From Herpomyces periplanetae (Eukaryota > Ascomycota > Laboulbeniomycetes > Herpomycetales > Herpomycetaceae), in the NCBI GenBank assembly GCA_009733715.1, contig WMKJ01000042.1:39829-103828 (forward strand): a stretch of DNA of 64,000 nt, written 5' to 3'. The notes under the pieces were generated by a model. It made no database searches and was not told the DNA's origin. It worked only from the letters and a program-made list of their open reading frames with translations. A program made the position numbers and the translations under genes. Within the stretch, counting starts at the first letter, position 1. Each line of letters starts with the position of its first letter. Below are positions 1 through 64,000 of this stretch, in pieces.

Positions 1-1496
1 CTACATTTCCAACGGCAACGTGAAGTGCGATGGCAATACTCCGTTTTGTGGGATTGGAGACATTATTCCCGTTCCAAGCGATTCCCTGAGGTACGCAGGG
101 GTATAAACCTGCACCGAGGAAAAAGGTTCCAGTATACTTAACAACCAGGTTTTGGGATGCTAACAACATGATCAAACCGGTAATACTATTCAAATGGCAG
201 GTGATTAGTGATTTACTGAATTAAAGGAATGATTTTCCAAAATATTAAGTTGTCGACAGAAACAAAAATGCAAAGTTAACATACGCAATTGTTAAGCATA
301 AAATCATGTACACGCCTCGTTGTGCATGACGATCGGCAGCGTAGCCGATAATGATACAGAATACGCACGCAACGAGATACGGCGGTACAGTCATAAGTTG
401 AGCAGTTTGGTTGGCGTAACCTAGCGAATGAACAATGGTTGGTAAAAACAGGGAATAACAGTAAACTGTACAATAAATTCCGATGGTTATAATGGCATGA
501 ACCCAAACTTTCCAGTCGAGTAACGCATCGTAAATTATGCTTGATGATACACTATCTTGGTAGACGGAATTATAATCATGAGAAAGGCGATGTTGAATCT
601 GCTTTTTTTCAAGAGACGTAAGAAATTTTGCGCGATCTGGATAATCTTGCATGACCCAAAAAGCCAAAAGAGCTAAAATTAAAAGGATTAACATGAGATT
701 GAATGGTTTGGTTTGGGAAAATACATTAGCGTAGACGTACCAATGACAATAGTTAAGACACCTTCAATAATGAATATCCACGACCAACCAGATCGAGATG
801 CAAGGCCATCCATTTCAATGATTGCACGAGCAAAAAGACCTCCGAATGCTCCAGCAGCTGTACCAGCAGAATAAAACCAAGCCATACGTTTTCCACATTC
901 ATCACGTTTATACCACATGGTGATGCTAGACGGTTGGCGCAAAAATTAGATTGAAGCAAAACGAGGTAGATCTGGGGAGATATTTTGACTTACACGAAAT
1001 TGATTCCGGGAAAAAGACCTCCTTCGGTTAGCCCGAGAAACGAACGGACAACGAGCAGAGTTGAAAAGTTTGTAACGAATCCGTTTAAAGCACAAACCAA
1101 GCCCCAGGCCAACATGATGCTTGGTAGCCATATTGATGGACGTATCCGTTTAAGAATAAGATTGCTGGGGATTTCCGAGATAATATAAAAGGGAAAAAAG
1201 ACGGCAAGAGAAACATTGTAATTGAGTCCGGTTAATTTAAGATCTCTTTCCAGGCCAGCTAAACGGGCATTCCCAATGTTAGAGCGATCCAAGAAGCTGA
1301 GAAGATAGAGTATTGCGAATGATGGAATAAGTGCAAAGTCGATTTTCTTAAGTAGCCGGCTAGTTTCCTTTGAATCAAGATCAAGTTGACAATGTGTAGA
1401 CGAGATTTGCGATGAGGGTTTATTAGCAGTCGGAACCAAAGGTTGGGTGATCATTGTGATGGAAGAGTTTGAGGGTGGTGAACCAGAAGAGTTCAT
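1..1496 (-). CDS. MFS anion:cation symporter (Dal5/Tna1-type permease), 3' end outside window
   Basis: Major facilitator permease of the fungal allantoate/nicotinate type, expected to import a small organic anion across the plasma membrane; the substrate cannot be read from sequence. Exons on the minus strand are 994-1496, 741-925, 285-672 and 1-185 (continuing beyond the window), joined by GT..AG introns in frame. The first membrane segments carry the family signature LSFLDRSNIGNARLAG, followed by SEIPSNLILKRIRPS and RSFLGLTEGGLFPG. Exon 2 has the YKRDECGKRMAWFYSAG segment typical of this family. Exon 4 reads into NGNNVSNPTKRSIAIALHVA, also typical. The start is the ATG at 1496, giving a polar N-terminus of about 50 residues before the first helix. 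The C-terminal helices are missing only because the window ends. Family call is firm; substrate unknown. Confidence 0.9.
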
Positions 1497-1972
1497 GATA
1501 AGTTAATTCTGCTTCTTTATATATTTGGGATACTGGCTGGCTCGGCTCGTCCATGGAACTTTAATTCTGCGCCGTGATTCCTGGTGTTGAGATATGTTGC
1601 ACGCCGTACCCGCAATACGTAGTATAAATAATTAAACCATCCATTTTTCCATCGATTTTATCATCTGAATCTTCCTGCATCAAAATGTTCGTTCATGGAA
1701 AATGCTGAACCAGGCTAAGTTGACCAAATGAGAAAAAACCGTCCCTTCTCCCTCCATCGTCACATTTAGACCGAAGATATCCTCTTCAATTAATCATTTC
1801 AACCTTCTCGTGCATCCGAGATAACCAATTCGATCAATACCTCGTTTATCCGTCAATTCATCCTCACGGTACGCTCCTCGCGCTACAGGAACCGGGGTTT
1901 TAATTCCTTTTATCTCTCTTCCATCATACTTCCCAGTCGAACCTTTAACAGAACTAAATTATCAAACTTCAT
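1497..1972. other. Intergenic: permease promoter and 3' flank of the VNX1-like gene
   Basis: The two flanking genes are both on the minus strand, so this interval holds the promoter and leader of the permease and the 3' end of the antiporter gene. I see no further open frame, RNA gene or repeat in it. Confidence 0.6.
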
Positions 1973-4900
1973 CTACCTTCCTGTGCTCACATTCTCCCCG
2001 GTTCCATAACTTGAAAAGTAAAAGCCAATTATTATCACGGAATAAGAACAAAGCAAAATACTTCCCTTAAAGTAATTGCTTTTCCCTTCCCCGTACATGT
2101 ATGATAAGAGAAATACACAAAATATCACCGTTATCATGTCCCACTGTGGAAATATCGACACTTTTACACATGTATATATTAGCCCTTAATTCATCTTCTT
2201 CCAATTCTCTTCATCATCCCTCCAGTCTCTGCCTTGAACTTGTGAATATACATGTTTAAACTTACTGAAGCTGTGCTCTGTTAATCTCCAAGGCTCCGTA
2301 AATCTCTCCATTATCGTACTATACAGTACTAATGCGGGAATTTGAAGCAAACAAACTTGTAAGGCATATGCCGATCCAATCTCCATCGATAATGCTATGT
2401 TTCCATTCATCGCAAACAAAATCGCATTCTATCAAATTATCCCTCATTAGCTTTGCTTATTTTGCTTTCATTATCTTCTCTCATACTTACCAGGAACTCT
2501 GTTGCGTTTGGCACCAACGCAAATAATGTTAATCCTAAAAACTTTTCGCTCAAATTACTCACACTTAGTACCGCGCTAACCGTATTAACTAGTATCTCTG
2601 CTATAACAGCGTATGATATCGTAGCTGATAACAGAATTAATGCACTCTTTTTCCTACTCCAATTAGGCGCATCATGTTTATTATGCATCGCTGATATGTC
2701 TCCTTCTCCCATATCCACTCCTGAACTTCCCTGTCCATTCTCCGTTGCCTCACAATATCCAATTCTATCTCTATTCCAATCTGATTGTTGCCATAATGCT
2801 CCGCCATTTTCACTTTGCGCTGTCTTGCCCAAGCTTCGACTGGCATCTTGTGCTGCCACTGCTACTGCCGCAGCGGCCAATTCCACCATATTTTGAATCA
2901 GTACTTGATTTTCCTCTGAATATCTATCCAAACTTCTTCGGATGTCTATCCTTCCTCCGCTTCTACCGTGTCCCTTGTCTTTGTCCAACCCATTAATGTC
3001 ATCTCCTTCGCAATCGGAAATCCCCGAATCTCGACCTCGTTCTCTTTCAACACCTTTTCCCACATCGGTGTCACAAAAAAGTGTGTGTAAAACATGTTGA
3101 TATAATTTTGTCTTGCGTATATCGTCCCCACTCATCCCAATTCCAGATCCTTCAGCAACATGACCTCCATGTCCAGGTCCACTCCCATAATGATGATGGT
3201 GGTGATGATGATTTTGTTGTAAATCACCCTCGTGTCCCTTTTTCTCATCATGGTCCACGTTCCAAATACTTGCTGCATGCGTTCGCAACGTGAACATAAG
3301 ACCAATTATATACGATAAAAACAAAAATATTGCACATAATCGAATGTATGGCTTTACTGCTTCATTAAAAAATTTATCATCCACTGCTGGAACCTGTGAA
3401 AAATGACAACGCTTGCATTCATTATCCTTCTTCATTTCTGGTGCACCGCAATCCTGACATGTTAATTCATGCTAAATTAAACCGTAATCATTAGCCAATT
3501 TTTGTAAACCTTCTTCACTTACTACAGGGATACACAATACTTACGTTCCCGTATATTTGATAAAATAGTGTCGGACCAAAAGCCCCCAATACTGCAAACA
3601 ACAACATAGTTGATGTAACTCCCGCCGACTTAACATTGAATCGCTGCGTCTTTCGCCTCAATGCACCAAAACACATGGAAACCCCGGGTAAAAATAATAT
3701 CCCCGCAAACAAACTCCCAATTATACTTCCCTCAACTAACCGTGATCGACCCTCCTTCAACGCTATGCAATATAAATACACTTCCACTACTGTAGAGAAA
3801 AATGCGTTTATCGTAGCTCCAACCCCCATAGATGATTGCGCTGATATAGACGCTACTGCTTGTCCAATAAATATCGCTAATGGTATGGTAGACGATAGAG
3901 ATAGGAAAAACATCGGTGTATGATGTGATATAAATAAATCCAATCTTAAAGTTTTGTGTAAAATGTAATAATCAACTATAATGAATACAACAAGTCCCAG
4001 GAAATTAATCAAAATTATGTTCGTCCCATCCACCGTGTATTTCCAATACTTGAGACCTGCTGCTCGATAGGTGCACACAATAATTGTCGAATTCCGTTCT
4101 CCCAATTGTCCCGTACCCGACGTATCACTATGGAAGGATAAAGCTAATGGATGTCGACGTAAATGATTAAAGAGTAAAAAGGTAACCTTGCCCATTGGGA
4201 TACTGAATACCATAAGCCAGCATAAAAAAGACACTAGTAACAGCAAGGGTGAAATAATTCCGTAAAAGTACGCAAAAAAAAACACTCGACCCAGATTCCA
4301 CTTTCCACGCCCAAAAAATCGCTGTTTTCGTCTCCAATTCCCATTAACTTCACTCATTGATTCTCCTTCCGTTCGGCTTAAAAGCCGCTGGCTAGCCATA
4401 GGGTCTGAGCAATCTCGTGGCGTTCGTGTTAACGAATACGTTGTATTTAATGGCCCAAAGAAAAGCCTTCCCTCTTCTAACGATCCACTCTGCCACTGTT
4501 CATAATCAGACAAGCTTCTTCCCAGCCCTTCATCCTCTTCTGCATAGGCATCTTCTTGCACAAGTTTAACATATTTTCCGAACGGATAAAATAAGTATTT
4601 CGCTAATCCGAACAAAACGTTTCCGTACGCTGCTCCACCTCCATTACCACCGATGTTATGATCCCAAATTCTTATAATTAAACAACCACACCATCCCAAG
4701 AGCACAACTGCTGCGAGAATCCAGCCGAATAGCAGTGTCCAAACTAAATTAAAGAATAAAACACCATTACTCACAAAACCACCTGGTGCGGAGTGGATAT
4801 CCCCTTCTGCAGTAGCTTGAACCGATCTTTTTTTCTTGTACAATGCCGGTTTCCATATACGTATACCGAAAGGATGAGCCTCATTGATTGCATCCTGCCG

Positions 4901-5585
4901 ATCCTTTAGTGTAAAGCTATCACCATCATCATCATCATCCCCATCGTTAACATCGCAGTCAACATTGCTGATGCTTTCATTGGTATCTTTACCGCCGCCA
5001 ACACCATCACCAACATTTTCGTCCGTCGAATTTGTGCGAGAAGATTCACGAAATGATACACCAGTAGAGCAACCATTATCATTGTGCTCTTCAACGGCAG
5101 TATTTTGCTTGGATTTGGAAAAAATACGAGCAGCGGGTCGCCTTCTATTACCAGTAGCACGTTTTCTGATCAATTCGGCAGCAAATTTAACTTGTTGATA
5201 ATGCAGGGCACGATCTTGGTTGGCTTCCTCACATGTATCATCCACTGAAAATTCGGGGACTCTAGGAGGAATGTGTGCTGACACAGATCGGCTGGCTATT
5301 GAAATTTTCCGAGAATCATTGTTAAGCGTATGCATGTGCTTTTGTGACTTTGAACCACCTGAATCATGAGCACCTAATGGTATTTTACCGTACACGTTAA
5401 CATGTACTGTTTAAAGTTAGACGGAAGAATGGCAAAAGCTTACAATGATTATTCGAGTTGTTGAGATTACCATCGTTTGAATCTGCTTGTTTGTTTCCTT
5501 TTCGACATGTTGAATGGCAATCGCCAGCACTTCGTGTTGAAGAATTTGACGAGTTTAAACTAGCATAGCCACCGGAGAGACTCAT
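1973..5585 (-). CDS. VNX1: VNX1-like vacuolar cation/H+ antiporter (CAX superfamily) with His-rich loop
   Basis: Low-affinity cation/proton antiporter of the vacuole or endomembranes, Vnx1 branch of the CAX superfamily; Vnx1 is known for Na+/K+ exchange. Exons (minus) 5444-5585, 3545-5406, 2491-3471, 2266-2428 and 1973-2160 total 3,336 bases, or 1,111 residues. The first 200 or so residues are polar and probably cytosolic, followed by about 13 hydrophobic segments. The first exchanger repeat is recognisable by GVGATINAFFSTVVEVYLY and EGSIIGSLFAGILFLPGVSM. The second is LFALVPNATEFLNAILFAMN. Both replace the GNAAE/GNVVE motif of high-affinity Ca2+ exchangers, as Vnx1-type proteins do. Between the repeats lies a CxxC..CxxC zinc-ribbon-like element (Cys 673, 676, 687, 690). 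After it comes a loop with seven consecutive histidines (756-762) and more His/Gly. Ion specificity is inferred from the family. Confidence 0.9.
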
Positions 5586-6902
5586 CTCAGACGATTTGGT
5601 AAAAGATTCTGTTGATTAGTCCTAATAGATGAGTGGATGCCGGAATTATAGCACGAGATTTGTATACGCAGAGGTAAGTTGAACGTGTGTAAGTGAGTGA
5701 GAGGAGGGGAATTGAAAGGTTAACAGATAGTAGAAGAGGGTAATCATAACCTGACCAAGTTGATAGGAGTTAAGAAGAAGTGGACAATTGAAAGATATGA
5801 TGATAATGATTATAATGGGTAAAGAAGCTATGTTTAAGAAGGGTAATTCAGAAATAAATATGAGAAAACCCTTGCTTGGGGGAAGTGTAATGAATATTCG
5901 CGATGTAAATACACGGACAAACTTGAAGAGCGCGAATTGGGGGAAACCTGATCAAATTTTGGCGGGGAGGGGGGAAGGAAGACATTTAAACGAACTGCTC
6001 GATAATGTCCAGCCCTGTTGTCATGGTTGGAGGGTAAGCCAAGTGTATAACATGTGGCGAGTACAGTGTTACCAATGAGAAGCAGGAAAAGCATGTGGCG
6101 CAAGGTATACGAAGTAGGACAGCAGCTTTAAGAGAAGGGTGTAATGTGATAAAAAGCGCGAGAAATCCACTTAGTAGTAGATAATAAACTGAGGGAATAT
6201 ACGCTACTTGATTGTTAGTAAGTAACCGTTTGCAAATCAGTGATATGAATTGGAAAATAATTTGCTCGGTGAAGGCATTAATGCATTATCTAGAGAAAAT
6301 TGATCATAGTCTTGACGTTAGGTTAATGAAACAATTAAAAGGAGATTTTGTCGAGTTTAACTTTTATCATTTTAATTAGTTGAATACTATTGCATTTTGA
6401 ATGGTATTCTGGTGGATAAATTGGGCATATATGATATAATGAAAAAGGGTCACAATGAAGTAAAAACGGTTAAAATGCAGAATAAGTTGATGAATTAAGA
6501 GAGCACGGATTTGTTGGTATTGAGCATTTTATTAATGTTTAGAATTGTTAAAATGAATTATTATATATACTAAAAGATTATTATAAGAAAAGTAATTCTT
6601 GAAATAATTTTGATGATGAAAACTTTTCTTCAAGCAAACTCCAACCCACAAACTTAAAGAATAAGTTAAGCGGAGCACCCTAATGGAGATCATGTGATAG
6701 AATGACAGTACGAAAGATGGACATGTGACATGAGCCATCACGTGATTGGTAGAGGAGTGCTTTGGTGTTGAAGGGAGAATTAAGCGGCGAGAGTTTGTGG
6801 TTGATAGAGTTTTTCGGTGATTTTTTTGTATGAATTGATAATTTCGACGTGTTTTATGAATTGAAATTGGACTAATTTATCTTCAAGATAGAATTAAATA
6901 AT
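5586..6902. promoter_or_regulatory. Divergent intergenic region between VNX1-like gene and RPT6
   Basis: About 1.3 kb between two divergently transcribed genes. The part next to the antiporter start (about 5,640-6,000) is purine-rich on the plus strand, meaning a CT-rich leader for the minus-strand gene, a pattern repeated upstream of several genes in this window. The part next to RPT6 is AT-rich. Open frames here are short and show no family resemblance. Confidence 0.6.
6738..6749 (+). promoter_or_regulatory. TCACGTGA box with adjacent reverse CCAAT, RPT6 promoter
   Basis: An eight-base palindrome TCACGTGA (6738-6745) runs directly into ATTGG, the reverse complement of CCAAT, about 160 bases before the RPT6 start. 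CACGTG is the site of Cbf1/bHLH-type factors, and CCAAT of the HAP complex. Presence and position are seen; use by those factors is inference. Confidence 0.45.
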
Positions 6903-8127
6903 ATGGCGCTTGATACATTTTTTCGGAATAAAATTGAGAGCATGAAGCTCGAGATTATTCAAGGACAAGCTATGTTAAGACGTTTAGAAGCACAACGAAA
7001 TGATTATAATTCGCGGGTACGTTTGTTACGTGAAGAATTGGGTTTACTTCAACAACCCGGATCGTATGTTGGTGAAGTTGTTAAAGTGATGAGTACGAAT
7101 AAAGTTTTGGTAAAAGTTCAACCAGAGGGAAAGTACGGTATGTGGTTTACGATGATAATGTTAAGGAACGCGTTCTAATATGATGTATGTAGTGGTTGAT
7201 GTTTCGGACAATGTGGATATATCAAAACTTACCGTGGGAAAACGAGTAACATTACTGAGTGATTCATATAAATTGGAAAAAATACTGCCATCATCAGTAG
7301 ATCCTTTGGTGTCTCTCATGATGGTTGAAAAGGTTCCCGACAGCACATATGATATGATTGGAGGTTTAGACAAGCAGATAAAAGAGATTAAAGAAGTTAT
7401 CGAGCTAGGACTTAAGCATCCAGAATTATTTGAGTCTTTGGGTATTGCGCAACCGAAGGGTGTACTATTGTACGGACCACCGGGAACAGGTAAAACCCTA
7501 TTAGCGCGAGCAGTGGCTCACCATACAGATTGTAAATTCATACGAGTTAGTGGATCAGAACTCGTGCAAAAGTATATCGGTGAAGGGAGTCGTATGGTTC
7601 GAGAATTGTTCGTGATGGCTCGTGAACATGCTCCTAGTATTATATTCATGGATGAAATTGATTCTATTGGATCATCACGAGTTGAAAGTTCATCAGGTGG
7701 TGACTCAGAAGTACAAAGAACCATGCTTGAATTATTGAATCAGTTGGATGGATTCGAGCCTACAAAAAATATTAAAATAATAATGGCAACCAATCGCCTT
7801 GACATATTAGATCCTGCATTATTGCGACCTGGGAGAATCGATCGAAAAATAGAATTTCCACCTCCCTCAGTAGAAGCCCGAGCAGATATTTTACGTATAC
7901 ACTCCCGAAAGATGAATCTTACACGGGGAATTGATTTAAAGAAGATAGCCGAAAAGATGAATGGATGTTCCGGTGCAGAATTGAAGGGTGTATGCACGGA
8001 AGCCGGAATGTATGCATTGCGCGAAAGACGAGTTCATGTTACTCAAGAAGATTTTGAATTAGCTACAGCTAAAATTTTGAATCGACATGACGACAAAACT
8101 CTCAGTTTACAAAAACTCTTCAAATAA
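6903..8127 (+). CDS. RPT6: 26S proteasome regulatory ATPase Rpt6 (PSMC5)
   Basis: One of the six AAA ATPases in the base of the 19S proteasome cap; it unfolds ubiquitinated substrates and feeds them to the 20S core. Exons 6903-7137 and 7193-8127 are separated by a 55-base intron and give 389 residues, slightly shorter than the roughly 405 usual in yeast and man because of a short N-terminus. In order: an N-terminal coiled coil (about 10-50), an OB domain, Walker A GPPGTGKT (about 173-180), Walker [12 protein letters not shown], sensor-1 IIMATNRLD, the arginine finger stretch [11 protein letters not shown], and the C-terminal helical lid. It ends in LQKLFK, so it lacks the HbYX motif, as expected for Rpt6. 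The join restores [13 protein letters not shown]2 follows 151 bases downstream on the same strand. Confidence 0.97.
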
Positions 8128-8164
8128 TCCTGCGCCACAAGAGAGGGTGGCGGACTCGGCCGCA

Positions 8165-8170
8165 CACGTG
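8165..8170 (+). promoter_or_regulatory. CACGTG box upstream of AAR2
   Basis: CACGTG lies in the short gap between RPT6 and AAR2, about 110 bases before the chosen AAR2 start. It is followed by ATTC, as is the copy at 21903. A function as an activator site is inference. Confidence 0.35.
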
Positions 8171-8278
8171 ATTCCAGTGGCTCGGAAATGCACCGCCACG
8201 AGGCTTGGTCAGCAACGGTGGTTTTTGGGACAAAAAACGAAAAAACTCCAGCGAAAGAGGTAAATCTTGTCCAACTTG

Positions 8279-9544
8279 ATGATGGAGATGGGTTACGAGT
8301 TAAACAATGCGATATTAGACGCGAAAGTTTCTGCGAAACAGTTAGCAAAAAATTATTGTCTATCTTTCGTAGGTTTACCGGAAAATTGTTTGGTGGGAAT
8401 TAATTTTGTAAGTTTTACGGCTACGCGACAATTTCGAGGAGTTCGCGATCTTCCTTTGGGATTAAACTGTGTGTTCGTAGGCGTGAATTCATCTTTATCG
8501 CTTCGGTGTGGAATTTGGTTTGAGATTAAGAATACTACATTAAATAATGCACCAAGTGGTTTAACCTTTAAATGGAACGATAAATGTGAATGTATTGAAA
8601 TTGATCATGAATGGGCAGAAGAAATAGGTGGTTTCAATGGATACTTTTCGTATTGGAATAAGGTTAATGAGGATAACGATGTCAAGATCAACGTTGGATT
8701 TGCTTGGAAACGTTTAACTCAATGGATATCAAAGGAGTTATTAGATCGAATAACCCAAGGGAAGTGGACACTCAATTCGGGTAGTACGGGTAGACAAGAT
8801 ATCGAGATAAACGAACTTACCGATATTAATCGGGATAATTTTATATCGGACAATTTGAATTTTATGGCTATCGATGTTAAAAAAACCTGGAGCGATGGAC
8901 TTACAGGAAGTCAGCGAAGTGAAGCTGCTCGAGATCGTAGTTGGGCGTTAAATAATTTAATCGAACATCACACTACCACAAAATCTATTCAAGAAATTCT
9001 TGGTGAATTCCAGTTCAGCTTCATCACCATCTTGAGCTTGAATAATTATTCTAGTCTACAACAATGGAAACGTATACTTGAAATTTGTTTTACGTGTAAG
9101 CGTATCGTTGAACAAAGGCCTGCATTTTACGAAGAGTTACTAGACCAACTTTACCTTCAGCTTAACGTGGCCCAAAGTATCGTCGAAGAAGGATTATTCG
9201 ATTTAACCAATCTCGGTTCCTCATTCTTGATCAGTATGATCTATAAATTCCGACAACTTGTAACATTGGAACTTGAATCATCATCATCTCGTGATCGTGT
9301 TACTCAGGCTCTTGAAACATTTCATAATCGTATGGTTGAAAGGTTCAACTTGAACTTTAACCTCGATAATCAGGATGATGATGACGATGATTCCGTACAG
9401 CATAGCGGAATTCTTGGTCTCGATGATCATGAACCATTCAATTTTCAAATTCATGATCCTTACGCTGAAACAGGTGAATACGCTCCAGTCATCATTGAAA
9501 CTTCACAACTTCATCATTCAAGCCATTCACCAAACAATTCATAA
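8279..9544 (+). CDS. AAR2: AAR2 family U5 snRNP assembly factor
   Basis: Aar2 binds Prp8 during U5 snRNP biogenesis and holds it in an inactive form until Brr2 replaces it. The gene is one exon of 421 residues. The N-terminal beta-rich domain is recognised by SFVGLPENCLVGINF followed by FRGVRDLPLGLN, the Aar2 pattern of a GIDYxS-like turn and FRGVKxIPPG. The C-terminal helical domain carries ILGEFQFSFITIL and QQWKRILEICF, matching the family's ELQFAFLCF...HWKRLL region. The acidic, disordered tail (DDDDDD then His/Ser) is probably lineage-specific. I use the ATG at 8279; the frame is open a little further upstream but has no earlier ATG. A frame starting at ATG 8188 overlaps this start out of phase and could act as an upstream frame if transcribed. 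The gene converges on RPS14. Confidence 0.88.
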   Translation: MMEMGYELNNAILDAKVSAKQLAKNYCLSFVGLPENCLVGINFVSFTATRQFRGVRDLPLGLNCVFVGVNSSLSLRCGIWFEIKNTTLNNAPSGLTFKWNDKCECIEIDHEWAEEIGGFNGYFSYWNKVNEDNDVKINVGFAWKRLTQWISKELLDRITQGKWTLNSGSTGRQDIEINELTDINRDNFISDNLNFMAIDVKKTWSDGLTGSQRSEAARDRSWALNNLIEHHTTTKSIQEILGEFQFSFITILSLNNYSSLQQWKRILEICFTCKRIVEQRPAFYEELLDQLYLQLNVAQSIVEEGLFDLTNLGSSFLISMIYKFRQLVTLELESSSSRDRVTQALETFHNRMVERFNLNFNLDNQDDDDDDSVQHSGILGLDDHEPFNFQIHDPYAETGEYAPVIIETSQLHHSSHSPNNS

Positions 9545-9738
9545 TTGTAATTCTATCTTGAATTATCCACACACTGGTGATTGATTAGGATAGACGCACA
9601 TTCCCCTCCCTCATATGTTAATATCGCAGTAGTGAAATACTTTGCCATTGCGATCGCAACCTCTGTCTGTTTTACTATAATCGCCGCCGGCATCGTTACC
9701 ACTGCTATACTTTTAACAATGTCGTCATATCTCGAGAA

Positions 9739-10433
<695 letters not shown>

Positions 10434-10728
10434 AATTGCTAAATCTCGAAAACCTATCCAAGAATTATCAAGTATAAAATCTTCCTCTAACCTTAATATC
10501 TCCAATTTCGCCCTTTTTGAAGCCCCCACACACACCCAACGCCACACGCCATCCGCCACCCCTCGCTTAAATACCCAATTCGCTTAATCATCTTACTAAC
10601 CAAGTGCTTATGTAATACACCACGTGCCCCACTCTCTGAGTATATAAAGAGGCAAACCAGATCGAAATTTTCACGATGGTTCTTTTTGTTTCATTAATTT
10701 TTCTTTTCTTTGATTTACTTGATTTATC
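10434..10728. promoter_or_regulatory. Bidirectional promoter of RPS14 and TYR1
   Basis: The 295 bases between the two divergent ATGs contain CACGTG at 10621-10626 and a TATATAAA box at 10641-10648, about 80-90 bases upstream of the TYR1 ATG and oriented towards it. An ATG at 10676 opens a 33-codon frame that overlaps the TYR1 start out of phase. Which element serves which gene is inference. Confidence 0.55.
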
Positions 10729-12977
10729 ATGGAAAACTCATCCCAAAATTTACAACTATGTTGTACTGTGGGTATAATTGGTCTTGGTGCTATGGGAAAA
10801 GTCTATGCTAAATTGCTTAGTGAGGCGGGCTGGAAGTAAGTTTTTTCACCTTACTATAATCACTAACTAGCATTACTCTATTTGTGAGTTGTTTTTTATT
10901 CTTTTTTTGGTTAGTTTCTCTTAAACCACCCTACTTTACTCAATTATGATGACCGTTGAGCGCATTTGGCTAGAGTATTGATATTCTACCGGAAAGTTTT
11001 CGTCGTTCTGTCCTTAACTTTATCGGTGCATCTTTCTTTGATGAACAATCTCGCTACCTTATATACACTGCTCTGATATATTTTTTCCTCAATCTCTTAT
11101 TTTACTATACTTCCCTAATATTTTCTGTCCTCTGCTAACATAAACTTATACCTCCATATATCAGAAATTCTCTTAGCCTGCTAACTTTTGCCTCGCATTT
11201 AACCTTATTCCATTAGCGTGAACGCATGCGACTTACCTCAAAATTTCGAAGTCCTCAAAAAGTTCTTTGCCCCATATGTATTACCATTTGATTATTGCTT
11301 AATTTTTCAATTCATGCATTTTACACATCCCATTGACTTGATTGTGCTTTCATCCGCTATGTCCCTTAATCTACAGTTTGTTCAACCAATACCCTGATAT
11401 AATTTACCAACACGTTAACTCAGCCTCGTGTAAGTTTACTGGATAACGGCAATCTAGTATCCAGGTCTAGCGATTTTATCATTTATAGTGTAGAAGCTGC
11501 AAACCTTGAATCTGCCGTCAGAGCCTACGCATCATGTACGCCATTTTTATGCTTCATTTTTCAATTCTCATCACCCTCTAAATCTGCTTTATATGTTGCA
11601 GCAACAAAAGTAGGTGCCATTGTCGGTGGACAAACTTCTTGTAAGGTTTTCGAGGTTGAAATCCTTGAAAAGTATCTACCGCCTGATGTCGACATTGTAA
11701 CTTGTCACTCCCTGCATGGTCCGGGTGTGAGTCCAAAAGGGCAACCCTTGGTAAGCTGTGTATTCCAACTCTCGTGTTTATCTGCCAATAATCTGCCTGA
11801 CCTGTTTTTCGCGTACAATTATTTAGGTATTAATACAACATCGAGCGTCCGATGAAAGTTTGCGCAAGGTGGAAAGCATATTAGCATGTTTTCAATCAAA
11901 ATATGTCTTTATCAGTGCCAATATTCATGATCGAATTACCGCTGACACCCAAGCCGTTACCCATGCAGCATTTCTCAGGTACACTTGCCAGAACTACTCT
12001 TCAATTACCCTTTTCTCATCAATGTTGTTTGCTAACCCTGTTCGCTGTTAAGTATGGGAGCTGCCTTTGCTGCTAACCAAAACTATCCTTGGGAAATGCC
12101 GCGATACATCGGGGGTATTGAAAACGTCAAGGTTAACGTTACTCTACGCATATACGCAAACAGTTGGCATGTATACGCCGGTTTAGCAATTCTTAACCCA
12201 ATGGCCAAACAGCAGATTCAGCAGTATGCTCAGTCTGTAACCGAATTATTTAAGCTTATGCTTGAGGGTAAAGCAGATGAATTGCGATCACGGGTGTATC
12301 GTGCTCGTGAAGCCGTTTTTCGTAACCGTCCATCAAGCTTACTCCTCGACGATAAAATTCTGGATAAGTTCAGCTTGGGTGACATGCCTCCGGAGCGCCT
12401 CAAAAACACACATTTAAGCCTCCTCGCCATGGTTGATTGTTGGTGTAATTTGAATATTGTACCCTATGACCATATGATATGTTCTACACCGGTAAGCGAA
12501 TATCATTCATGAACCGCTATACCTATTATACTTACCCTGACATGTACAGCTGTTTCGACTATGGCTGGGAATCACGGAATATGTTTTCCGTAATCCCACA
12601 CTCCTGGAAGAATGTCTAGATACGGCTATCAACGACACTACCTTTAGAACGGACGATATTGAATTCACGTTTGCTGCTCGTGTACGTGCCAAATTTACAG
12701 TTTCTACACCAACGATAACTTCTTTACGTTTAATAAATTAACACAGTTAATGGCATAGGATTGGAGTCAACGCGTTACACTGGGGCTAATGGATTCGTAT
12801 CGTGATAAATTTGAGGAAGTACAACGATATTTCACACCTAGATTTCCAGAGGCCACGAAGTTGGGTAATGAAATGATCAAAACCATATTAGAGCGAACTG
12901 AACAACCGGCTTGTCAACCTCGACAAAGCAACCTTTGCCGACACGAATCGCCAGAATGTGTTCCAGAGCAAGTGTAA
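10729..12977 (+). CDS. TYR1: Prephenate dehydrogenase (NADP+), tyrosine biosynthesis
   Basis: Tyr1 oxidatively decarboxylates prephenate to 4-hydroxyphenylpyruvate, the step committed to tyrosine. Eight exons (10729-10835, 11217-11277, 11424-11535, 11602-11750, 11827-11978, 12053-12491, 12550-12681, 12759-12977) give 456 residues, close to the 452 of yeast Tyr1. The dinucleotide fold is at the N-terminus (GIIGLGAMGK, residues 15-24). Then come SRSSDFIIYSVEAANLE, VGAIVGGQTSCK, and CHSLHGPGVSPKGQPLV around residue 129. HRAS and the helical dimerisation domain with PWEMPRYIGGIENVKVN follow. Intron 1, at 381 bases, is unusually long for this window. Every join keeps frame and restores family motifs, for example WNVNACD at the first join. 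It converges on the coiled-coil gene. Confidence 0.95.
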
Positions 12978-13210
12978 TACGAAAGTAGGAGTATTACAGG
13001 AAGTTCTGAATTCACGCAAACCGTGCACACCAAACTTATCATTCTGAAATTACCATGTTTGAATTCGCACCAATTTTTTCAGCTTTATTAACACGGATTT
13101 TGAATACCTAAAACAAATTCAGGTTGGCTAACGACAAGTTCATTACCCTTTATCGTACCATCAAGCTTAAAGTCCTGTCATGTATAAAGAATATTGGTAT
13201 CATTCTTGCC

Positions 13211-16068
13211 TCAATCATCAGTCATCTTTCGGTCACCCGTACCAACATTGATTTTGTCGACATTATTTCCCATTCGTTCAATATTGCTCATGATTCGACT
13301 TTTGTACGATTGTGGAATCGGAATTTCCGTCCCGAATTGCGATGCAGACGATGATCCTGAAGAAATTGATGACACTGATGATGATACTGATGGGGGTCTG
13401 AATGATCCGCCATTATTAGAAAACTGGGGTCCCCTTAGTCTTGATGCTACGGTTTTACGATCTCTTGTTGCGACCGTTGTATCAACGTAGGCTGTTGGAG
13501 TAGTTGGCGCCAGCGTGAGGGCGGCATGCTTCACTGAATTCGCCGATGGATTAGCAGTTGATGCAGCAGGGTATACGGATGCGTCAAATGTAGATGCCTT
13601 CGATGTTACCGGCTTTGCAGTTTTGACATCTTTAAAATTTTTTGAATCTTCATTACCGGATAAATCGCCTGTTTGTAAGGATAGCATCTCATCAACGGCG
13701 GCAACCAACTCGCTCTTTTCAGTTCGCTCTCGTGCCAATGTCATCTCCAAGCTGACGACCTTATCGCGAAGTGCGGCTATCTCCTCCTTGGCTACAGATA
13801 GTTCATAGTCTTCCTTGACCAGATCCGGCTTATATTCTTTAACTTCGCCAATGCACATACTTTGGTCGACGACTTTTTGCTTCAAGTCTGCATTCTCTTG
13901 TTCAAGGTCTTTTATACGCATTAATTGACTTTCATTCTGCTCCCGCAAATCGGTTGTAATGCGTCTCGCACGATCCTCGAAGCCTTTCTTCAAGCCAGCG
14001 ACCTTATTGACATGTTTCTTTTTATAAATAGAATGCAACTCAGTACTTAGTGCGTGAACCTTAGCATCAATTGCCTCCTGAACTTGATTCAGTGTAAAAA
14101 GCTGAGTCGACGTTCCGTCTGCTTCGGTTACCGTAGTGGGAGTCGTAGCAGCGGCTAGTCTTCTCTTCTCAGCTTCTTCTGCTCGCTTTTCAGCTTCTTC
14201 AACCCTTTTCTCGGCCACGGCGAGATCTCGGCGGTTTTTTTCATGTTCCCTTTCACCTCTTAACACTTCAGCCCTTACATTTTCTAAAACTTCTTCAAAT
14301 TCGGCCCTACGTGCCTCCCACGCAGCTTTCTCACGTTCAACGTGTTCGCGCGCGGATCTTTCTTCTCTCATCGCTTCAGTAGCTGCACCAACACGCCTTT
14401 CAGCATCCGCGACGGCCTGTTTTAATGCCATAACTTCCGCCTCCCTACCGGACAGCGTAGCTTTTAAGGCGGACACTTGTGACTGATAATTCGATTTCAA
14501 TGTCTCTAGCTCTCGTACCGTGATACTTGGAACGGACCTTGGAGTCGGTGCAGGCGGTAAATCAAAATCCAGTAGATTGAGGATAACACTTTTTGAACCA
14601 GATCCATTACCGTTATCTCGAAGGGGTGTACCTGGGCGATTTCTCTCTTTTATGGGATCTTGTTTGCCCGGTGACTTGTGTTGATGAATATAGGCCAGAA
14701 GGTTTGGTTCAGTTGCCATTTTAGTAGGAGAGTTTCGTCGAGTGGGCGAGTGCTTTCGAGATGAAGATCCTGTTATATCAACCTGTTGGGTAAAGTCGAT
14801 TAAGAGATTTGTCGAATCGTTGCTGCAAACACTCGATTTTAGCGGTGACCTCGCGTGAACTCGAGTTCTGACGGGACTTTCTGGATGCATCTTGGGTTTG
14901 AGATTCTAGTTGTACGTGTAAGTTGGGAAACAATGTTAAAATATTAGGTACTTACCATTAAAGGGCATGCCATTAAGTGGGTGGGAGATTGTCCTAGTCT
15001 GGCAAACTGGGTCATATCGGCATTATGAACGGCAGAAAATGTACTGAAACAAGTATCATCAGCTGCCATTGAGTTGTCATCGTTATCACATTCTTCGTCA
15101 TCGTTGATTTCTCCTTCATCGTTTATGGAATCTGGCGTTGGGTTAGTTTCTTTTAATTGAGTAGGCTTGGGAGGAAGTATGAGATCCTCATTGTCGACTT
15201 TAGTTTCTTTTTCCGAAGCGTCAACTCTGTCCTCGTTACCTCGCGAACCAGAATCGACGCGTTGTTGAGCCTGAGTGTCGGATGATCCTTCAGTGGTAAA
15301 CGGATCTAGTGTTGCAGTTGATGAAGCTATAGTGGGCTCTTGAGAAGTTCCCGCGCTGGGTTCGTCAAATTGAGCGGTATCAACGCCATTGTGCCGAAGG
15401 GCTGCGTTCATTTTCTTTTTGAGGATTGGACCAACGGTTGCAGCAGAGCTTAGTGAAGCAATAAAAGTTCTGCGAGCAACAATTTCGGCAGCGTCTGAAC
15501 GGACGGAGTGGGGGGTTTGTTCGTCTGTGAACTGAGCCATCGAAGAACTTGAGGATTTATGAGAAACAGAGCATTCGATATCCGAATTTTCAGTCCAGTA
15601 TTGTGAAATAGTTACTTTGGTGGGGGAAGTCTTCTGACGTATGGGAGATGTGTTGGCGTACTTATGTATGAAATCTTTCATCCTGTTCATTGAGGACATA
15701 AGTGGGGTCCTTTTGCGGGTGGAATCCTTGCCTGAAGTTTCAAGGTCTACGCTATCATCAATTTCCGAAGCAAAAGCACTGGTGTTGGAAAAGGTTCGCG
15801 CTATTGGTTGTAGTGAAGAAGAGGGGGGAGGTGGAATTGGTGGATTGGTCCCCTGGTTCTCCATATTCTCAGAGCAAACTTCAGAAACAAAAGGAGAAGA
15901 GTTGGGGGGTTTTCTCGTTATGGCTGTCGGGGTTGATGGAAAGTCTGAATCCATTGGCACGGATTTTGGTGCAGGGTGTAGGTTTGTATCCATTGTATAC
16001 TTTTCACTCTGCATTGCACTTGTTCGGTTCAAGTTGAAGGGAGAACTTGGCGTTAGGGGACTGAACAT
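13211..16068 (-). CDS. Long coiled-coil protein, possibly spindle-pole or microtubule associated
   Basis: Two exons, 14956-16068 and 13211-14905, joined in frame, give 935 residues. The first half is Ser/Pro/Thr-rich and probably disordered, with TPTKVTI-like and SPT/SPR phosphorylation-type sites. It ends in an ordered-looking element, CFSTFSAVHNADMTQFARLG, then QSPTHLM. Next come TNLLIDFTQQ, LNLLDFDLPPAPTPRSVPS, and a heptad-rich coiled coil from about residue 505 to 775 (Glu/Lys/Arg/Ala-rich, with LHSIYKKKHVNKVAGLKKG). The basic Ser-rich tail contains KSRIMSNIERMG. I recognise this arrangement as a conserved filamentous-ascomycete protein often annotated as an M-protein-repeat coiled coil. 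A role at spindle poles or on microtubules is only suggested by that resemblance. The gene model is strong, the function weak. Start is the first ATG of the frame. Confidence 0.85.
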
Positions 16069-17165
16069 TGTCGATTTTGAATAAACAAATTTCCCGGTGA
16101 CGTTGAGGAGAATTTCAAAATAATGACGAGTGTGATAAAGAAGCTGGGTCGACCTATAACTTAAAGAAGGTGATAAATTATGTTGAGTAGAGATCTGTCG
16201 GCACGATCAAGGATAAAAATGCTGGGGCGAAATCATAGAACCGCAAATTAATACAGATGCGTATGTTGAACTTTTGGTGTGAGTAACGTTTGAAAAATTT
16301 AGCGGGAAACGCGAAGGGGGGAGGAAAGGAAGTTTAGTGTTGACGGAGAATGACCTCGAAGAAAAGTATCGTGGAGCGTATTAATGCAGAGTGGAGAAGT
16401 TTGATGATAAGATATCAAAAGAGTGAAAGTTTACGGCAATACTTGAGCCTTGTAGCTTGGTAAAATATGCAACTCGATGAAGGATGGAGCTTGAGCAGAA
16501 TATGAACACGAAATTCAGTGATGGTGATTTAGCGTCCGAACGCTAATTTGAGATTGCCAGAGCAAGTTTGACTGGGGAAGATTGGAGTGAAGTTTATAAT
16601 TGGGGATGTTCCGGGTGAGTATAGCTGCCGTTATTGCTGTGGGCGGCGCTGGTGCGAGGATAAAACGCGTATGTAGATACACAAGATGGGAGATGAAAAA
16701 AACCCGGAGTTAATCAACACGGTAGCGTACACATACAAATAATAAGTTTTGATTGAGTCACAAGGAAGGGAACTGTAGATCAAGGTGAGAATGGTCAACA
16801 AAATTTGAGAACAACAAGAAGAATAAGAGTGTATAAACCAAGGAAACCATTCAACGTAAGTCTACTGAATTAAGGAGGGTAAAGAAGAAAATCAAGTTAG
16901 GAATACGTACAAGTGGAGCACAAATGCACCAAGACCGGGACGCACATACGCACTCGTTTTCTCTTGATACAGTGCGTAAGCAACAAGCAACATGCACAGT
17001 TTGATTCAAACACTCGCACTTGAAATCTCAATACAGAGTAAACACATCAGGAAAAATTGGAAGCTTTGCAGAAGTAAACAAAACATGGACACCGAGAGAC
17101 CAGACGAATTGGCACGGCAACAGAAGGGGCAATTCCAAAAACGGAAAAGGAGAGTGGGGCTGCCC
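16069..17165. other. Purine-rich intergenic region upstream of the coiled-coil gene
   Basis: About 1.1 kb with no supported gene. The plus strand is visibly rich in A and G, so the minus strand, which would be the leader of the coiled-coil gene, is CT-rich. The same composition is seen upstream of other genes here. The short open frames around 16,990-17,220 lie in this biased sequence and look accidental. Confidence 0.5.
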
Positions 17166-17207
17166 TGCCTCGTCTCAGCCCTACGTCCGTAGGGCTGAGA
17201 CGAGGCA
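17166..17207. repeat. 42-base perfect inverted repeat (20-base arms, 2-base centre)
   Basis: The left arm 17166-17185 (TGCCTCGTCTCAGCCCTACG) is exactly complementary to the right arm 17188-17207, with only TC between them. It does not extend further, since the bases on either side (C and T) do not pair. The arms are far more GC-rich than the surroundings. A CACGTG at 17214-17219 follows seven bases later, and the sequence changes from purine-rich to T-rich at this point. It could be a cruciform-forming site, a binding site for a dimeric protein, a relic of a mobile element end, or a hairpin in a transcript. Confidence 0.9.
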
Positions 17208-20200
17208 TTCGGGCACGTGATATCGCCTTTTCCCTTTTTTGGTCGATGAGTTTGTTGTATTGGCTTTATCGGTATTTTAGTATTTGATTTTGGTTGTATC
17301 GTGTATATATCGTTGAATAAACTCGTTATAATCCGTAAGAGTTTCTTGTTCTAGCCCCTATTATAGTCTTATGTGGATGTTTATCGTAAAGTTTTCAATA
17401 GTCTTTTTATTCGGATTTTTTACATGAGTTATACGTGAAACTATACATGTACATATGTACGGCTATACTTTTTTATTGATTTTTTCAACTAGTTACATCA
17501 CGGATTTTATATTAGTGCTGTATATCGATGTTGTCGATCTAGAATTGCCAAAACCAAGGTTTTAAGGCACGTTAAATTCATACCTTATCATAAGTCCACG
17601 AGCCCCGAGACGCCAGTCATACCAGATTAATCGTAGGTATGTTAGCGACGCTTTGAAGTAAAGTATGTAGCATTTAACATTGCTTAATGTGTTAAAACTA
17701 AGCCTCCATCATTGTCCTACTCAGTTCATATTCATATTTCCTCCCTTAGCCTACATCTACCTCTTAACCTTTGTACCTTGTTCCAATAAACTTTCAACTG
17801 CTCTTATGCTTTTTCTTTCACATTGCTCTTACTCCCACTGGCTGTTGCTTACTTTTAAATTAGCAACATGGTCAACTGTCAGACATTGAATCCTGTAACT
17901 TAGCGTATACACCGTTAATGTTTTCCTTAGACTCTTCCGTATCAGACTCATTTATGACCAATACCATCGTGTTCCATTAAAATATCCGTATAAATGTCTG
18001 ACCTATCGTATCAAACGATCCTTTCTTCACACTGTCCCGCTCCTCGTAACGTCTATGACCTCATAAAGTGATACCAAATTTAATCGAGTAGCTTGTTCCC
18101 TTTGGAATGCTACCTCTGACATTCTACATGTATAATGATACTTTAACCTTTTAGCCTTTACAACGTTCTACTCAATTCGCATACGCATACATTCGCTGTT
18201 AACCGGTTTATCTGCTTGTTTCTACATAATAATTTCCATTCTCACGTTAAAAATACGATCAGTCACACTATTATTTACTGCTACCGATTTAAACTTCCTT
18301 CTTCGTTTACCCTATGTAATTCAGTTAGCCGGGTAAAATTTCACGATGCCCCCCCCCTTTTTTATCATGAAGTCCCGTCGTCAAATATGAACAGAAAAGT
18401 TCATCGTAGAGTTACCCATGGACACACAATCTCACCCTCTGACGAACAGTCAAACCTCGGCCTATTTACTCAATAGGTTCTATACACGTTAAAATACCTT
18501 TTTTCTTTTCTATCATTTGTTAAAACTGACCATCCGTGAGACGATTTGGCCAATTGTAGCATATACTTGCTCGCTTGTCTATACTCTTTTAAACATTTTC
18601 CAGCGTCCGTGTTTCTTCTAAAAGTATAATAACAAAAAAGCTTTAGTTAACTTTTTACACAATATAATAGGACACTTCCCTTAAATGCAGGAAACCTTGA
18701 ACATACCAACGACCTGCCGAGCCGGCATTGGCATGGTTATTTGATGCATCGATAATGCTTGGACCAATTACACAAGAGGAATTTCGTGAAAGATATTTTC
18801 CTCGAGACGACAGGGTATATGTGCGCGCAAATCTAATTATTCGTTCATGGAACTGTTGAAAGTAATTAGCTACCAAATTAAAACAGTAAAAGTTTTGTAT
18901 AATACATCAAACAGATTAAATCAAATCGTATATGTATATATGCATGCGATTAAGGTAGAGTCTGATACTTTAACTTTACATATAATATCTTGTGTTCATG
19001 AGGGATTATAATGGGAACTTTGTGAATATTAAATCTTAAACCATTAGTTGAGGTCAATTAATACGTGATGGGTAGATTAAAATTAGACGGGCCAATGTGT
19101 TTGCCTACTATAGCTTTGTCCATCACATTTTATTTACTTCATTACTCCCTTCATTTGGCAGAATATTTAATCAGTCAAGTTATGCAATACAAGCTCAACG
19201 CTACTGTAAAATTTACAGTTATTAATTCTGCACCTCCTAACCCTATAAACAAAATCGACTAGGCTCCTGGTAATTGATTGTCCCCGTGTCCCTGCTAATA
19301 CAAAATTTACTATATTATCTCTTCTATGATCGTCATTCTACATAAGTGCATGTTATCATCACAGGGCGCTTACACGTGAAAATGATACTTGATCTGTATC
19401 ATAAGTTTAATACTTTCAAATAATACAACTAATAATAAAGTGTAAATTGGATCAACATGTGTATAACACTCTTGTTGCGCTTCTATAAGACACCGATTTT
19501 CATCATAAAAAGTTTTATTACCATAGCTTGAAAAATTAAATGCTGTGAAAATGGATAGTTTTCGCTTGGGAGAGTTATTAATGAACGTTATTTACGAGAA
19601 GCAAAATCAATGGTTTTATATTTCGGGGAGAGTTGCATAATACAAATGATCGTATTGATAAACTTTTCTGGGTAAATTGCCGCCACGAAAGTGGAAGATT
19701 AAAGAATGAATTATGATATAAAAGTTTTAGGGAAAACAATAATGGTAAACTACTGGATGAAAGTTGTTGATGAACATGCTAACTGGACAAAAATTTTTCA
19801 TCGTATTCACGAATTGGATCAGGTTAGTAGCGGTATTTTACCCATTTGAAATATTTAAATAATCGTGCATGGGATTATTGTAGTGTGTAGCAATGATAAC
19901 TCAATGTATTAATGAGCACGGACGAAGGACACATCCTCTTCGCAACTCTCAAATTTGTCGGGAATAATGTGAAACTTGAACCAGGAAGTGAATGTTAAAT
20001 GTGATATAGCCTGCTAATTTAGAAACGCAAGTTTCACAAATCTGTACACCTCTAGTTCTTCACTTGATCCGAACCCGAACCAAGACATTCGTTGATACTT
20101 TGAACATTACGGTGTACAACGTTTGACGGACGCCTTGCATCAATCTAGTAGCCATGGTAAAATAGTATATCCTCCTGGTTACTTGGGCATGGTTTCACCC

Positions 20201-21780
20201 GGCATAATATCCCCGTCGTTCATGCTTTATCTTTATGGCTCAATCATAAGTACGTATCATGAAATAATTCTTTATTATGGATTGCTTAATCTTTAATAGC
20301 TCATTTTACAAGCTAACGGAAAGTTTCCTGCGTAAAGTAATCGGCTTAATTGTTCAAGCGATATTTACTCTTGGTGCGTTTGGGGTGTTAAGCTTGGGGG
20401 AGCTAGGTAACGAATGTATAAAAATATCTTGTCATGACAGGCAAGGTTGAGTATAAATTTTCAAAATGGCTGAAATGGCGCTACTTTGATAAAACAAACT
20501 TTATTTAAGCAACAATCATATATCATGACTACCTAGTAATGTGAGAAACGCGTTTATGGGGGGGAGGGGAAGAGAAGGGAATTGTGTGCTAAAACGTATT
20601 TTAGTTGAAAAGTTTAACTGATTGAAGATAGCTAATCTTTGTGAGAGTTAACCAGAGGAAATGAAAAAGATGGTTTTGTGATATTCAAGCTAAACAAGTT
20701 GCGACTCATTAAGATGTTAGCTTGTGAGTACAAAGTTATGAAGGGATAACGGGCTTCTGTTTAGTAGTTGAATAACTATTTACTATATCAGTAACAAACG
20801 GAAGATTTTGGAAGCAATGATTTGGATATATAGGCAGTGAACGGTACTCTCTTTAAGGTTTCTGTGATAACTGACCGGTAAACAGTTGGCACGATGATGA
20901 AAGGTGGATGGGCTTTAATCGACGGTAAAAATATTTTTCAGGATGTATACATCATGATTATTAGTGGTGAAGAAGAAGTATTTGATGGATAAAATAACGT
21001 TTGTACTACCAACTTACAGCATGAATAGGTGGAAAGTTAAGTTCTTGTGTCTACAAAGTAATATTAAAGTGTATACAAAATTATTTACACCTTGAATTAG
21101 CTTTAACTGGATAACTGTAAATGACACAAATTACGAAACTCTATGTAGAGTAAACTCGTTTTTGGAAATTCTGTTGACTATCTCATTGTGTCGGGGATTT
21201 CGCGATGCATATAGACGGGGAGAATTGTAAATATGAAGAACGAGGGTATTATGATGGGTTAAAATAAACGGGGATTAGAGAGGAAAGAGATGTGAACTGG
21301 TTAAGTGAGGGTTGTATAATACATCTGGGTGGAACCTGTGGTGATAAAAAATGAAGTGCACAATTTGATGGAGCATCGAAGAAGGGTTAAAAGCAGAGTT
21401 AAACCTGTTAATCAAAATAATAGATAAAAGTATTAACGAAGGATAAAATTTAGCATATAATGATGGTAATAAATAGATAGATAGACCTTGGACAATGATT
21501 TATATACTAGAAGATAATTTAAAAAAATAACAGAGGATGGATTAGCGTTGGAGGTAATAGAGAGAAAATTAGAGTAGACAGGGCAAGGGAATATAGGGAA
21601 TTTAGGATCTTAGTATAATCAGATGGAATGAAAATAAAAGAGGGAAAAAGGAAGAAAAATAAGATAAAACAGAAATAAAAAATGGCAAACTCCGAATTTC
21701 ACGATAATTTTGATGCAAAAATTTCCCAAAGCGGAAATTCGGAAAAAGGTTTTTAAGCAAAGACGGGCAAAGTGCGGGTA
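17208..21780. other. Gene-poor region, about 4.6 kb
   Basis: No open frame above about 90 codons and no family resemblance in any frame. I looked for tRNA T-arm patterns, common snRNA cores and ribosomal RNA and saw none. From 17,230 to 18,600 the plus strand is T/C-rich. From about 20,500 to 21,700 it is purine-rich (for example the G-rich run near 20,558-20,578), which by analogy with other genes here would fit a CT-rich leader of a minus-strand transcript beginning near 21.7 kb. A weak possible exon with a following GT donor is at 19,742-19,823. Candidates are a non-coding transcript, a decayed gene, or a gene with very short exons that I could not assemble. Confidence 0.4.
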
Positions 21781-22327
21781 AAGTACGGGCTAACTACGGA
21801 CCCGCACGGCCACTTGCCGACGTAGGGGACTGCACGTGACTGGGCGCGCCGGTGCGTGAGTCGGCTTAATAAGGCCGCGGCAGCAGGTTATTCCGCACCG
21901 AGCACGTGATTCGCAGCCGTGGGTTCGTGGCCACGCGCCGGATTTTTGGGTTCGTGAATTTCGCTTTTCCCCAAAATCTTTCGAATCTTATACGTTCAAT
22001 GCGTTACGTTCCGGTTGTTCTTCTCTTTATCGTTCCCTGTTATTTTTAAGAGACATTTGGTGTTCATATTCTTTCGCGCTCGTTTCCATTCAGGTATATT
22101 TCGGCTCCGTTGTCGAATTTTCGGCATAGTTTAGTTACCCTTGTTCATCCTATTCTACTTGAATTTCTTCACCATACCACTCTTCAAATTACCTTCTTCT
22201 TCTCATATAAAAATATTATCTTTTTCACCATTTATATCACTTTCTTATGCTTTGACTAAACTTAAAATCTATTCTTACATTTCTAGCCTATTTACTTCTT
22301 CACCATAGCTTTCCCTCACCTTTAAGA
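21781..22327 (+). promoter_or_regulatory. GC-rich core and CT-rich leader upstream of the Sip5-family gene
   Basis: A locally GC-rich patch (about 21,780-21,960) contains two CACGTG boxes, at 21833-21838 and 21903-21908, the second followed by ATTC. It gives way to a strongly CT-rich stretch, about 21,965-22,327, ending at the ATG. This looks like a promoter followed by a pyrimidine-rich 5' leader. The sequence is purine-rich on its other side, so the patch may drive transcription both ways. Confidence 0.45.
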
Positions 22328-24937
22328 ATGGGCAATACCTCTACTAAAGAACCTCATTCTCCCTCAGCGTCTCGTTTTGAACAAAATATATCTTCACAAA
22401 ATTCACCTCCTGGCTCTACTTCAACGAATTCTCACTCTTCATCCCTCTTTCGACATGCTTCAAACTCATCTACTACCGCGCCCAACTGCTCAACTGGCGG
22501 TAGACGTCATCGCCATGACATACCATTTCTTGGCTTAGGTTACAACGGAAACGATCGTGATCAGTCCCGTTCAGAGGTAATAGAAACTCGGAGTGAACGT
22601 GAAGCTAGAAAATTACAAAAAGAGCTTGCTACACGTCAACGTGAGCGAGAAATCAGCATGAAATCCGAAACTGTCGATGGTGGTTATCTCGTCACTCTAG
22701 GCACATACACCGGAACTGAAGACTTTAACAAGAATATCGTTCGCCAGTTAATTGTATGTCATGCCCCCTAAATTTTTCATCCCCCCTCAAATTCAACTTT
22801 TGTTTGCCTTCATTCCCACTTCAATTTTTTTCCCTCTCACACCCACACACCATTATAACAGTTAATCTAACTTTTCCTAGATTGAACGCCGCTTAGCTCC
22901 CTTTTGGCGAGGCTTACATGATCATTGTAATACATGGACTGAACATCAACTTACCGCTGCCGCTCGTGGTTTACCCATTCCTCAGGCTGATGAAATCCCC
23001 CAGGAAGATTCCCTCGAACCAACGTCTTCCACCCAGGATACTTATCCCAAGATTGAGGTCCAATCTTCCGGTTACTCAACCAATATTGGACCTTCCACTA
23101 CCTTCAATTCACAAGAACCTTTCGACAATGCTTCTCCATGGGAATCTTCTTCTGCATCTCCTCCTCAATCACCTTATCCTTTACCATGCTCTTCAAATAC
23201 ACCTCCTCCACCCTTCTTTCGTAACAGATCAAAAACTCTTGCTGCCGTTTCACTCTCTCGCAATTCTTGTGATAACGATATGCTTCCTACCGAGATTAAA
23301 CTCCCCGACGAACCTTATATTAATGGACAGCGCTTAGAAGCCTTCTTGTATAAAAATGCTGAAGAATGCCCTATTTGCTTCTTATATTATCCTCCCTATT
23401 TCAATCGCACTAGATGTTGTGATCAACCCATCTGTACTGAGTGTTTTGTTCAAATAAAGCGACTCGATCCTCATCCACCTGAACATGGAACATCAGATGT
23501 AACCGGACTTGAGCCATCATCATCAAGCGTTACCAGCGCGAATGTCGGCAGTGATTATCAGTTAATATCTGAGCCAGCCTGTTGTCCATTTTGTGCTGTA
23601 TCTGATTTTGGGGTGATATACGAACCCCCCCCATTCCGTCGTGGATTTGTATACGTTAATCAAATCGGACAAACTTCACCTCGTTCTACACCAGACATAC
23701 CCGATAAAACGAAAGGAGACCCAAACACGGTTAATAATTCCGATGATTCCACTTCTGGTGGTAGACGTCGTGCTACCTCGATTTCAGCATCGGCATCTCA
23801 AGTTATAACCACCGATAAAATTCGTCCTGACTGGTCAAAGAAGTTAAATGAAGCACGCACTCATGCATTACGACGAGCCGCTGCTGCGACAGCCCTGCAC
23901 AACGCAGCGTATGTTCTTCGACAGACATCAGGTAGTCAAGAAAGTCGACTACTCTTCGGGCGACGCCGCCGACCTATACTAGGCTTAGACAACCGAGCAA
24001 ATGCCACCCATATTTCCGGACCCACGGTACCGCGATCCAGTACGTATTCTTATCCACTTCATTTATCTTTTACTGTTTAATAAACCATCTTTCGGCGCTA
24101 ATTTGTCGGTGTTTAACTACCTGCGTAATTTTTGTAGGATCATCTACATCCGAGCTATTTCCAACGCGCAATCAATCCAGTCGGTCTCGCGTAGAGGATA
24201 TCGAGGAACTCATGATGATGGAAGCCATTAGATTATCGTTAGCTGCAGAAGAAGATCGAAAGCGTCGAGAACAAGAATTACACGGATCAGATCTTATAAA
24301 TGAAACCCCGGAAGCTGATCACTTTGGTCAGTTGTTTGATGTTGATCAGTTGTCCGACATGGAGGGTAGTTCTGCTCTAAATTTTACTGAAACTGGTCAT
24401 TCACACGACGAAGAAAGCTTGACGGAACAAGTTATTTCGTCTCGCGCTGCGGCTTTGTGTAGCTCATCTGAACTTCATGAATTCTCACACAATACCGAAG
24501 AGCCTGTTCGCAGTTTGCAAAACATCAGCAATGTGCCGGTGGAGCAATGTGGACATAATACGACCCGTCCTAGTGAAATTAATTTTGAAGTAGCAAGTGA
24601 ACGGTACCGTGAGGCTGGTGAGTTTAAGTCAGTTGAATCATTGGGGGTTGGATCATCATCATCAAACTCTGGAGCGCCTCTCTCCCCGTTTTCTGCATCA
24701 ATTCCATTTCACGTTAGCTTGAACTCATTAGGGAATAAAACTTTAATGGGAAACGGGAATTTAGGTGTATTGGCTAGTAATGACGAAGGGTTATCCAGCG
24801 CTGAGGCCGGCCAAACTTTCACTAGATGCACGCTTTCAAAGGCTCAGGATTTGTGTAAGAGTCATGAAGTTACGGAACATGAGATTGCCCAGGTCAGTGA
24901 TACTGAAGATACCGTGAGTCAACGTTACTGTAGTTGA
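22328..24937 (+). CDS. SIP5: Sip5-family protein with RING-like domain and UIM-like motif
   Basis: Member of the fungal Sip5 family; yeast Sip5 interacts with Snf1 kinase and the Reg1 phosphatase subunit. Exons 22328-22753, 22881-24039 and 24138-24937 give 794 residues. The N-terminus MGNTSTKE fits N-myristoylation (Met-Gly-Asn). The family core is [20 protein letters not shown], with [10 protein letters not shown] joined to [12 protein letters not shown]. From about residue 305 comes a Cys-rich RING-like element, CPIC...[10 protein letters not shown]...CCPFC, with few histidines, so it is not a standard C3HC4 RING. After a basic Ala-rich helix, [17 protein letters not shown] (about 551-567) matches the ubiquitin-interacting-motif pattern (acidic patch, Leu, Ala, Ser). 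The C-terminal 200 residues look disordered. Ubiquitin ligase activity or binding is inference. Confidence 0.88.
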
Positions 24938-25942
24938 AAGTCTTCTGTTTGCAATTTAGCGCAAACCGGTACAAAGTATTAATCCGTCGTGGAACTCATC
25001 ATTTCATCTCATGCCGCTTATTATCAAAGAGTTTTGGAGTTCTACGGAGGAGGATCAATCGGTTTAGTGAACAGTTTGGGTAATTCGAGTTAAACTTTAC
25101 CGTGAAACTTTGGTTGACCGACTGCACGGTCGCACATTTTGCATGTCTGGTGGTGCAAATTCGATAAAAACTGATATCTCCGCAATCCTCTCGATACATC
25201 GTTCGACCAGATGGCACAATTATTCATTCTCACGTCGCATGGTCTATTCGGTTGTTTTGTCTGAGCACGCACGCATGCACGCACCCGCAAACTCGCACAT
25301 CATCGCAGCATCATTTGTTCAGTAAAAGCCGTTCGTCAAGTCTGGGAACCATCACAGATGTGCGATGGACATTTCGATCTGCGTCGTGAGAAAATTAGTA
25401 CATTTAGTTGACCATTTACTTTTATACACCCACACCACGACTCATCGATCGACTTATGTCATTTTCATGAGTGAAAATATGTAGCCTGTTACACGGCCGT
25501 CGTACCTGTATTCTCATATTCGTACAGTTCTTTTTATTGTGTATCATGTATACGAGCATATGTGTGTACATGCATGCGTGTTTACAGATTAACGGCGTAC
25601 TTCATCCTCGCGCTGGCGATTACATTGACGAAAGCAAAGTTCATGAACAAACAGTATTCTTATACATATATAATAACTGTCCAAAGTCATAATCGTGGTT
25701 AAGGTAACTTTATCCTACATAATTTCACTCCCCATAAACCGAGCCATGTACATAAGGCGGGCGGGCGCACACGCTTGCTCCCGTATACATTAAGCAATTA
25801 TAATGCACACTAGTATTATCATACAAAAACGTTAAACGAAAGTTTCGCCATCGTTAAACTTGATGCACGTACAAATGACCAGTAGAGATAATGGATCAAA
25901 CATGCATACAAAAGTAAGTAAACCGAACACCGTATTCACAAT
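24938..25942. other. Convergent intergenic region, about 1 kb
   Basis: This holds the 3' flanks of two convergent genes. It includes a stretch rich in GCACGCATGCACGC-like alternation (about 25,260-25,295). No supported gene or RNA. Confidence 0.5.
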
Positions 25943-28900
25943 CTACGCAGCGTACGCATGTGAGTGATGTTGCTGTTGCTGATGTTGGTGCTGGTGTTGC
26001 GAATGGGAATGAGAATGGGGGTTAACATAGTGAGGAAGACGACGTGAAAGTGCCGATGCTGCAAGTAAAGTTTGTGGAGACCGAGTACGAGGCGGTTTAA
26101 CGTCAACATCGTTAGCGAAGCGAACGTGAGCCGTCTGAGAAACTTGTGGTGAACTACTTGAATTTAGTGAAATTGACGATCTTCGTCCAATGTGCTTCAT
26201 TTCTCCCGGATGAGATGGTAACCAAGCTGCCGTCCCCGCCGGTATTGATACTCGAGATGCCGTTGGTCCATTTTGAACTATACTCGATACCCGTTTATAT
26301 GCACGCTGTTGCGCTGAACTGTGCGATGAAGACAATGCTGCTGCTGCCGATGAAGTTGGGGCTACATTAGCTTTTGATACTGCTGGCGTGCGTAAAAATT
26401 GGTTAGCTGATGCTAGTGAATTGGTCAAGGACTCCAAGCTAGATAACATTTTAATATCTTGTCTTGTAAAGTTTGCTGAATTGGCCGCCAAACTTTGTAT
26501 TCGTTCAATCTGTGGTTTGTGTTGAATCGCGGTAGCGTACACTTTATCACCCGCATTAACCGTAGTCATTGTACCCGTTGCAAGTGGTTGCTGAACAGTT
26601 TTTTTTCGCGGCAAGGATAGCGGTGCCGGTGCAGGAACCGTTGCCATAATTGATGGTGTTGATACAGCCATGGTTAACGGCGGAACTGCACTAACTGATG
26701 GTGCATGAGAAGTTTGAGCCGTCAAAGGATACGCATGAGAGTGTACTCTAAGTGGTGCCGGCATTTGTACAGGTATCTTGGTTAACATTTGATATGCTGA
26801 TACCGATGGCGATGTACTTTGACTTCTTGACTGTAATAATGCAGATTGTGCTGAAGATCCAGAATAATTTTGCCCCGTAATGGAACTGACTGTAGACTGT
26901 GGAGCAGGTGGTAAGGGGAAATTCGGTGGTGGCCCTAACTCATCATTAAGTATTGCCGCGTCATTCAATTCAAAGCGAACCGTCGATTTTTTTCGTTTAC
27001 TCGTATTCTTGCGAGTCACACTTTTTTGCCTAGTCGGCTTCGAAGTTCCACTTATCTCGTTATCATTACTCGTAGAAATATAACGTCCAGTTGAACCACT
27101 TTCTTCCGAATTTGTTAACGTTAACGGTAATGGAGACTGTACAATTCGAGAGTACCGTCGTTCCCGTGATGAATTAGTCGGAGCTGGTGTTAGTCGAATT
27201 CTATTAGATACATGACGCCCTGATCCACGACTTTCCGTTGATGGACTAGAATTGCTCTTAGCCGTAAGTGGCGTTTCGAATGGTATTTCGTTAACGCTAC
27301 TCGACGGTGTTGGTACACCCGACTCCGTGGAACGTATATTAACGGGATTATTATCTGACGGTGTTAACGTTTTATCTGAATTCTCTTTTACTGGGGTCGT
27401 TATCATCACAAAATCTGCTAAATCCGGCGTTAATGGACCCGATGTTGTGGATGACGCTGGGCTCGGGGGTGCTAAAGGAATCTCTCGAACTGGTGACAAA
27501 TTACTCGTTAATCCCCCCGTCACTGGATGATTAAATCCTGTTGAACTTGTGCGCCATGAACGGGAAATGCGTGTTTTACGAAATCTATTCGCAAAATGCA
27601 GCGCCTGCGTAAACGTTCGAGATGATTTATCCGACTGTCCTCTTGTAGTAGTTTGTGATCTTATTCCCAGTGGCGACGTGTTCGTAGACCCCGGTTGATG
27701 AACTAACGGTGCTGACAATGTTGATGACGATGATAATGTTGACGACGATGATGACGATGATGAAACTGTATTCTTTAATGATGATCCTGACTTTGACACA
27801 CTCAAAGCCTTGGGAACAAGAGATGTGTCGTATGTTCCCACACCTCCCCGTTCGAACCCTGAACCTTCCACTACAATTAGTGGATCAATTTGACTCACAG
27901 AATCTCTCAATGATGGTAATGATACTTTCGCCAAACCATCAGTAACCCATTCTCCAGACGGCCTCGGTGCTGATGTAAATTGATATGATGGATTAGATCG
28001 TAAAGGCTGTAAAGCTAATGGCACCGTTGACGCAATATTGATGTCGGGCAATACTACAGGTGGACTTTTAGATTTACCCCGATCATCAGATGGTGTTACT
28101 GGATCCTTCACTTTAACGGAACTTTCTATTTCCAAATTTTGAGAGGATTCTGATGCCGTGTTAATAGTAGCTGCGGGTATCCCTTGTGTATTCCCGTTTT
28201 TAACAAGTGCAAGCATTGGTCCACTAGTGGGTGATGCACTAACACTTCTGCGTTTCTTCACTGATGCCGATTTTGCTACTAACTTGGAAGATTCAAAAGG
28301 TGATTTAGAAATTGACGGTTTTCTCGCAACTGATGCCCTACTAACAATAGTATCCTTGTTCAATCTAGTCGTTCTATTAATTCCGGGGGGTAATGGTGGG
28401 AGAGACCTGTTAGGTGGAGGAGAAGGAGGTACAGGGGGTAAATGTATTGCAGGATGAACTTTTACGGATGAAGACCGAGTCAAAGTTTTAGATGTGGAAG
28501 AATGATTTGAATCCGTGTTTGATTGGTCAAGCACATATTCGATTTGTTGACGTGCGGACGGTAATAATAAAGACAGGGGACGAGAAGATGTAGGGGGACG
28601 AGGTATAGGAATAGTAAGTTTCTTCCGTGACGGTAAAACGGGTTTTGATAATGACTTTTGTGGTGGCTCCAATCGCGCTATTTTTTTACCTTTCGTGTCA
28701 GGGGGTGTAGAACCGTCAACTGTAGCACTAATTCCGGGTATTGTAGATTGAGATATTAGCGAAGTAAATTCTTGAGGAATGAAGAAAACTGAAGTACGAT
28801 GGGAGAAGCTATCACTGGTTTCCATTATACTAGAACATCTGGATGTATTACTTGAATTGAAAGACTGCCGTAACCGTGCGTGAACCCGAGGGGTGCCAGG

Positions 28901-30133
28901 CGGAGATAAAAATTTTGGTGGATTTCCTAGTACAATTTCAAATGTTGGATGAGATGAATCTTGGGATTCCGAAATAACAATCTCTTCGCTCACACGAGGC
29001 ATAATATCAACCACTGTATCACGCTTCATAAGTAACATAGTACTACTGGAACCAGATTCTGCAACCTCTACTGGAGATGGCTTAGGCTGTGTTGGAGAAG
29101 ACACAGGGGAATGTGATGATGAGGAAGAGGAGGAGGAAAAGTGACTGAGAGTGACAAAAGGATTCGACCGGAATTCTGCGTATGGATTGGAAGGATCGGA
29201 AATGTGTTGAGGGCGAATCAGGTCAGACTGGCTCATCGTTGAGTACGTTGACGAGTTTCTGTCAGACGTATTTAAGGGAAGAACCATAGATTCCCGCCTT
29301 GCAGGCAAAGATGACATATAGGATGGCTTTGACGGATCAAATACCGTTGGGAAGTCTACTGGTGTAGTAGCTGAAATATTTGAAGTTTGAGGTTCTGGAG
29401 ATGAGGAGGAAAGGGGAAGGGTAACGTGAGAATCCGGTGGAGAAACTGGAGGGGGAGGTGAAGTCGATGATGGGGAGTGTATTTCCTCAACTGACGACGT
29501 ATATGGTGGTGGTACACCTTGTGGTTGCGTAGCATTCCGGTTCAACTCAATGACATTTTGGAACATAACACTAAATCGCTCCAGCTCAGGTTCGGGAATA
29601 GAAACGGAAATACGAAAATGAGGGGGATTAGTTGTAGTGGTGGTAAGTGATATTTGGGATGGTTGTGAAGATGAATAATTCCTATCAGATATAGAAATAC
29701 GTGACGATCTTGAGAGAAGAATGGACGAAGTTTGTGAGGATTGAGGTTTCAGTTGATCCTTAAAAGAGATTGACGGCAACAGTGAGCTGTCTACAGACGA
29801 TGAAATATTTGACTTTTTCTTCAGGATGGTAGAAATAAGATTGCGACGGGAATCAGGAGAAAGCATTTGGGGCGGTGTGGTACGTTCGATGAAAATTCCA
29901 TTGTGAAGGGGAATATTTAATTCTTCCGTAAAAGATTGATGTATTGAGGAAGAATTGACGGGAGAAGCAGCTCGCAAGGGAGAAAATTTCTCTAAGTCGG
30001 GAGTAGGCTTGGCTAATGGAGGAACCGGAGGAACGACTCTTTCATAGCGTGAGGGGGTCGAATTTTGAGCAGCAATAGAAGTGTTTTTGGATTTTGAGCG
30101 AGAGCCCTTGGACCAGTTAACGAGCCAAACCAT
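25943..30133 (-). CDS. Giant Ser/Pro-rich disordered protein with His/Gln tail
   Basis: One uninterrupted reading frame of 1,396 residues, remarkable in a window where most genes have introns. I do not recognise a named domain. The sequence is dominated by Ser, Pro and Thr, with many SP/TP sites and proline-rich segments (for example VPPVPPLAKPTP and PPVPPSPPPNRSLPPLPPG) that could bind SH3 or WW domains. Two pieces look more ordered. One is FRISVSIPEPELERFSVMFQ, near residues 170-190, resembling a short ERYSVMF-type motif I associate with uncharacterised fungal proteins. The other is a basic patch, KRKKSTVRFELNDAA. The C-terminus is HSHSHSQHQHQHQQQQHHSH-like. The N-terminus MVWLVNWSKG has no signal peptide. 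A signalling or polarity scaffold is possible but not shown. Opposite-strand open frames inside it are shadows. Confidence 0.85.
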   Translation of the reverse strand: MVWLVNWSKGSRSKSKNTSIAAQNSTPSRYERVVPPVPPLAKPTPDLEKFSPLRAASPVNSSSIHQSFTEELNIPLHNGIFIERTTPPQMLSPDSRRNLISTILKKKSNISSSVDSSLLPSISFKDQLKPQSSQTSSILLSRSSRISISDRNYSSSQPSQISLTTTTTNPPHFRISVSIPEPELERFSVMFQNVIELNRNATQPQGVPPPYTSSVEEIHSPSSTSPPPPVSPPDSHVTLPLSSSSPEPQTSNISATTPVDFPTVFDPSKPSYMSSLPARRESMVLPLNTSDRNSSTYSTMSQSDLIRPQHISDPSNPYAEFRSNPFVTLSHFSSSSSSSSHSPVSSPTQPKPSPVEVAESGSSSTMLLMKRDTVVDIMPRVSEEIVISESQDSSHPTFEIVLGNPPKFLSPPGTPRVHARLRQSFNSSNTSRCSSIMETSDSFSHRTSVFFIPQEFTSLISQSTIPGISATVDGSTPPDTKGKKIARLEPPQKSLSKPVLPSRKKLTIPIPRPPTSSRPLSLLLPSARQQIEYVLDQSNTDSNHSSTSKTLTRSSSVKVHPAIHLPPVPPSPPPNRSLPPLPPGINRTTRLNKDTIVSRASVARKPSISKSPFESSKLVAKSASVKKRRSVSASPTSGPMLALVKNGNTQGIPAATINTASESSQNLEIESSVKVKDPVTPSDDRGKSKSPPVVLPDINIASTVPLALQPLRSNPSYQFTSAPRPSGEWVTDGLAKVSLPSLRDSVSQIDPLIVVEGSGFERGGVGTYDTSLVPKALSVSKSGSSLKNTVSSSSSSSSTLSSSSTLSAPLVHQPGSTNTSPLGIRSQTTTRGQSDKSSRTFTQALHFANRFRKTRISRSWRTSSTGFNHPVTGGLTSNLSPVREIPLAPPSPASSTTSGPLTPDLADFVMITTPVKENSDKTLTPSDNNPVNIRSTESGVPTPSSSVNEIPFETPLTAKSNSSPSTESRGSGRHVSNRIRLTPAPTNSSRERRYSRIVQSPLPLTLTNSEESGSTGRYISTSNDNEISGTSKPTRQKSVTRKNTSKRKKSTVRFELNDAAILNDELGPPPNFPLPPAPQSTVSSITGQNYSGSSAQSALLQSRSQSTSPSVSAYQMLTKIPVQMPAPLRVHSHAYPLTAQTSHAPSVSAVPPLTMAVSTPSIMATVPAPAPLSLPRKKTVQQPLATGTMTTVNAGDKVYATAIQHKPQIERIQSLAANSANFTRQDIKMLSSLESLTNSLASANQFLRTPAVSKANVAPTSSAAAALSSSHSSAQQRAYKRVSSIVQNGPTASRVSIPAGTAAWLPSHPGEMKHIGRRSSISLNSSSSPQVSQTAHVRFANDVDVKPPRTRSPQTLLAASALSRRLPHYVNPHSHSHSQHQHQHQQQQHHSHAYAA

Positions 30134-31432
30134 GATGGTAATATTATTCGCAAATATTCAGCGGACCGGAGGAAAGAAAGGTATACGAGTGGATATAAAG
30201 GTAAACGTAGTTAAAGATTTGGAATTAAAGATGCCCTAGAGGTAAGCTTAAGGATGAAGAAAGTGCAGACGAAATAGAATTGGGATGGAGCTGAGTAGAG
30301 TTAGAGGAAAAAGTGGGCGAAAGTAGAAGCAAAAAAAAAGTATAAGAATACGGGTAGAGAGAAGTGGTAAAGTAGAAAAAAAATTAAGGCAAAGAGTTGA
30401 AATGATAAGAGAATGCAGAAGGTGAAGAAAAACGAGTGAAAGTGAGAAATAAGAGGGTCAAAATAGGGATAAGAGAAGAATAAAGTATGAAGGGGAAAAC
30501 AGATCGAGAAAAAGGCGGAGGAGGTTGTCTTGTGAGTTTACCGACAGAAAGGGGAAGGGCAAGTTAAAAGAGAGGATTGAAAGGAGGATTTACGACGATC
30601 AAATAGGCTTACAGTTCTAATTCCTTAGAACAACCAAAAATTGAGCCAAATTAACACAAATGACGGTGGATAGCGAAGCAAAGAGTAATTTAGACAGTAG
30701 TAGACCAATGTTAAGGTAACTTAGGTGTGATTTGGAAGGGGACTTGCCTGGTTCAGCGAAATTCAGGTAGAGGATGAAATGTATTCCTTCAGATCCTGCA
30801 TAGAATAAACAATATCGGAACGGTGAGGAGAGCAAAAAGGATTTAGATAAGAGTAGAGTGGGTAACAGAATGACAAGTCGTGTTGGGAAGCATAAACATG
30901 TAAAAGTCGAACTGGAGAAGGGATTGAAGCTATGAGCAAATGAAATAATTAAGAAGAATTCATACTGATAGCAAACCCGCGACAGTTTGGCGCAACGGGT
31001 ATAGGCGAAAGGACAGAAAAGGAATCATGATAGGGGAGAATTGAGAAAGATGAGACGAGACGAGGGGAAGAAGGGGGAACGTGATAAGGCTGAATTTGTT
31101 GAGACGATCCAGCCCTATGCGCACTCGAAACATGGGGTGCATATGGTGCGAGGAAGGTGCATATTTAGGAAAGCACAATGGGTAGGACTGTTGCGCATGA
31201 CGCAGGGTCAAGAGAAGTGGAAGAGTGGATGAAGTGATTGGGATGATGGGAGAGAATTGTAAGGATTGGAGAGGAGCGTGGAAGAGATTAAAAGATTAGG
31301 AGATGTGTAATGGAAAGGCCAGATAACAGCAAAGTTGTAAATAGTTATTGGTTTGTAAAGGGTTGCTATATTCTTGATATGGAAACGTAAACAGTAAAGA
31401 GAGTAATACGTCGATAACTTGGCACAGCACTA
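30134..31432. other. Purine-rich intergenic region, about 1.3 kb
   Basis: The plus strand from about 30,180 to 31,300 is very rich in A and G, so the minus strand is CT-rich: a long candidate leader/promoter for the Ser/Pro-rich gene. The part nearest 31,433 is the 3' flank of ARP5. Open frames at 30617-30835 and 30960-31211 are composition-driven and unsupported. Confidence 0.5.
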
Positions 31433-33836
31433 TCAACCATCATAATCGTATTCCTTACGGTAATCACTGCCAAATTCATTATATTCTGCACGACTGACAA
31501 ATGTACGCTTGGATTCTTCACATCTCGCCCACTCCGATGCACCTTTCCAAGAGTCTAATACCCCATCTTCACCCTTTCTCACATTCATTTTGATTTCACA
31601 CGGTAAAACTTCACGCAGCTCTTTTTCAATCCTTTCTTTGAATCCTTTCATCTCGCTGTACCCTCCACAAAGATAAATATCTTCTACTATTGCATTTTTA
31701 TCCTTTTCATCACTTTCAATATAATCTCTTAATATTCTTTCAGCAATTTCAATAATGCCCGCTTGATCCAAGCCTACAATGTTAGGCTGGAAAAGTACTT
31801 CCCCAACTCGAATACGCTCAATATTAATGTGTAATTGATGCTTTTCTTTGATTCCCAAAGAAACATTAGGCCACCCACCCCGCAAAAATTTGTTCATAAT
31901 ACATTCTCTCCAATCTTCCTCTCCTCCCCCCCCTAGATTGTCTTCGGTAAAATTGGGATCATATTCCAGTAATTCCATTTCTACTTTTCTTAGACTTGCC
32001 GCTAAATCTTCCTCCTCATCTTCATCACTCTGTTCCATGCTTCCCTGAACTTGGCGGTAAACGCTCCAATCAGAATCATCCGCTCCAAATGTATCATCAT
32101 CACCTTCACCTCCTTTTCTCCTTCTCCTCTTCTTATTAGGTATATCCCATGCTAGATTAGCTATAGTTTTCATTCTTTTCTGATGAAATGCAGATTTTCG
32201 ATTCCCCACCTCCGCTTTCATCTTCTCCTTCTGTCGAATCTTCTCTAATATCTCCATGCGTGCTGTTCTTCGCCCCTCTAGCCATTCCTCTAAATTGTTC
32301 TCCCGTTTTTCTCGGTCAATCCGCTCTTCCTCTGCTAGTCTTTCCTCTTCCCGCTTTTTTTCCGCTTTAGCTCTAACTCTTGCTTCCCAATTTAATTTAT
32401 TAAGTCTTTGCTGCCTCTTTTGTTTAACTTCCTCCTCATCAAGCTCCTCATCCGCGATATCAAGCAAGGGAAAGCTAGGTATTACTTCCTCACCCTCATC
32501 TTCACCTCCTCCTCCCTTTTTAATTCCACGCTCCAACTCCTTAATTCTACTCATTAACTCTCCCGCGTCTCTTAAGTCTTCTTCTTCTAAAACTTTTAAA
32601 CTCTCTCGTTTACTTAACCCTTCTATATGATTGGCTATGTTTTTATAATACCTTAACTTTTCCTCTTTTTGCAAGAGTTTTTCCATTCTAGCTTTAGCTG
32701 CTTGCTCCTGTAATCTTCGTCCACTTTCTCGTCGCCTTTCGGCGGCACGTGCAAGCTCTTCTTCGCTTTTTTCAATCACTACTTGCTCAACATAAGGGTG
32801 CTGAATTACTCGATCTCGCTTTTCTAATCCTTGCCAGTCGAGAAACCTCTCTAATTCACTTAAATAGTCGTGTGAAACGTAGCAATGTTCGGTAACAAGA
32901 TCATTCGCATGTATCTCGCTAATTTTCCCGGGAAAACTAGAGTATTTTAGCTTCATTAACTTTAGTAGGTAATCTGCACAATGAAATCTCCCCCAATTCA
33001 AGCGTGAAGCTTGTCCAAGCATGGCCTTCCCGTTTAATACCGGTATCAGGTTAGTGCTGGAGTATGAAGATGAAATTACCAAGCCCGACCGACCCTTATT
33101 GTATCGATAAGAAAAAAGGGAATCTACCCCATACGCCACTCGTGGTGCTCCGTAACATTCGAATAAGATCTCCGACATGGTAGAATGCGTATAGTCAAAA
33201 TTTCCCACGGGTTCCGTTATTAAAACTCCGCGTCCGATTCCACCTGACTCATTTCCATTAATTCCCATTTTCAGAAAAATGTAATCCAATACACCCTCCA
33301 TAACGTCCCAATTGCTAATAATATTGCTGCCAGGTTCGTAGGCATTTTTTGCCTGCCCACGCGCGGTTCCATCCGCGTAAATGTCATTACCCACAAATGC
33401 GTAACTTCGATTAAATTTTCGTTCCCTGTACCGAGCCAGCAAAGGGGGAAAAGTTAATCTAGGAAGTTGGTCGAATGACCATCCCGCTCGAACATTATAC
33501 GATCCTGAATTTACGTTAATTAAATTATTATCTTGTTCTTTAACCGTAAAATCTCCCTTAATTTTAAAGGGCATCCATCCAAGTATATACTACTTGACGA
33601 TTTCCACTCAAGTACACATACATATATATTAACCTGGCTCCCGTAAGAGATATCAAAAACTACATAAATTTTCTCATGTACTAACCATTATCGATTACAA
33701 TTACAGAATCACTGTTACTAAGGTTGTAGCCTTCTGTATCAATATCTTTATATCCAATGAAAGGAACATCCGACAGCATCCAGATCTTCTCTGGAGCAGG
33801 GGGTGGGGGTATCGTAACTTTCACCGTCGCGGACAT
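31433..33836 (-). CDS. ARP5: Actin-related protein Arp5, INO80 chromatin remodeller subunit
   Basis: Arp5 (with Ies6) grips the nucleosome within the INO80 complex and is needed for sliding. Exons 33686-33836 and 31433-33504 (181-base intron, donor GTTAGT) give 740 residues. The join restores VIVIDNGSYNVRAGWS, the first phosphate-binding loop of the actin fold. The fold continues with ISNWDVMEGVLDYIF, RGVLITEPVGN, ILFECYGAPRVAYGVDSLFS and the second loop SGLVISSSYSSTNLIPV. An insertion of about 300 charged residues follows (Glu/Lys/Arg coiled coil, then acidic DEDEEED), as expected for Arp5. The C-terminal actin part is GGWPNVSLGIKEK, IAERILRDYI, DIYLCGGYSEMKGF and SWKGASEWA. It lies head-to-head with the EB1 gene, 718 bases between starts. 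Confidence 0.95.
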
Positions 33837-34554
33837 ACTAGTAAATGCATGTAAAATAATAGTGTCGTGAAGAATTCTTCAATTTTCCCCCCGAAATAAA
33901 TGAATATGATAACCGGATCAACTACAAGTAATCATTATGGATAATAAAATCATTTCATCGACTACAAAATTATTTTCATCACGATACACCAGCCTTCTTG
34001 CGTGTAACGAGTCCACTCATTATATAATCAAAGAGATCCGAATGGGTGACGGAACAAGTTAACGATAAAGTAAGGATAAGGGTCTAACAAGTAAAGGATA
34101 ATAGTTGAAAGTGTAGATGTCTGAAAAAAACCGTAATAAATTAATTGCAGCAATCCTTTAGGCAGATTATTTTCAATCAATCTTGCTTGTACAATAATTT
34201 TCCATAGCAATTAATCTTTTCATGTCCCACTCTTAATGCACTTAGCCCGGTAAAATTACATTTTGCACGGAACTTAGTCAGCATCGGGTAATTATCGGGG
34301 AAAACGGTAGGATGATTAATTATCCGGAATAGCACACAATCAGCTGACTAGTGGTTTGAAGGGACAAATCAGCGGATGGGCTCGTGGGGAAACAAATTGA
34401 GCGGTTAACGTTTACGCATCACGAAGGGATTTTTTTTCTTTGATACATCGGTAGGCAAATTTTGGCCATTTGATTGTGCGTGAACCAATTATTGTATTGC
34501 TTAAATATTAGATATATCGCGTTAGTTTACTTGAATTTACAAGTATAAAAAGTC
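33837..34554. promoter_or_regulatory. Divergent promoter region of ARP5 and the EB1 gene
   Basis: 718 bases between two divergent starts. AT-rich, with no CACGTG box and no clear CT-rich leader on either side. The only open frame (34028-34210, minus) is short and unsupported. Confidence 0.5.
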
Positions 34555-35781
34555 ATGAGCGAATCACGGTATGTTCACAAGTGATTATAAGATAATTTAA
34601 TGTTTATTTGTATCATTTTAATCGTATACTTGTGGAATAATTTTGGCATTTTTATCGTTTCCTTCAATTCACTTGGATTATCAGCACACTTTATTCAACT
34701 AACATTTAACTAACATTTCCCCTTTTATCATTTATCCTCTTATCATAGTCAAGAATTACTTATATGGTTAAACAATTTACTTCAACTTAATATCACGAAG
34801 GTCGAACATTGCGGAACCGGGTAAATATTTATCCGACACAGTACTATTTCAGTCTGATAACTGTTTTGTTTAGTGCGGCATTATGCCAAGTCTTCGACTC
34901 AATTTTCAGTAAGATTAATCAAGTGGGCATTTACGCTATTATTGGACGACCTGTTAATGAAGATGTTTAAACAGTGGACGTTCCTATGTCCAAAGTGAAG
35001 TTTAACGTCAATACGGAGTACGGCTATATCCAGAATTTTAAGGTTCTACAAAGTGCGTAAAGGATTTCATCGATGGTTCATTAACCTTATCATGGATAAC
35101 GTATGCTAACGAGGTAGTGTTGGGGATACATTTAGATGTTTTTGCAAAACATGCCATTGAAAAAAATGTGCCCGTTGAAAGCCTTGTTAAGTGCAAAATG
35201 CAAGATAACTTAGAATTTTTGCAATGGGCTAAAAGATTTTGGGATCAATATTATCCTGGTGGAGAGTATGATGCCCCAGCGCGTCGGAAAGCATCTGGTG
35301 CACCACCTGCAGCCCGAACGAATATCTCTGGGCAAAATACAGCCCGTCGTTACCCCGTAGGCTCAACAGCTGCTACATCCCGTACCCGGACACCACAAAA
35401 TGCAGTTAGTGCTGCGGCATCTGCTAATCTTGTACAGGAAAATAATTTACTTAAAGAAACCGTTCAAGGCTTAGAGCGTGAGCGAGACTTTTATTTTAGC
35501 AAACTACGGGAAATCGAACTTCTTGTCCAACAGGCTCTGGAAGCCGATCATCCTGATACACGTGAAGAAGATACGGCCTTACTCAAACAGATTCAAACAA
35601 TACTATATTCTACTGAGGTTTGTAAAAAAGCTCTTGTGAATGCCCATTTTAAGTGGATAAGCAAATTTTGCACGCGTACGCTACGTTTTAATGAGACCCT
35701 AACGTTTATTATGATAATTAGGAGGGCTTTGAAATCCCAACTGAAGTTGAGGCTGATCAAGGAGAGGAAGAAACGTTCTAA
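34555..35781 (+). CDS. BIM1: EB1 family microtubule plus-end tracking protein (Bim1/Mal3)
   Basis: EB1 autonomously tracks growing microtubule ends and recruits partners. Six exons (34555-34568, 34749-34820, 34874-34908, 34975-35052, 35136-35617, 35722-35781) give 246 residues. The calponin-homology domain reads MSESRQELLIWLNNLL, ITKVEHCGTGAALCQVFDSI, VPMSKVKFNV, YGYIQNFKVLQ, then LVKCKMQDNLEFLQWAKRFW and YYPGG. A basic Ala/Ser/Pro linker follows, then the EB-homology coiled coil with ERDFYFSKLREIELLVQ. The last exon encodes EEGFEIPTEVEADQGEEETF, an acidic tail ending in an aromatic residue like the EEY/F motif that binds CAP-Gly domains. The first coding exon has only 14 bases. Retaining the last intron would keep an open frame with a basic end (see findings). 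Confidence 0.95.
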
Positions 35782-36865
35782 CATGGTGTAATCCTTCACA
35801 ACAACGCATCTTGATTCGCATCTATTTGCGTACGTGTATACGCGATAAGTTAACCGGCTTTTTCATTGTGTTGCATCAATCCACCGACCTTCACGCCTTA
35901 TTTCCCCTATTTTTACAGGAAATTTCTTGAAATGCGATGCCAATTCACACTTACTGCTCAATATCCCCTTTGACTTGCTATGCTACGCATGGCCACTAAA
36001 AACTTTTACACTATGATCAAGCGAAACTATAGTTTTTGCGCTAGCTTATCTTTGCCCACGAAGTTAAACAGTACGCTAACAGCATACTATCAAAAAAATC
36101 TAGCCCTTTGTCCTTTCGATAATTTATACAGCTTTATCATCGCCGTGTCTGGTATTTTAATCCAAGCATATCTGATTCCTGTACTCGTTCCGGCTAACAG
36201 AGTAGTTGACCTCGTGTTCACAATTGTGCTGCACTGTACTTGTTTAGCGTTTTTTAACCATGCTTAATGTCATACATGATCTCTATCCTCTCACCAATAC
36301 CACCGACTTTTTAGTAGTATCGTTTTCCAATGCCGCCATAATCCACTTTTGTATATATCCATATATATTTTATACGTTAGCTTATAAGCTGATAATGTTT
36401 ATTTGGCTTGTTATAAATTCCATTTATGTTTTTTAAACAATGCACTCACGCTTATACAATCTGTATCCTTTTTCTTTATCCCACTCCTCCCTTTGCGCTA
36501 ATCTCATCATTTCTTCGTCTCTCCAAACTTGCCCTAACCCTATACACTTACCCATTACCTAATCGCACTGCCAGTTCACCTCTGTTGCGCCACCCACGTG
36601 TATAGAGTGACGATGCTTGTGGCGGGTGCGATGAAAAGGTTTGGGTTGGTTGAACTTTTTTGAAATTGTGTATAGGGAAAGGGTTGATTTAGCAGTGTAT
36701 ACTAAAGGTGAATTTGACATTCCGGGCTAAAGTCGTCCATAGGATTATGAGGGAGGATTTACTGGGTCAGCTATACATATATACGCCTGTACATCTGTAC
36801 ATACACGCATACGCATACGTATACATATATACAAATACATAGATTCATATACGTGGATTTGTTAA
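35782..36865. other. Intergenic region upstream of VAM7
   Basis: About 1.1 kb between the tandem EB1 and VAM7 genes. CACGTG at 36595-36600 lies about 270 bases before the VAM7 start. An open frame at 35980-36267 has two hydrophobic stretches but no family resemblance and I do not call it a gene. Confidence 0.45.
36771..36856. repeat. Degenerate TACATA/ACGCATACG low-complexity tract
   Basis: About 85 bases of alternating pyrimidine-purine sequence made of variations on ATACATA, GTACAT and ACGCATACG. It ends ten bases before the VAM7 ATG, so it must be the core promoter or the 5' leader. Alternating sequence of this kind can adopt unusual helical structure; a role here is speculative. Confidence 0.6.
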
Positions 36866-38119
36866 ATGAGTCTTGTACATAAAATGAACATTTCCATTCC
36901 GTGTGCTGAAAATGTTGTTCCGGCTAACGGAGAAAACGCTTTCACTTCATACATAATACATGTGGAGCTACCCTCTAGGACAATACGTGTACGGCGTAGA
37001 TACCGAGAATTTGTCAGTTTACACGAAGCGTTACAACAGCTATCACACAACAACATCAACGTTAACTTACCGCCTAAATCTTGGTGGTTTCAAAGTACGT
37101 TGAACAATGCAGAATTTCGGGAACAGCGTCGCGAAGCTCTAGAGCGTTATTTACGCGCTATTGTAGCTTCAGGTGGTCCAACTCTTACGAGTACAGTATG
37201 GCGGAACTTTGTAAATTTGGATGCATCACTTGATACTCCATTAAACAGTCTTAACACTTATGTTAAAAAACCCGATGATTTCGGTGATCACCATGTTGAT
37301 CGTGACAGTCATGTAGACTTTCACGATACTCTTTTGGAAGTTTCATCTAACATCTCGGTTAGCGGATTACCCATTGATATTAGCACTGACGCTAAGTCAC
37401 TCGTATTCACGCCTATCACAACTTCAATACAATGGTTAGATGAATCAAAACGCTTGACATCCTTATTACGACAAACGCGAAATTATTTGCACAAGCGTAA
37501 TGCACTAATGACCCGCTCCACCAACTATACAACTGACGAAGCCAAAACTCGCAAAATGGCCATGTATGATGCTCACTATTCCGCTAAACGTAACTTAGAT
37601 CATGCAACAAAGCTTCTTAATCACTTGAGTAGCACTTTAACCAACCCTAGCACTGCACAATGGTTTGGAGCGGGAGAAGCGCATAGACGTTCAGATATCC
37701 TTTTAACAGCGCGAAGTGAACTAGACACGCTACACCGTGAATTGGACTCACTATTCACATCGACTACCAACGACGGTGATTTCACCAATTCGTCCCATCA
37801 AGCTAATTCTGCTTTAAATCACCATACTGGTGCTTTGCGTCGACAACGAACTCTCGGAGCTTCTGCCGTACCAGAAACAGCGGACACCAGGCTTTACAAT
37901 AATCCTGAACTGGTAACACGCGCGCAATCAATTTTATCGTCTCAAGAAAATTCTGCTCACGAACTAACCCAACAAATACGTCGACTCAAGAATCTCGGAA
38001 CACGCATACATGACGAGTTAAATTCTCAAACCGATTTACTTGATTCAAATGCTGTACACACGTCTCATTTACACTCAAAAATGTGCCAGGCAGCGCGTAA
38101 AACTCGAGATATTCGGTGA
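36866..38119 (+). CDS. VAM7: Vam7-like vacuolar SNARE (PX domain plus Qc-SNARE motif)
   Basis: Soluble SNARE that pairs with Vam3, Vti1 and Nyv1 for vacuole fusion and is held on the vacuole by PI3P. Single exon of 417 residues, longer than the roughly 316 of yeast Vam7 because of a longer middle. The PX domain fills the first 115 or so residues: FTSYIIHVELPSRTIRVRRR then YREFVSLHEAL carries the RRYxEF phosphoinositide-binding pattern, followed by LPPKSWW and RREALERYLRAIV. A helical middle with several Ser/Asn/Thr stretches follows. The last 65 residues form heptads, QENSAHELTQQIRRLKNLG then IHDELNSQTDLLD, with Gln at the expected zero layer, and there is no membrane anchor. That combination of PX, Qc-SNARE and no anchor is specific to Vam7. 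An alternative start is the Met at residue 6. Confidence 0.92.
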   Translation: MSLVHKMNISIPCAENVVPANGENAFTSYIIHVELPSRTIRVRRRYREFVSLHEALQQLSHNNINVNLPPKSWWFQSTLNNAEFREQRREALERYLRAIVASGGPTLTSTVWRNFVNLDASLDTPLNSLNTYVKKPDDFGDHHVDRDSHVDFHDTLLEVSSNISVSGLPIDISTDAKSLVFTPITTSIQWLDESKRLTSLLRQTRNYLHKRNALMTRSTNYTTDEAKTRKMAMYDAHYSAKRNLDHATKLLNHLSSTLTNPSTAQWFGAGEAHRRSDILLTARSELDTLHRELDSLFTSTTNDGDFTNSSHQANSALNHHTGALRRQRTLGASAVPETADTRLYNNPELVTRAQSILSSQENSAHELTQQIRRLKNLGTRIHDELNSQTDLLDSNAVHTSHLHSKMCQAARKTRDIR

Positions 38120-38440
38120 ACTATTGCATAAATACTTGCGCAGGCGCCTTTGTATAGGCATACATCTTTCTGTAGATTTGCGCACAAGGTTACGGCTGTT
38201 AAGCAATTAAATGTTCATTGTGTTCCGTGTAATCGTGTATTCCTTAGGATATATATAAACTTGGTTTTGCACCCACTAATCATGTACATGTACGTTATGT
38301 ATACTTGAAACAGTTCAATTGTCCCGGCAATCGTTTCGGCCGCTCATTCTTTTGTATATCATTTATTTTTCAACTTTCACGTGGCAAGATAAGTACTATG
38401 TTAGAAGGTATAAAATGTGGTGTAACTTTCGTGCCAAAAT
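38120..38440. other. Convergent intergenic region between VAM7 and FRS1
   Basis: 321 bases between the stop codons of two convergent genes, serving as 3' flanks of both. One CACGTG (38378-38383) occurs here, away from any start codon, which shows that the motif also occurs by chance. No gene or RNA seen. Confidence 0.5.
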
Positions 38441-40983
38441 TTACAGGGTCAATTCGATATTTATTTCTACCGAACTAACGGTGTACCTGTAAACTCCATA
38501 ATTATATCGTTAATGATTGTGGTAAACATGGGACAGTTATCAAACCATTTGTAAATCAGTCAATACTTATTAGAGAAAAAGCAATACGTACGGGATTTCG
38601 AATTTTTTGAGAACCTGTGGATGAAGAACACCCAAATCACCTACTCGAACAACTTGATTATTGGAATACACTTTAATACAGGCGGCGCGATTTGATAAAA
38701 ACGTGGGGTCTATTACGAGTTAATTTGAGTTGTTCAATGTAAAATGATCATCAAAACATGCAGATAACTCATCAAACTAAATGTATATGAACCGCTCTAC
38801 TTACCAACAATTTCTTCTATCCAGTAACATTTGGACTTCCCTTCAAGATTTTCACCTTGCTCCACCAAAAATTTGTAACCTAGCATCATCATAATTCGGT
38901 CTAAAAGACCATGAATCATTTCAAATCCACTTGTCTTACTGCACCATACCGCTGCAAAGTGTCTTTCATTAACTGCTTTACGTTCGACTTGTAAATTTTG
39001 TATAGCAATGTCTCCCACTTCAAAAATTTTGATAGGAACAGGCCGATGTTTATTCTCACGCAATGTTTTGAGTAAACCAGGTAACAGGCTAGTTCGAACA
39101 ATCTGATATTCTGCTGATTTAGGATTGGCCAGTTTAATAGCTTTGTGATCCATATCTACTCGATTCATCCACAAGAAATTTTCATCACGACTGCATAATA
39201 CCAATGGCATACACTCAACCCACCCAGCCTGAGCTGCCTCCAACCTTATCACGTCTGATAATTGATTAATTGGTAATTCAGCTCCCAAGGTTAAAAAGGT
39301 TGAGTTATACTCCCGTGGAAGACTGTTAAACCCGTACGCCACAGCTACATCTTCTACAATGTCAACTTCGTGGAGAATATCCGCTCTTGTTGGTGGTATT
39401 AAAACATCAATGTCATTTCCTCGAGAGTCGGGATTGCCCATAACTTTTGCTGTCAGACCCATCCTACCTAATAATTCACATATATTTGGCTTATCCAAGT
39501 TGACACCACATATGGAATTGATTGTAGAGGATGAAACCTTCAGCTGCCGAGGAGTTAAGTCTGGTGTTAATCGTGTTTCCTTATTATGTGGCGAAATAAT
39601 TTTCACCGGTTCAACAGTGAAAGGTTCATTACAATAAGTTGAAAACATGGAGCATATAATATTATTTAAAATCTCCAATTTTGTCTTATCGGTAGCCGTA
39701 ATCTCTATTAGAACGTTGCGGGTCTTGCTTGTAATTTTTGAGTGGTTACTATTAATTAAAGGTGGTAATGAAAGAACCGTGCGATTCGAATCGTATATGA
39801 CGGGGAATACGGGCGAATCTTTGATAATGTGAACAAACTTTCGCAAGTGCTTGTCGCGCTGTAATTGTTGTCAAATTAGATAAAATTTCGTGTGAAAAAG
39901 GATGTTCAAGTTAAATTGAATAAAGTTTGCATACCCCACAAAAATCTAACACTTCAATTCCATTCATCTTTTTAGTTTGGTTAAGAGGTACAAACTGAAT
40001 TTGTTGGGGCTCTATGGCTTCGTAGGAGAAGGGTCCCTGAACAACGTCTAAATCATGGGTTCCAATGGATACTAGAGTGCGGTTCCGAGCTAAATTTGAA
40101 TGTAATTTATCTTGTAGCGAGATGAAGGAGTTGTAACGTGATTCTGAAAATTTGATACCACGTAGGATGGAACAGGATATTAGTGGACGAATTTTAACAG
40201 TCTACAAGAGTTGAATTAGCAGGGGGGTCACAAGTGTACAGGCATGAATAAGATAGTTGAGAGAAGGGTAATGATTTAAGCTTCAGAGAAATATACTACC
40301 TCTTGCATTACGACCATAGTCTGATAATTATTATTTTGAGGAGCCAGGCATTTAATAATGGGCATTGGTTTGCGACCGAGGAATACGTTAAAATTTAGAG
40401 CGATACCTTCGAAACAAACCATGTCGTATCTGATAAAATAAGAACTGATCAATTGTATTCAATTATTACACAAAGTGACAATACGTGTTATTGTACCTGT
40501 TGGCGGGGACTTCAATCTTTAATTGTGGAGGTTCTCTTACTCCATTGATAAATGGTCTTGGTTGATTGGTGGTCTATAAAAACTGGCCATATATATGAGG
40601 ATTGAAATGGAAGAGCGGGTAATAAAAGTATTGACCAAATGCTTAGCTGTGAAATAAAATTATATAGAGGATGAATTATGGTCAAATGGATTAAAGAGGT
40701 ACTCACATCTTCATCGAGCTCCAAGCCTAATATTTGGTAATAGTATTAGCAGGGAGGCTAAAGACTATTTAAATTTTACATGGACGAAAAGGGTGATAGG
40801 ATATTTGAATAGAAGCTAATGATGAACCAACCAAAAGCAAAGCATAAATCTTCGAATTCCTCCGTAGTATATCTGGTAATATTAGGATATAATTTTGAAG
40901 GGAGATGAGAATAAATTAAAAAAAACTTACTCTTTACCCAAGGCCTGGTAAAGTTGGACTTTGTCAACGGCAATTGTGGGCAT
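38441..40983 (-). CDS. FRS1: Cytosolic phenylalanyl-tRNA synthetase beta subunit
   Basis: Beta chain of the alpha2-beta2 enzyme that charges tRNA-Phe. Nine exons (40931-40983, 40832-40872, 40707-40726, 40497-40573, 40300-40429, 39935-40201, 38805-39858, 38592-38709, 38441-38486) total 1,806 bases, or 601 residues, matching yeast (595) and human (589). It opens MPTIAVDKVQLYQALGKEYT, EEFEDLCFAFGLELDED. It then has IEVPANRYDMVCFEG, IIKDSPVFPVIYDSNRTVLS, CGVNLDKPNICELLGRMGL (B5 domain) and RADILHEVDIVEDVAVAYG. The C-terminal catalytic-like domain has NPKSAEYQIVRTSLLPGLL and IKIFEVGDI. Exon 3 is only 20 bases; intron 2 uses a GTTGGT donor. The final exon carries SSVEINIELTL, corresponding to the usual SALEIN..PFL end. 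Upstream are a TCACGTGA box and a TA run. Confidence 0.96.
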
Positions 40984-42193
40984 TTTGATGAGCCCTATCG
41001 AGAAAGCAAGGAAAAAATTTACGTATATATATATATATATATTGAATCAACCAAGTGTAAATAGTTCAGTTTATAGAAGAGCAATATTTCGTCAAGTTCA
41101 ATCCAAAACTCAATGCAATAAAACATTTTCAAAATGATCCATTTGCAAATTTTCAAAATTTTCTAGCCGAACACAATCCTTATGTAAGCCGGCTGGATAT
41201 CTGCGTCTGCTGATCACGTGAAACGAAGGAATAAGTGGCTTGGTGGAAGCAAAATTTTTAGAAATGATGCAGATGTAGTAGATTGGAAAACGGTAGTTTT
41301 AAGTGAAAAAAGGGACTAGCAAATGATTTACATTGAATTATGTAAATATAAAAGAAGTTTACATTATTGACTAGAGTTTCTACTCCAATTGTACTGTAAA
41401 ATAGACTTAATAAATTCAATCAATCACCTTCAACCCACCATAAAGTGCACAGCCACATACGTACCCTAGGGCTCACTATCCGGGGAGGAGAGAGGAGGGT
41501 TGCAAAAGTGTGGATGCATGGGGAGAGGTGGTTGAAGAAAATTTTTGGAATTTAATGGTGTTCACTTTATGCTTATTACCCGGTTAATCTCTGTTCAGTG
41601 TATCTTATAAGGTGGATGAAGATGACAAGGTACGCCACATTTTATCGCCCACTTGTCAAGTGCCCCTCTAATAATTCACCCAAGTTAGACCAAGCCATAC
41701 CAATTCAGCGTAAACATCGTCGACCGCGAATAGTGTCTGGTTATGTAAGCAAGGTGTTTGTGGGACATTTTAGCGGAGATTCGTGATGTTTAAGAATTTA
41801 TTCAAGGGGACCTCAACGGAACTTTTTTCGCGTCATTCGCGTGCGTTAGTGTATGGTGATTTTGGAATTAAAGATTTGATTTAACACTTGGGGATTATTT
41901 AGTTTTCAGTATCGTTTAAACAGCAAATTCTTTAGTTTATACTCTCGCTAATCGGAATCTCGGTACTTATTTTCCCGCTAGTTTTGACGCCACAAAATCG
42001 GCATCTTCTCACGAAGCTCGGGCAAATGAATTTTTTTGCTTGTATCAGTGGAAAATTATTGTCGTGGTTGATTCAAGGTTAAAGAAACATTATTTAACCG
42101 ACTTCTATAAAAAATTCTTAAGTTCTTTGGGCCCTTTTAAACCACCTCTGCTGTTTAAACGCTTGCATTTTGCGGGTTGAAATTTTGGGGAAA
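40984..42193. promoter_or_regulatory. Divergent intergenic region of FRS1 and the PP2A scaffold gene
   Basis: 1.2 kb between divergent starts. TCACGTGA at 41214-41221 is about 230 bases upstream of FRS1 and a (TA) run lies closer to it. On the other side an AT-rich leader runs up to the PP2A gene. An open frame at 41598-41786 is short and unsupported, though it includes a basic stretch and is followed by a possible splice donor. Confidence 0.5.
41024..41042. repeat. Short TA dinucleotide repeat
   Basis: Nineteen bases of uninterrupted alternating T and A, 41 bases upstream of the FRS1 ATG, so in its core promoter or leader. Likely length-variable between strains. Confidence 0.8.
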
Positions 42194-44770
42194 ATGGATA
42201 GCATGAATCAAAATGAAGAGTTATATCCAATCGCGGTTTTAATTGACGAGCTTAAGGTATGCACATAATAATCCATCTTCTACCCTCGTTGAACGATGCT
42301 TAATTGTCGTTACATTCGACACATTATGTACAAGCCGTGGTGATGTAAGACTGTGTCAGCATAATATGTATTAGTTTTCTCGCAAAGCCCAGTTGGAAGA
42401 TAAATTTATTCCATTTACGGTTAAGCTGCAACAGGCGTTTAACCGTGACTCGCTTTCCACTTAAATGCTAACGATTTATAAGCATGACGATGTTCTCTGT
42501 CGATTGCATGCGATTCATCGCTTATCGACAATTGCTTTAGCACTGGGTCCTGAGCGTACGCGTGAGGAGTTGATTCCTTTCCTCGACGGTTAGTCTTGCG
42601 TAATTGGCGTGGAACTTAACGATATTATTGTTTTTTTGTATATTTACCAATCAAGTTCTTGCTAACTTGGTATTACATTTTTAGATTCATTGGAAGATGA
42701 AGACGAAGTATTGGTCGCTTTATGTGAAGAGTTGGGAAATTTTGTAGAGTACGTCGGTGGTGCAGAGTACGGTCACTTTCTATTAGCCCCTTTGGAGAAT
42801 CTCGCAACTTTAGAAGAACCATTGGTGCGAGAAAAGGCAAGTTTAGCATTGCTTAATTTGAACAATTTCATTCATTTTTAAGTTAACTAGGATCATTTTG
42901 AGCAACGAATTTTCTAACATGATATAAAGGCATCTGAGTCACTTATAAAAATTTGTGAAGAGCTGTCAGCCCAGCAAATTGAGGATCATTTCATACCACT
43001 TGTATTACGACTATCAAAAGCGGATTGGTTTACCTCTAAGGTGTCGGCTACAGTTTTATATTCGGCCCCGTATAGCCGTGCTTCAGATGGATCAAAGGAA
43101 ATTCTTCGGCAACATTTTAGCCTTCTGGTTCATGATGAAACACCCATGGTTCGAAGGCAGGCGGCGACAAATTTGGCAATGTTTATTAAAAAATTAAATC
43201 CAAAAATAATTGTCGAGGAGATAATACCACTCTTTCAGCATCTCGCAACCGATGATCAAGATAGCGTAAGACTTTTGACAGTTGAAGCGCTGATAAGTAT
43301 ATGTGAAATGCTTCCTAAGGATCAACATATTAACAATGGAACCATTCTTACTGCTCTGAAAAGTCTTTCTGAGGATAAAAGTTGGAGAGTGCGATACATG
43401 ATTGCTGATCGTTTCGAGAAGGTTAGAACAAATGAAGTTGAAGGTAAAATTAAACGCTAACACGAAACCGGTACCCACGATAGATTGCAACGGTTGTGAA
43501 TAGTGAAATTGTTGGACGCGAATTGTTAGCGGCATTTATTAAGTTGTTAAAGGATACCGAAGCCGAGGTTCGTACAGCTATTACGGGCCAAATAAGTGGT
43601 AGGTTAAAATGAGTTGGATATGATTAGACGTTGAAAGTTCGTTACTTTTCTAATTATCAGATGAACGTAATTGTAGGATTCTGTCGTTTACTCGATCGAG
43701 ATGTACTTATCCAAGATGTTATGTTGGCAATTGAAGAACTTGTATCGGATTCATCACAGCATGTTCGAGCCGCATTGGGATTACAGCTCAGTGGTTTAGC
43801 GCCGATACTTAGAAAGGAAGAGTAGGTTAAAGTTTTGTTACAGACGAACCTTTTTGGATATTTTACAAATGGCTGACTGTATGTTTAGGACGATATCACA
43901 TTTGTTGCCAATGCTGTTGAATATGCTCAAAGATGAATACCCGGATGTGCGATTGAACATTATATCAAAGTTGGAACTGGTTAATAACGTTGTGGGAATT
44001 GATCACCTTTCACAATCACTCTTACCTGCGATAGTTCAGCTTGCAGAAGATAAAAAATGGAGGGTACGACTGGCAATTATTCAGTATGTACCGTTTCTGG
44101 CATTTCAATTAGGCGTGAAATTCTTCGACGAAAAGTTGTCGTCACTTTGTATGTCGTGGCTGGGAGATACGGTTTTTAGTATTCGTGAAGCGTCGACCCA
44201 TAATTTGAAATTGTTAGCGGAAGTGTTTGGAGCGGCTTGGGCGAACGAGACAATTATACCTAAAGTTATGGCGATGGGACAACATTCGAATTACTTGTAC
44301 CGAATGACAACATGTTTTGCCGTTTCGGTAAGTGATAAAAGTCAAGTTCATTAAGGTAAATGAACGTTTAATAAATAAAATGATGTTAACACTCAGAGTT
44401 TGTCTAGACTTTGGCGCCTGCTTTATCGCTTCATATTATCGAGACGTCAATTCTGCCAATGCTTGATAAATTGGTTAGTGATGACATTCCGAATATTCGG
44501 TTTAATGTAGCCAAATCGTACGGGAAATTGATTGAAGTGTTGAAAAGATTACCGGATGATGAGCAATTGACTCTGTTGAAAGCTCAAAAGGAAGGACAAG
44601 AGTCGAGATTGACGGGGAGTAAACGCGGCGAAGAATTGATCATAGAGCATATTATGCCTAATTTGGCAAAGTTACAGCAAGACGAGGATGTCGATGTAAG
44701 GTATTTTGCTCTAGTGGCGGCTCAAGTTATGGAGGGGAACGAGGGGAATATTGATGTCATGGAAACTTAA
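42194..44770 (+). CDS. TPD3: Protein phosphatase 2A scaffold (A/PR65) subunit
   Basis: HEAT-repeat scaffold that holds the PP2A catalytic and B-type subunits together. Eight exons (42194-42256, 42483-42588, 42685-42836, 42930-43421, 43484-43598, 43677-43821, 43889-44327, 44408-44770) total 1,875 bases, or 624 residues. It opens with [15 protein letters not shown] and continues with [107 protein letters not shown] and [18 protein letters not shown]. The last repeats have [14 protein letters not shown], followed by a roughly 35-residue charged insertion absent from human PR65, and [13 protein letters not shown]. Intron 3 begins with GC instead of GT. The gene is divergent from FRS1. Identity is certain; all joins restore HEAT-repeat sequence. 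Confidence 0.96.
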
Positions 44771-44820
44771 GACGGGGAATGAAAAGGCATGGCGAGACGG
44801 GATAAGACACAGCAAGACGG

Positions 44821-44856
44821 GACAAGACAAGACAAGACAAGACATGACATGACATG
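44821..44856. repeat. Pentanucleotide tandem repeat (GACAA)4(GACAT)3
   Basis: Four exact copies of GACAA followed by three of GACAT, just 50 bases past the PP2A stop codon, with looser GACGG-like copies on both sides. Simple microsatellite in a 3' flank. Confidence 0.85.
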
Positions 44857-44912
44857 GAAAGACGGAGATCCGGTATCGAGTTAGCGTAGACGGGTGATGG
44901 AGGATCTGAAGA

Positions 44913-45080
44913 ATGGATTCAGAGGAAGATGAAGCATTAATTACATTGTGTGAAGTATGTCACAATATGAAATGGAAAACTCATGGATCGATAAGACGTT
45001 TTCATCGTTGCGTTAATAGTGTTTATGGTGGATTAAGGCTGGCTTTGTCGGTGGGTAGGTTGGTTCACGATGGATTCTAA
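44913..45080 (+). CDS. Possible 55-residue cysteine-containing small protein
   Basis: A 55-codon frame starting MDSEEDEALITLCEVC and running through MKWKTHGSIRRFHRC. The CxxC plus a third Cys flanked by histidines could bind zinc, and the acidic start followed by a basic middle is not random-looking. It lies 142 bases past the PP2A stop on the same strand, so it may instead be part of the 3' UTR. I know no family for it. Shown only because it has a plausible protein pattern. Confidence 0.2.
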   Translation: MDSEEDEALITLCEVCHNMKWKTHGSIRRFHRCVNSVYGGLRLALSVGRLVHDGF

Positions 45081-46409
45081 TTCTTCACTGCACGGTTTGT
45101 TCACCCGAATCTTACCTTATTCCGTACCTGTTTTACTTGCGAATGCAAGACTCTTCTGCTCGATGAACTACTCAATATTTACTCAGTTAAGCTACCAGCT
45201 GTTATACGATCTATCGACAATGTTTTTTTTCGTGCAAGCTGGACCCGCATCTAGACTAGACTATACGGTCTAACGACTATTTAACTTTTTGATTCGACAT
45301 GAGACAATTCTTTCTCGTTTCCTCGATTATTCCCTACGGTAGATCGTTGTTGTCATTGCTCGGCAATCCACTGGTTCCTTTTAATTGATACTTTACCCTT
45401 GCCCTGGTCGTCATTGGAGCAAGTGTGAGGTTCTGTAATCTGTAAGTTGTGTATTGTAGGTTATACGGTATGCAGTGAAGCGGTGCGATGCGATGCGATG
45501 CAATGCGATACGTTCAATGCGATGCGACGCGATGCTATACGGTGCAGTGCAGTACGGTACGCTACATTGTTCATTCTCTTCACTTTACAGGATCATATTC
45601 TTGCTAACCATTCTCTAGTTTCTTCGTTGCCATCAAGTCTACCTCTCTTCCAATTTCCATTCCGTTCCTGTATTTCCGTCTTGACTTGGTTTCTTCCGTT
45701 CCATTTTTAAACCTTAAGTCTTTTCTCACTATTGAAATTCCGAAACATTTGTCGCTTTAAAACTCCTACTCCAACCCTTAAACGACACAAATGTTTGTTC
45801 ATGTTACTTCGACTTCGTCGCAAACTTTTAATCCATGCATTTATGCATGCCTGCATACTTCATATCTTCTCTACTTATCCTTCATGCATACCATGTTTCT
45901 AATGCATGAATCTCACATTCTTACTTGATGGATTTATTCCAGGTATAACATTCTCTTATCCAGCACGTTTTATCCAAGCTTGTTCAATGCCCCATTGTTA
46001 CATTAATCTTTCCCTTGCACTACATTTATCTACTCACACTTAGCCGATTTTGTCGTAAACTCTAACTTGCGTCACAGCCCTGTTTCATGCCATTTTCATG
46101 TCTTAATTGGCATACTCTCTCCTCCTTTGGCCTTTCTTTAGCCCCCACCTGTCAAGTTTTTAAAACACCTCGATCTGCTTCTGCCTAAAAATTATTATAA
46201 TACATTCCTTGACACATTTCTTCTCCCACTCCTCTAATCACTCATTCTTTCTAATTCTTTCACTTCTATTATTCTTTACTTAATACTTTCATTTTCTTCT
46301 ACTAACACACACTCTTTTAACAAGTGTTTTCTGCTCATATTATCACTTCTTTCAAACTTTAGATTCTTCTTTTTCATTTGCACTTTGACGGGTCAAAGTT
46401 TCTCTCGTC
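45081..46409. other. Intergenic region upstream of the MARVEL gene
   Basis: About 1.3 kb with no supported gene. It contains the CGATG repeat described separately, a group of GCATGCATG-like words (about 45,835-45,910), and from about 46,090 a CT-rich stretch leading to the MARVEL gene ATG, which looks like its 5' leader. Confidence 0.5.
45481..45565. repeat. Degenerate CGATG pentanucleotide array, about 17 units
   Basis: A period-5 array with units CGATG, CAATG, CGACG, CGGTG and CAGTG, in register apart from one missing base near 45,514. It is the second pentanucleotide array in this intergenic region. Confidence 0.75.
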
Positions 46410-47030
46410 ATGTTAAACCTTCGGGAATCAGGCCGGAAACATGCCGCTGGTATTGCCGGATTTCTCTTTTATTCCATTCTTCGATTCTTGCAGTTCATCA
46501 TGGGTGTTACTGTCTGTGGATTATACGCCCGTGATCTTTCAACGGCTTTTCATACTGGAATGTTAGCTAGCTCTAAATGGTTATACGCTGTTATCGTCGG
46601 TGGACTTTCGGCTCTCACTGCTCTGGTTTTTGCTATACCCTTCGTTAAAGAACATGTTCTTTTCGTATGGGACTGGATATTATTCTTATTGTGGACAGCA
46701 GTTTTTGGTGTTTTCGCCAGACTCTTCCTAAGACGTAATCCTGAAAGTATGACCCCAATATCCGATCTTGATTCCACAACCCTGTCCATGTCAGACTCGG
46801 AGAAAAATAATGCTCAGGCAAATCGAATTATGATGATGATGGAAAAAAGTTTCATGAACACCTCAGTTCCTTTAACAAGCTACGGTATTACTCTGATGAA
46901 AAATGCCGTTTGGATTAATATGATCAACATGATCCTTTGGTTTCTAACGGCTTTTGTCGGCACTTTTCTCTTCTTCTTTGCCAGGAGACTAGCTTCATCT
47001 CGCCGCAGTCAAGAAATGGGTTCCCTCTAG
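46410..47030 (+). CDS. Fungal MARVEL-domain membrane protein
   Basis: Four-helix membrane protein of 206 residues, one exon. Hydrophobic segments are at about 12-40 (FLFYSILRFLQFIMGVTVC), 56-78 (WLYAVIVGGLSALTALVFAI), 81-106 (LFVWDWILFLLWTAVFGVF) and 165-190 (AVWINMINMILWFLTAFVGT). The third and fourth are separated by a polar, Met-rich loop (RIMMMMEKSFMN). The layout matches the MARVEL proteins common in filamentous ascomycetes, including the YAVxVGGLSALTAL and FVWDW...LWxAxFG features and the acidic-free, Arg-rich cytosolic end (RRLASSRRSQ). MARVEL proteins act in membrane apposition and vesicle traffic; a specific role cannot be read. The CT-rich leader upstream supports the start. Confidence 0.85.
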   Translation: MLNLRESGRKHAAGIAGFLFYSILRFLQFIMGVTVCGLYARDLSTAFHTGMLASSKWLYAVIVGGLSALTALVFAIPFVKEHVLFVWDWILFLLWTAVFGVFARLFLRRNPESMTPISDLDSTTLSMSDSEKNNAQANRIMMMMEKSFMNTSVPLTSYGITLMKNAVWINMINMILWFLTAFVGTFLFFFARRLASSRRSQEMGSL

Positions 47031-47769
47031 GCTTTTTCCCTTTCCTTACCCTCTATCAGTTAACTAATTGTCCTCATCTTCCCTCAGCCTGTCTACACCC
47101 CGTCATTAATATCCCCAAACTTTCCCGGTTTCCTGTCATTTCCCACTCTCTAAATCCCACTTGAACTTTTCATTCCATGAATTCCCTTCCAATTTTTTTT
47201 CCTTCCACATTAAACTCATCCGACGAGTTCCTTTAGATAACTCTACCATATGAAACATCTTTTGTACTTTACTATTAATCTATTCTATCATCTAACTACC
47301 CTTTCTTTTAGTATACTTTGTAGTTGTGAACATCATCGTCTCCAATGTACTCCACTACTTTCTATTATGATACATTACCACCTCTTCATTCTACATATTA
47401 TATCCCCATTCATTCAATCCGTCATTATATCCTCTATACCTACCCTCGGTTATTCAATCTTCATTCCATTGGAATACATACGTCCTATTTATCCCAATTG
47501 TCCCTCTTTCCCCTCTTCATTACCCCATTCCTTTCCCCGCACTCCTCATAATTGCCTTTCTCATCCTTCCCTTCATTCATCTCCATTCCACTTCGGTAGC
47601 TTAACTCGACCATCAAATTCCTCCCTTAAACACTTTTTCAATTTGCTCGTTCGCTTTATGCCCTCTATCAATTAATCATCACTCATCAATGTTAATTTTG
47701 TATTTCTCATGCTGCTTTTTCACTCTGTATTCATTTTACACACCCCATACCCCTCCATAAACATTCGGC
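47031..47769. other. CT-rich intergenic region upstream of the rhodopsin-domain gene
   Basis: About 740 bases, strongly pyrimidine-rich on the plus strand, as seen before several starts in this window, and so probably promoter plus 5' leader. The open frame at 47250-47675 (Leu/Ile/Ser/Pro/His-rich) is a by-product of this composition. Confidence 0.5.
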
Positions 47770-49164
47770 ATGGTCTTAGTTGATCCAAACATGAGTGAGT
47801 TTGGCGTAGCTGAAGTTGAAGCTATTCACATCTTAGTTAAACTCATGTACCGTGAATGGACCAATTGCTCGTGTCTTTGGATCACTGCCTCAATTTTTGC
47901 AATCACCACCTGGATAACCCTCTCATTACGACTTTACGTTAGACTTCGAATCATTAAACGATATGGATGGGATGATATCACCATTTGTCTTAGTCAAGTG
48001 TGTTCTTTTGCATATATATCAACATATATATACACAAAAGTCCCCATTCCTACATGTTTCTTTGCTAACTTTTCCTCAATAATTTAAAGGTGCTCTTTTC
48101 AGGTTTCTGTGTCTGCAATTTCGGTGCATACGTATGCATCTCGGGCCCTATTCCCACTTCATGGTCAAATCTAAAGTATACCGCATCTGTGAGTATACTT
48201 TCTCTTTTCCATTGTTAATTCTTCTTTTGTCTCCCTAAAATAATTAACATTTAATGGTTAACCCGTTATTTATTCTCATGATTCATCGAATCGTTCGTCT
48301 TTTCCTTACCCTAGTATGTCATGGCCGGTGAAACTTTGTACATTTGGGCCATATTAATGCTCAAGTATTCAGTTGCTTCATTCCTTTTACGCTTTGATCT
48401 AGATAAATGGCAAAAACGTACCATTTACTTCATTCTGGTCATTTCCTCAATCATGAGTGTAGCTTTTACCGGCACTGTACTTATGGCCTGTGGGATTCCC
48501 TTGTCTCCCACCACCTATATTATGCGGAGTCTTTTAAATAGGTGCTGGCCACGCAATATAGTTTTATCACTATGCTATTCTCACGCTGCCTTAACCGCCG
48601 TTAGTGACTTAGTTTTTGCTTGTATACCACTACATATATTACTTGGTTCCATGATGAAAAAGCGTGATAAAATTATCGCGTACATATTATCGTCAAGTGG
48701 AACTGTGTAAGTGAATTTACCTGACCTCTTGCTTTTCCGTCAGCCCGGTTAGCTGTAAATTTGGAAATCTCCATATCTATTGTTGCTAACTTCCAATCAT
48801 AGTTCCGTTGTAGTTTCACTTGCTCGGTTCAAGTTTGTGCCCGCTATGGCTTATTCTAATGTTTCCTTCCTGGGTACGTTACCCATTTTCATACTTTATA
48901 TTCATTCATTTTTCCATGGTCCCAAAAATCATACTTAATTTCATCAATCTTACGTCAATTACTGATATATCAACTTAATACTTAGAAAAATCAACCATTT
49001 TAGCTGCTTTGTCTACCGCTGAAGCTGGCATTGGCATAACTGCCGTTTGTCTTTCTTCATTACGTCGATTATATGATAAAATTGCAGCGGCATCCTTCTT
49101 TAAAAGATTTAAAGGTTCTACACCCGAAATAACGTATAAAGGAGTATCATTACCTCACCAATAA
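47770..49164 (+). CDS. Fungal rhodopsin-domain (SAT4/PTH11-like) membrane protein
   Basis: Multi-span membrane protein of the fungal rhodopsin-domain family, which includes PTH11-like candidate receptors. Five exons (47770-47997, 48090-48188, 48315-48706, 48803-48873, 49004-49164) give 316 residues, somewhat shorter than usual because the C-terminal tail is short. Diagnostic points are the polar N-terminus, then RLYVRLRIIKRYGWDDITI, where the GWDD turn before helix 2 or 3 is the family hallmark. These are followed by LYIWAILMLKYSVASFLLRF, SHAALTAVSDLVFACIPLHI and the last helix with STAEAGIGITAVCLSSLRRL. About seven hydrophobic segments can be counted. The second Met (residue 8) is an alternative start. 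Ligand and coupling are unknown; these proteins lack the retinal lysine context of true rhodopsins. Confidence 0.85.
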
Positions 49165-49588
49165 TAATTTTTTCGATATGTTATTTTGTGATCCATGTAC
49201 CATAGTTAACACCACAATTCATCTTTAATTTTATCATTTCGAAAAAAATACAAATCCCTTCGTGCACGCGGCCATCAATACTTTCCGACTCCATACCAAA
49301 TTCCACTGTAGCCTTTAAAATGTTTTTTCCAAATTGATTTTTAGTGCACGATATGATTTGAAGAAGTCTATTTCAGACATGATATTTTCTTTATTTTCCC
49401 TTAAATCTCGTCGACTTTGGTCCATTTTTCCCTTCGTTTCTCCCATTCCTGCCCATTACATAAGTTGACCGCAATATATATCCCTATTACCAAAAAGGGT
49501 AATTTCATCGTCAGAATATTTAAACGCGCCAAAACTGAAAATTCGTAACTTAACCTTCTAGATATCATTTATACCGACTTATATTCAA
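49165..49588. other. Intergenic region between tandem genes
   Basis: 424 AT-rich bases between the rhodopsin-domain gene and the phosphatase gene; 3' flank of the first and promoter of the second. No distinct element seen. Confidence 0.5.
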
Positions 49589-51850
49589 ATGGATTGCCCT
49601 TCGTTGAATTTGCACTTAATTACTTTAAACTGTGCTACTAATCATGTTTTACCCAAAATTCTGGCTCATGACATTTATCATAGTATAATAAACTCATCAT
49701 CTTCCAAAAATTCTCCGGAAAATTCTAATAAATCTCACCATAATGATGAGTCGTTCAACTTAACAAATTCCGTTTCTTTACCTGACTGTCTCATAATAAG
49801 CTTACAAGAGATTGCGCCTATTAGAGTGGCTTTTTTAGGTTTCGACTTTTTAAAAAGCTACCTTGATCGAATAATTTATGCTGTCCAATTGGCCGCTCAA
49901 AAAATCGTCCAATCTCATCAGATTAAAAATTCCCTTGCCAACTGCTCTACTAATTCCAACAAATCTTCGTCTTCCCTCATATCTGCTGATGCTTTTGAAT
50001 ACAATGGTTCATCTTGCTATTCTCATGTAGCTATTAAATGTCTAGGCATGACAGGCTTGATGGTATTTCTTCGCCCTCATGTAATGGATTCACTTTCCTG
50101 GATAGCATCTGCAGAAGTTGGTTTGGGCGTCCTTAACATGGGTAACAAAGGTGCTGTAGGCCTTCGATTTGGTTTTAATCTCCAAAATTTTACCAAATAT
50201 TCTACAAATCAATTCATTCCCCACTCCCCCCAACATTCACCCTCTTCTACTCTATTCTCTAGTACCAACTTCAGTCAATCATCTTACTGTTTAGAATTAA
50301 CTTTTATTGCCGCTCACCTTGCACCACATGAATGGAACGTTAAGCAGCGTAATTATAATTGGGAAATTATTCAACGTTATCTCGTTTTTACGCCTGACCC
50401 TTCGCTCATGAAATCTCTCAAGAGCCGCCCGTCAAGCCTGTCAAATCAAGCGTCGACCTCACATTCAACTTTTACTGTTAACCAAAACGCATCAAATTAT
50501 TGCCCATCTCAACTATCCAACAAAAAAACAAACTTAAAAAATTCAGATGAGCTGCACTCTTTACTTAGAGCCCAACCTAACGATGATAACTTCAGTGAAA
50601 ACACAACCTGTTTTCATAATCCTATACACACCTTTTCCCCGGATACTACGGAGTGTACTGAACCATTACCCAGTAACTATATTTGCTATAATGGATACCA
50701 TTTGAACCAGAATTCTGGAATGTACCAACCCACTAGTTTTGGTACAAGCCAGAGCGTCATAATTGATCATCAATTTTGCAAAGATGAGGTTTCTGATCCA
50801 AGTTTAATACCACGTGAAAATGCAATAACATCCCCGAATACGTCAAAGATATTTCAAGTGCTTTTCGTTCTTGGGGACATGAATTACAGAACTGCCAATT
50901 GGCCTCCTACGGATCCAATTGGACTAGAAAAAAAACTTAATCCAATCCATGATACCAATTGCGAAGAGGGAATTTATGATAATAAAACTATAGCTCAAAC
51001 ACAAGTTAATAACTCTGGTAACAAAACTTGCACTAGTATTTTTGAACATATTCCATACTTGAAGGAACTTTTGATTAATGATCAATTAACAAAAGAGCGT
51101 AGAGCAGGTCGGACATTTCATGCACTAACTGAACAAAAGATCGAATTTCCCCCCACATACAAATATCAGTTTCATCTTCACTGGATTCGCAGCCCTCGTA
51201 CAACTGATTGTACAAGGGATGTAAATTGTGCTAATGCCCCAAAGTTATTGGTGAAGCGAGTTCCATATGCCCAACGCAAAAATATTACCTGGACCGATTG
51301 GATAAATACTCGGGAAAATATCTTGTCAAGTCTCCAGTCCGATGCTGATACACAATTATTATCATGCACAGATTCTAGCACATTGGATAACTACACATAT
51401 GTTTCCGATAAACTTTATTGGAACTTTCATAAAAATCCCTCATGGTGTGATAGAATACTTTATTTACCCCAAAATTTCATTAGTGTATTTGGTTATAAGT
51501 GCCTACGTATTCAGCCAACGTCAGATCATCGCCCCGTGAGTTTATCAGCAAATATTCAACTCTATAAATTGTTGAACTATCATGCTCCAGAATATTCATT
51601 GCCTGAGGAAGAATCAACTTTGAGTGGAGAACCTGTCGATTCAATCAAATCCCTCTTTGTGACCGTCCCATGTATATCATTGGCTTCACCATTTTCCCGA
51701 CGAGTTCGTCGCCTTATTGCTCGGATTTTGGAAATTTCCGTGGGTAGTCTTTTATGGTCACTGACGTTTCCGACACGTTTTCCCATCACTATGTCGGTTT
51801 TTGGATTAATTACAACACTAATCCTATGTAAACAAGTTTTCGGAACATGA
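49589..51850 (+). CDS. INP54: Inositol polyphosphate 5-phosphatase, tail-anchored (INP54-like)
   Basis: Removes the 5-phosphate from phosphoinositides such as PI(4,5)P2; yeast Inp54 does this at the ER. Single exon of 753 residues, nearly twice yeast Inp54 (384). The catalytic fold is present in order: LHLITLNCATN, DCLIISLQEIAP (catalytic Glu), VGLGVLNMGNKGAVGLRF, LTFIAAHLAPHE, VLFVLGDMNYRT (about 430), FPPTYKYQF, NPSWCDRILY (about 615) and TSDHRPVSL (about 645). The extra length is Asn/Ser-rich insertions after residues 40, 105, 210 and especially 275-415. The C-terminus has a hydrophobic stretch (PITMSVFGLITTLILC) a few residues before the end, fitting a tail anchor as in Inp54. It converges on the haspin gene. 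Confidence 0.9.
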   Translation: MDCPSLNLHLITLNCATNHVLPKILAHDIYHSIINSSSSKNSPENSNKSHHNDESFNLTNSVSLPDCLIISLQEIAPIRVAFLGFDFLKSYLDRIIYAVQLAAQKIVQSHQIKNSLANCSTNSNKSSSSLISADAFEYNGSSCYSHVAIKCLGMTGLMVFLRPHVMDSLSWIASAEVGLGVLNMGNKGAVGLRFGFNLQNFTKYSTNQFIPHSPQHSPSSTLFSSTNFSQSSYCLELTFIAAHLAPHEWNVKQRNYNWEIIQRYLVFTPDPSLMKSLKSRPSSLSNQASTSHSTFTVNQNASNYCPSQLSNKKTNLKNSDELHSLLRAQPNDDNFSENTTCFHNPIHTFSPDTTECTEPLPSNYICYNGYHLNQNSGMYQPTSFGTSQSVIIDHQFCKDEVSDPSLIPRENAITSPNTSKIFQVLFVLGDMNYRTANWPPTDPIGLEKKLNPIHDTNCEEGIYDNKTIAQTQVNNSGNKTCTSIFEHIPYLKELLINDQLTKERRAGRTFHALTEQKIEFPPTYKYQFHLHWIRSPRTTDCTRDVNCANAPKLLVKRVPYAQRKNITWTDWINTRENILSSLQSDADTQLLSCTDSSTLDNYTYVSDKLYWNFHKNPSWCDRILYLPQNFISVFGYKCLRIQPTSDHRPVSLSANIQLYKLLNYHAPEYSLPEEESTLSGEPVDSIKSLFVTVPCISLASPFSRRVRRLIARILEISVGSLLWSLTFPTRFPITMSVFGLITTLILCKQVFGT

Positions 51851-52268
51851 TTCCAAGCATCTCGTACCTATATCCCCTACGTAGTAGATGATGTTATTAT
51901 CAAGTTTATACATGTACTAAGATTAAGTTGATACGGCAGATTTTTCAAAGTCCACCGTATTTTTAATGCCAAACTATCATTCTGCCCAACGGACATAAAC
52001 GTATGGCAAACTTGGCTTGACTACATCGGAATTCTTGCTCCCATATACATGTGTATATAATATAAGAAAAGGAATCATATTTCTCATACGCAAGATTGAA
52101 TCATACATAAGTAGCGTTGAAAATAGCACACAAATTACCATACATTGAATGATAAACCAAATCACTTCTTAAAAAATATGTGGGCAAAGGTGTTACAAAA
52201 CGTAAAGAAATGGGACATTTATTTATGAAGTCAAAGTAAAACCTAACCTGGTAATCAGTACGATTAAG
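51851..52268. other. Convergent intergenic region
   Basis: 418 bases between two convergent stop codons. A short minus-strand frame (51977-52165) starts with a hydrophobic stretch but is unsupported. Nothing else seen. Confidence 0.5.
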
Positions 52269-54323
52269 TTAATCAGTATCAGAGTCACGAAGCCAACCTC
52301 GCTGCAGTGCCCATATAACGAGGTCCTGCGTACAAAACAATTCGGGAAATTTTAGAGAGTCGATGTGTTGTTGGTTTTGTACTACTCTTCGGGAAGTTCG
52401 TAAGGGTCTATGTGCAGATTGGATGGGCTTATACGAACGTGGATCTAAACGTTCGTTGACATGATTCAAAATCTTTAACAGGGAATTTCCATGATTCAAA
52501 ATCTTCTGTGGATTCTGAGTGCCGCGAATACGCTTCATTAAATTCGCCACGTCAAGAATTTCCTTGCTAGATATAAGCGGGTTCTCACCTTTAATATTGG
52601 ACGTTGATGAGCAAGTATCAGCTTGTTTATCCTGGGGTTCAGGGCAACCCTTTTTACCCATTGAATTTGCTTCTTTATGATCAATTAAAGGGTCAACTTC
52701 CAATACATTTTGCCGTGAAGCTGAACTTGCATGTTCCGGCAAAATGGGGCACTGGTTCAACAGTTCGTATAGCACAAAATGTAACCAGATCAAGTTAGTC
52801 TGGGGATGAAAACCACGCCACGTTCGACCTGTTTTTAATGCTTTCTGTGGTAACAAAGTATCACATGTATCGCCAGATTTATTTCCTATACGAGTCTTTT
52901 TTCGCAACGTTAACTTTTCTAGAGGATTGTCAAAGTACATGGCTGATCGCATATACCGGTAAATCTCGTACTGATAATTTTCTTAAGCATCACCTTCGAA
53001 AATGGCAGGGTCAGCGTTTAAATCAAAATACAAAACTTCAGGCTCAGATTGGCATACGGAATCCGTTAGTTCGGCGCGTGATAACGTATAGTCAATAATT
53101 GTAACCTGCAGATCTGTAAAGTGTAGCGTACGATTTGATGAATCCAGGTGAATAATCGGATCCGCTAGACCTCCAATTCCCCGTGATTTTGACATACAAC
53201 AAATATTTCCAAGATGTAGATCACGATGTTCGAATTTTGCTTCTTGTTCCGCTCGTGCTAAAGCTAAAACAACACTCCAGAATATGTCCCAGAGTGCCCA
53301 AACATCCGGTATTTGAAAGTGTTCTAAATCCGTACCTGCGTCTTGCATTTCGATAATAGCCCATAACTGATCAGATGAATGACTAGGCGCAATACATGAT
53401 ACAGACGAATCGTAAGATGCGTAATTTTTATCGTTATACTTGTGCCAGGCACTAAGAAATTCGGGTGATAATGGGCCCTTGACAATGTGAACATCTCGAA
53501 AATTAGTGAATCCGGGAATTTCAGTAAGTCGTTGAAGTAAGCGAACTTCGCACAATACGTTGGACACATCGCTTAGTTCGGGTGAATGTGAATTAACAAT
53601 CTGATTGAGCGTTGCTGATTTATCTTCTGCATTTATTGGTGATGCAGAATCTGGTTGTAACGCCAATGCTTTTAACACACTTTCGTCAGATTTGCTTAAT
53701 CCTTGAATATTTTCTCGTAGTGAAAGGCGGTACACTTCTCCGTACGACGCTTCGGCTATTTTTTCAATATCCAAATGTTCGACAAGACGTTTACTCCACT
53801 CATCAAAGGATATTGGTACATTTTTATCTTCTGGATCAAGGGATATTGACAGTAACCTATCCAGACTATGCGATGGAACTGGTTCTTGATTCAATTCCAG
53901 ACTGAGTAGACCTTTAGTTATTCCATCTGTTGTTACTTTGGAGGGTGATTTGACCGGAGTTTCGATTAATCGAGAATCATACTGCAATGTATGATCCGAC
54001 TCTGATAGATCGGATAATTCGTCCTTATTCAATAATTCTGTCTTATGTTGTGTAGCCGATTCTAATGTCCTCTTTTTATCATTTAGCTCAAAATCGGTAA
54101 CTTGAGATGTTCGTGGAGACGGTGTTCCGTCGATCACCTTTGTCCATGCAGATAATGTACCCGAAGTGTAGCCAGAATGTAGCCTTCGGCATCCGTAAAC
54201 AACTGGCTTACGACTACCGTATGTCATATCATTTGGATACTGTCTCCCTTCAACCGTCGATTCCACAAGTTTCCTTGAGTATCTTTTTAAAATTTTTACA
54301 ACTTTTATAATTTTCGTAATCAC
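52269..54323 (-). CDS. Haspin-family protein kinase, with one in-frame stop codon
   Basis: Haspin phosphorylates histone H3 Thr3 to recruit the chromosomal passenger complex to centromeres. One frame of 685 codons on the minus strand, interrupted once by TAA at 52983-52985. Before it: a disordered N-terminus with TYGSRKPVVYG, a glycine-loop-like ASYGEVYRL (about 188), then LWAIIEMQDAGTDLEHF, EHRDLHLGNIC (about 363) and IIDYTLSR (about 409), where DYT replaces DFG as in all haspins. After it, in the same frame: YQYEIYRYMR, TWRGFHPQTNLIWLHFVLYE, an insertion of about 80 polar residues, and FCTQDLVIWALQRGWL. Conserved sequence flanks the stop with no length gap. The stop may be real (truncated kinase or young pseudogene), an error, or removed by splicing 52971-53057. 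Confidence 0.8.
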
Positions 54324-54824
54324 TACAAATAGTTACCTATTACAATACTGCGCGTCACGCTGCCCGTACACATGCTCATCGGTTAACCTGACATTCATCA
54401 AGTGTCACGTGCAGCCTCGAGGAAACTGCCAACAGGAGATCAAACGGTGTTTAGTTGTACACCGTTTATCTAACGGGTTTGTTGAGAAGGGCTTTCGGAG
54501 AATTCGGAGATTTTTTGATAAAATGTTGAGACGGAACGGAACAATTGCCTAAAAGAGTAATGATTCTTGCCCTGTAAAATTGGTACTTAAGAATTTTTTT
54601 ATTTAACACAATTACAAGAGATGGATATCCAGTAAATGTTTTACAAAAGCATAACCAACGTTTGGCCGGCAATATAGGGAAGATCTGGTTATCACAATAC
54701 CCAATGATGCGTAAGTATATGCTAATAAATTTCAGTTGTGTACCCAAATAACCTAACGTAACCAGTTCGTTTATCTAACAAGGATTTAAAGCAGCGACAT
54801 GCAATTCGAGTGATTGTTCTATGC
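54324..54824. promoter_or_regulatory. Haspin promoter region with CACGTG box
   Basis: About 500 bases between the tandem minus-strand LPMO-like and haspin genes. CACGTG at 54406-54411 lies 83 bases upstream of the haspin ATG. The rest is the 3' flank of the LPMO-like gene's neighbour interval and shows no supported gene; the frame at 54466-54747 is unsupported. Confidence 0.4.
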
Positions 54825-55427
54825 TCATACAACAAAGTCAATGCAATTTTCGTAAGACTGTTTAGCCCTTGTACCAAACCAAAACCATTGTAAAGTACAC
54901 ATGCCAGGGCGTGCGCAAGACTGACTAAGAGTAGGATCATTGGGGATACGAACTGAAAAGAGGGTATTATTAGCTGGCAAAGGTCTCGCGAACTCATCAG
55001 CATAGTTCATATCTTCAATAAGGGGTGTATACAAGGGTCGGTTCATTATTGGATTAATTATGCTAACATTCATGGGCCCAGCATGAGGTATGGGTAATGC
55101 AGCGCGTACACGAATAAGTTGACCAGGTCGAAAACGTTGTATTCGATCTAAATTATCCTCGAGTTGAGTACCTCCACACACGAAAACATTACATTGAGAA
55201 GTTGCTTGCGTTAACGGTATATTTTCCAGTGGAGCCGTATCGTCTTGCCGGAATGCATTAACTGCCGGTGCACCACACACTTGCATCATACGAATTCCTA
55301 CGGTGCGTGCTGGCGGTGAAATTATTTTGCCATGTGCGGCTACCTGCGAAACCGTAAACAAAAGTGTTACGAGAAGCGATGCGAAAATGGAAACGGAAAG
55401 TGACCCGCTTCGTAAAGTTAACATCAT
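54825..55427 (-). CDS. Secreted LPMO-like (chitin-binding type-4 fold) protein
   Basis: Probable copper-dependent lytic polysaccharide monooxygenase or a close non-catalytic relative, acting on cell-wall polysaccharide outside the cell. From the ATG at 55427, 200 residues: a signal peptide of about 31 residues ending SQVAA, so that the mature protein starts with His32 (HGKIISPPART), the first ligand of a copper histidine brace. A second candidate ligand is in LPIPHAGPMNVSIINP. Six cysteines (CGAP, QCNVFVC, SCARPGMC, ENC) fit three disulfides, and WFWFGTRAKQSYENC resembles the family's C-terminal strand. I recognise the type from fungal proteins annotated as chitin-binding type 4 or LPMO; the exact auxiliary-activity family is not assigned. 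The frame is open upstream, but the Met at 55427 places the signal peptide correctly. Confidence 0.75.
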   Translation of the reverse strand: MMLTLRSGSLSVSIFASLLVTLLFTVSQVAAHGKIISPPARTVGIRMMQVCGAPAVNAFRQDDTAPLENIPLTQATSQCNVFVCGGTQLEDNLDRIQRFRPGQLIRVRAALPIPHAGPMNVSIINPIMNRPLYTPLIEDMNYADEFARPLPANNTLFSVRIPNDPTLSQSCARPGMCTLQWFWFGTRAKQSYENCIDFVV

Positions 55428-57054
55428 GGTTCCAAATTCGATGAAGAAAAGTAGGATACGATTGTATAGCCTAAGTCCGTTTGTTATGGAAAGGTTTAGT
55501 AGAATAATAACTGCTTTAAGGAAGCGTTTGTAAATCGTGGTCCTTATGTTAGTACCCGTCTGCGTAACCTGTACTGAGGTGGACAACACAAGTCTAAATG
55601 ATCAGTGAATGAGTGAATAAATGGTTAAAACACGAAGAGTAAACCGCCAACGCTAGCATTAGCTTCCAAACTTATTATAAATAAGGCAAGTGAACGCAGC
55701 GCAGAAAATTTACACGTTGCCCACTTTATAAAGGTAATTGTGTGTAAGTGCAAGTAACTCGTTAGCTGGTTGCACAAAATGTAAGAGTAAATCTTTTCTT
55801 CGACGCTTAACCGACTGTGTCCCTGTTATATATACAAGGAAAAGTCCATGATATTTGTGTAACTTGCTGGGATAATAAGAAAGAGAACGGGCACGCATAT
55901 AAAATTGGTTCAATCTAAGCTTAGGTCTTGATAAGACTTCACCTGTGGTGATTGTTCGGAATCCGACTCTTGAATCCCCAGTATTGGCCATAGCATAAAT
56001 TAACAAAGTTTTAAATCGTTCGTTGATTACGGGCTTATTGAATCCCTGTGTACAATGAAACGATCTATTCTTATTGTTTAACGTAAAGAATACACATATT
56101 CATATGCGAGATTATTCGATTTAACCTATAGGTGTATGCCAGGGGTAAATTGTGAAACGTGGGCTAACCGTTTGATGTTATTGAACTAAACAAATGATGA
56201 AACACTTAACATTCCCTTGCATATGGGCTAACTACATCGGGATCGTAGTTTGACCCCCTGGAGTATTCCTTCTAGTAATTTTTTTCCTTGCTCATTCCAC
56301 ACATCTCGGAGAATCCGTATCTTCCGAAAAACTCAAAACTACGCAGTGTCTCTACTCGTATTCTCACACAAATCCGCTGCCGGGCAAACTTGTACGAAAG
56401 CATAGTATCGTCGGTTAACCTACCCCAATCTTGTACTTCCGTTCGTATTAACTTAGTCCATAACATAATATTCGGGCATACTTACCCTTCTCTTTTAACC
56501 CGGACAATTTAGTTATAACGTTGACTCTTGGAAACATCTCCTGTCAGTGTTCACTCATTAACGTTAAGGAACCGCAAACTTTGTTTATACCATGACCCAT
56601 ATTTTAACAAAGCAACGAGCATTAATCACATACAATATTCATTATCTTTCTTACCCTTGGGGTAGCTTTATCCTTCGTTAAAATGATCAGTAATTCTATG
56701 TGATAGTGTGAGATTTACGTAGTTAGCGGTCCAAAAGACTTTTTATTGGTAATTAATTTATAGAGTGTAGATAAGGTTAATGAAACACATGTTAACTTTT
56801 CCTTGAAGAAACGAATGATTAATTTTGGTAAAGTGAAAACAAGCATTGTCAGTTTCTAGAGAACAAAAAGTAAGTTCATGTTAACGACAGTTGCAAAAAG
56901 AATGGAGCGTGAATGGTCGAGGAAGACATAGCAAAATTATGTCCCGTAATAAGCAATATATTATCAACGTGTATGAAAGTGAAACAGTTGTCGTGTGTAT
57001 TGTATACATGGTGAATGGATTCAGGTTAGGGTTATGGTCAAAGTTTTGATCAAT
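55428..57054. other. Intergenic region, about 1.6 kb, no recognised gene
   Basis: Promoter side of the LPMO-like gene and 3' flank of the FGGY kinase gene. The largest frame (55710-56006, minus, 98 codons) is basic and aromatic-rich without family resemblance. No RNA gene, repeat or CACGTG box noticed. Confidence 0.45.
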
Positions 57055-59053
57055 TTATACACGGTTTAATGCTTCATCCATTTTACCTCGCCATGAAATT
57101 TGATCATGACACATACTCTCAAAGATTTCATACTTAGTATCAAGAAATAGCAATTCCGCCTCATTAGCGGTCGGTTGAACAGTATGGCCAGTCTTGGTCA
57201 AACGTTGCATTATATTCCATAGATTTGTTTCAAGTAGTCCGGACGAACTACCGAGGGAGTCAGGAGATGTTGCGGCGGCTCGCGCACCCAGCATTGCGGC
57301 ACCAATTACTACGGAAGCTTTAACGTAATAAGGAATCACAACAGGCATACAACAAACGGATGCAATGAGGTTAATCAAAGTTTTATTCATGGCAAGCGAA
57401 CCAGACATGAATATAGTATTAATCTGATGCCCACGCTGGTTCATACGACTAATAATTTGTCGAGTTTGAAAGGCAATAGCTTCCATTGCAGCTAGGTAAA
57501 TTAAAGCCATGTTATTTTCACTGACGTCTGGGGTTATTCCACAAATCATTCCACTCATTCGAGAGTCAGATAACGGAGACCGGTTGGCAAATACATCGGG
57601 ATACACGAATAAATCACGAGTTAGTACGGCCAAAAAGTTTCCTCTTTTCCCGCTTGCTTTATGCTCGTGTAACATAATATCGAGTTTTTCGTTAAGGTAA
57701 TCGAACACGGATTGGTTATTAGTTTTGACTATAGAATTAACTCGTGTAAATGCTGGATGATTTTCGATAAAAAACCGCAAAAGTTCACCCGTAGCACTTT
57801 GACCACCTTCTGCCATCCAGAAGTCAGGAATGATAATGTCACAATATGGGCCCCAAACACCGGGAACAAAAATTGGTTTGGGTGACATGGCAAGATGGCA
57901 TGTTGAAGTACCAGCAACGGCAGCTAGTCTATAGAATGCGCTCGAAATATCCCTTTGAGAATTTTTTGGTGTATCTTGTAGGTTAGCGCCGACAGTACCA
58001 ATCCAGCCAGCATACGCATCTATCACTCCCGAGCCAACGGGAATCCCAGTGGGAAGACCCATAGATTTAGCAGCTAGTGGACATAGGTAACCGATAAATT
58101 GACCTGCCGTGGTGAGGGTTTGCGTCTAGTTTTGTTGATAAGCTTAATTGTATGGGTAGTGTATAAATGACCTGTTGAAAAGCCTGGGGGAGGAGAATAA
58201 TGAGAAGAGATTGGGGAATTGAGAAAACTTACACTTCCTAACCGTGAAAAAGAGTTTGTGCACAATTCAGACAAATTAATAGCTGATAATAGATCTGATT
58301 GCCATCCGGTTATATTGCCGTTATCATTCTTCGGAATGAAGGCTTGTTTGCAAACAACGCTACAAAATGATCTATTTTCACACCCGTCGGTTGCAAGAAA
58401 GGTTAAGGCGTCCGTGAGATCGAAGAATTTACAATGATTGAATAATTCGGATGGCATGTTGCGCTTCAACCAAAGTATTTTGGGTAGCTCCATTTCAATG
58501 TTCATTTTTCCACCTACGTAACGAAGAGCTTCATGATGGGTGGAATTGATAATGTCTGTTTCTTCAGAGGCTCGATGATCTAGCCATAGTATTACATTAC
58601 GTACATTATCCGATGCGTCAGTAAACTTTGGAGGAGTAACACATACTGGTTGACTATTTTGTGTATCAAAAACTGCCAAGGAGCATGTAGCATCAAATCC
58701 GATTCCGGAGATTTTGTCTGGATCAACAGGTTGATTGTATTCACTTGAGCCTGTGCCCTGAATGGCGTTAGCAACACATTGGCATACGCTTTTCCAGATG
58801 TCCTGAGTAGATTGCTCCTATACAAAATGTACATTAGGATTGTTAAGTGTAGGTTACGAATCAAACATATTTCAAGTGTATTACGAGGGTTTATAAAAAT
58901 GAGTCAACGAACGTAGTGAATGGTTGAAGATTTCCACGTTTTAATTGAACTTTCAGCCAAGCTCACTATCTCGCCACTGTCGGCCAGTATACAGGCTCTT
59001 GCGCTGCTTGTTCCGACGTCTATGCCAATGTAATACGTCTGAGGCGAAGACAT
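57055..59053 (-). CDS. FGGY-family carbohydrate kinase (D-ribulokinase-like, YDR109C type)
   Basis: ATP-dependent sugar kinase of the FGGY branch closest to eukaryotic FGGY/YDR109C, which phosphorylates ribulose-type sugars, possibly as metabolite repair. Three exons (58913-59053, 58233-58817, 57055-58125) give 598 residues. The first phosphate-binding loop is at the N-terminus: YYIGIDVGTSSARACIL. Then follow KISGIGFDATCSLAVFD, VILWLDHRA, GGKMNIEMELPKILWLKRN and CKFFDLTDALTFLATD. Later parts are IPVGSGVIDAYAGWIGTVGA, GVWGPYCDIIIPDFWMAEGG and the FGGY-type C-terminal signature IFMSGSLAMNKTLINLI (about 480). Intron 1 has a weak donor (GTTCGT). The second join used is 58233 to 58125, restoring TTAGQFIGYLCPLAAKS. 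Substrate is inferred from family only. Confidence 0.92.
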
Positions 59054-62000
59054 TAAGGACTAGGTCAATTTATACATACAACTTGAGTAGTGGGACTAGT
59101 AGTACTTTTATGGAGAAGTGAATGAATAAATGAGTGTGGAAATTTTAAAGGTAGCTAGCGTAGGAATGGATATAAATGATTGGGTTTGGTTAATCACGGA
59201 TAAGAGAGGTAAACATGAGTAAAGATGTTTTTATTGTTTACTGAAATGATGTGCGAGAAACTGTAGTACGGGAAGCTACGAGAGGAATCAAGTTGTACGG
59301 ATTGGTTTGACTTGGTTTGTTGCAATCAACGATTAACGATGGATAGCGTCACGAGCCCTGTGACGAGAACGCAGATCTAGCCCAGCGAAACAGTGATAAT
59401 ATAGTAAAATAATACACGGACACATTCGCAAGTGTTTATAAAGCCGTATGACAAAGTAGGGAATTAATATTTGGAGAAAGAGTGACATATTAATGAGTAT
59501 GAATTGTAAAGATGAGACAAGCGAATGAAGGATATTCAAGAGCATGGGTGTGGGCAAATTTTAAATGCTTGTTTGGAGGGTACATGTCTATAGGGAGGAA
59601 TGGATAGTGAACGGGGGGGAAGGGAAAGTTTGACGAATGCAAAAAAGGCTTCGTAGTGTAACTAAGTTTTGGCTTCGTTAAGTGATATAAAGAGGAAAGG
59701 AAGGGAGAGATAAATGGAGATAACGAGTTTTTCGAAAAATGGTGTACGTAAACAAGTATGCTACACGAATGGGGTTGTTGCACACTAAGTTAACAAGGGG
59801 GGAGAAGAGCGAGAAAGGATAAGTGGTTGAGTATAAACTCCTGATAAGTATACGTGCGCATAGTTAACACATAGTTTACGAAGAAAAGTAAAAGAAATGG
59901 ACACTATACAGAGCGGTGTGGCATACACGAGCGGTGATTAAGATTGATTGGCTCATTCAGGCAGGTAGTGTAAGGTGACTTTTTAGACAAGTAACAGAAA
60001 TGGTGAAGTGTTTCAAGGGGATGCAGTGTGAAAGTTCAAAAAAGCAAAACAATGATAGAAGCAGAGGCAGAGGTGCAAGTAGGTGGATTATTATGTTGGA
60101 ATGCGAGGGAGCGAAGAATGGCCAGGCAGTTAACACGATTTGTGAGAGATGGGAAGAATTTCCCGGAAAAGGAGAGAGACAGGTTCACCGTGCGAATAAA
60201 AGTATATAAACGTTACGCTAAGAGTGATAACCTGGAAAAATAGATTAATACATAGTTCTAAAGAAAAATACGTTTTAAGAAAAACAAGGAAAGGTAAGAT
60301 TATGACAGTTTATATGAGAGTAAAGAGGTGTAGGGAAAAGGTAAGAGTTGATAGATTAACTGATGATAAGAGAATAGAAAGGGGATAAGTGAATGAACTG
60401 GGTTGGTCAAGTTGGATAAAAGAAAGGATTGATTGAATAAAGCTAGCATGGAGATTATAGGGTGGGGGGATAGCTGTAACGAGAAAACGAAAGGAGATTG
60501 AGAAAGTCAAGTAATGTAAAATGACAGCTAGCAAGATGAAAGTGACGTATAACGCAACAAAATTAAGGAATAGCAATATTAGAGCAAGTTGAGTAGCAGG
60601 AGAAAAGTGGTAAAATAAATTTCACGTAAAGGTAGTAATAATGAGTGTAGGTCGTTAAAAGGCTAAACCGAAGGAGAGCAGACACATTGTTTGGAAGAGA
60701 GTTTCCCCATAGGTTAGAAAGTGAAGGGCACATATGTTAGAGAGAGCAAAATTAGTTGGGTTTGGAAAAAGGAGGGGAAGCAGTGGAGGAGTCCATTCCA
60801 AAGGACAATTGTACGTTGAAACAAAGTAACGATGAGAGAAAATATGGTAAGAACAGAGTAAGTGGATGAGATTACAATAGTGAAGGTGAAGGGTGAGAAG
60901 AAGTGGATCTAAAAGAGCGACAAATCGGGCATAATTAAGTACAAATTGACGCATGCACGTAGGTACGATATACACGAGGCGATATAAGCGAGGAAAAGTC
61001 GTAGGTGAGACTTTTAGGCGTAAATTATGGAACAATTGTGCGACGGATTGCTGCACTGACGAACATGAACAACACTGAGACTTGGACGGATGGGGAGGGG
61101 TTTGATTAAAGTAGTGGGAGTTGTGAGTGTGTAAGAATGAAGTACAGGAGAATGGCAGCAATATAAGAAGTATGAAAGGGAGAATCTAGCAGAAGTGGAT
61201 GACGACCAGACAAGCTAAGGAGAAGCGTAGAATGAGCTTACGAAACGCAGGAGCAAGTAGGATTAAACCAAAGGAAATGGATGATTGGGGAATATTACAG
61301 CAATGTCTCAAGGCAAGGAGAAGGGAGAAGGAGGGGGGAGATAAGGGAAATAGCCGGGTGCAATGCAGGAGAACACCAGGGAAGTAAAAAGTCGAAGAAA
61401 AGAAGGGGCAAAAAAAGCTACGAAAACTTCGAACTATTGCATTCAACGCAAACCAAATGAACAGCTAAAAAAAGTGAAAAACGAAGAGGGAAGAGAGGAA
61501 AGTACTACGATCGTGACTTCCTCGTAATTCTGGTACCTGCAGCTCAGCCCTGTGTAGCATCTCAACAAAATAGCCTTACATCGAGATTTCCCGAATAGGA
61601 AATACACTCTCGCGCTCTTTCCATGTTCCCTGCCCTACCTAGTTTGGGATAGTCTTCCAACTTGTTTCTTATGCACTTTTATTCCCTTGTCTCTTCAACC
61701 TTACTTCGCCGCTCTTTTTTTCTACCCATCAGTATTATCATCACCACGACTACCTCCACTGATTATACCAGGATATTCTCCTCTTGACCAATAACTGACG
61801 TCATTTAGATTCTCTTCTCCCTTGTCCATTCAAATGGTTTCTATGGTCAGTCACTGTCAATCCATTCTTTTTCTAATGTCCTCTCTTCTACTTATTACAG
61901 TCGTTTTCCCGCATTTTTTTTCTCTGATCTCACTTCAATAGCCTGGTTCGTGCCCATATCTTTCCCGCTTAATCATAAGCGCATCTTTTCCCCTCTCATT

Positions 62001-62249
62001 TAATCCGAAAGTCTTTACGCAACTCTTCTCTTTGCCTTTATCATTCTCTTCTCTATCATTTAGTTGTTCCCAACTACGCACCTTTGCCCCTTCACTTTCC
62101 GTTCATCAAGATATCCGCGGTTTAGCTTCCACTTTCTCCGTCAAAATTCTTTTACTATTCCTATTCTTCCCCTCCATCTTTCTCCTCTCTCACGTCTCCT
62201 CTCTCCCCACTTGATATATTTAGTTACCGCTTTCATCGTTCCGGCAAAA
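59054..62249. other. 3.2 kb gene-free region with a strand-composition switch near 61.49 kb
   Basis: From about 59,100 to 61,490 the plus strand is strikingly A/G-rich. From about 61,500 to 62,249 it is strikingly C/T-rich, leading to the proline-rich gene's ATG. The switch is sharp and looks like a divergent promoter with pyrimidine-rich leaders on both sides. The minus-strand open frames within it (59490-59783, 60655-61161, 61186-61446) have the Ser/Phe/Leu/Pro/His composition expected of random CT-rich sequence, and I do not call them genes. A long minus-strand leader for the FGGY kinase or an independent non-coding transcript is possible. Confidence 0.5.
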
Positions 62250-63377
62250 ATGCCTAATTCAATATCATCTTTACCTTTACCACCACCTCCACCACCTCCC
62301 CCTCCACCACCGCACAATCATTCACATATAATTCGAACCAATCCTCTACGACTTAATCCTACTGACAATTTTATTCAAACTCACGAAGACGTTGCAACTT
62401 CCACTTACCAACCTTCCCCTTCAACTATTCCACAATCTCATTCACTTCGTCGTGAAGCACCACCTCTGCCCCCATTACCTTTACCTTCACCTTCTTCATC
62501 TCTATCCCCATCACTTTCTCCTTCATTGCCTCCCATACCACCACCACCTCCACCACCACCACACACCATGCCTTACTATTATGATGACACCCCCAATTCT
62601 CGCCGAGTTCACCGCCATCGCTCTAGGAAGTATCGTCCAACTCACAAAGCTCAATTCATCTCGGGGAAACTTGAAAAAGTCCCTGCTATAGCCAAGCGTT
62701 TATTTCGCGCTGCTCGAAGTTTGTCCCATGATCGAGATAACTCAATATCCTCTTCCCGTGCTCATCCTTCCTTTCCTTCTGTTTCGTCAACCGCTCCAGA
62801 CTTGGATAAATCTCTTCCCCAAATTTTTGCCTTACCTCCCCTGATGTTGCATCCGTCAAATTCTTCGTCTCATCTATCCATTTCCTCACAGTACCAGCTG
62901 GACTCCTCGTCTTCATCTACCACTTCATCTTCCTCGTCAATCAATCAACATCCCACTACCAATTTGTCCAGTTCTGCGTCCACCTTTAACTACACATGCA
63001 CTACTACTTCCCGACTGAGACCAGACACTACCGATCTATTTAGTGACTTAGCCAGACGATCCCCCGCTCTTCCGTCAAATGCCAATTTGGCCATGCTTGA
63101 ATCTCATTTACACGATCTCGAGTCTCGTCGTGAGGCTATTCATCGCAAAAGGCGCGAAATCGATTCACTTCAACCTAACAACCCTCTTGTCACTGACCTC
63201 AAAACAATGCGTTCACTAACTGCCTTGTCAAAACAGTTGCATGCTGAACTTGATGAAATCAGAAACGAAGAGCACAAAATCGGTCTTCGAATGCATCGTG
63301 CTTGGCGACGTCTTGAACAAGAGGAACTCGGCTGGGAGTGCGGCTTTTGGGTTAAACAGTGCATGGCAAAGCAGTAA
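62250..63377 (+). CDS. Proline-rich protein with C-terminal coiled coil
   Basis: 375 residues from the ATG at 62250. The frame is open further upstream, but that part is CT-rich leader and I leave it out. Two polyproline tracts (about residues 10-21 and 103-115) and a Ser-rich middle are probably disordered and may bind profilin, SH3 or WW domains. A short basic segment, RRVHRHRSRKYRPTHKAQF, leads to KVPAIAKRLFRAARSLS. The last 100 residues form a charged helix pair: LESHLHDLESRREAIHRKRR then NNPLVTDLKTMRSL, IRNEEHKIGLRMHRAWRRLE and ECGFWVKQC. I recognise this ending from uncharacterised filamentous-fungal proteins (EEHxIGLRLHRAWKRR-type) but know no function. Confidence 0.75.
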   Translation: MPNSISSLPLPPPPPPPPPPPHNHSHIIRTNPLRLNPTDNFIQTHEDVATSTYQPSPSTIPQSHSLRREAPPLPPLPLPSPSSSLSPSLSPSLPPIPPPPPPPPHTMPYYYDDTPNSRRVHRHRSRKYRPTHKAQFISGKLEKVPAIAKRLFRAARSLSHDRDNSISSSRAHPSFPSVSSTAPDLDKSLPQIFALPPLMLHPSNSSSHLSISSQYQLDSSSSSTTSSSSSINQHPTTNLSSSASTFNYTCTTTSRLRPDTTDLFSDLARRSPALPSNANLAMLESHLHDLESRREAIHRKRREIDSLQPNNPLVTDLKTMRSLTALSKQLHAELDEIRNEEHKIGLRMHRAWRRLEQEELGWECGFWVKQCMAKQ

Positions 63378-64000
63378 ATCTGCTCTTTTGTCCAGTACCC
63401 CTTCACGTCACTCTTCTTCTATTATCATGAATGCTTTCATGCCCACATTCCGAGCCGTTGGGACGATCTTAAATTTAATACCTTCATTGTCTTTCTCATA
63501 AATCTTCAAGTTGACCTTTGAAGTAATGTATACACCATCATCGCCCTGTCGTGATCCACTAGTTTTACCGGGTCACCCCCCTGAGCCTACGTTGTACAGC
63601 TATACACACATAGTAGCTTGATCAATCATATACTGAATTTTTTCTTCCCATTCACTCTCCCGCGAGTGTAAAACAATCATGAACCAGTCTACCGCGTAAA
63701 TGAATTCCCGCAAAACTACATGAACATAAGAATCACCCCGCCCAGCCCCGCAATCAAGACAACTATGTCCAGGCAGTAGTAACCCCTTCCCATTATCACC
63801 CCCCTCTCAGTTCGGTGCCGAAACGGCTCAGCTTAGCGCGTTTGCGAAAAAATATTACATTTGAAGCCAAAGTTTTATTCAGAGGTATCCAAATCGCCCC
63901 ACCCGTCCCGCAGAACCTGGCCAATTTTTATAATTTCAAGATTATCTACGATTCAATCACAGCGTGCTAACCCCGTGGATTTGACCCATTTCCGCCGTAA
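63378..64000. other. 3' flank of the proline-rich gene; nothing further recognised
   Basis: About 620 bases to the window edge. The plus strand from about 63,845 to 63,966 has an open stretch (TFEAKVLFRGIQIAPPVPQN) that could be an exon of a gene continuing past the window, with a GTGCTAAC just after it, but no start or family supports this. Confidence 0.35.

What the first reader, a model, noticed from the sequence alone, without database searches (positions are those of the whole stretch)
52971..53057. In-frame stop inside an otherwise intact haspin kinase, within a possible 87-base exitron
The TAA at 52983-52985 (minus strand) splits a haspin gene whose two halves are in the same frame and look conserved right up to the stop (IFEGDA before, then ENYQYEIYR after; human haspin has an LFTGDGDYQFDIYR-type segment here with matching length). 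So the stop sits where a sense codon is expected. A segment from GTATGC (donor at 53057) to TTATCAG (acceptor ending 52971) is 87 bases, a multiple of three, starts and ends in phase 0, and contains a CTGAC branch-like site. Splicing it would remove the stop but also the conserved segment. Three outcomes are possible: a kinase truncated before its last lobe elements, a young pseudogene or assembly error, or a regulated exitron with two isoforms.
Basis: partly seen in the sequence, partly recalled or inferred. Interest (0 to 1): 0.75.

Follow-up and report, generated by a model that had tools for sequence, protein, structure and literature searches.

The report
Haspin kinase with one premature stop
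A cell-division kinase gene that otherwise looks intact carries one premature stop codon, and the removable segment proposed around it is what chance would give, so this is most likely an ordinary recent broken allele or a sequence error.

Summary
The stop is in the sequence: TAA at 52985-52983 (minus strand) splits one haspin gene (ATG 54227, terminal TAA 52271-52269) into two in-frame parts that match Pfam Haspin_kinase at profile 35-276 and 278-341. One correction: against human haspin the stop lies in a two-residue insertion, so the length does not match. The 87-base segment is haspin coding sequence: with the next 29 codons, and the stop as X, it alone scores 27.1 bits (E 2.7e-6), so it is not an ancestral intron. 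The exitron has no positive support. Its splice signals score below 12 of 16 homology-inferred introns of this window; 96 of 3845 frame-keeping GT-AG pairs in coding stretches do at least as well; 2352 of 6459 triplets lie under such a pair; three other pairs over this stop score higher. Unspliced RNA gives a truncated kinase and spliced RNA one lacking conserved sequence. No second lesion was seen in 651 codons, so the stop is very young, an error, or bypassed. Best reading: a recent nonsense allele (slightly favoured) or a base error. I had no reads, whole genome or relatives to separate these. Ordinary; low interest.

The parts
52986..54227 (-). Haspin coding sequence, first part (414 codons), with the HRD and DYT motifs (53228-53220 and within 53099-53076)
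   Evidence: Pfam PF12330 profile 35-276, 108.6 bits; human haspin E 3.9e-16; motif coordinates
52983..52985 (-). In-frame TAA
   Evidence: in a two-residue insertion against human haspin
52272..52982 (-). Haspin coding sequence, second part (237 codons), followed by TAA 52271-52269
   Evidence: Pfam PF12330 profile 278-341, 36.4 bits; no stop in frame, 15 and 20 stops in the other two frames
52971..53057 (-). 87-base GT-AG segment proposed as exitron; judged coding sequence with chance splice-like ends
   Evidence: splice score 11.99, lower than 12 of 16 inferred introns; as part of 53057-52884 matches PF12330, 27.1 bits
52959..52961 (-). Tyr codon aligned with human Tyr722, eight codons after the stop
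   Evidence: alignment; role of Tyr722 from passages of PMC3513839; numbering fitted by me from HRD 647-649

Best explanation
An ordinary haspin gene in which one codon has very recently become TAA: a real nonsense allele of the sequenced strain or haplotype. Shown: the stop, and an otherwise open frame with conserved haspin sequence on both sides. Inferred: translation ends there and leaves a kinase that keeps the HRD and DYT motifs but lacks the equivalents of human Tyr722 and Trp733 and the rest of the C-lobe, so it should be inactive, and the transcript may be degraded. The GT-AG pair around the stop is coincidence.
For: Two in-frame parts at profile 35-276 and 278-341; 156.3 bits for the whole with X at the stop, against 108.6 and 36.4 for the parts. 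No other stop or frame break in 651 codons, which limits neutral divergence since loss to about 0.7-1.0% under an assumed 0.1-0.15 indels per substitution, or 2.8% from stops alone. TAA also ends the haspin gene itself and several neighbours, so no other code is needed. Haspin loss can be tolerated: budding yeast lacking both haspins is grown and assayed, though it fails under mitotic delay (PMC7308332, passages).
Against: A base or assembly error would look the same; no reads, second assembly or relatives were available. Three lesion-free neighbour genes aligned say little about the error rate.
Confidence: 0.5

Rival explanations
1. Base-calling or assembly error: the strain's genome has a sense codon here and an intact haspin.
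For: A single lesion in 651 codons with everything after it conserved is just what an isolated error gives.
Against: The frame is exactly kept, whereas many long-read errors are indels (recalled). The window has no ambiguous bases, and the longest run near the stop is AAAA.
Confidence: 0.38
2. Regulated exitron: splicing 53057-52971 removes the stop and gives a second isoform.
For: GT-AG ends, length a multiple of three, donor GTATGC also used by an inferred PP2A intron, CTGAC 40 bases upstream. Weak splice sites are typical of exitrons according to a review (PMC5602073, passages), so the low score alone does not exclude it. The spliced product would keep YEIYR with the Tyr722 equivalent.
Against: 96 of 3845 frame-keeping pairs score as well, 2352 of 6459 triplets lie under such a pair, and the pair ranks fourth of 29 over this stop. 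The segment is conserved haspin sequence. The unspliced form is truncated, while exitrons as reviewed keep a full-length unspliced isoform.
Confidence: 0.03
3. The stop is recoded in RNA or protein: A-to-I editing, or translational readthrough.
For: The Fusarium graminearum kinase gene puk1 had an intron annotated over in-frame stops that are in fact edited to tryptophan codons (PMC7306014, passages).
Against: UAA needs both adenosines edited, since either single edit leaves a stop codon. No RNA data. TAA terminates other genes here. UAA is the least leaky stop (recalled).
Confidence: 0.04
4. A functional truncated haspin-like protein, with the second part unused or translated apart from an ATG 11 codons after the stop.
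For: HRD and DYT are in the first part; in-frame ATGs lie at codons 11 and 15 of the second part.
Against: The second part keeps conserved haspin sequence and an open frame, which a long-standing truncation would not maintain unless it is translated.
Confidence: 0.05

Closest known systems
Haspin kinase family (Pfam PF12330; human haspin 2vuw)
   Same: Both parts match at neighbouring profile positions; HRD and DYT motifs, YxxxIYR and WxxxHPxxNxxWLH present
   Different: One in-frame stop, in a two-residue insertion before the YQYEIYR stretch
Exitrons (as reviewed in PMC5602073)
   Same: GT-AG ends, length a multiple of three, inside coding sequence
   Different: Unspliced form truncated by a stop; no transcript evidence; signals at chance level here
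Premature-stop correction by A-to-I editing (Fusarium graminearum puk1, PMC7306014)
   Same: In-frame stop inside a kinase gene that invites a false intron call
   Different: puk1 has two adjacent stops edited to tryptophan codons; UAA would need two edits in one codon; no RNA evidence here
Young nonsense (loss-of-function) alleles
   Same: One stop in an otherwise intact, conserved frame
   Different: Nothing known to differ; a sequence error is not excluded

Membership tests
Haspin kinase | Match to Haspin_kinase above the curated cut-off (25 bits) | tested here: met
   108.6 and 36.4 bits for the parts; 156.3 with X
Haspin kinase | HRD catalytic and DYT metal-binding motifs | tested here: met
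   aligned with human haspin; coordinates
Haspin kinase | Continuous open frame through the kinase domain | tested here: not met
   TAA at 52985-52983
Exitron | Transcripts both with and without the segment | not testable with these tools
   no RNA reads available
Exitron | Unspliced form codes for the full-length protein | tested here: not met
   the segment contains TAA; description of exitrons from passages
Exitron | Splice signals beyond chance | tested here: not met
   96 of 3845 pairs as good, fourth of 29 over this stop; exitron sites are said to be weak, so this does not exclude one
Ordinary intron | Non-coding segment absent from the protein of relatives | tested here: not met
   53057-52884 matches PF12330 at 259-291 and aligns with human haspin
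Decayed pseudogene | Several disabling lesions or lost conservation | tested here: not met
   one lesion in 651 codons; second part conserved
A-to-I stop correction | Stop convertible to a sense codon by one edit (UAG or UGA) | tested here: not met
   codon is UAA
Reassigned stop codon | TAA read as sense in other genes | tested here: not met
   TAA ends haspin itself, and the ORFs of the RPT6-like ATPase, the exchanger, the FGGY kinase, PP2A A and a 437-aa ORF; one search took the ends of ORFs, not of transcripts

The most novel reading that the evidence does not exclude
The stop is kept and used: haspin activity is switched by conditional removal of a stop-containing segment (perhaps by one of the better-scoring pairs over the stop rather than the 87-base one) or by recoding of the stop, so that a complete or altered kinase is made only at one life stage.
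Probability: 0.05. Interest if true: 0.6.

Novelty: already known. Interest (0 to 1): 0.12.

Why it matters
If the stop is real, this is a natural loss-of-function allele of haspin, of modest interest. The practical lesson is that an in-frame stop with a frame-keeping GT-AG pair around it is not evidence of an exitron: in the coding stretches examined here about a third of triplets (2352 of 6459) lie under a pair at least as good. If it were a used switch, it would be a stage control of a mitotic kinase, which would be notable, but nothing here speaks for that.

Tried and rejected
Relatives: two viral contigs protein scans and one genome contigs protein scan matched peptide patterns at 2, 3 and 22 stretches, none confirmed by tblastn. 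Two degenerate DNA patterns around the stop gave 0 matches, one in genome contigs and one in viral contigs. These collections are prokaryotic or viral, so their silence says little about eukaryote relatives. No whole genome is held, so a second haspin copy could not be sought. Rfam (gathering threshold) and ARAGORN found nothing in the window.

Ancestral intron at the stop: rejected, because residues identical to human haspin lie two codons before and three codons after it; the shortest frame-keeping GT-AG pair that I could read over the stop is 12 bases (sequence). The 108-base pair 52993-52886 scores better than the 87-base one (14.51 against 11.99) but would remove YQYEIYR. Another genetic code: rejected. 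Coding-like codon use of the 87 bases: only weak support, since 3 of 16 inferred introns have a higher best-frame value.

Papers: 'exitron' with 'fungi' (16 papers hold both, 15 listed) and with 'fungal' (13, 10 listed) showed no listed title on exitrons of a fungus (listings only). 'haspin', 'kinome', 'chytrid' together: 0 papers.

Not done: no structure was predicted.

Full report
WHAT IS THERE. On the minus strand a frame opens with ATG 54227 and runs 414 codons to TAA 52985-52983; it goes on in the same frame for 237 codons to TAA 52271-52269. The first part matches Pfam Haspin_kinase at profile 35-276 (108.6 bits) and the second at 278-341 (36.4 bits); with X at the stop the whole scores 156.3 bits. 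Against human haspin (2vuw) the E-value goes from 3.9e-16 for the first part to 5.7e-23 for the whole with X; the second part alone reaches only 0.1. HRD and DYT lie in the first part; YEIYR and TWRGFHPQTNLIWLHF lie after the stop.

WHERE THE STOP SITS. In one search the window reads G-D-A-stop-E-N-Y-Q-Y where human haspin reads G-D-G-D-Y-Q-F: the stop lies in a two-residue insertion before YQFDIYR. In the printed stretch around the stop 12 of 30 aligned residues are identical. So 'matching length' does not hold against human; I had no fungal haspin to compare. The codon aligned with human Tyr722 follows eight codons later. [quoted passage not shown] both positions align after the stop, with numbering fitted by me from HRD 647-649. 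A product ending at the stop should therefore be inactive (inference).

INTRON OR EXITRON? From homology I inferred 16 introns in six neighbour genes: PP2A A, EB1, an RPT6-like ATPase, PheRS beta, an FGGY kinase and an Na/Ca exchanger (family checks by Pfam). One search proposed 13; I dropped one (44539-44619, over what looks like a coding insertion) and re-read one as a GC-AG intron (42837-42929). Four more came, three of them chosen by me from two possibilities each. None has transcript support. With donor, branch and acceptor scores trained on these, the 87-base pair reaches 11.99, more than 4 of the 16 when each is left out in turn, less than 12. In 16 coding stretches of 21,284 bases (some from uncharacterised ORFs, haspin included) 96 of 3845 frame-keeping GT-AG pairs of 45-250 bases score at least as high, and 2352 of 6459 triplets lie under one. 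Of 29 frame-keeping pairs of 20-250 bases over this stop it ranks fourth. The pair is what chance gives. For its being a possible donor: GTATGC is also the donor of the first inferred PP2A intron.

The stretch itself is haspin: 53057-52884, with X, matches the profile at 259-291 (27.1 bits, cut-off 25). Its 87 bases have coding-like codon use in frame 0 (0.254 per codon against -0.167 and -0.131), but 3 of 16 inferred introns reach higher best-frame values, so this test is weak. Exitrons as reviewed keep a full-length unspliced isoform and tend to have weak splice sites (PMC5602073, passages): the first is not met here, and the second means that a low score alone does not exclude one.

AGE. 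There is no further stop or frame break in 651 codons. 322 of 5859 possible single changes would make a stop; with an assumed 0.1-0.15 indels per substitution, seeing none limits neutral divergence since loss to 0.7-1.0%, or 2.8% from stops alone (95%). The open second part has a chance of about 3e-7 by base composition. So the stop is very recent, an error, or bypassed.

WHICH? Nothing at hand separates allele from error: no reads, no genome, no relatives. I lean slightly to a real allele, because the frame is exactly kept and haspin loss can be borne: budding yeast lacking both haspins is grown and assayed, though haspin is needed to withstand mitotic delay (PMC7308332, passages). This is judgement. 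The fungal puk1 case, where an intron was annotated over stops that RNA editing in fact changes (PMC7306014, passages), is the nearest precedent for a surprise; a UAA would need two edits.

LIMITS. The organism was not identified; that it is a fungus is my inference from gene content and intron signals. Gene names beyond the Pfam families are recalled. No structure was predicted.

Noticed in passing
54825-55601 (-): ORF upstream of haspin with a weak match to lytic polysaccharide mono-oxygenase LPMO_10, 23.1 bits against a cut-off of 23.
   Followed up: no
42837-42929 (+): Probable GC-AG intron in the PP2A A-subunit gene (AAG|GCAAGT ... TAAAG), inferred from homology only.
   Followed up: partly
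44795-44854 (+): Short tandem repeat (unit about AAGAC) just after the PP2A A-subunit ORF.
   Followed up: no
49562-51850 (+): 762-aa ORF matching Exo_endo_phos2 in four stretches, inositol-phosphatase-like (the last name is recalled).
   Followed up: no
3518-5410 (-): Exchanger ORF that carries a YccF domain (42.8 bits) ahead of Na_Ca_ex.
   Followed up: no
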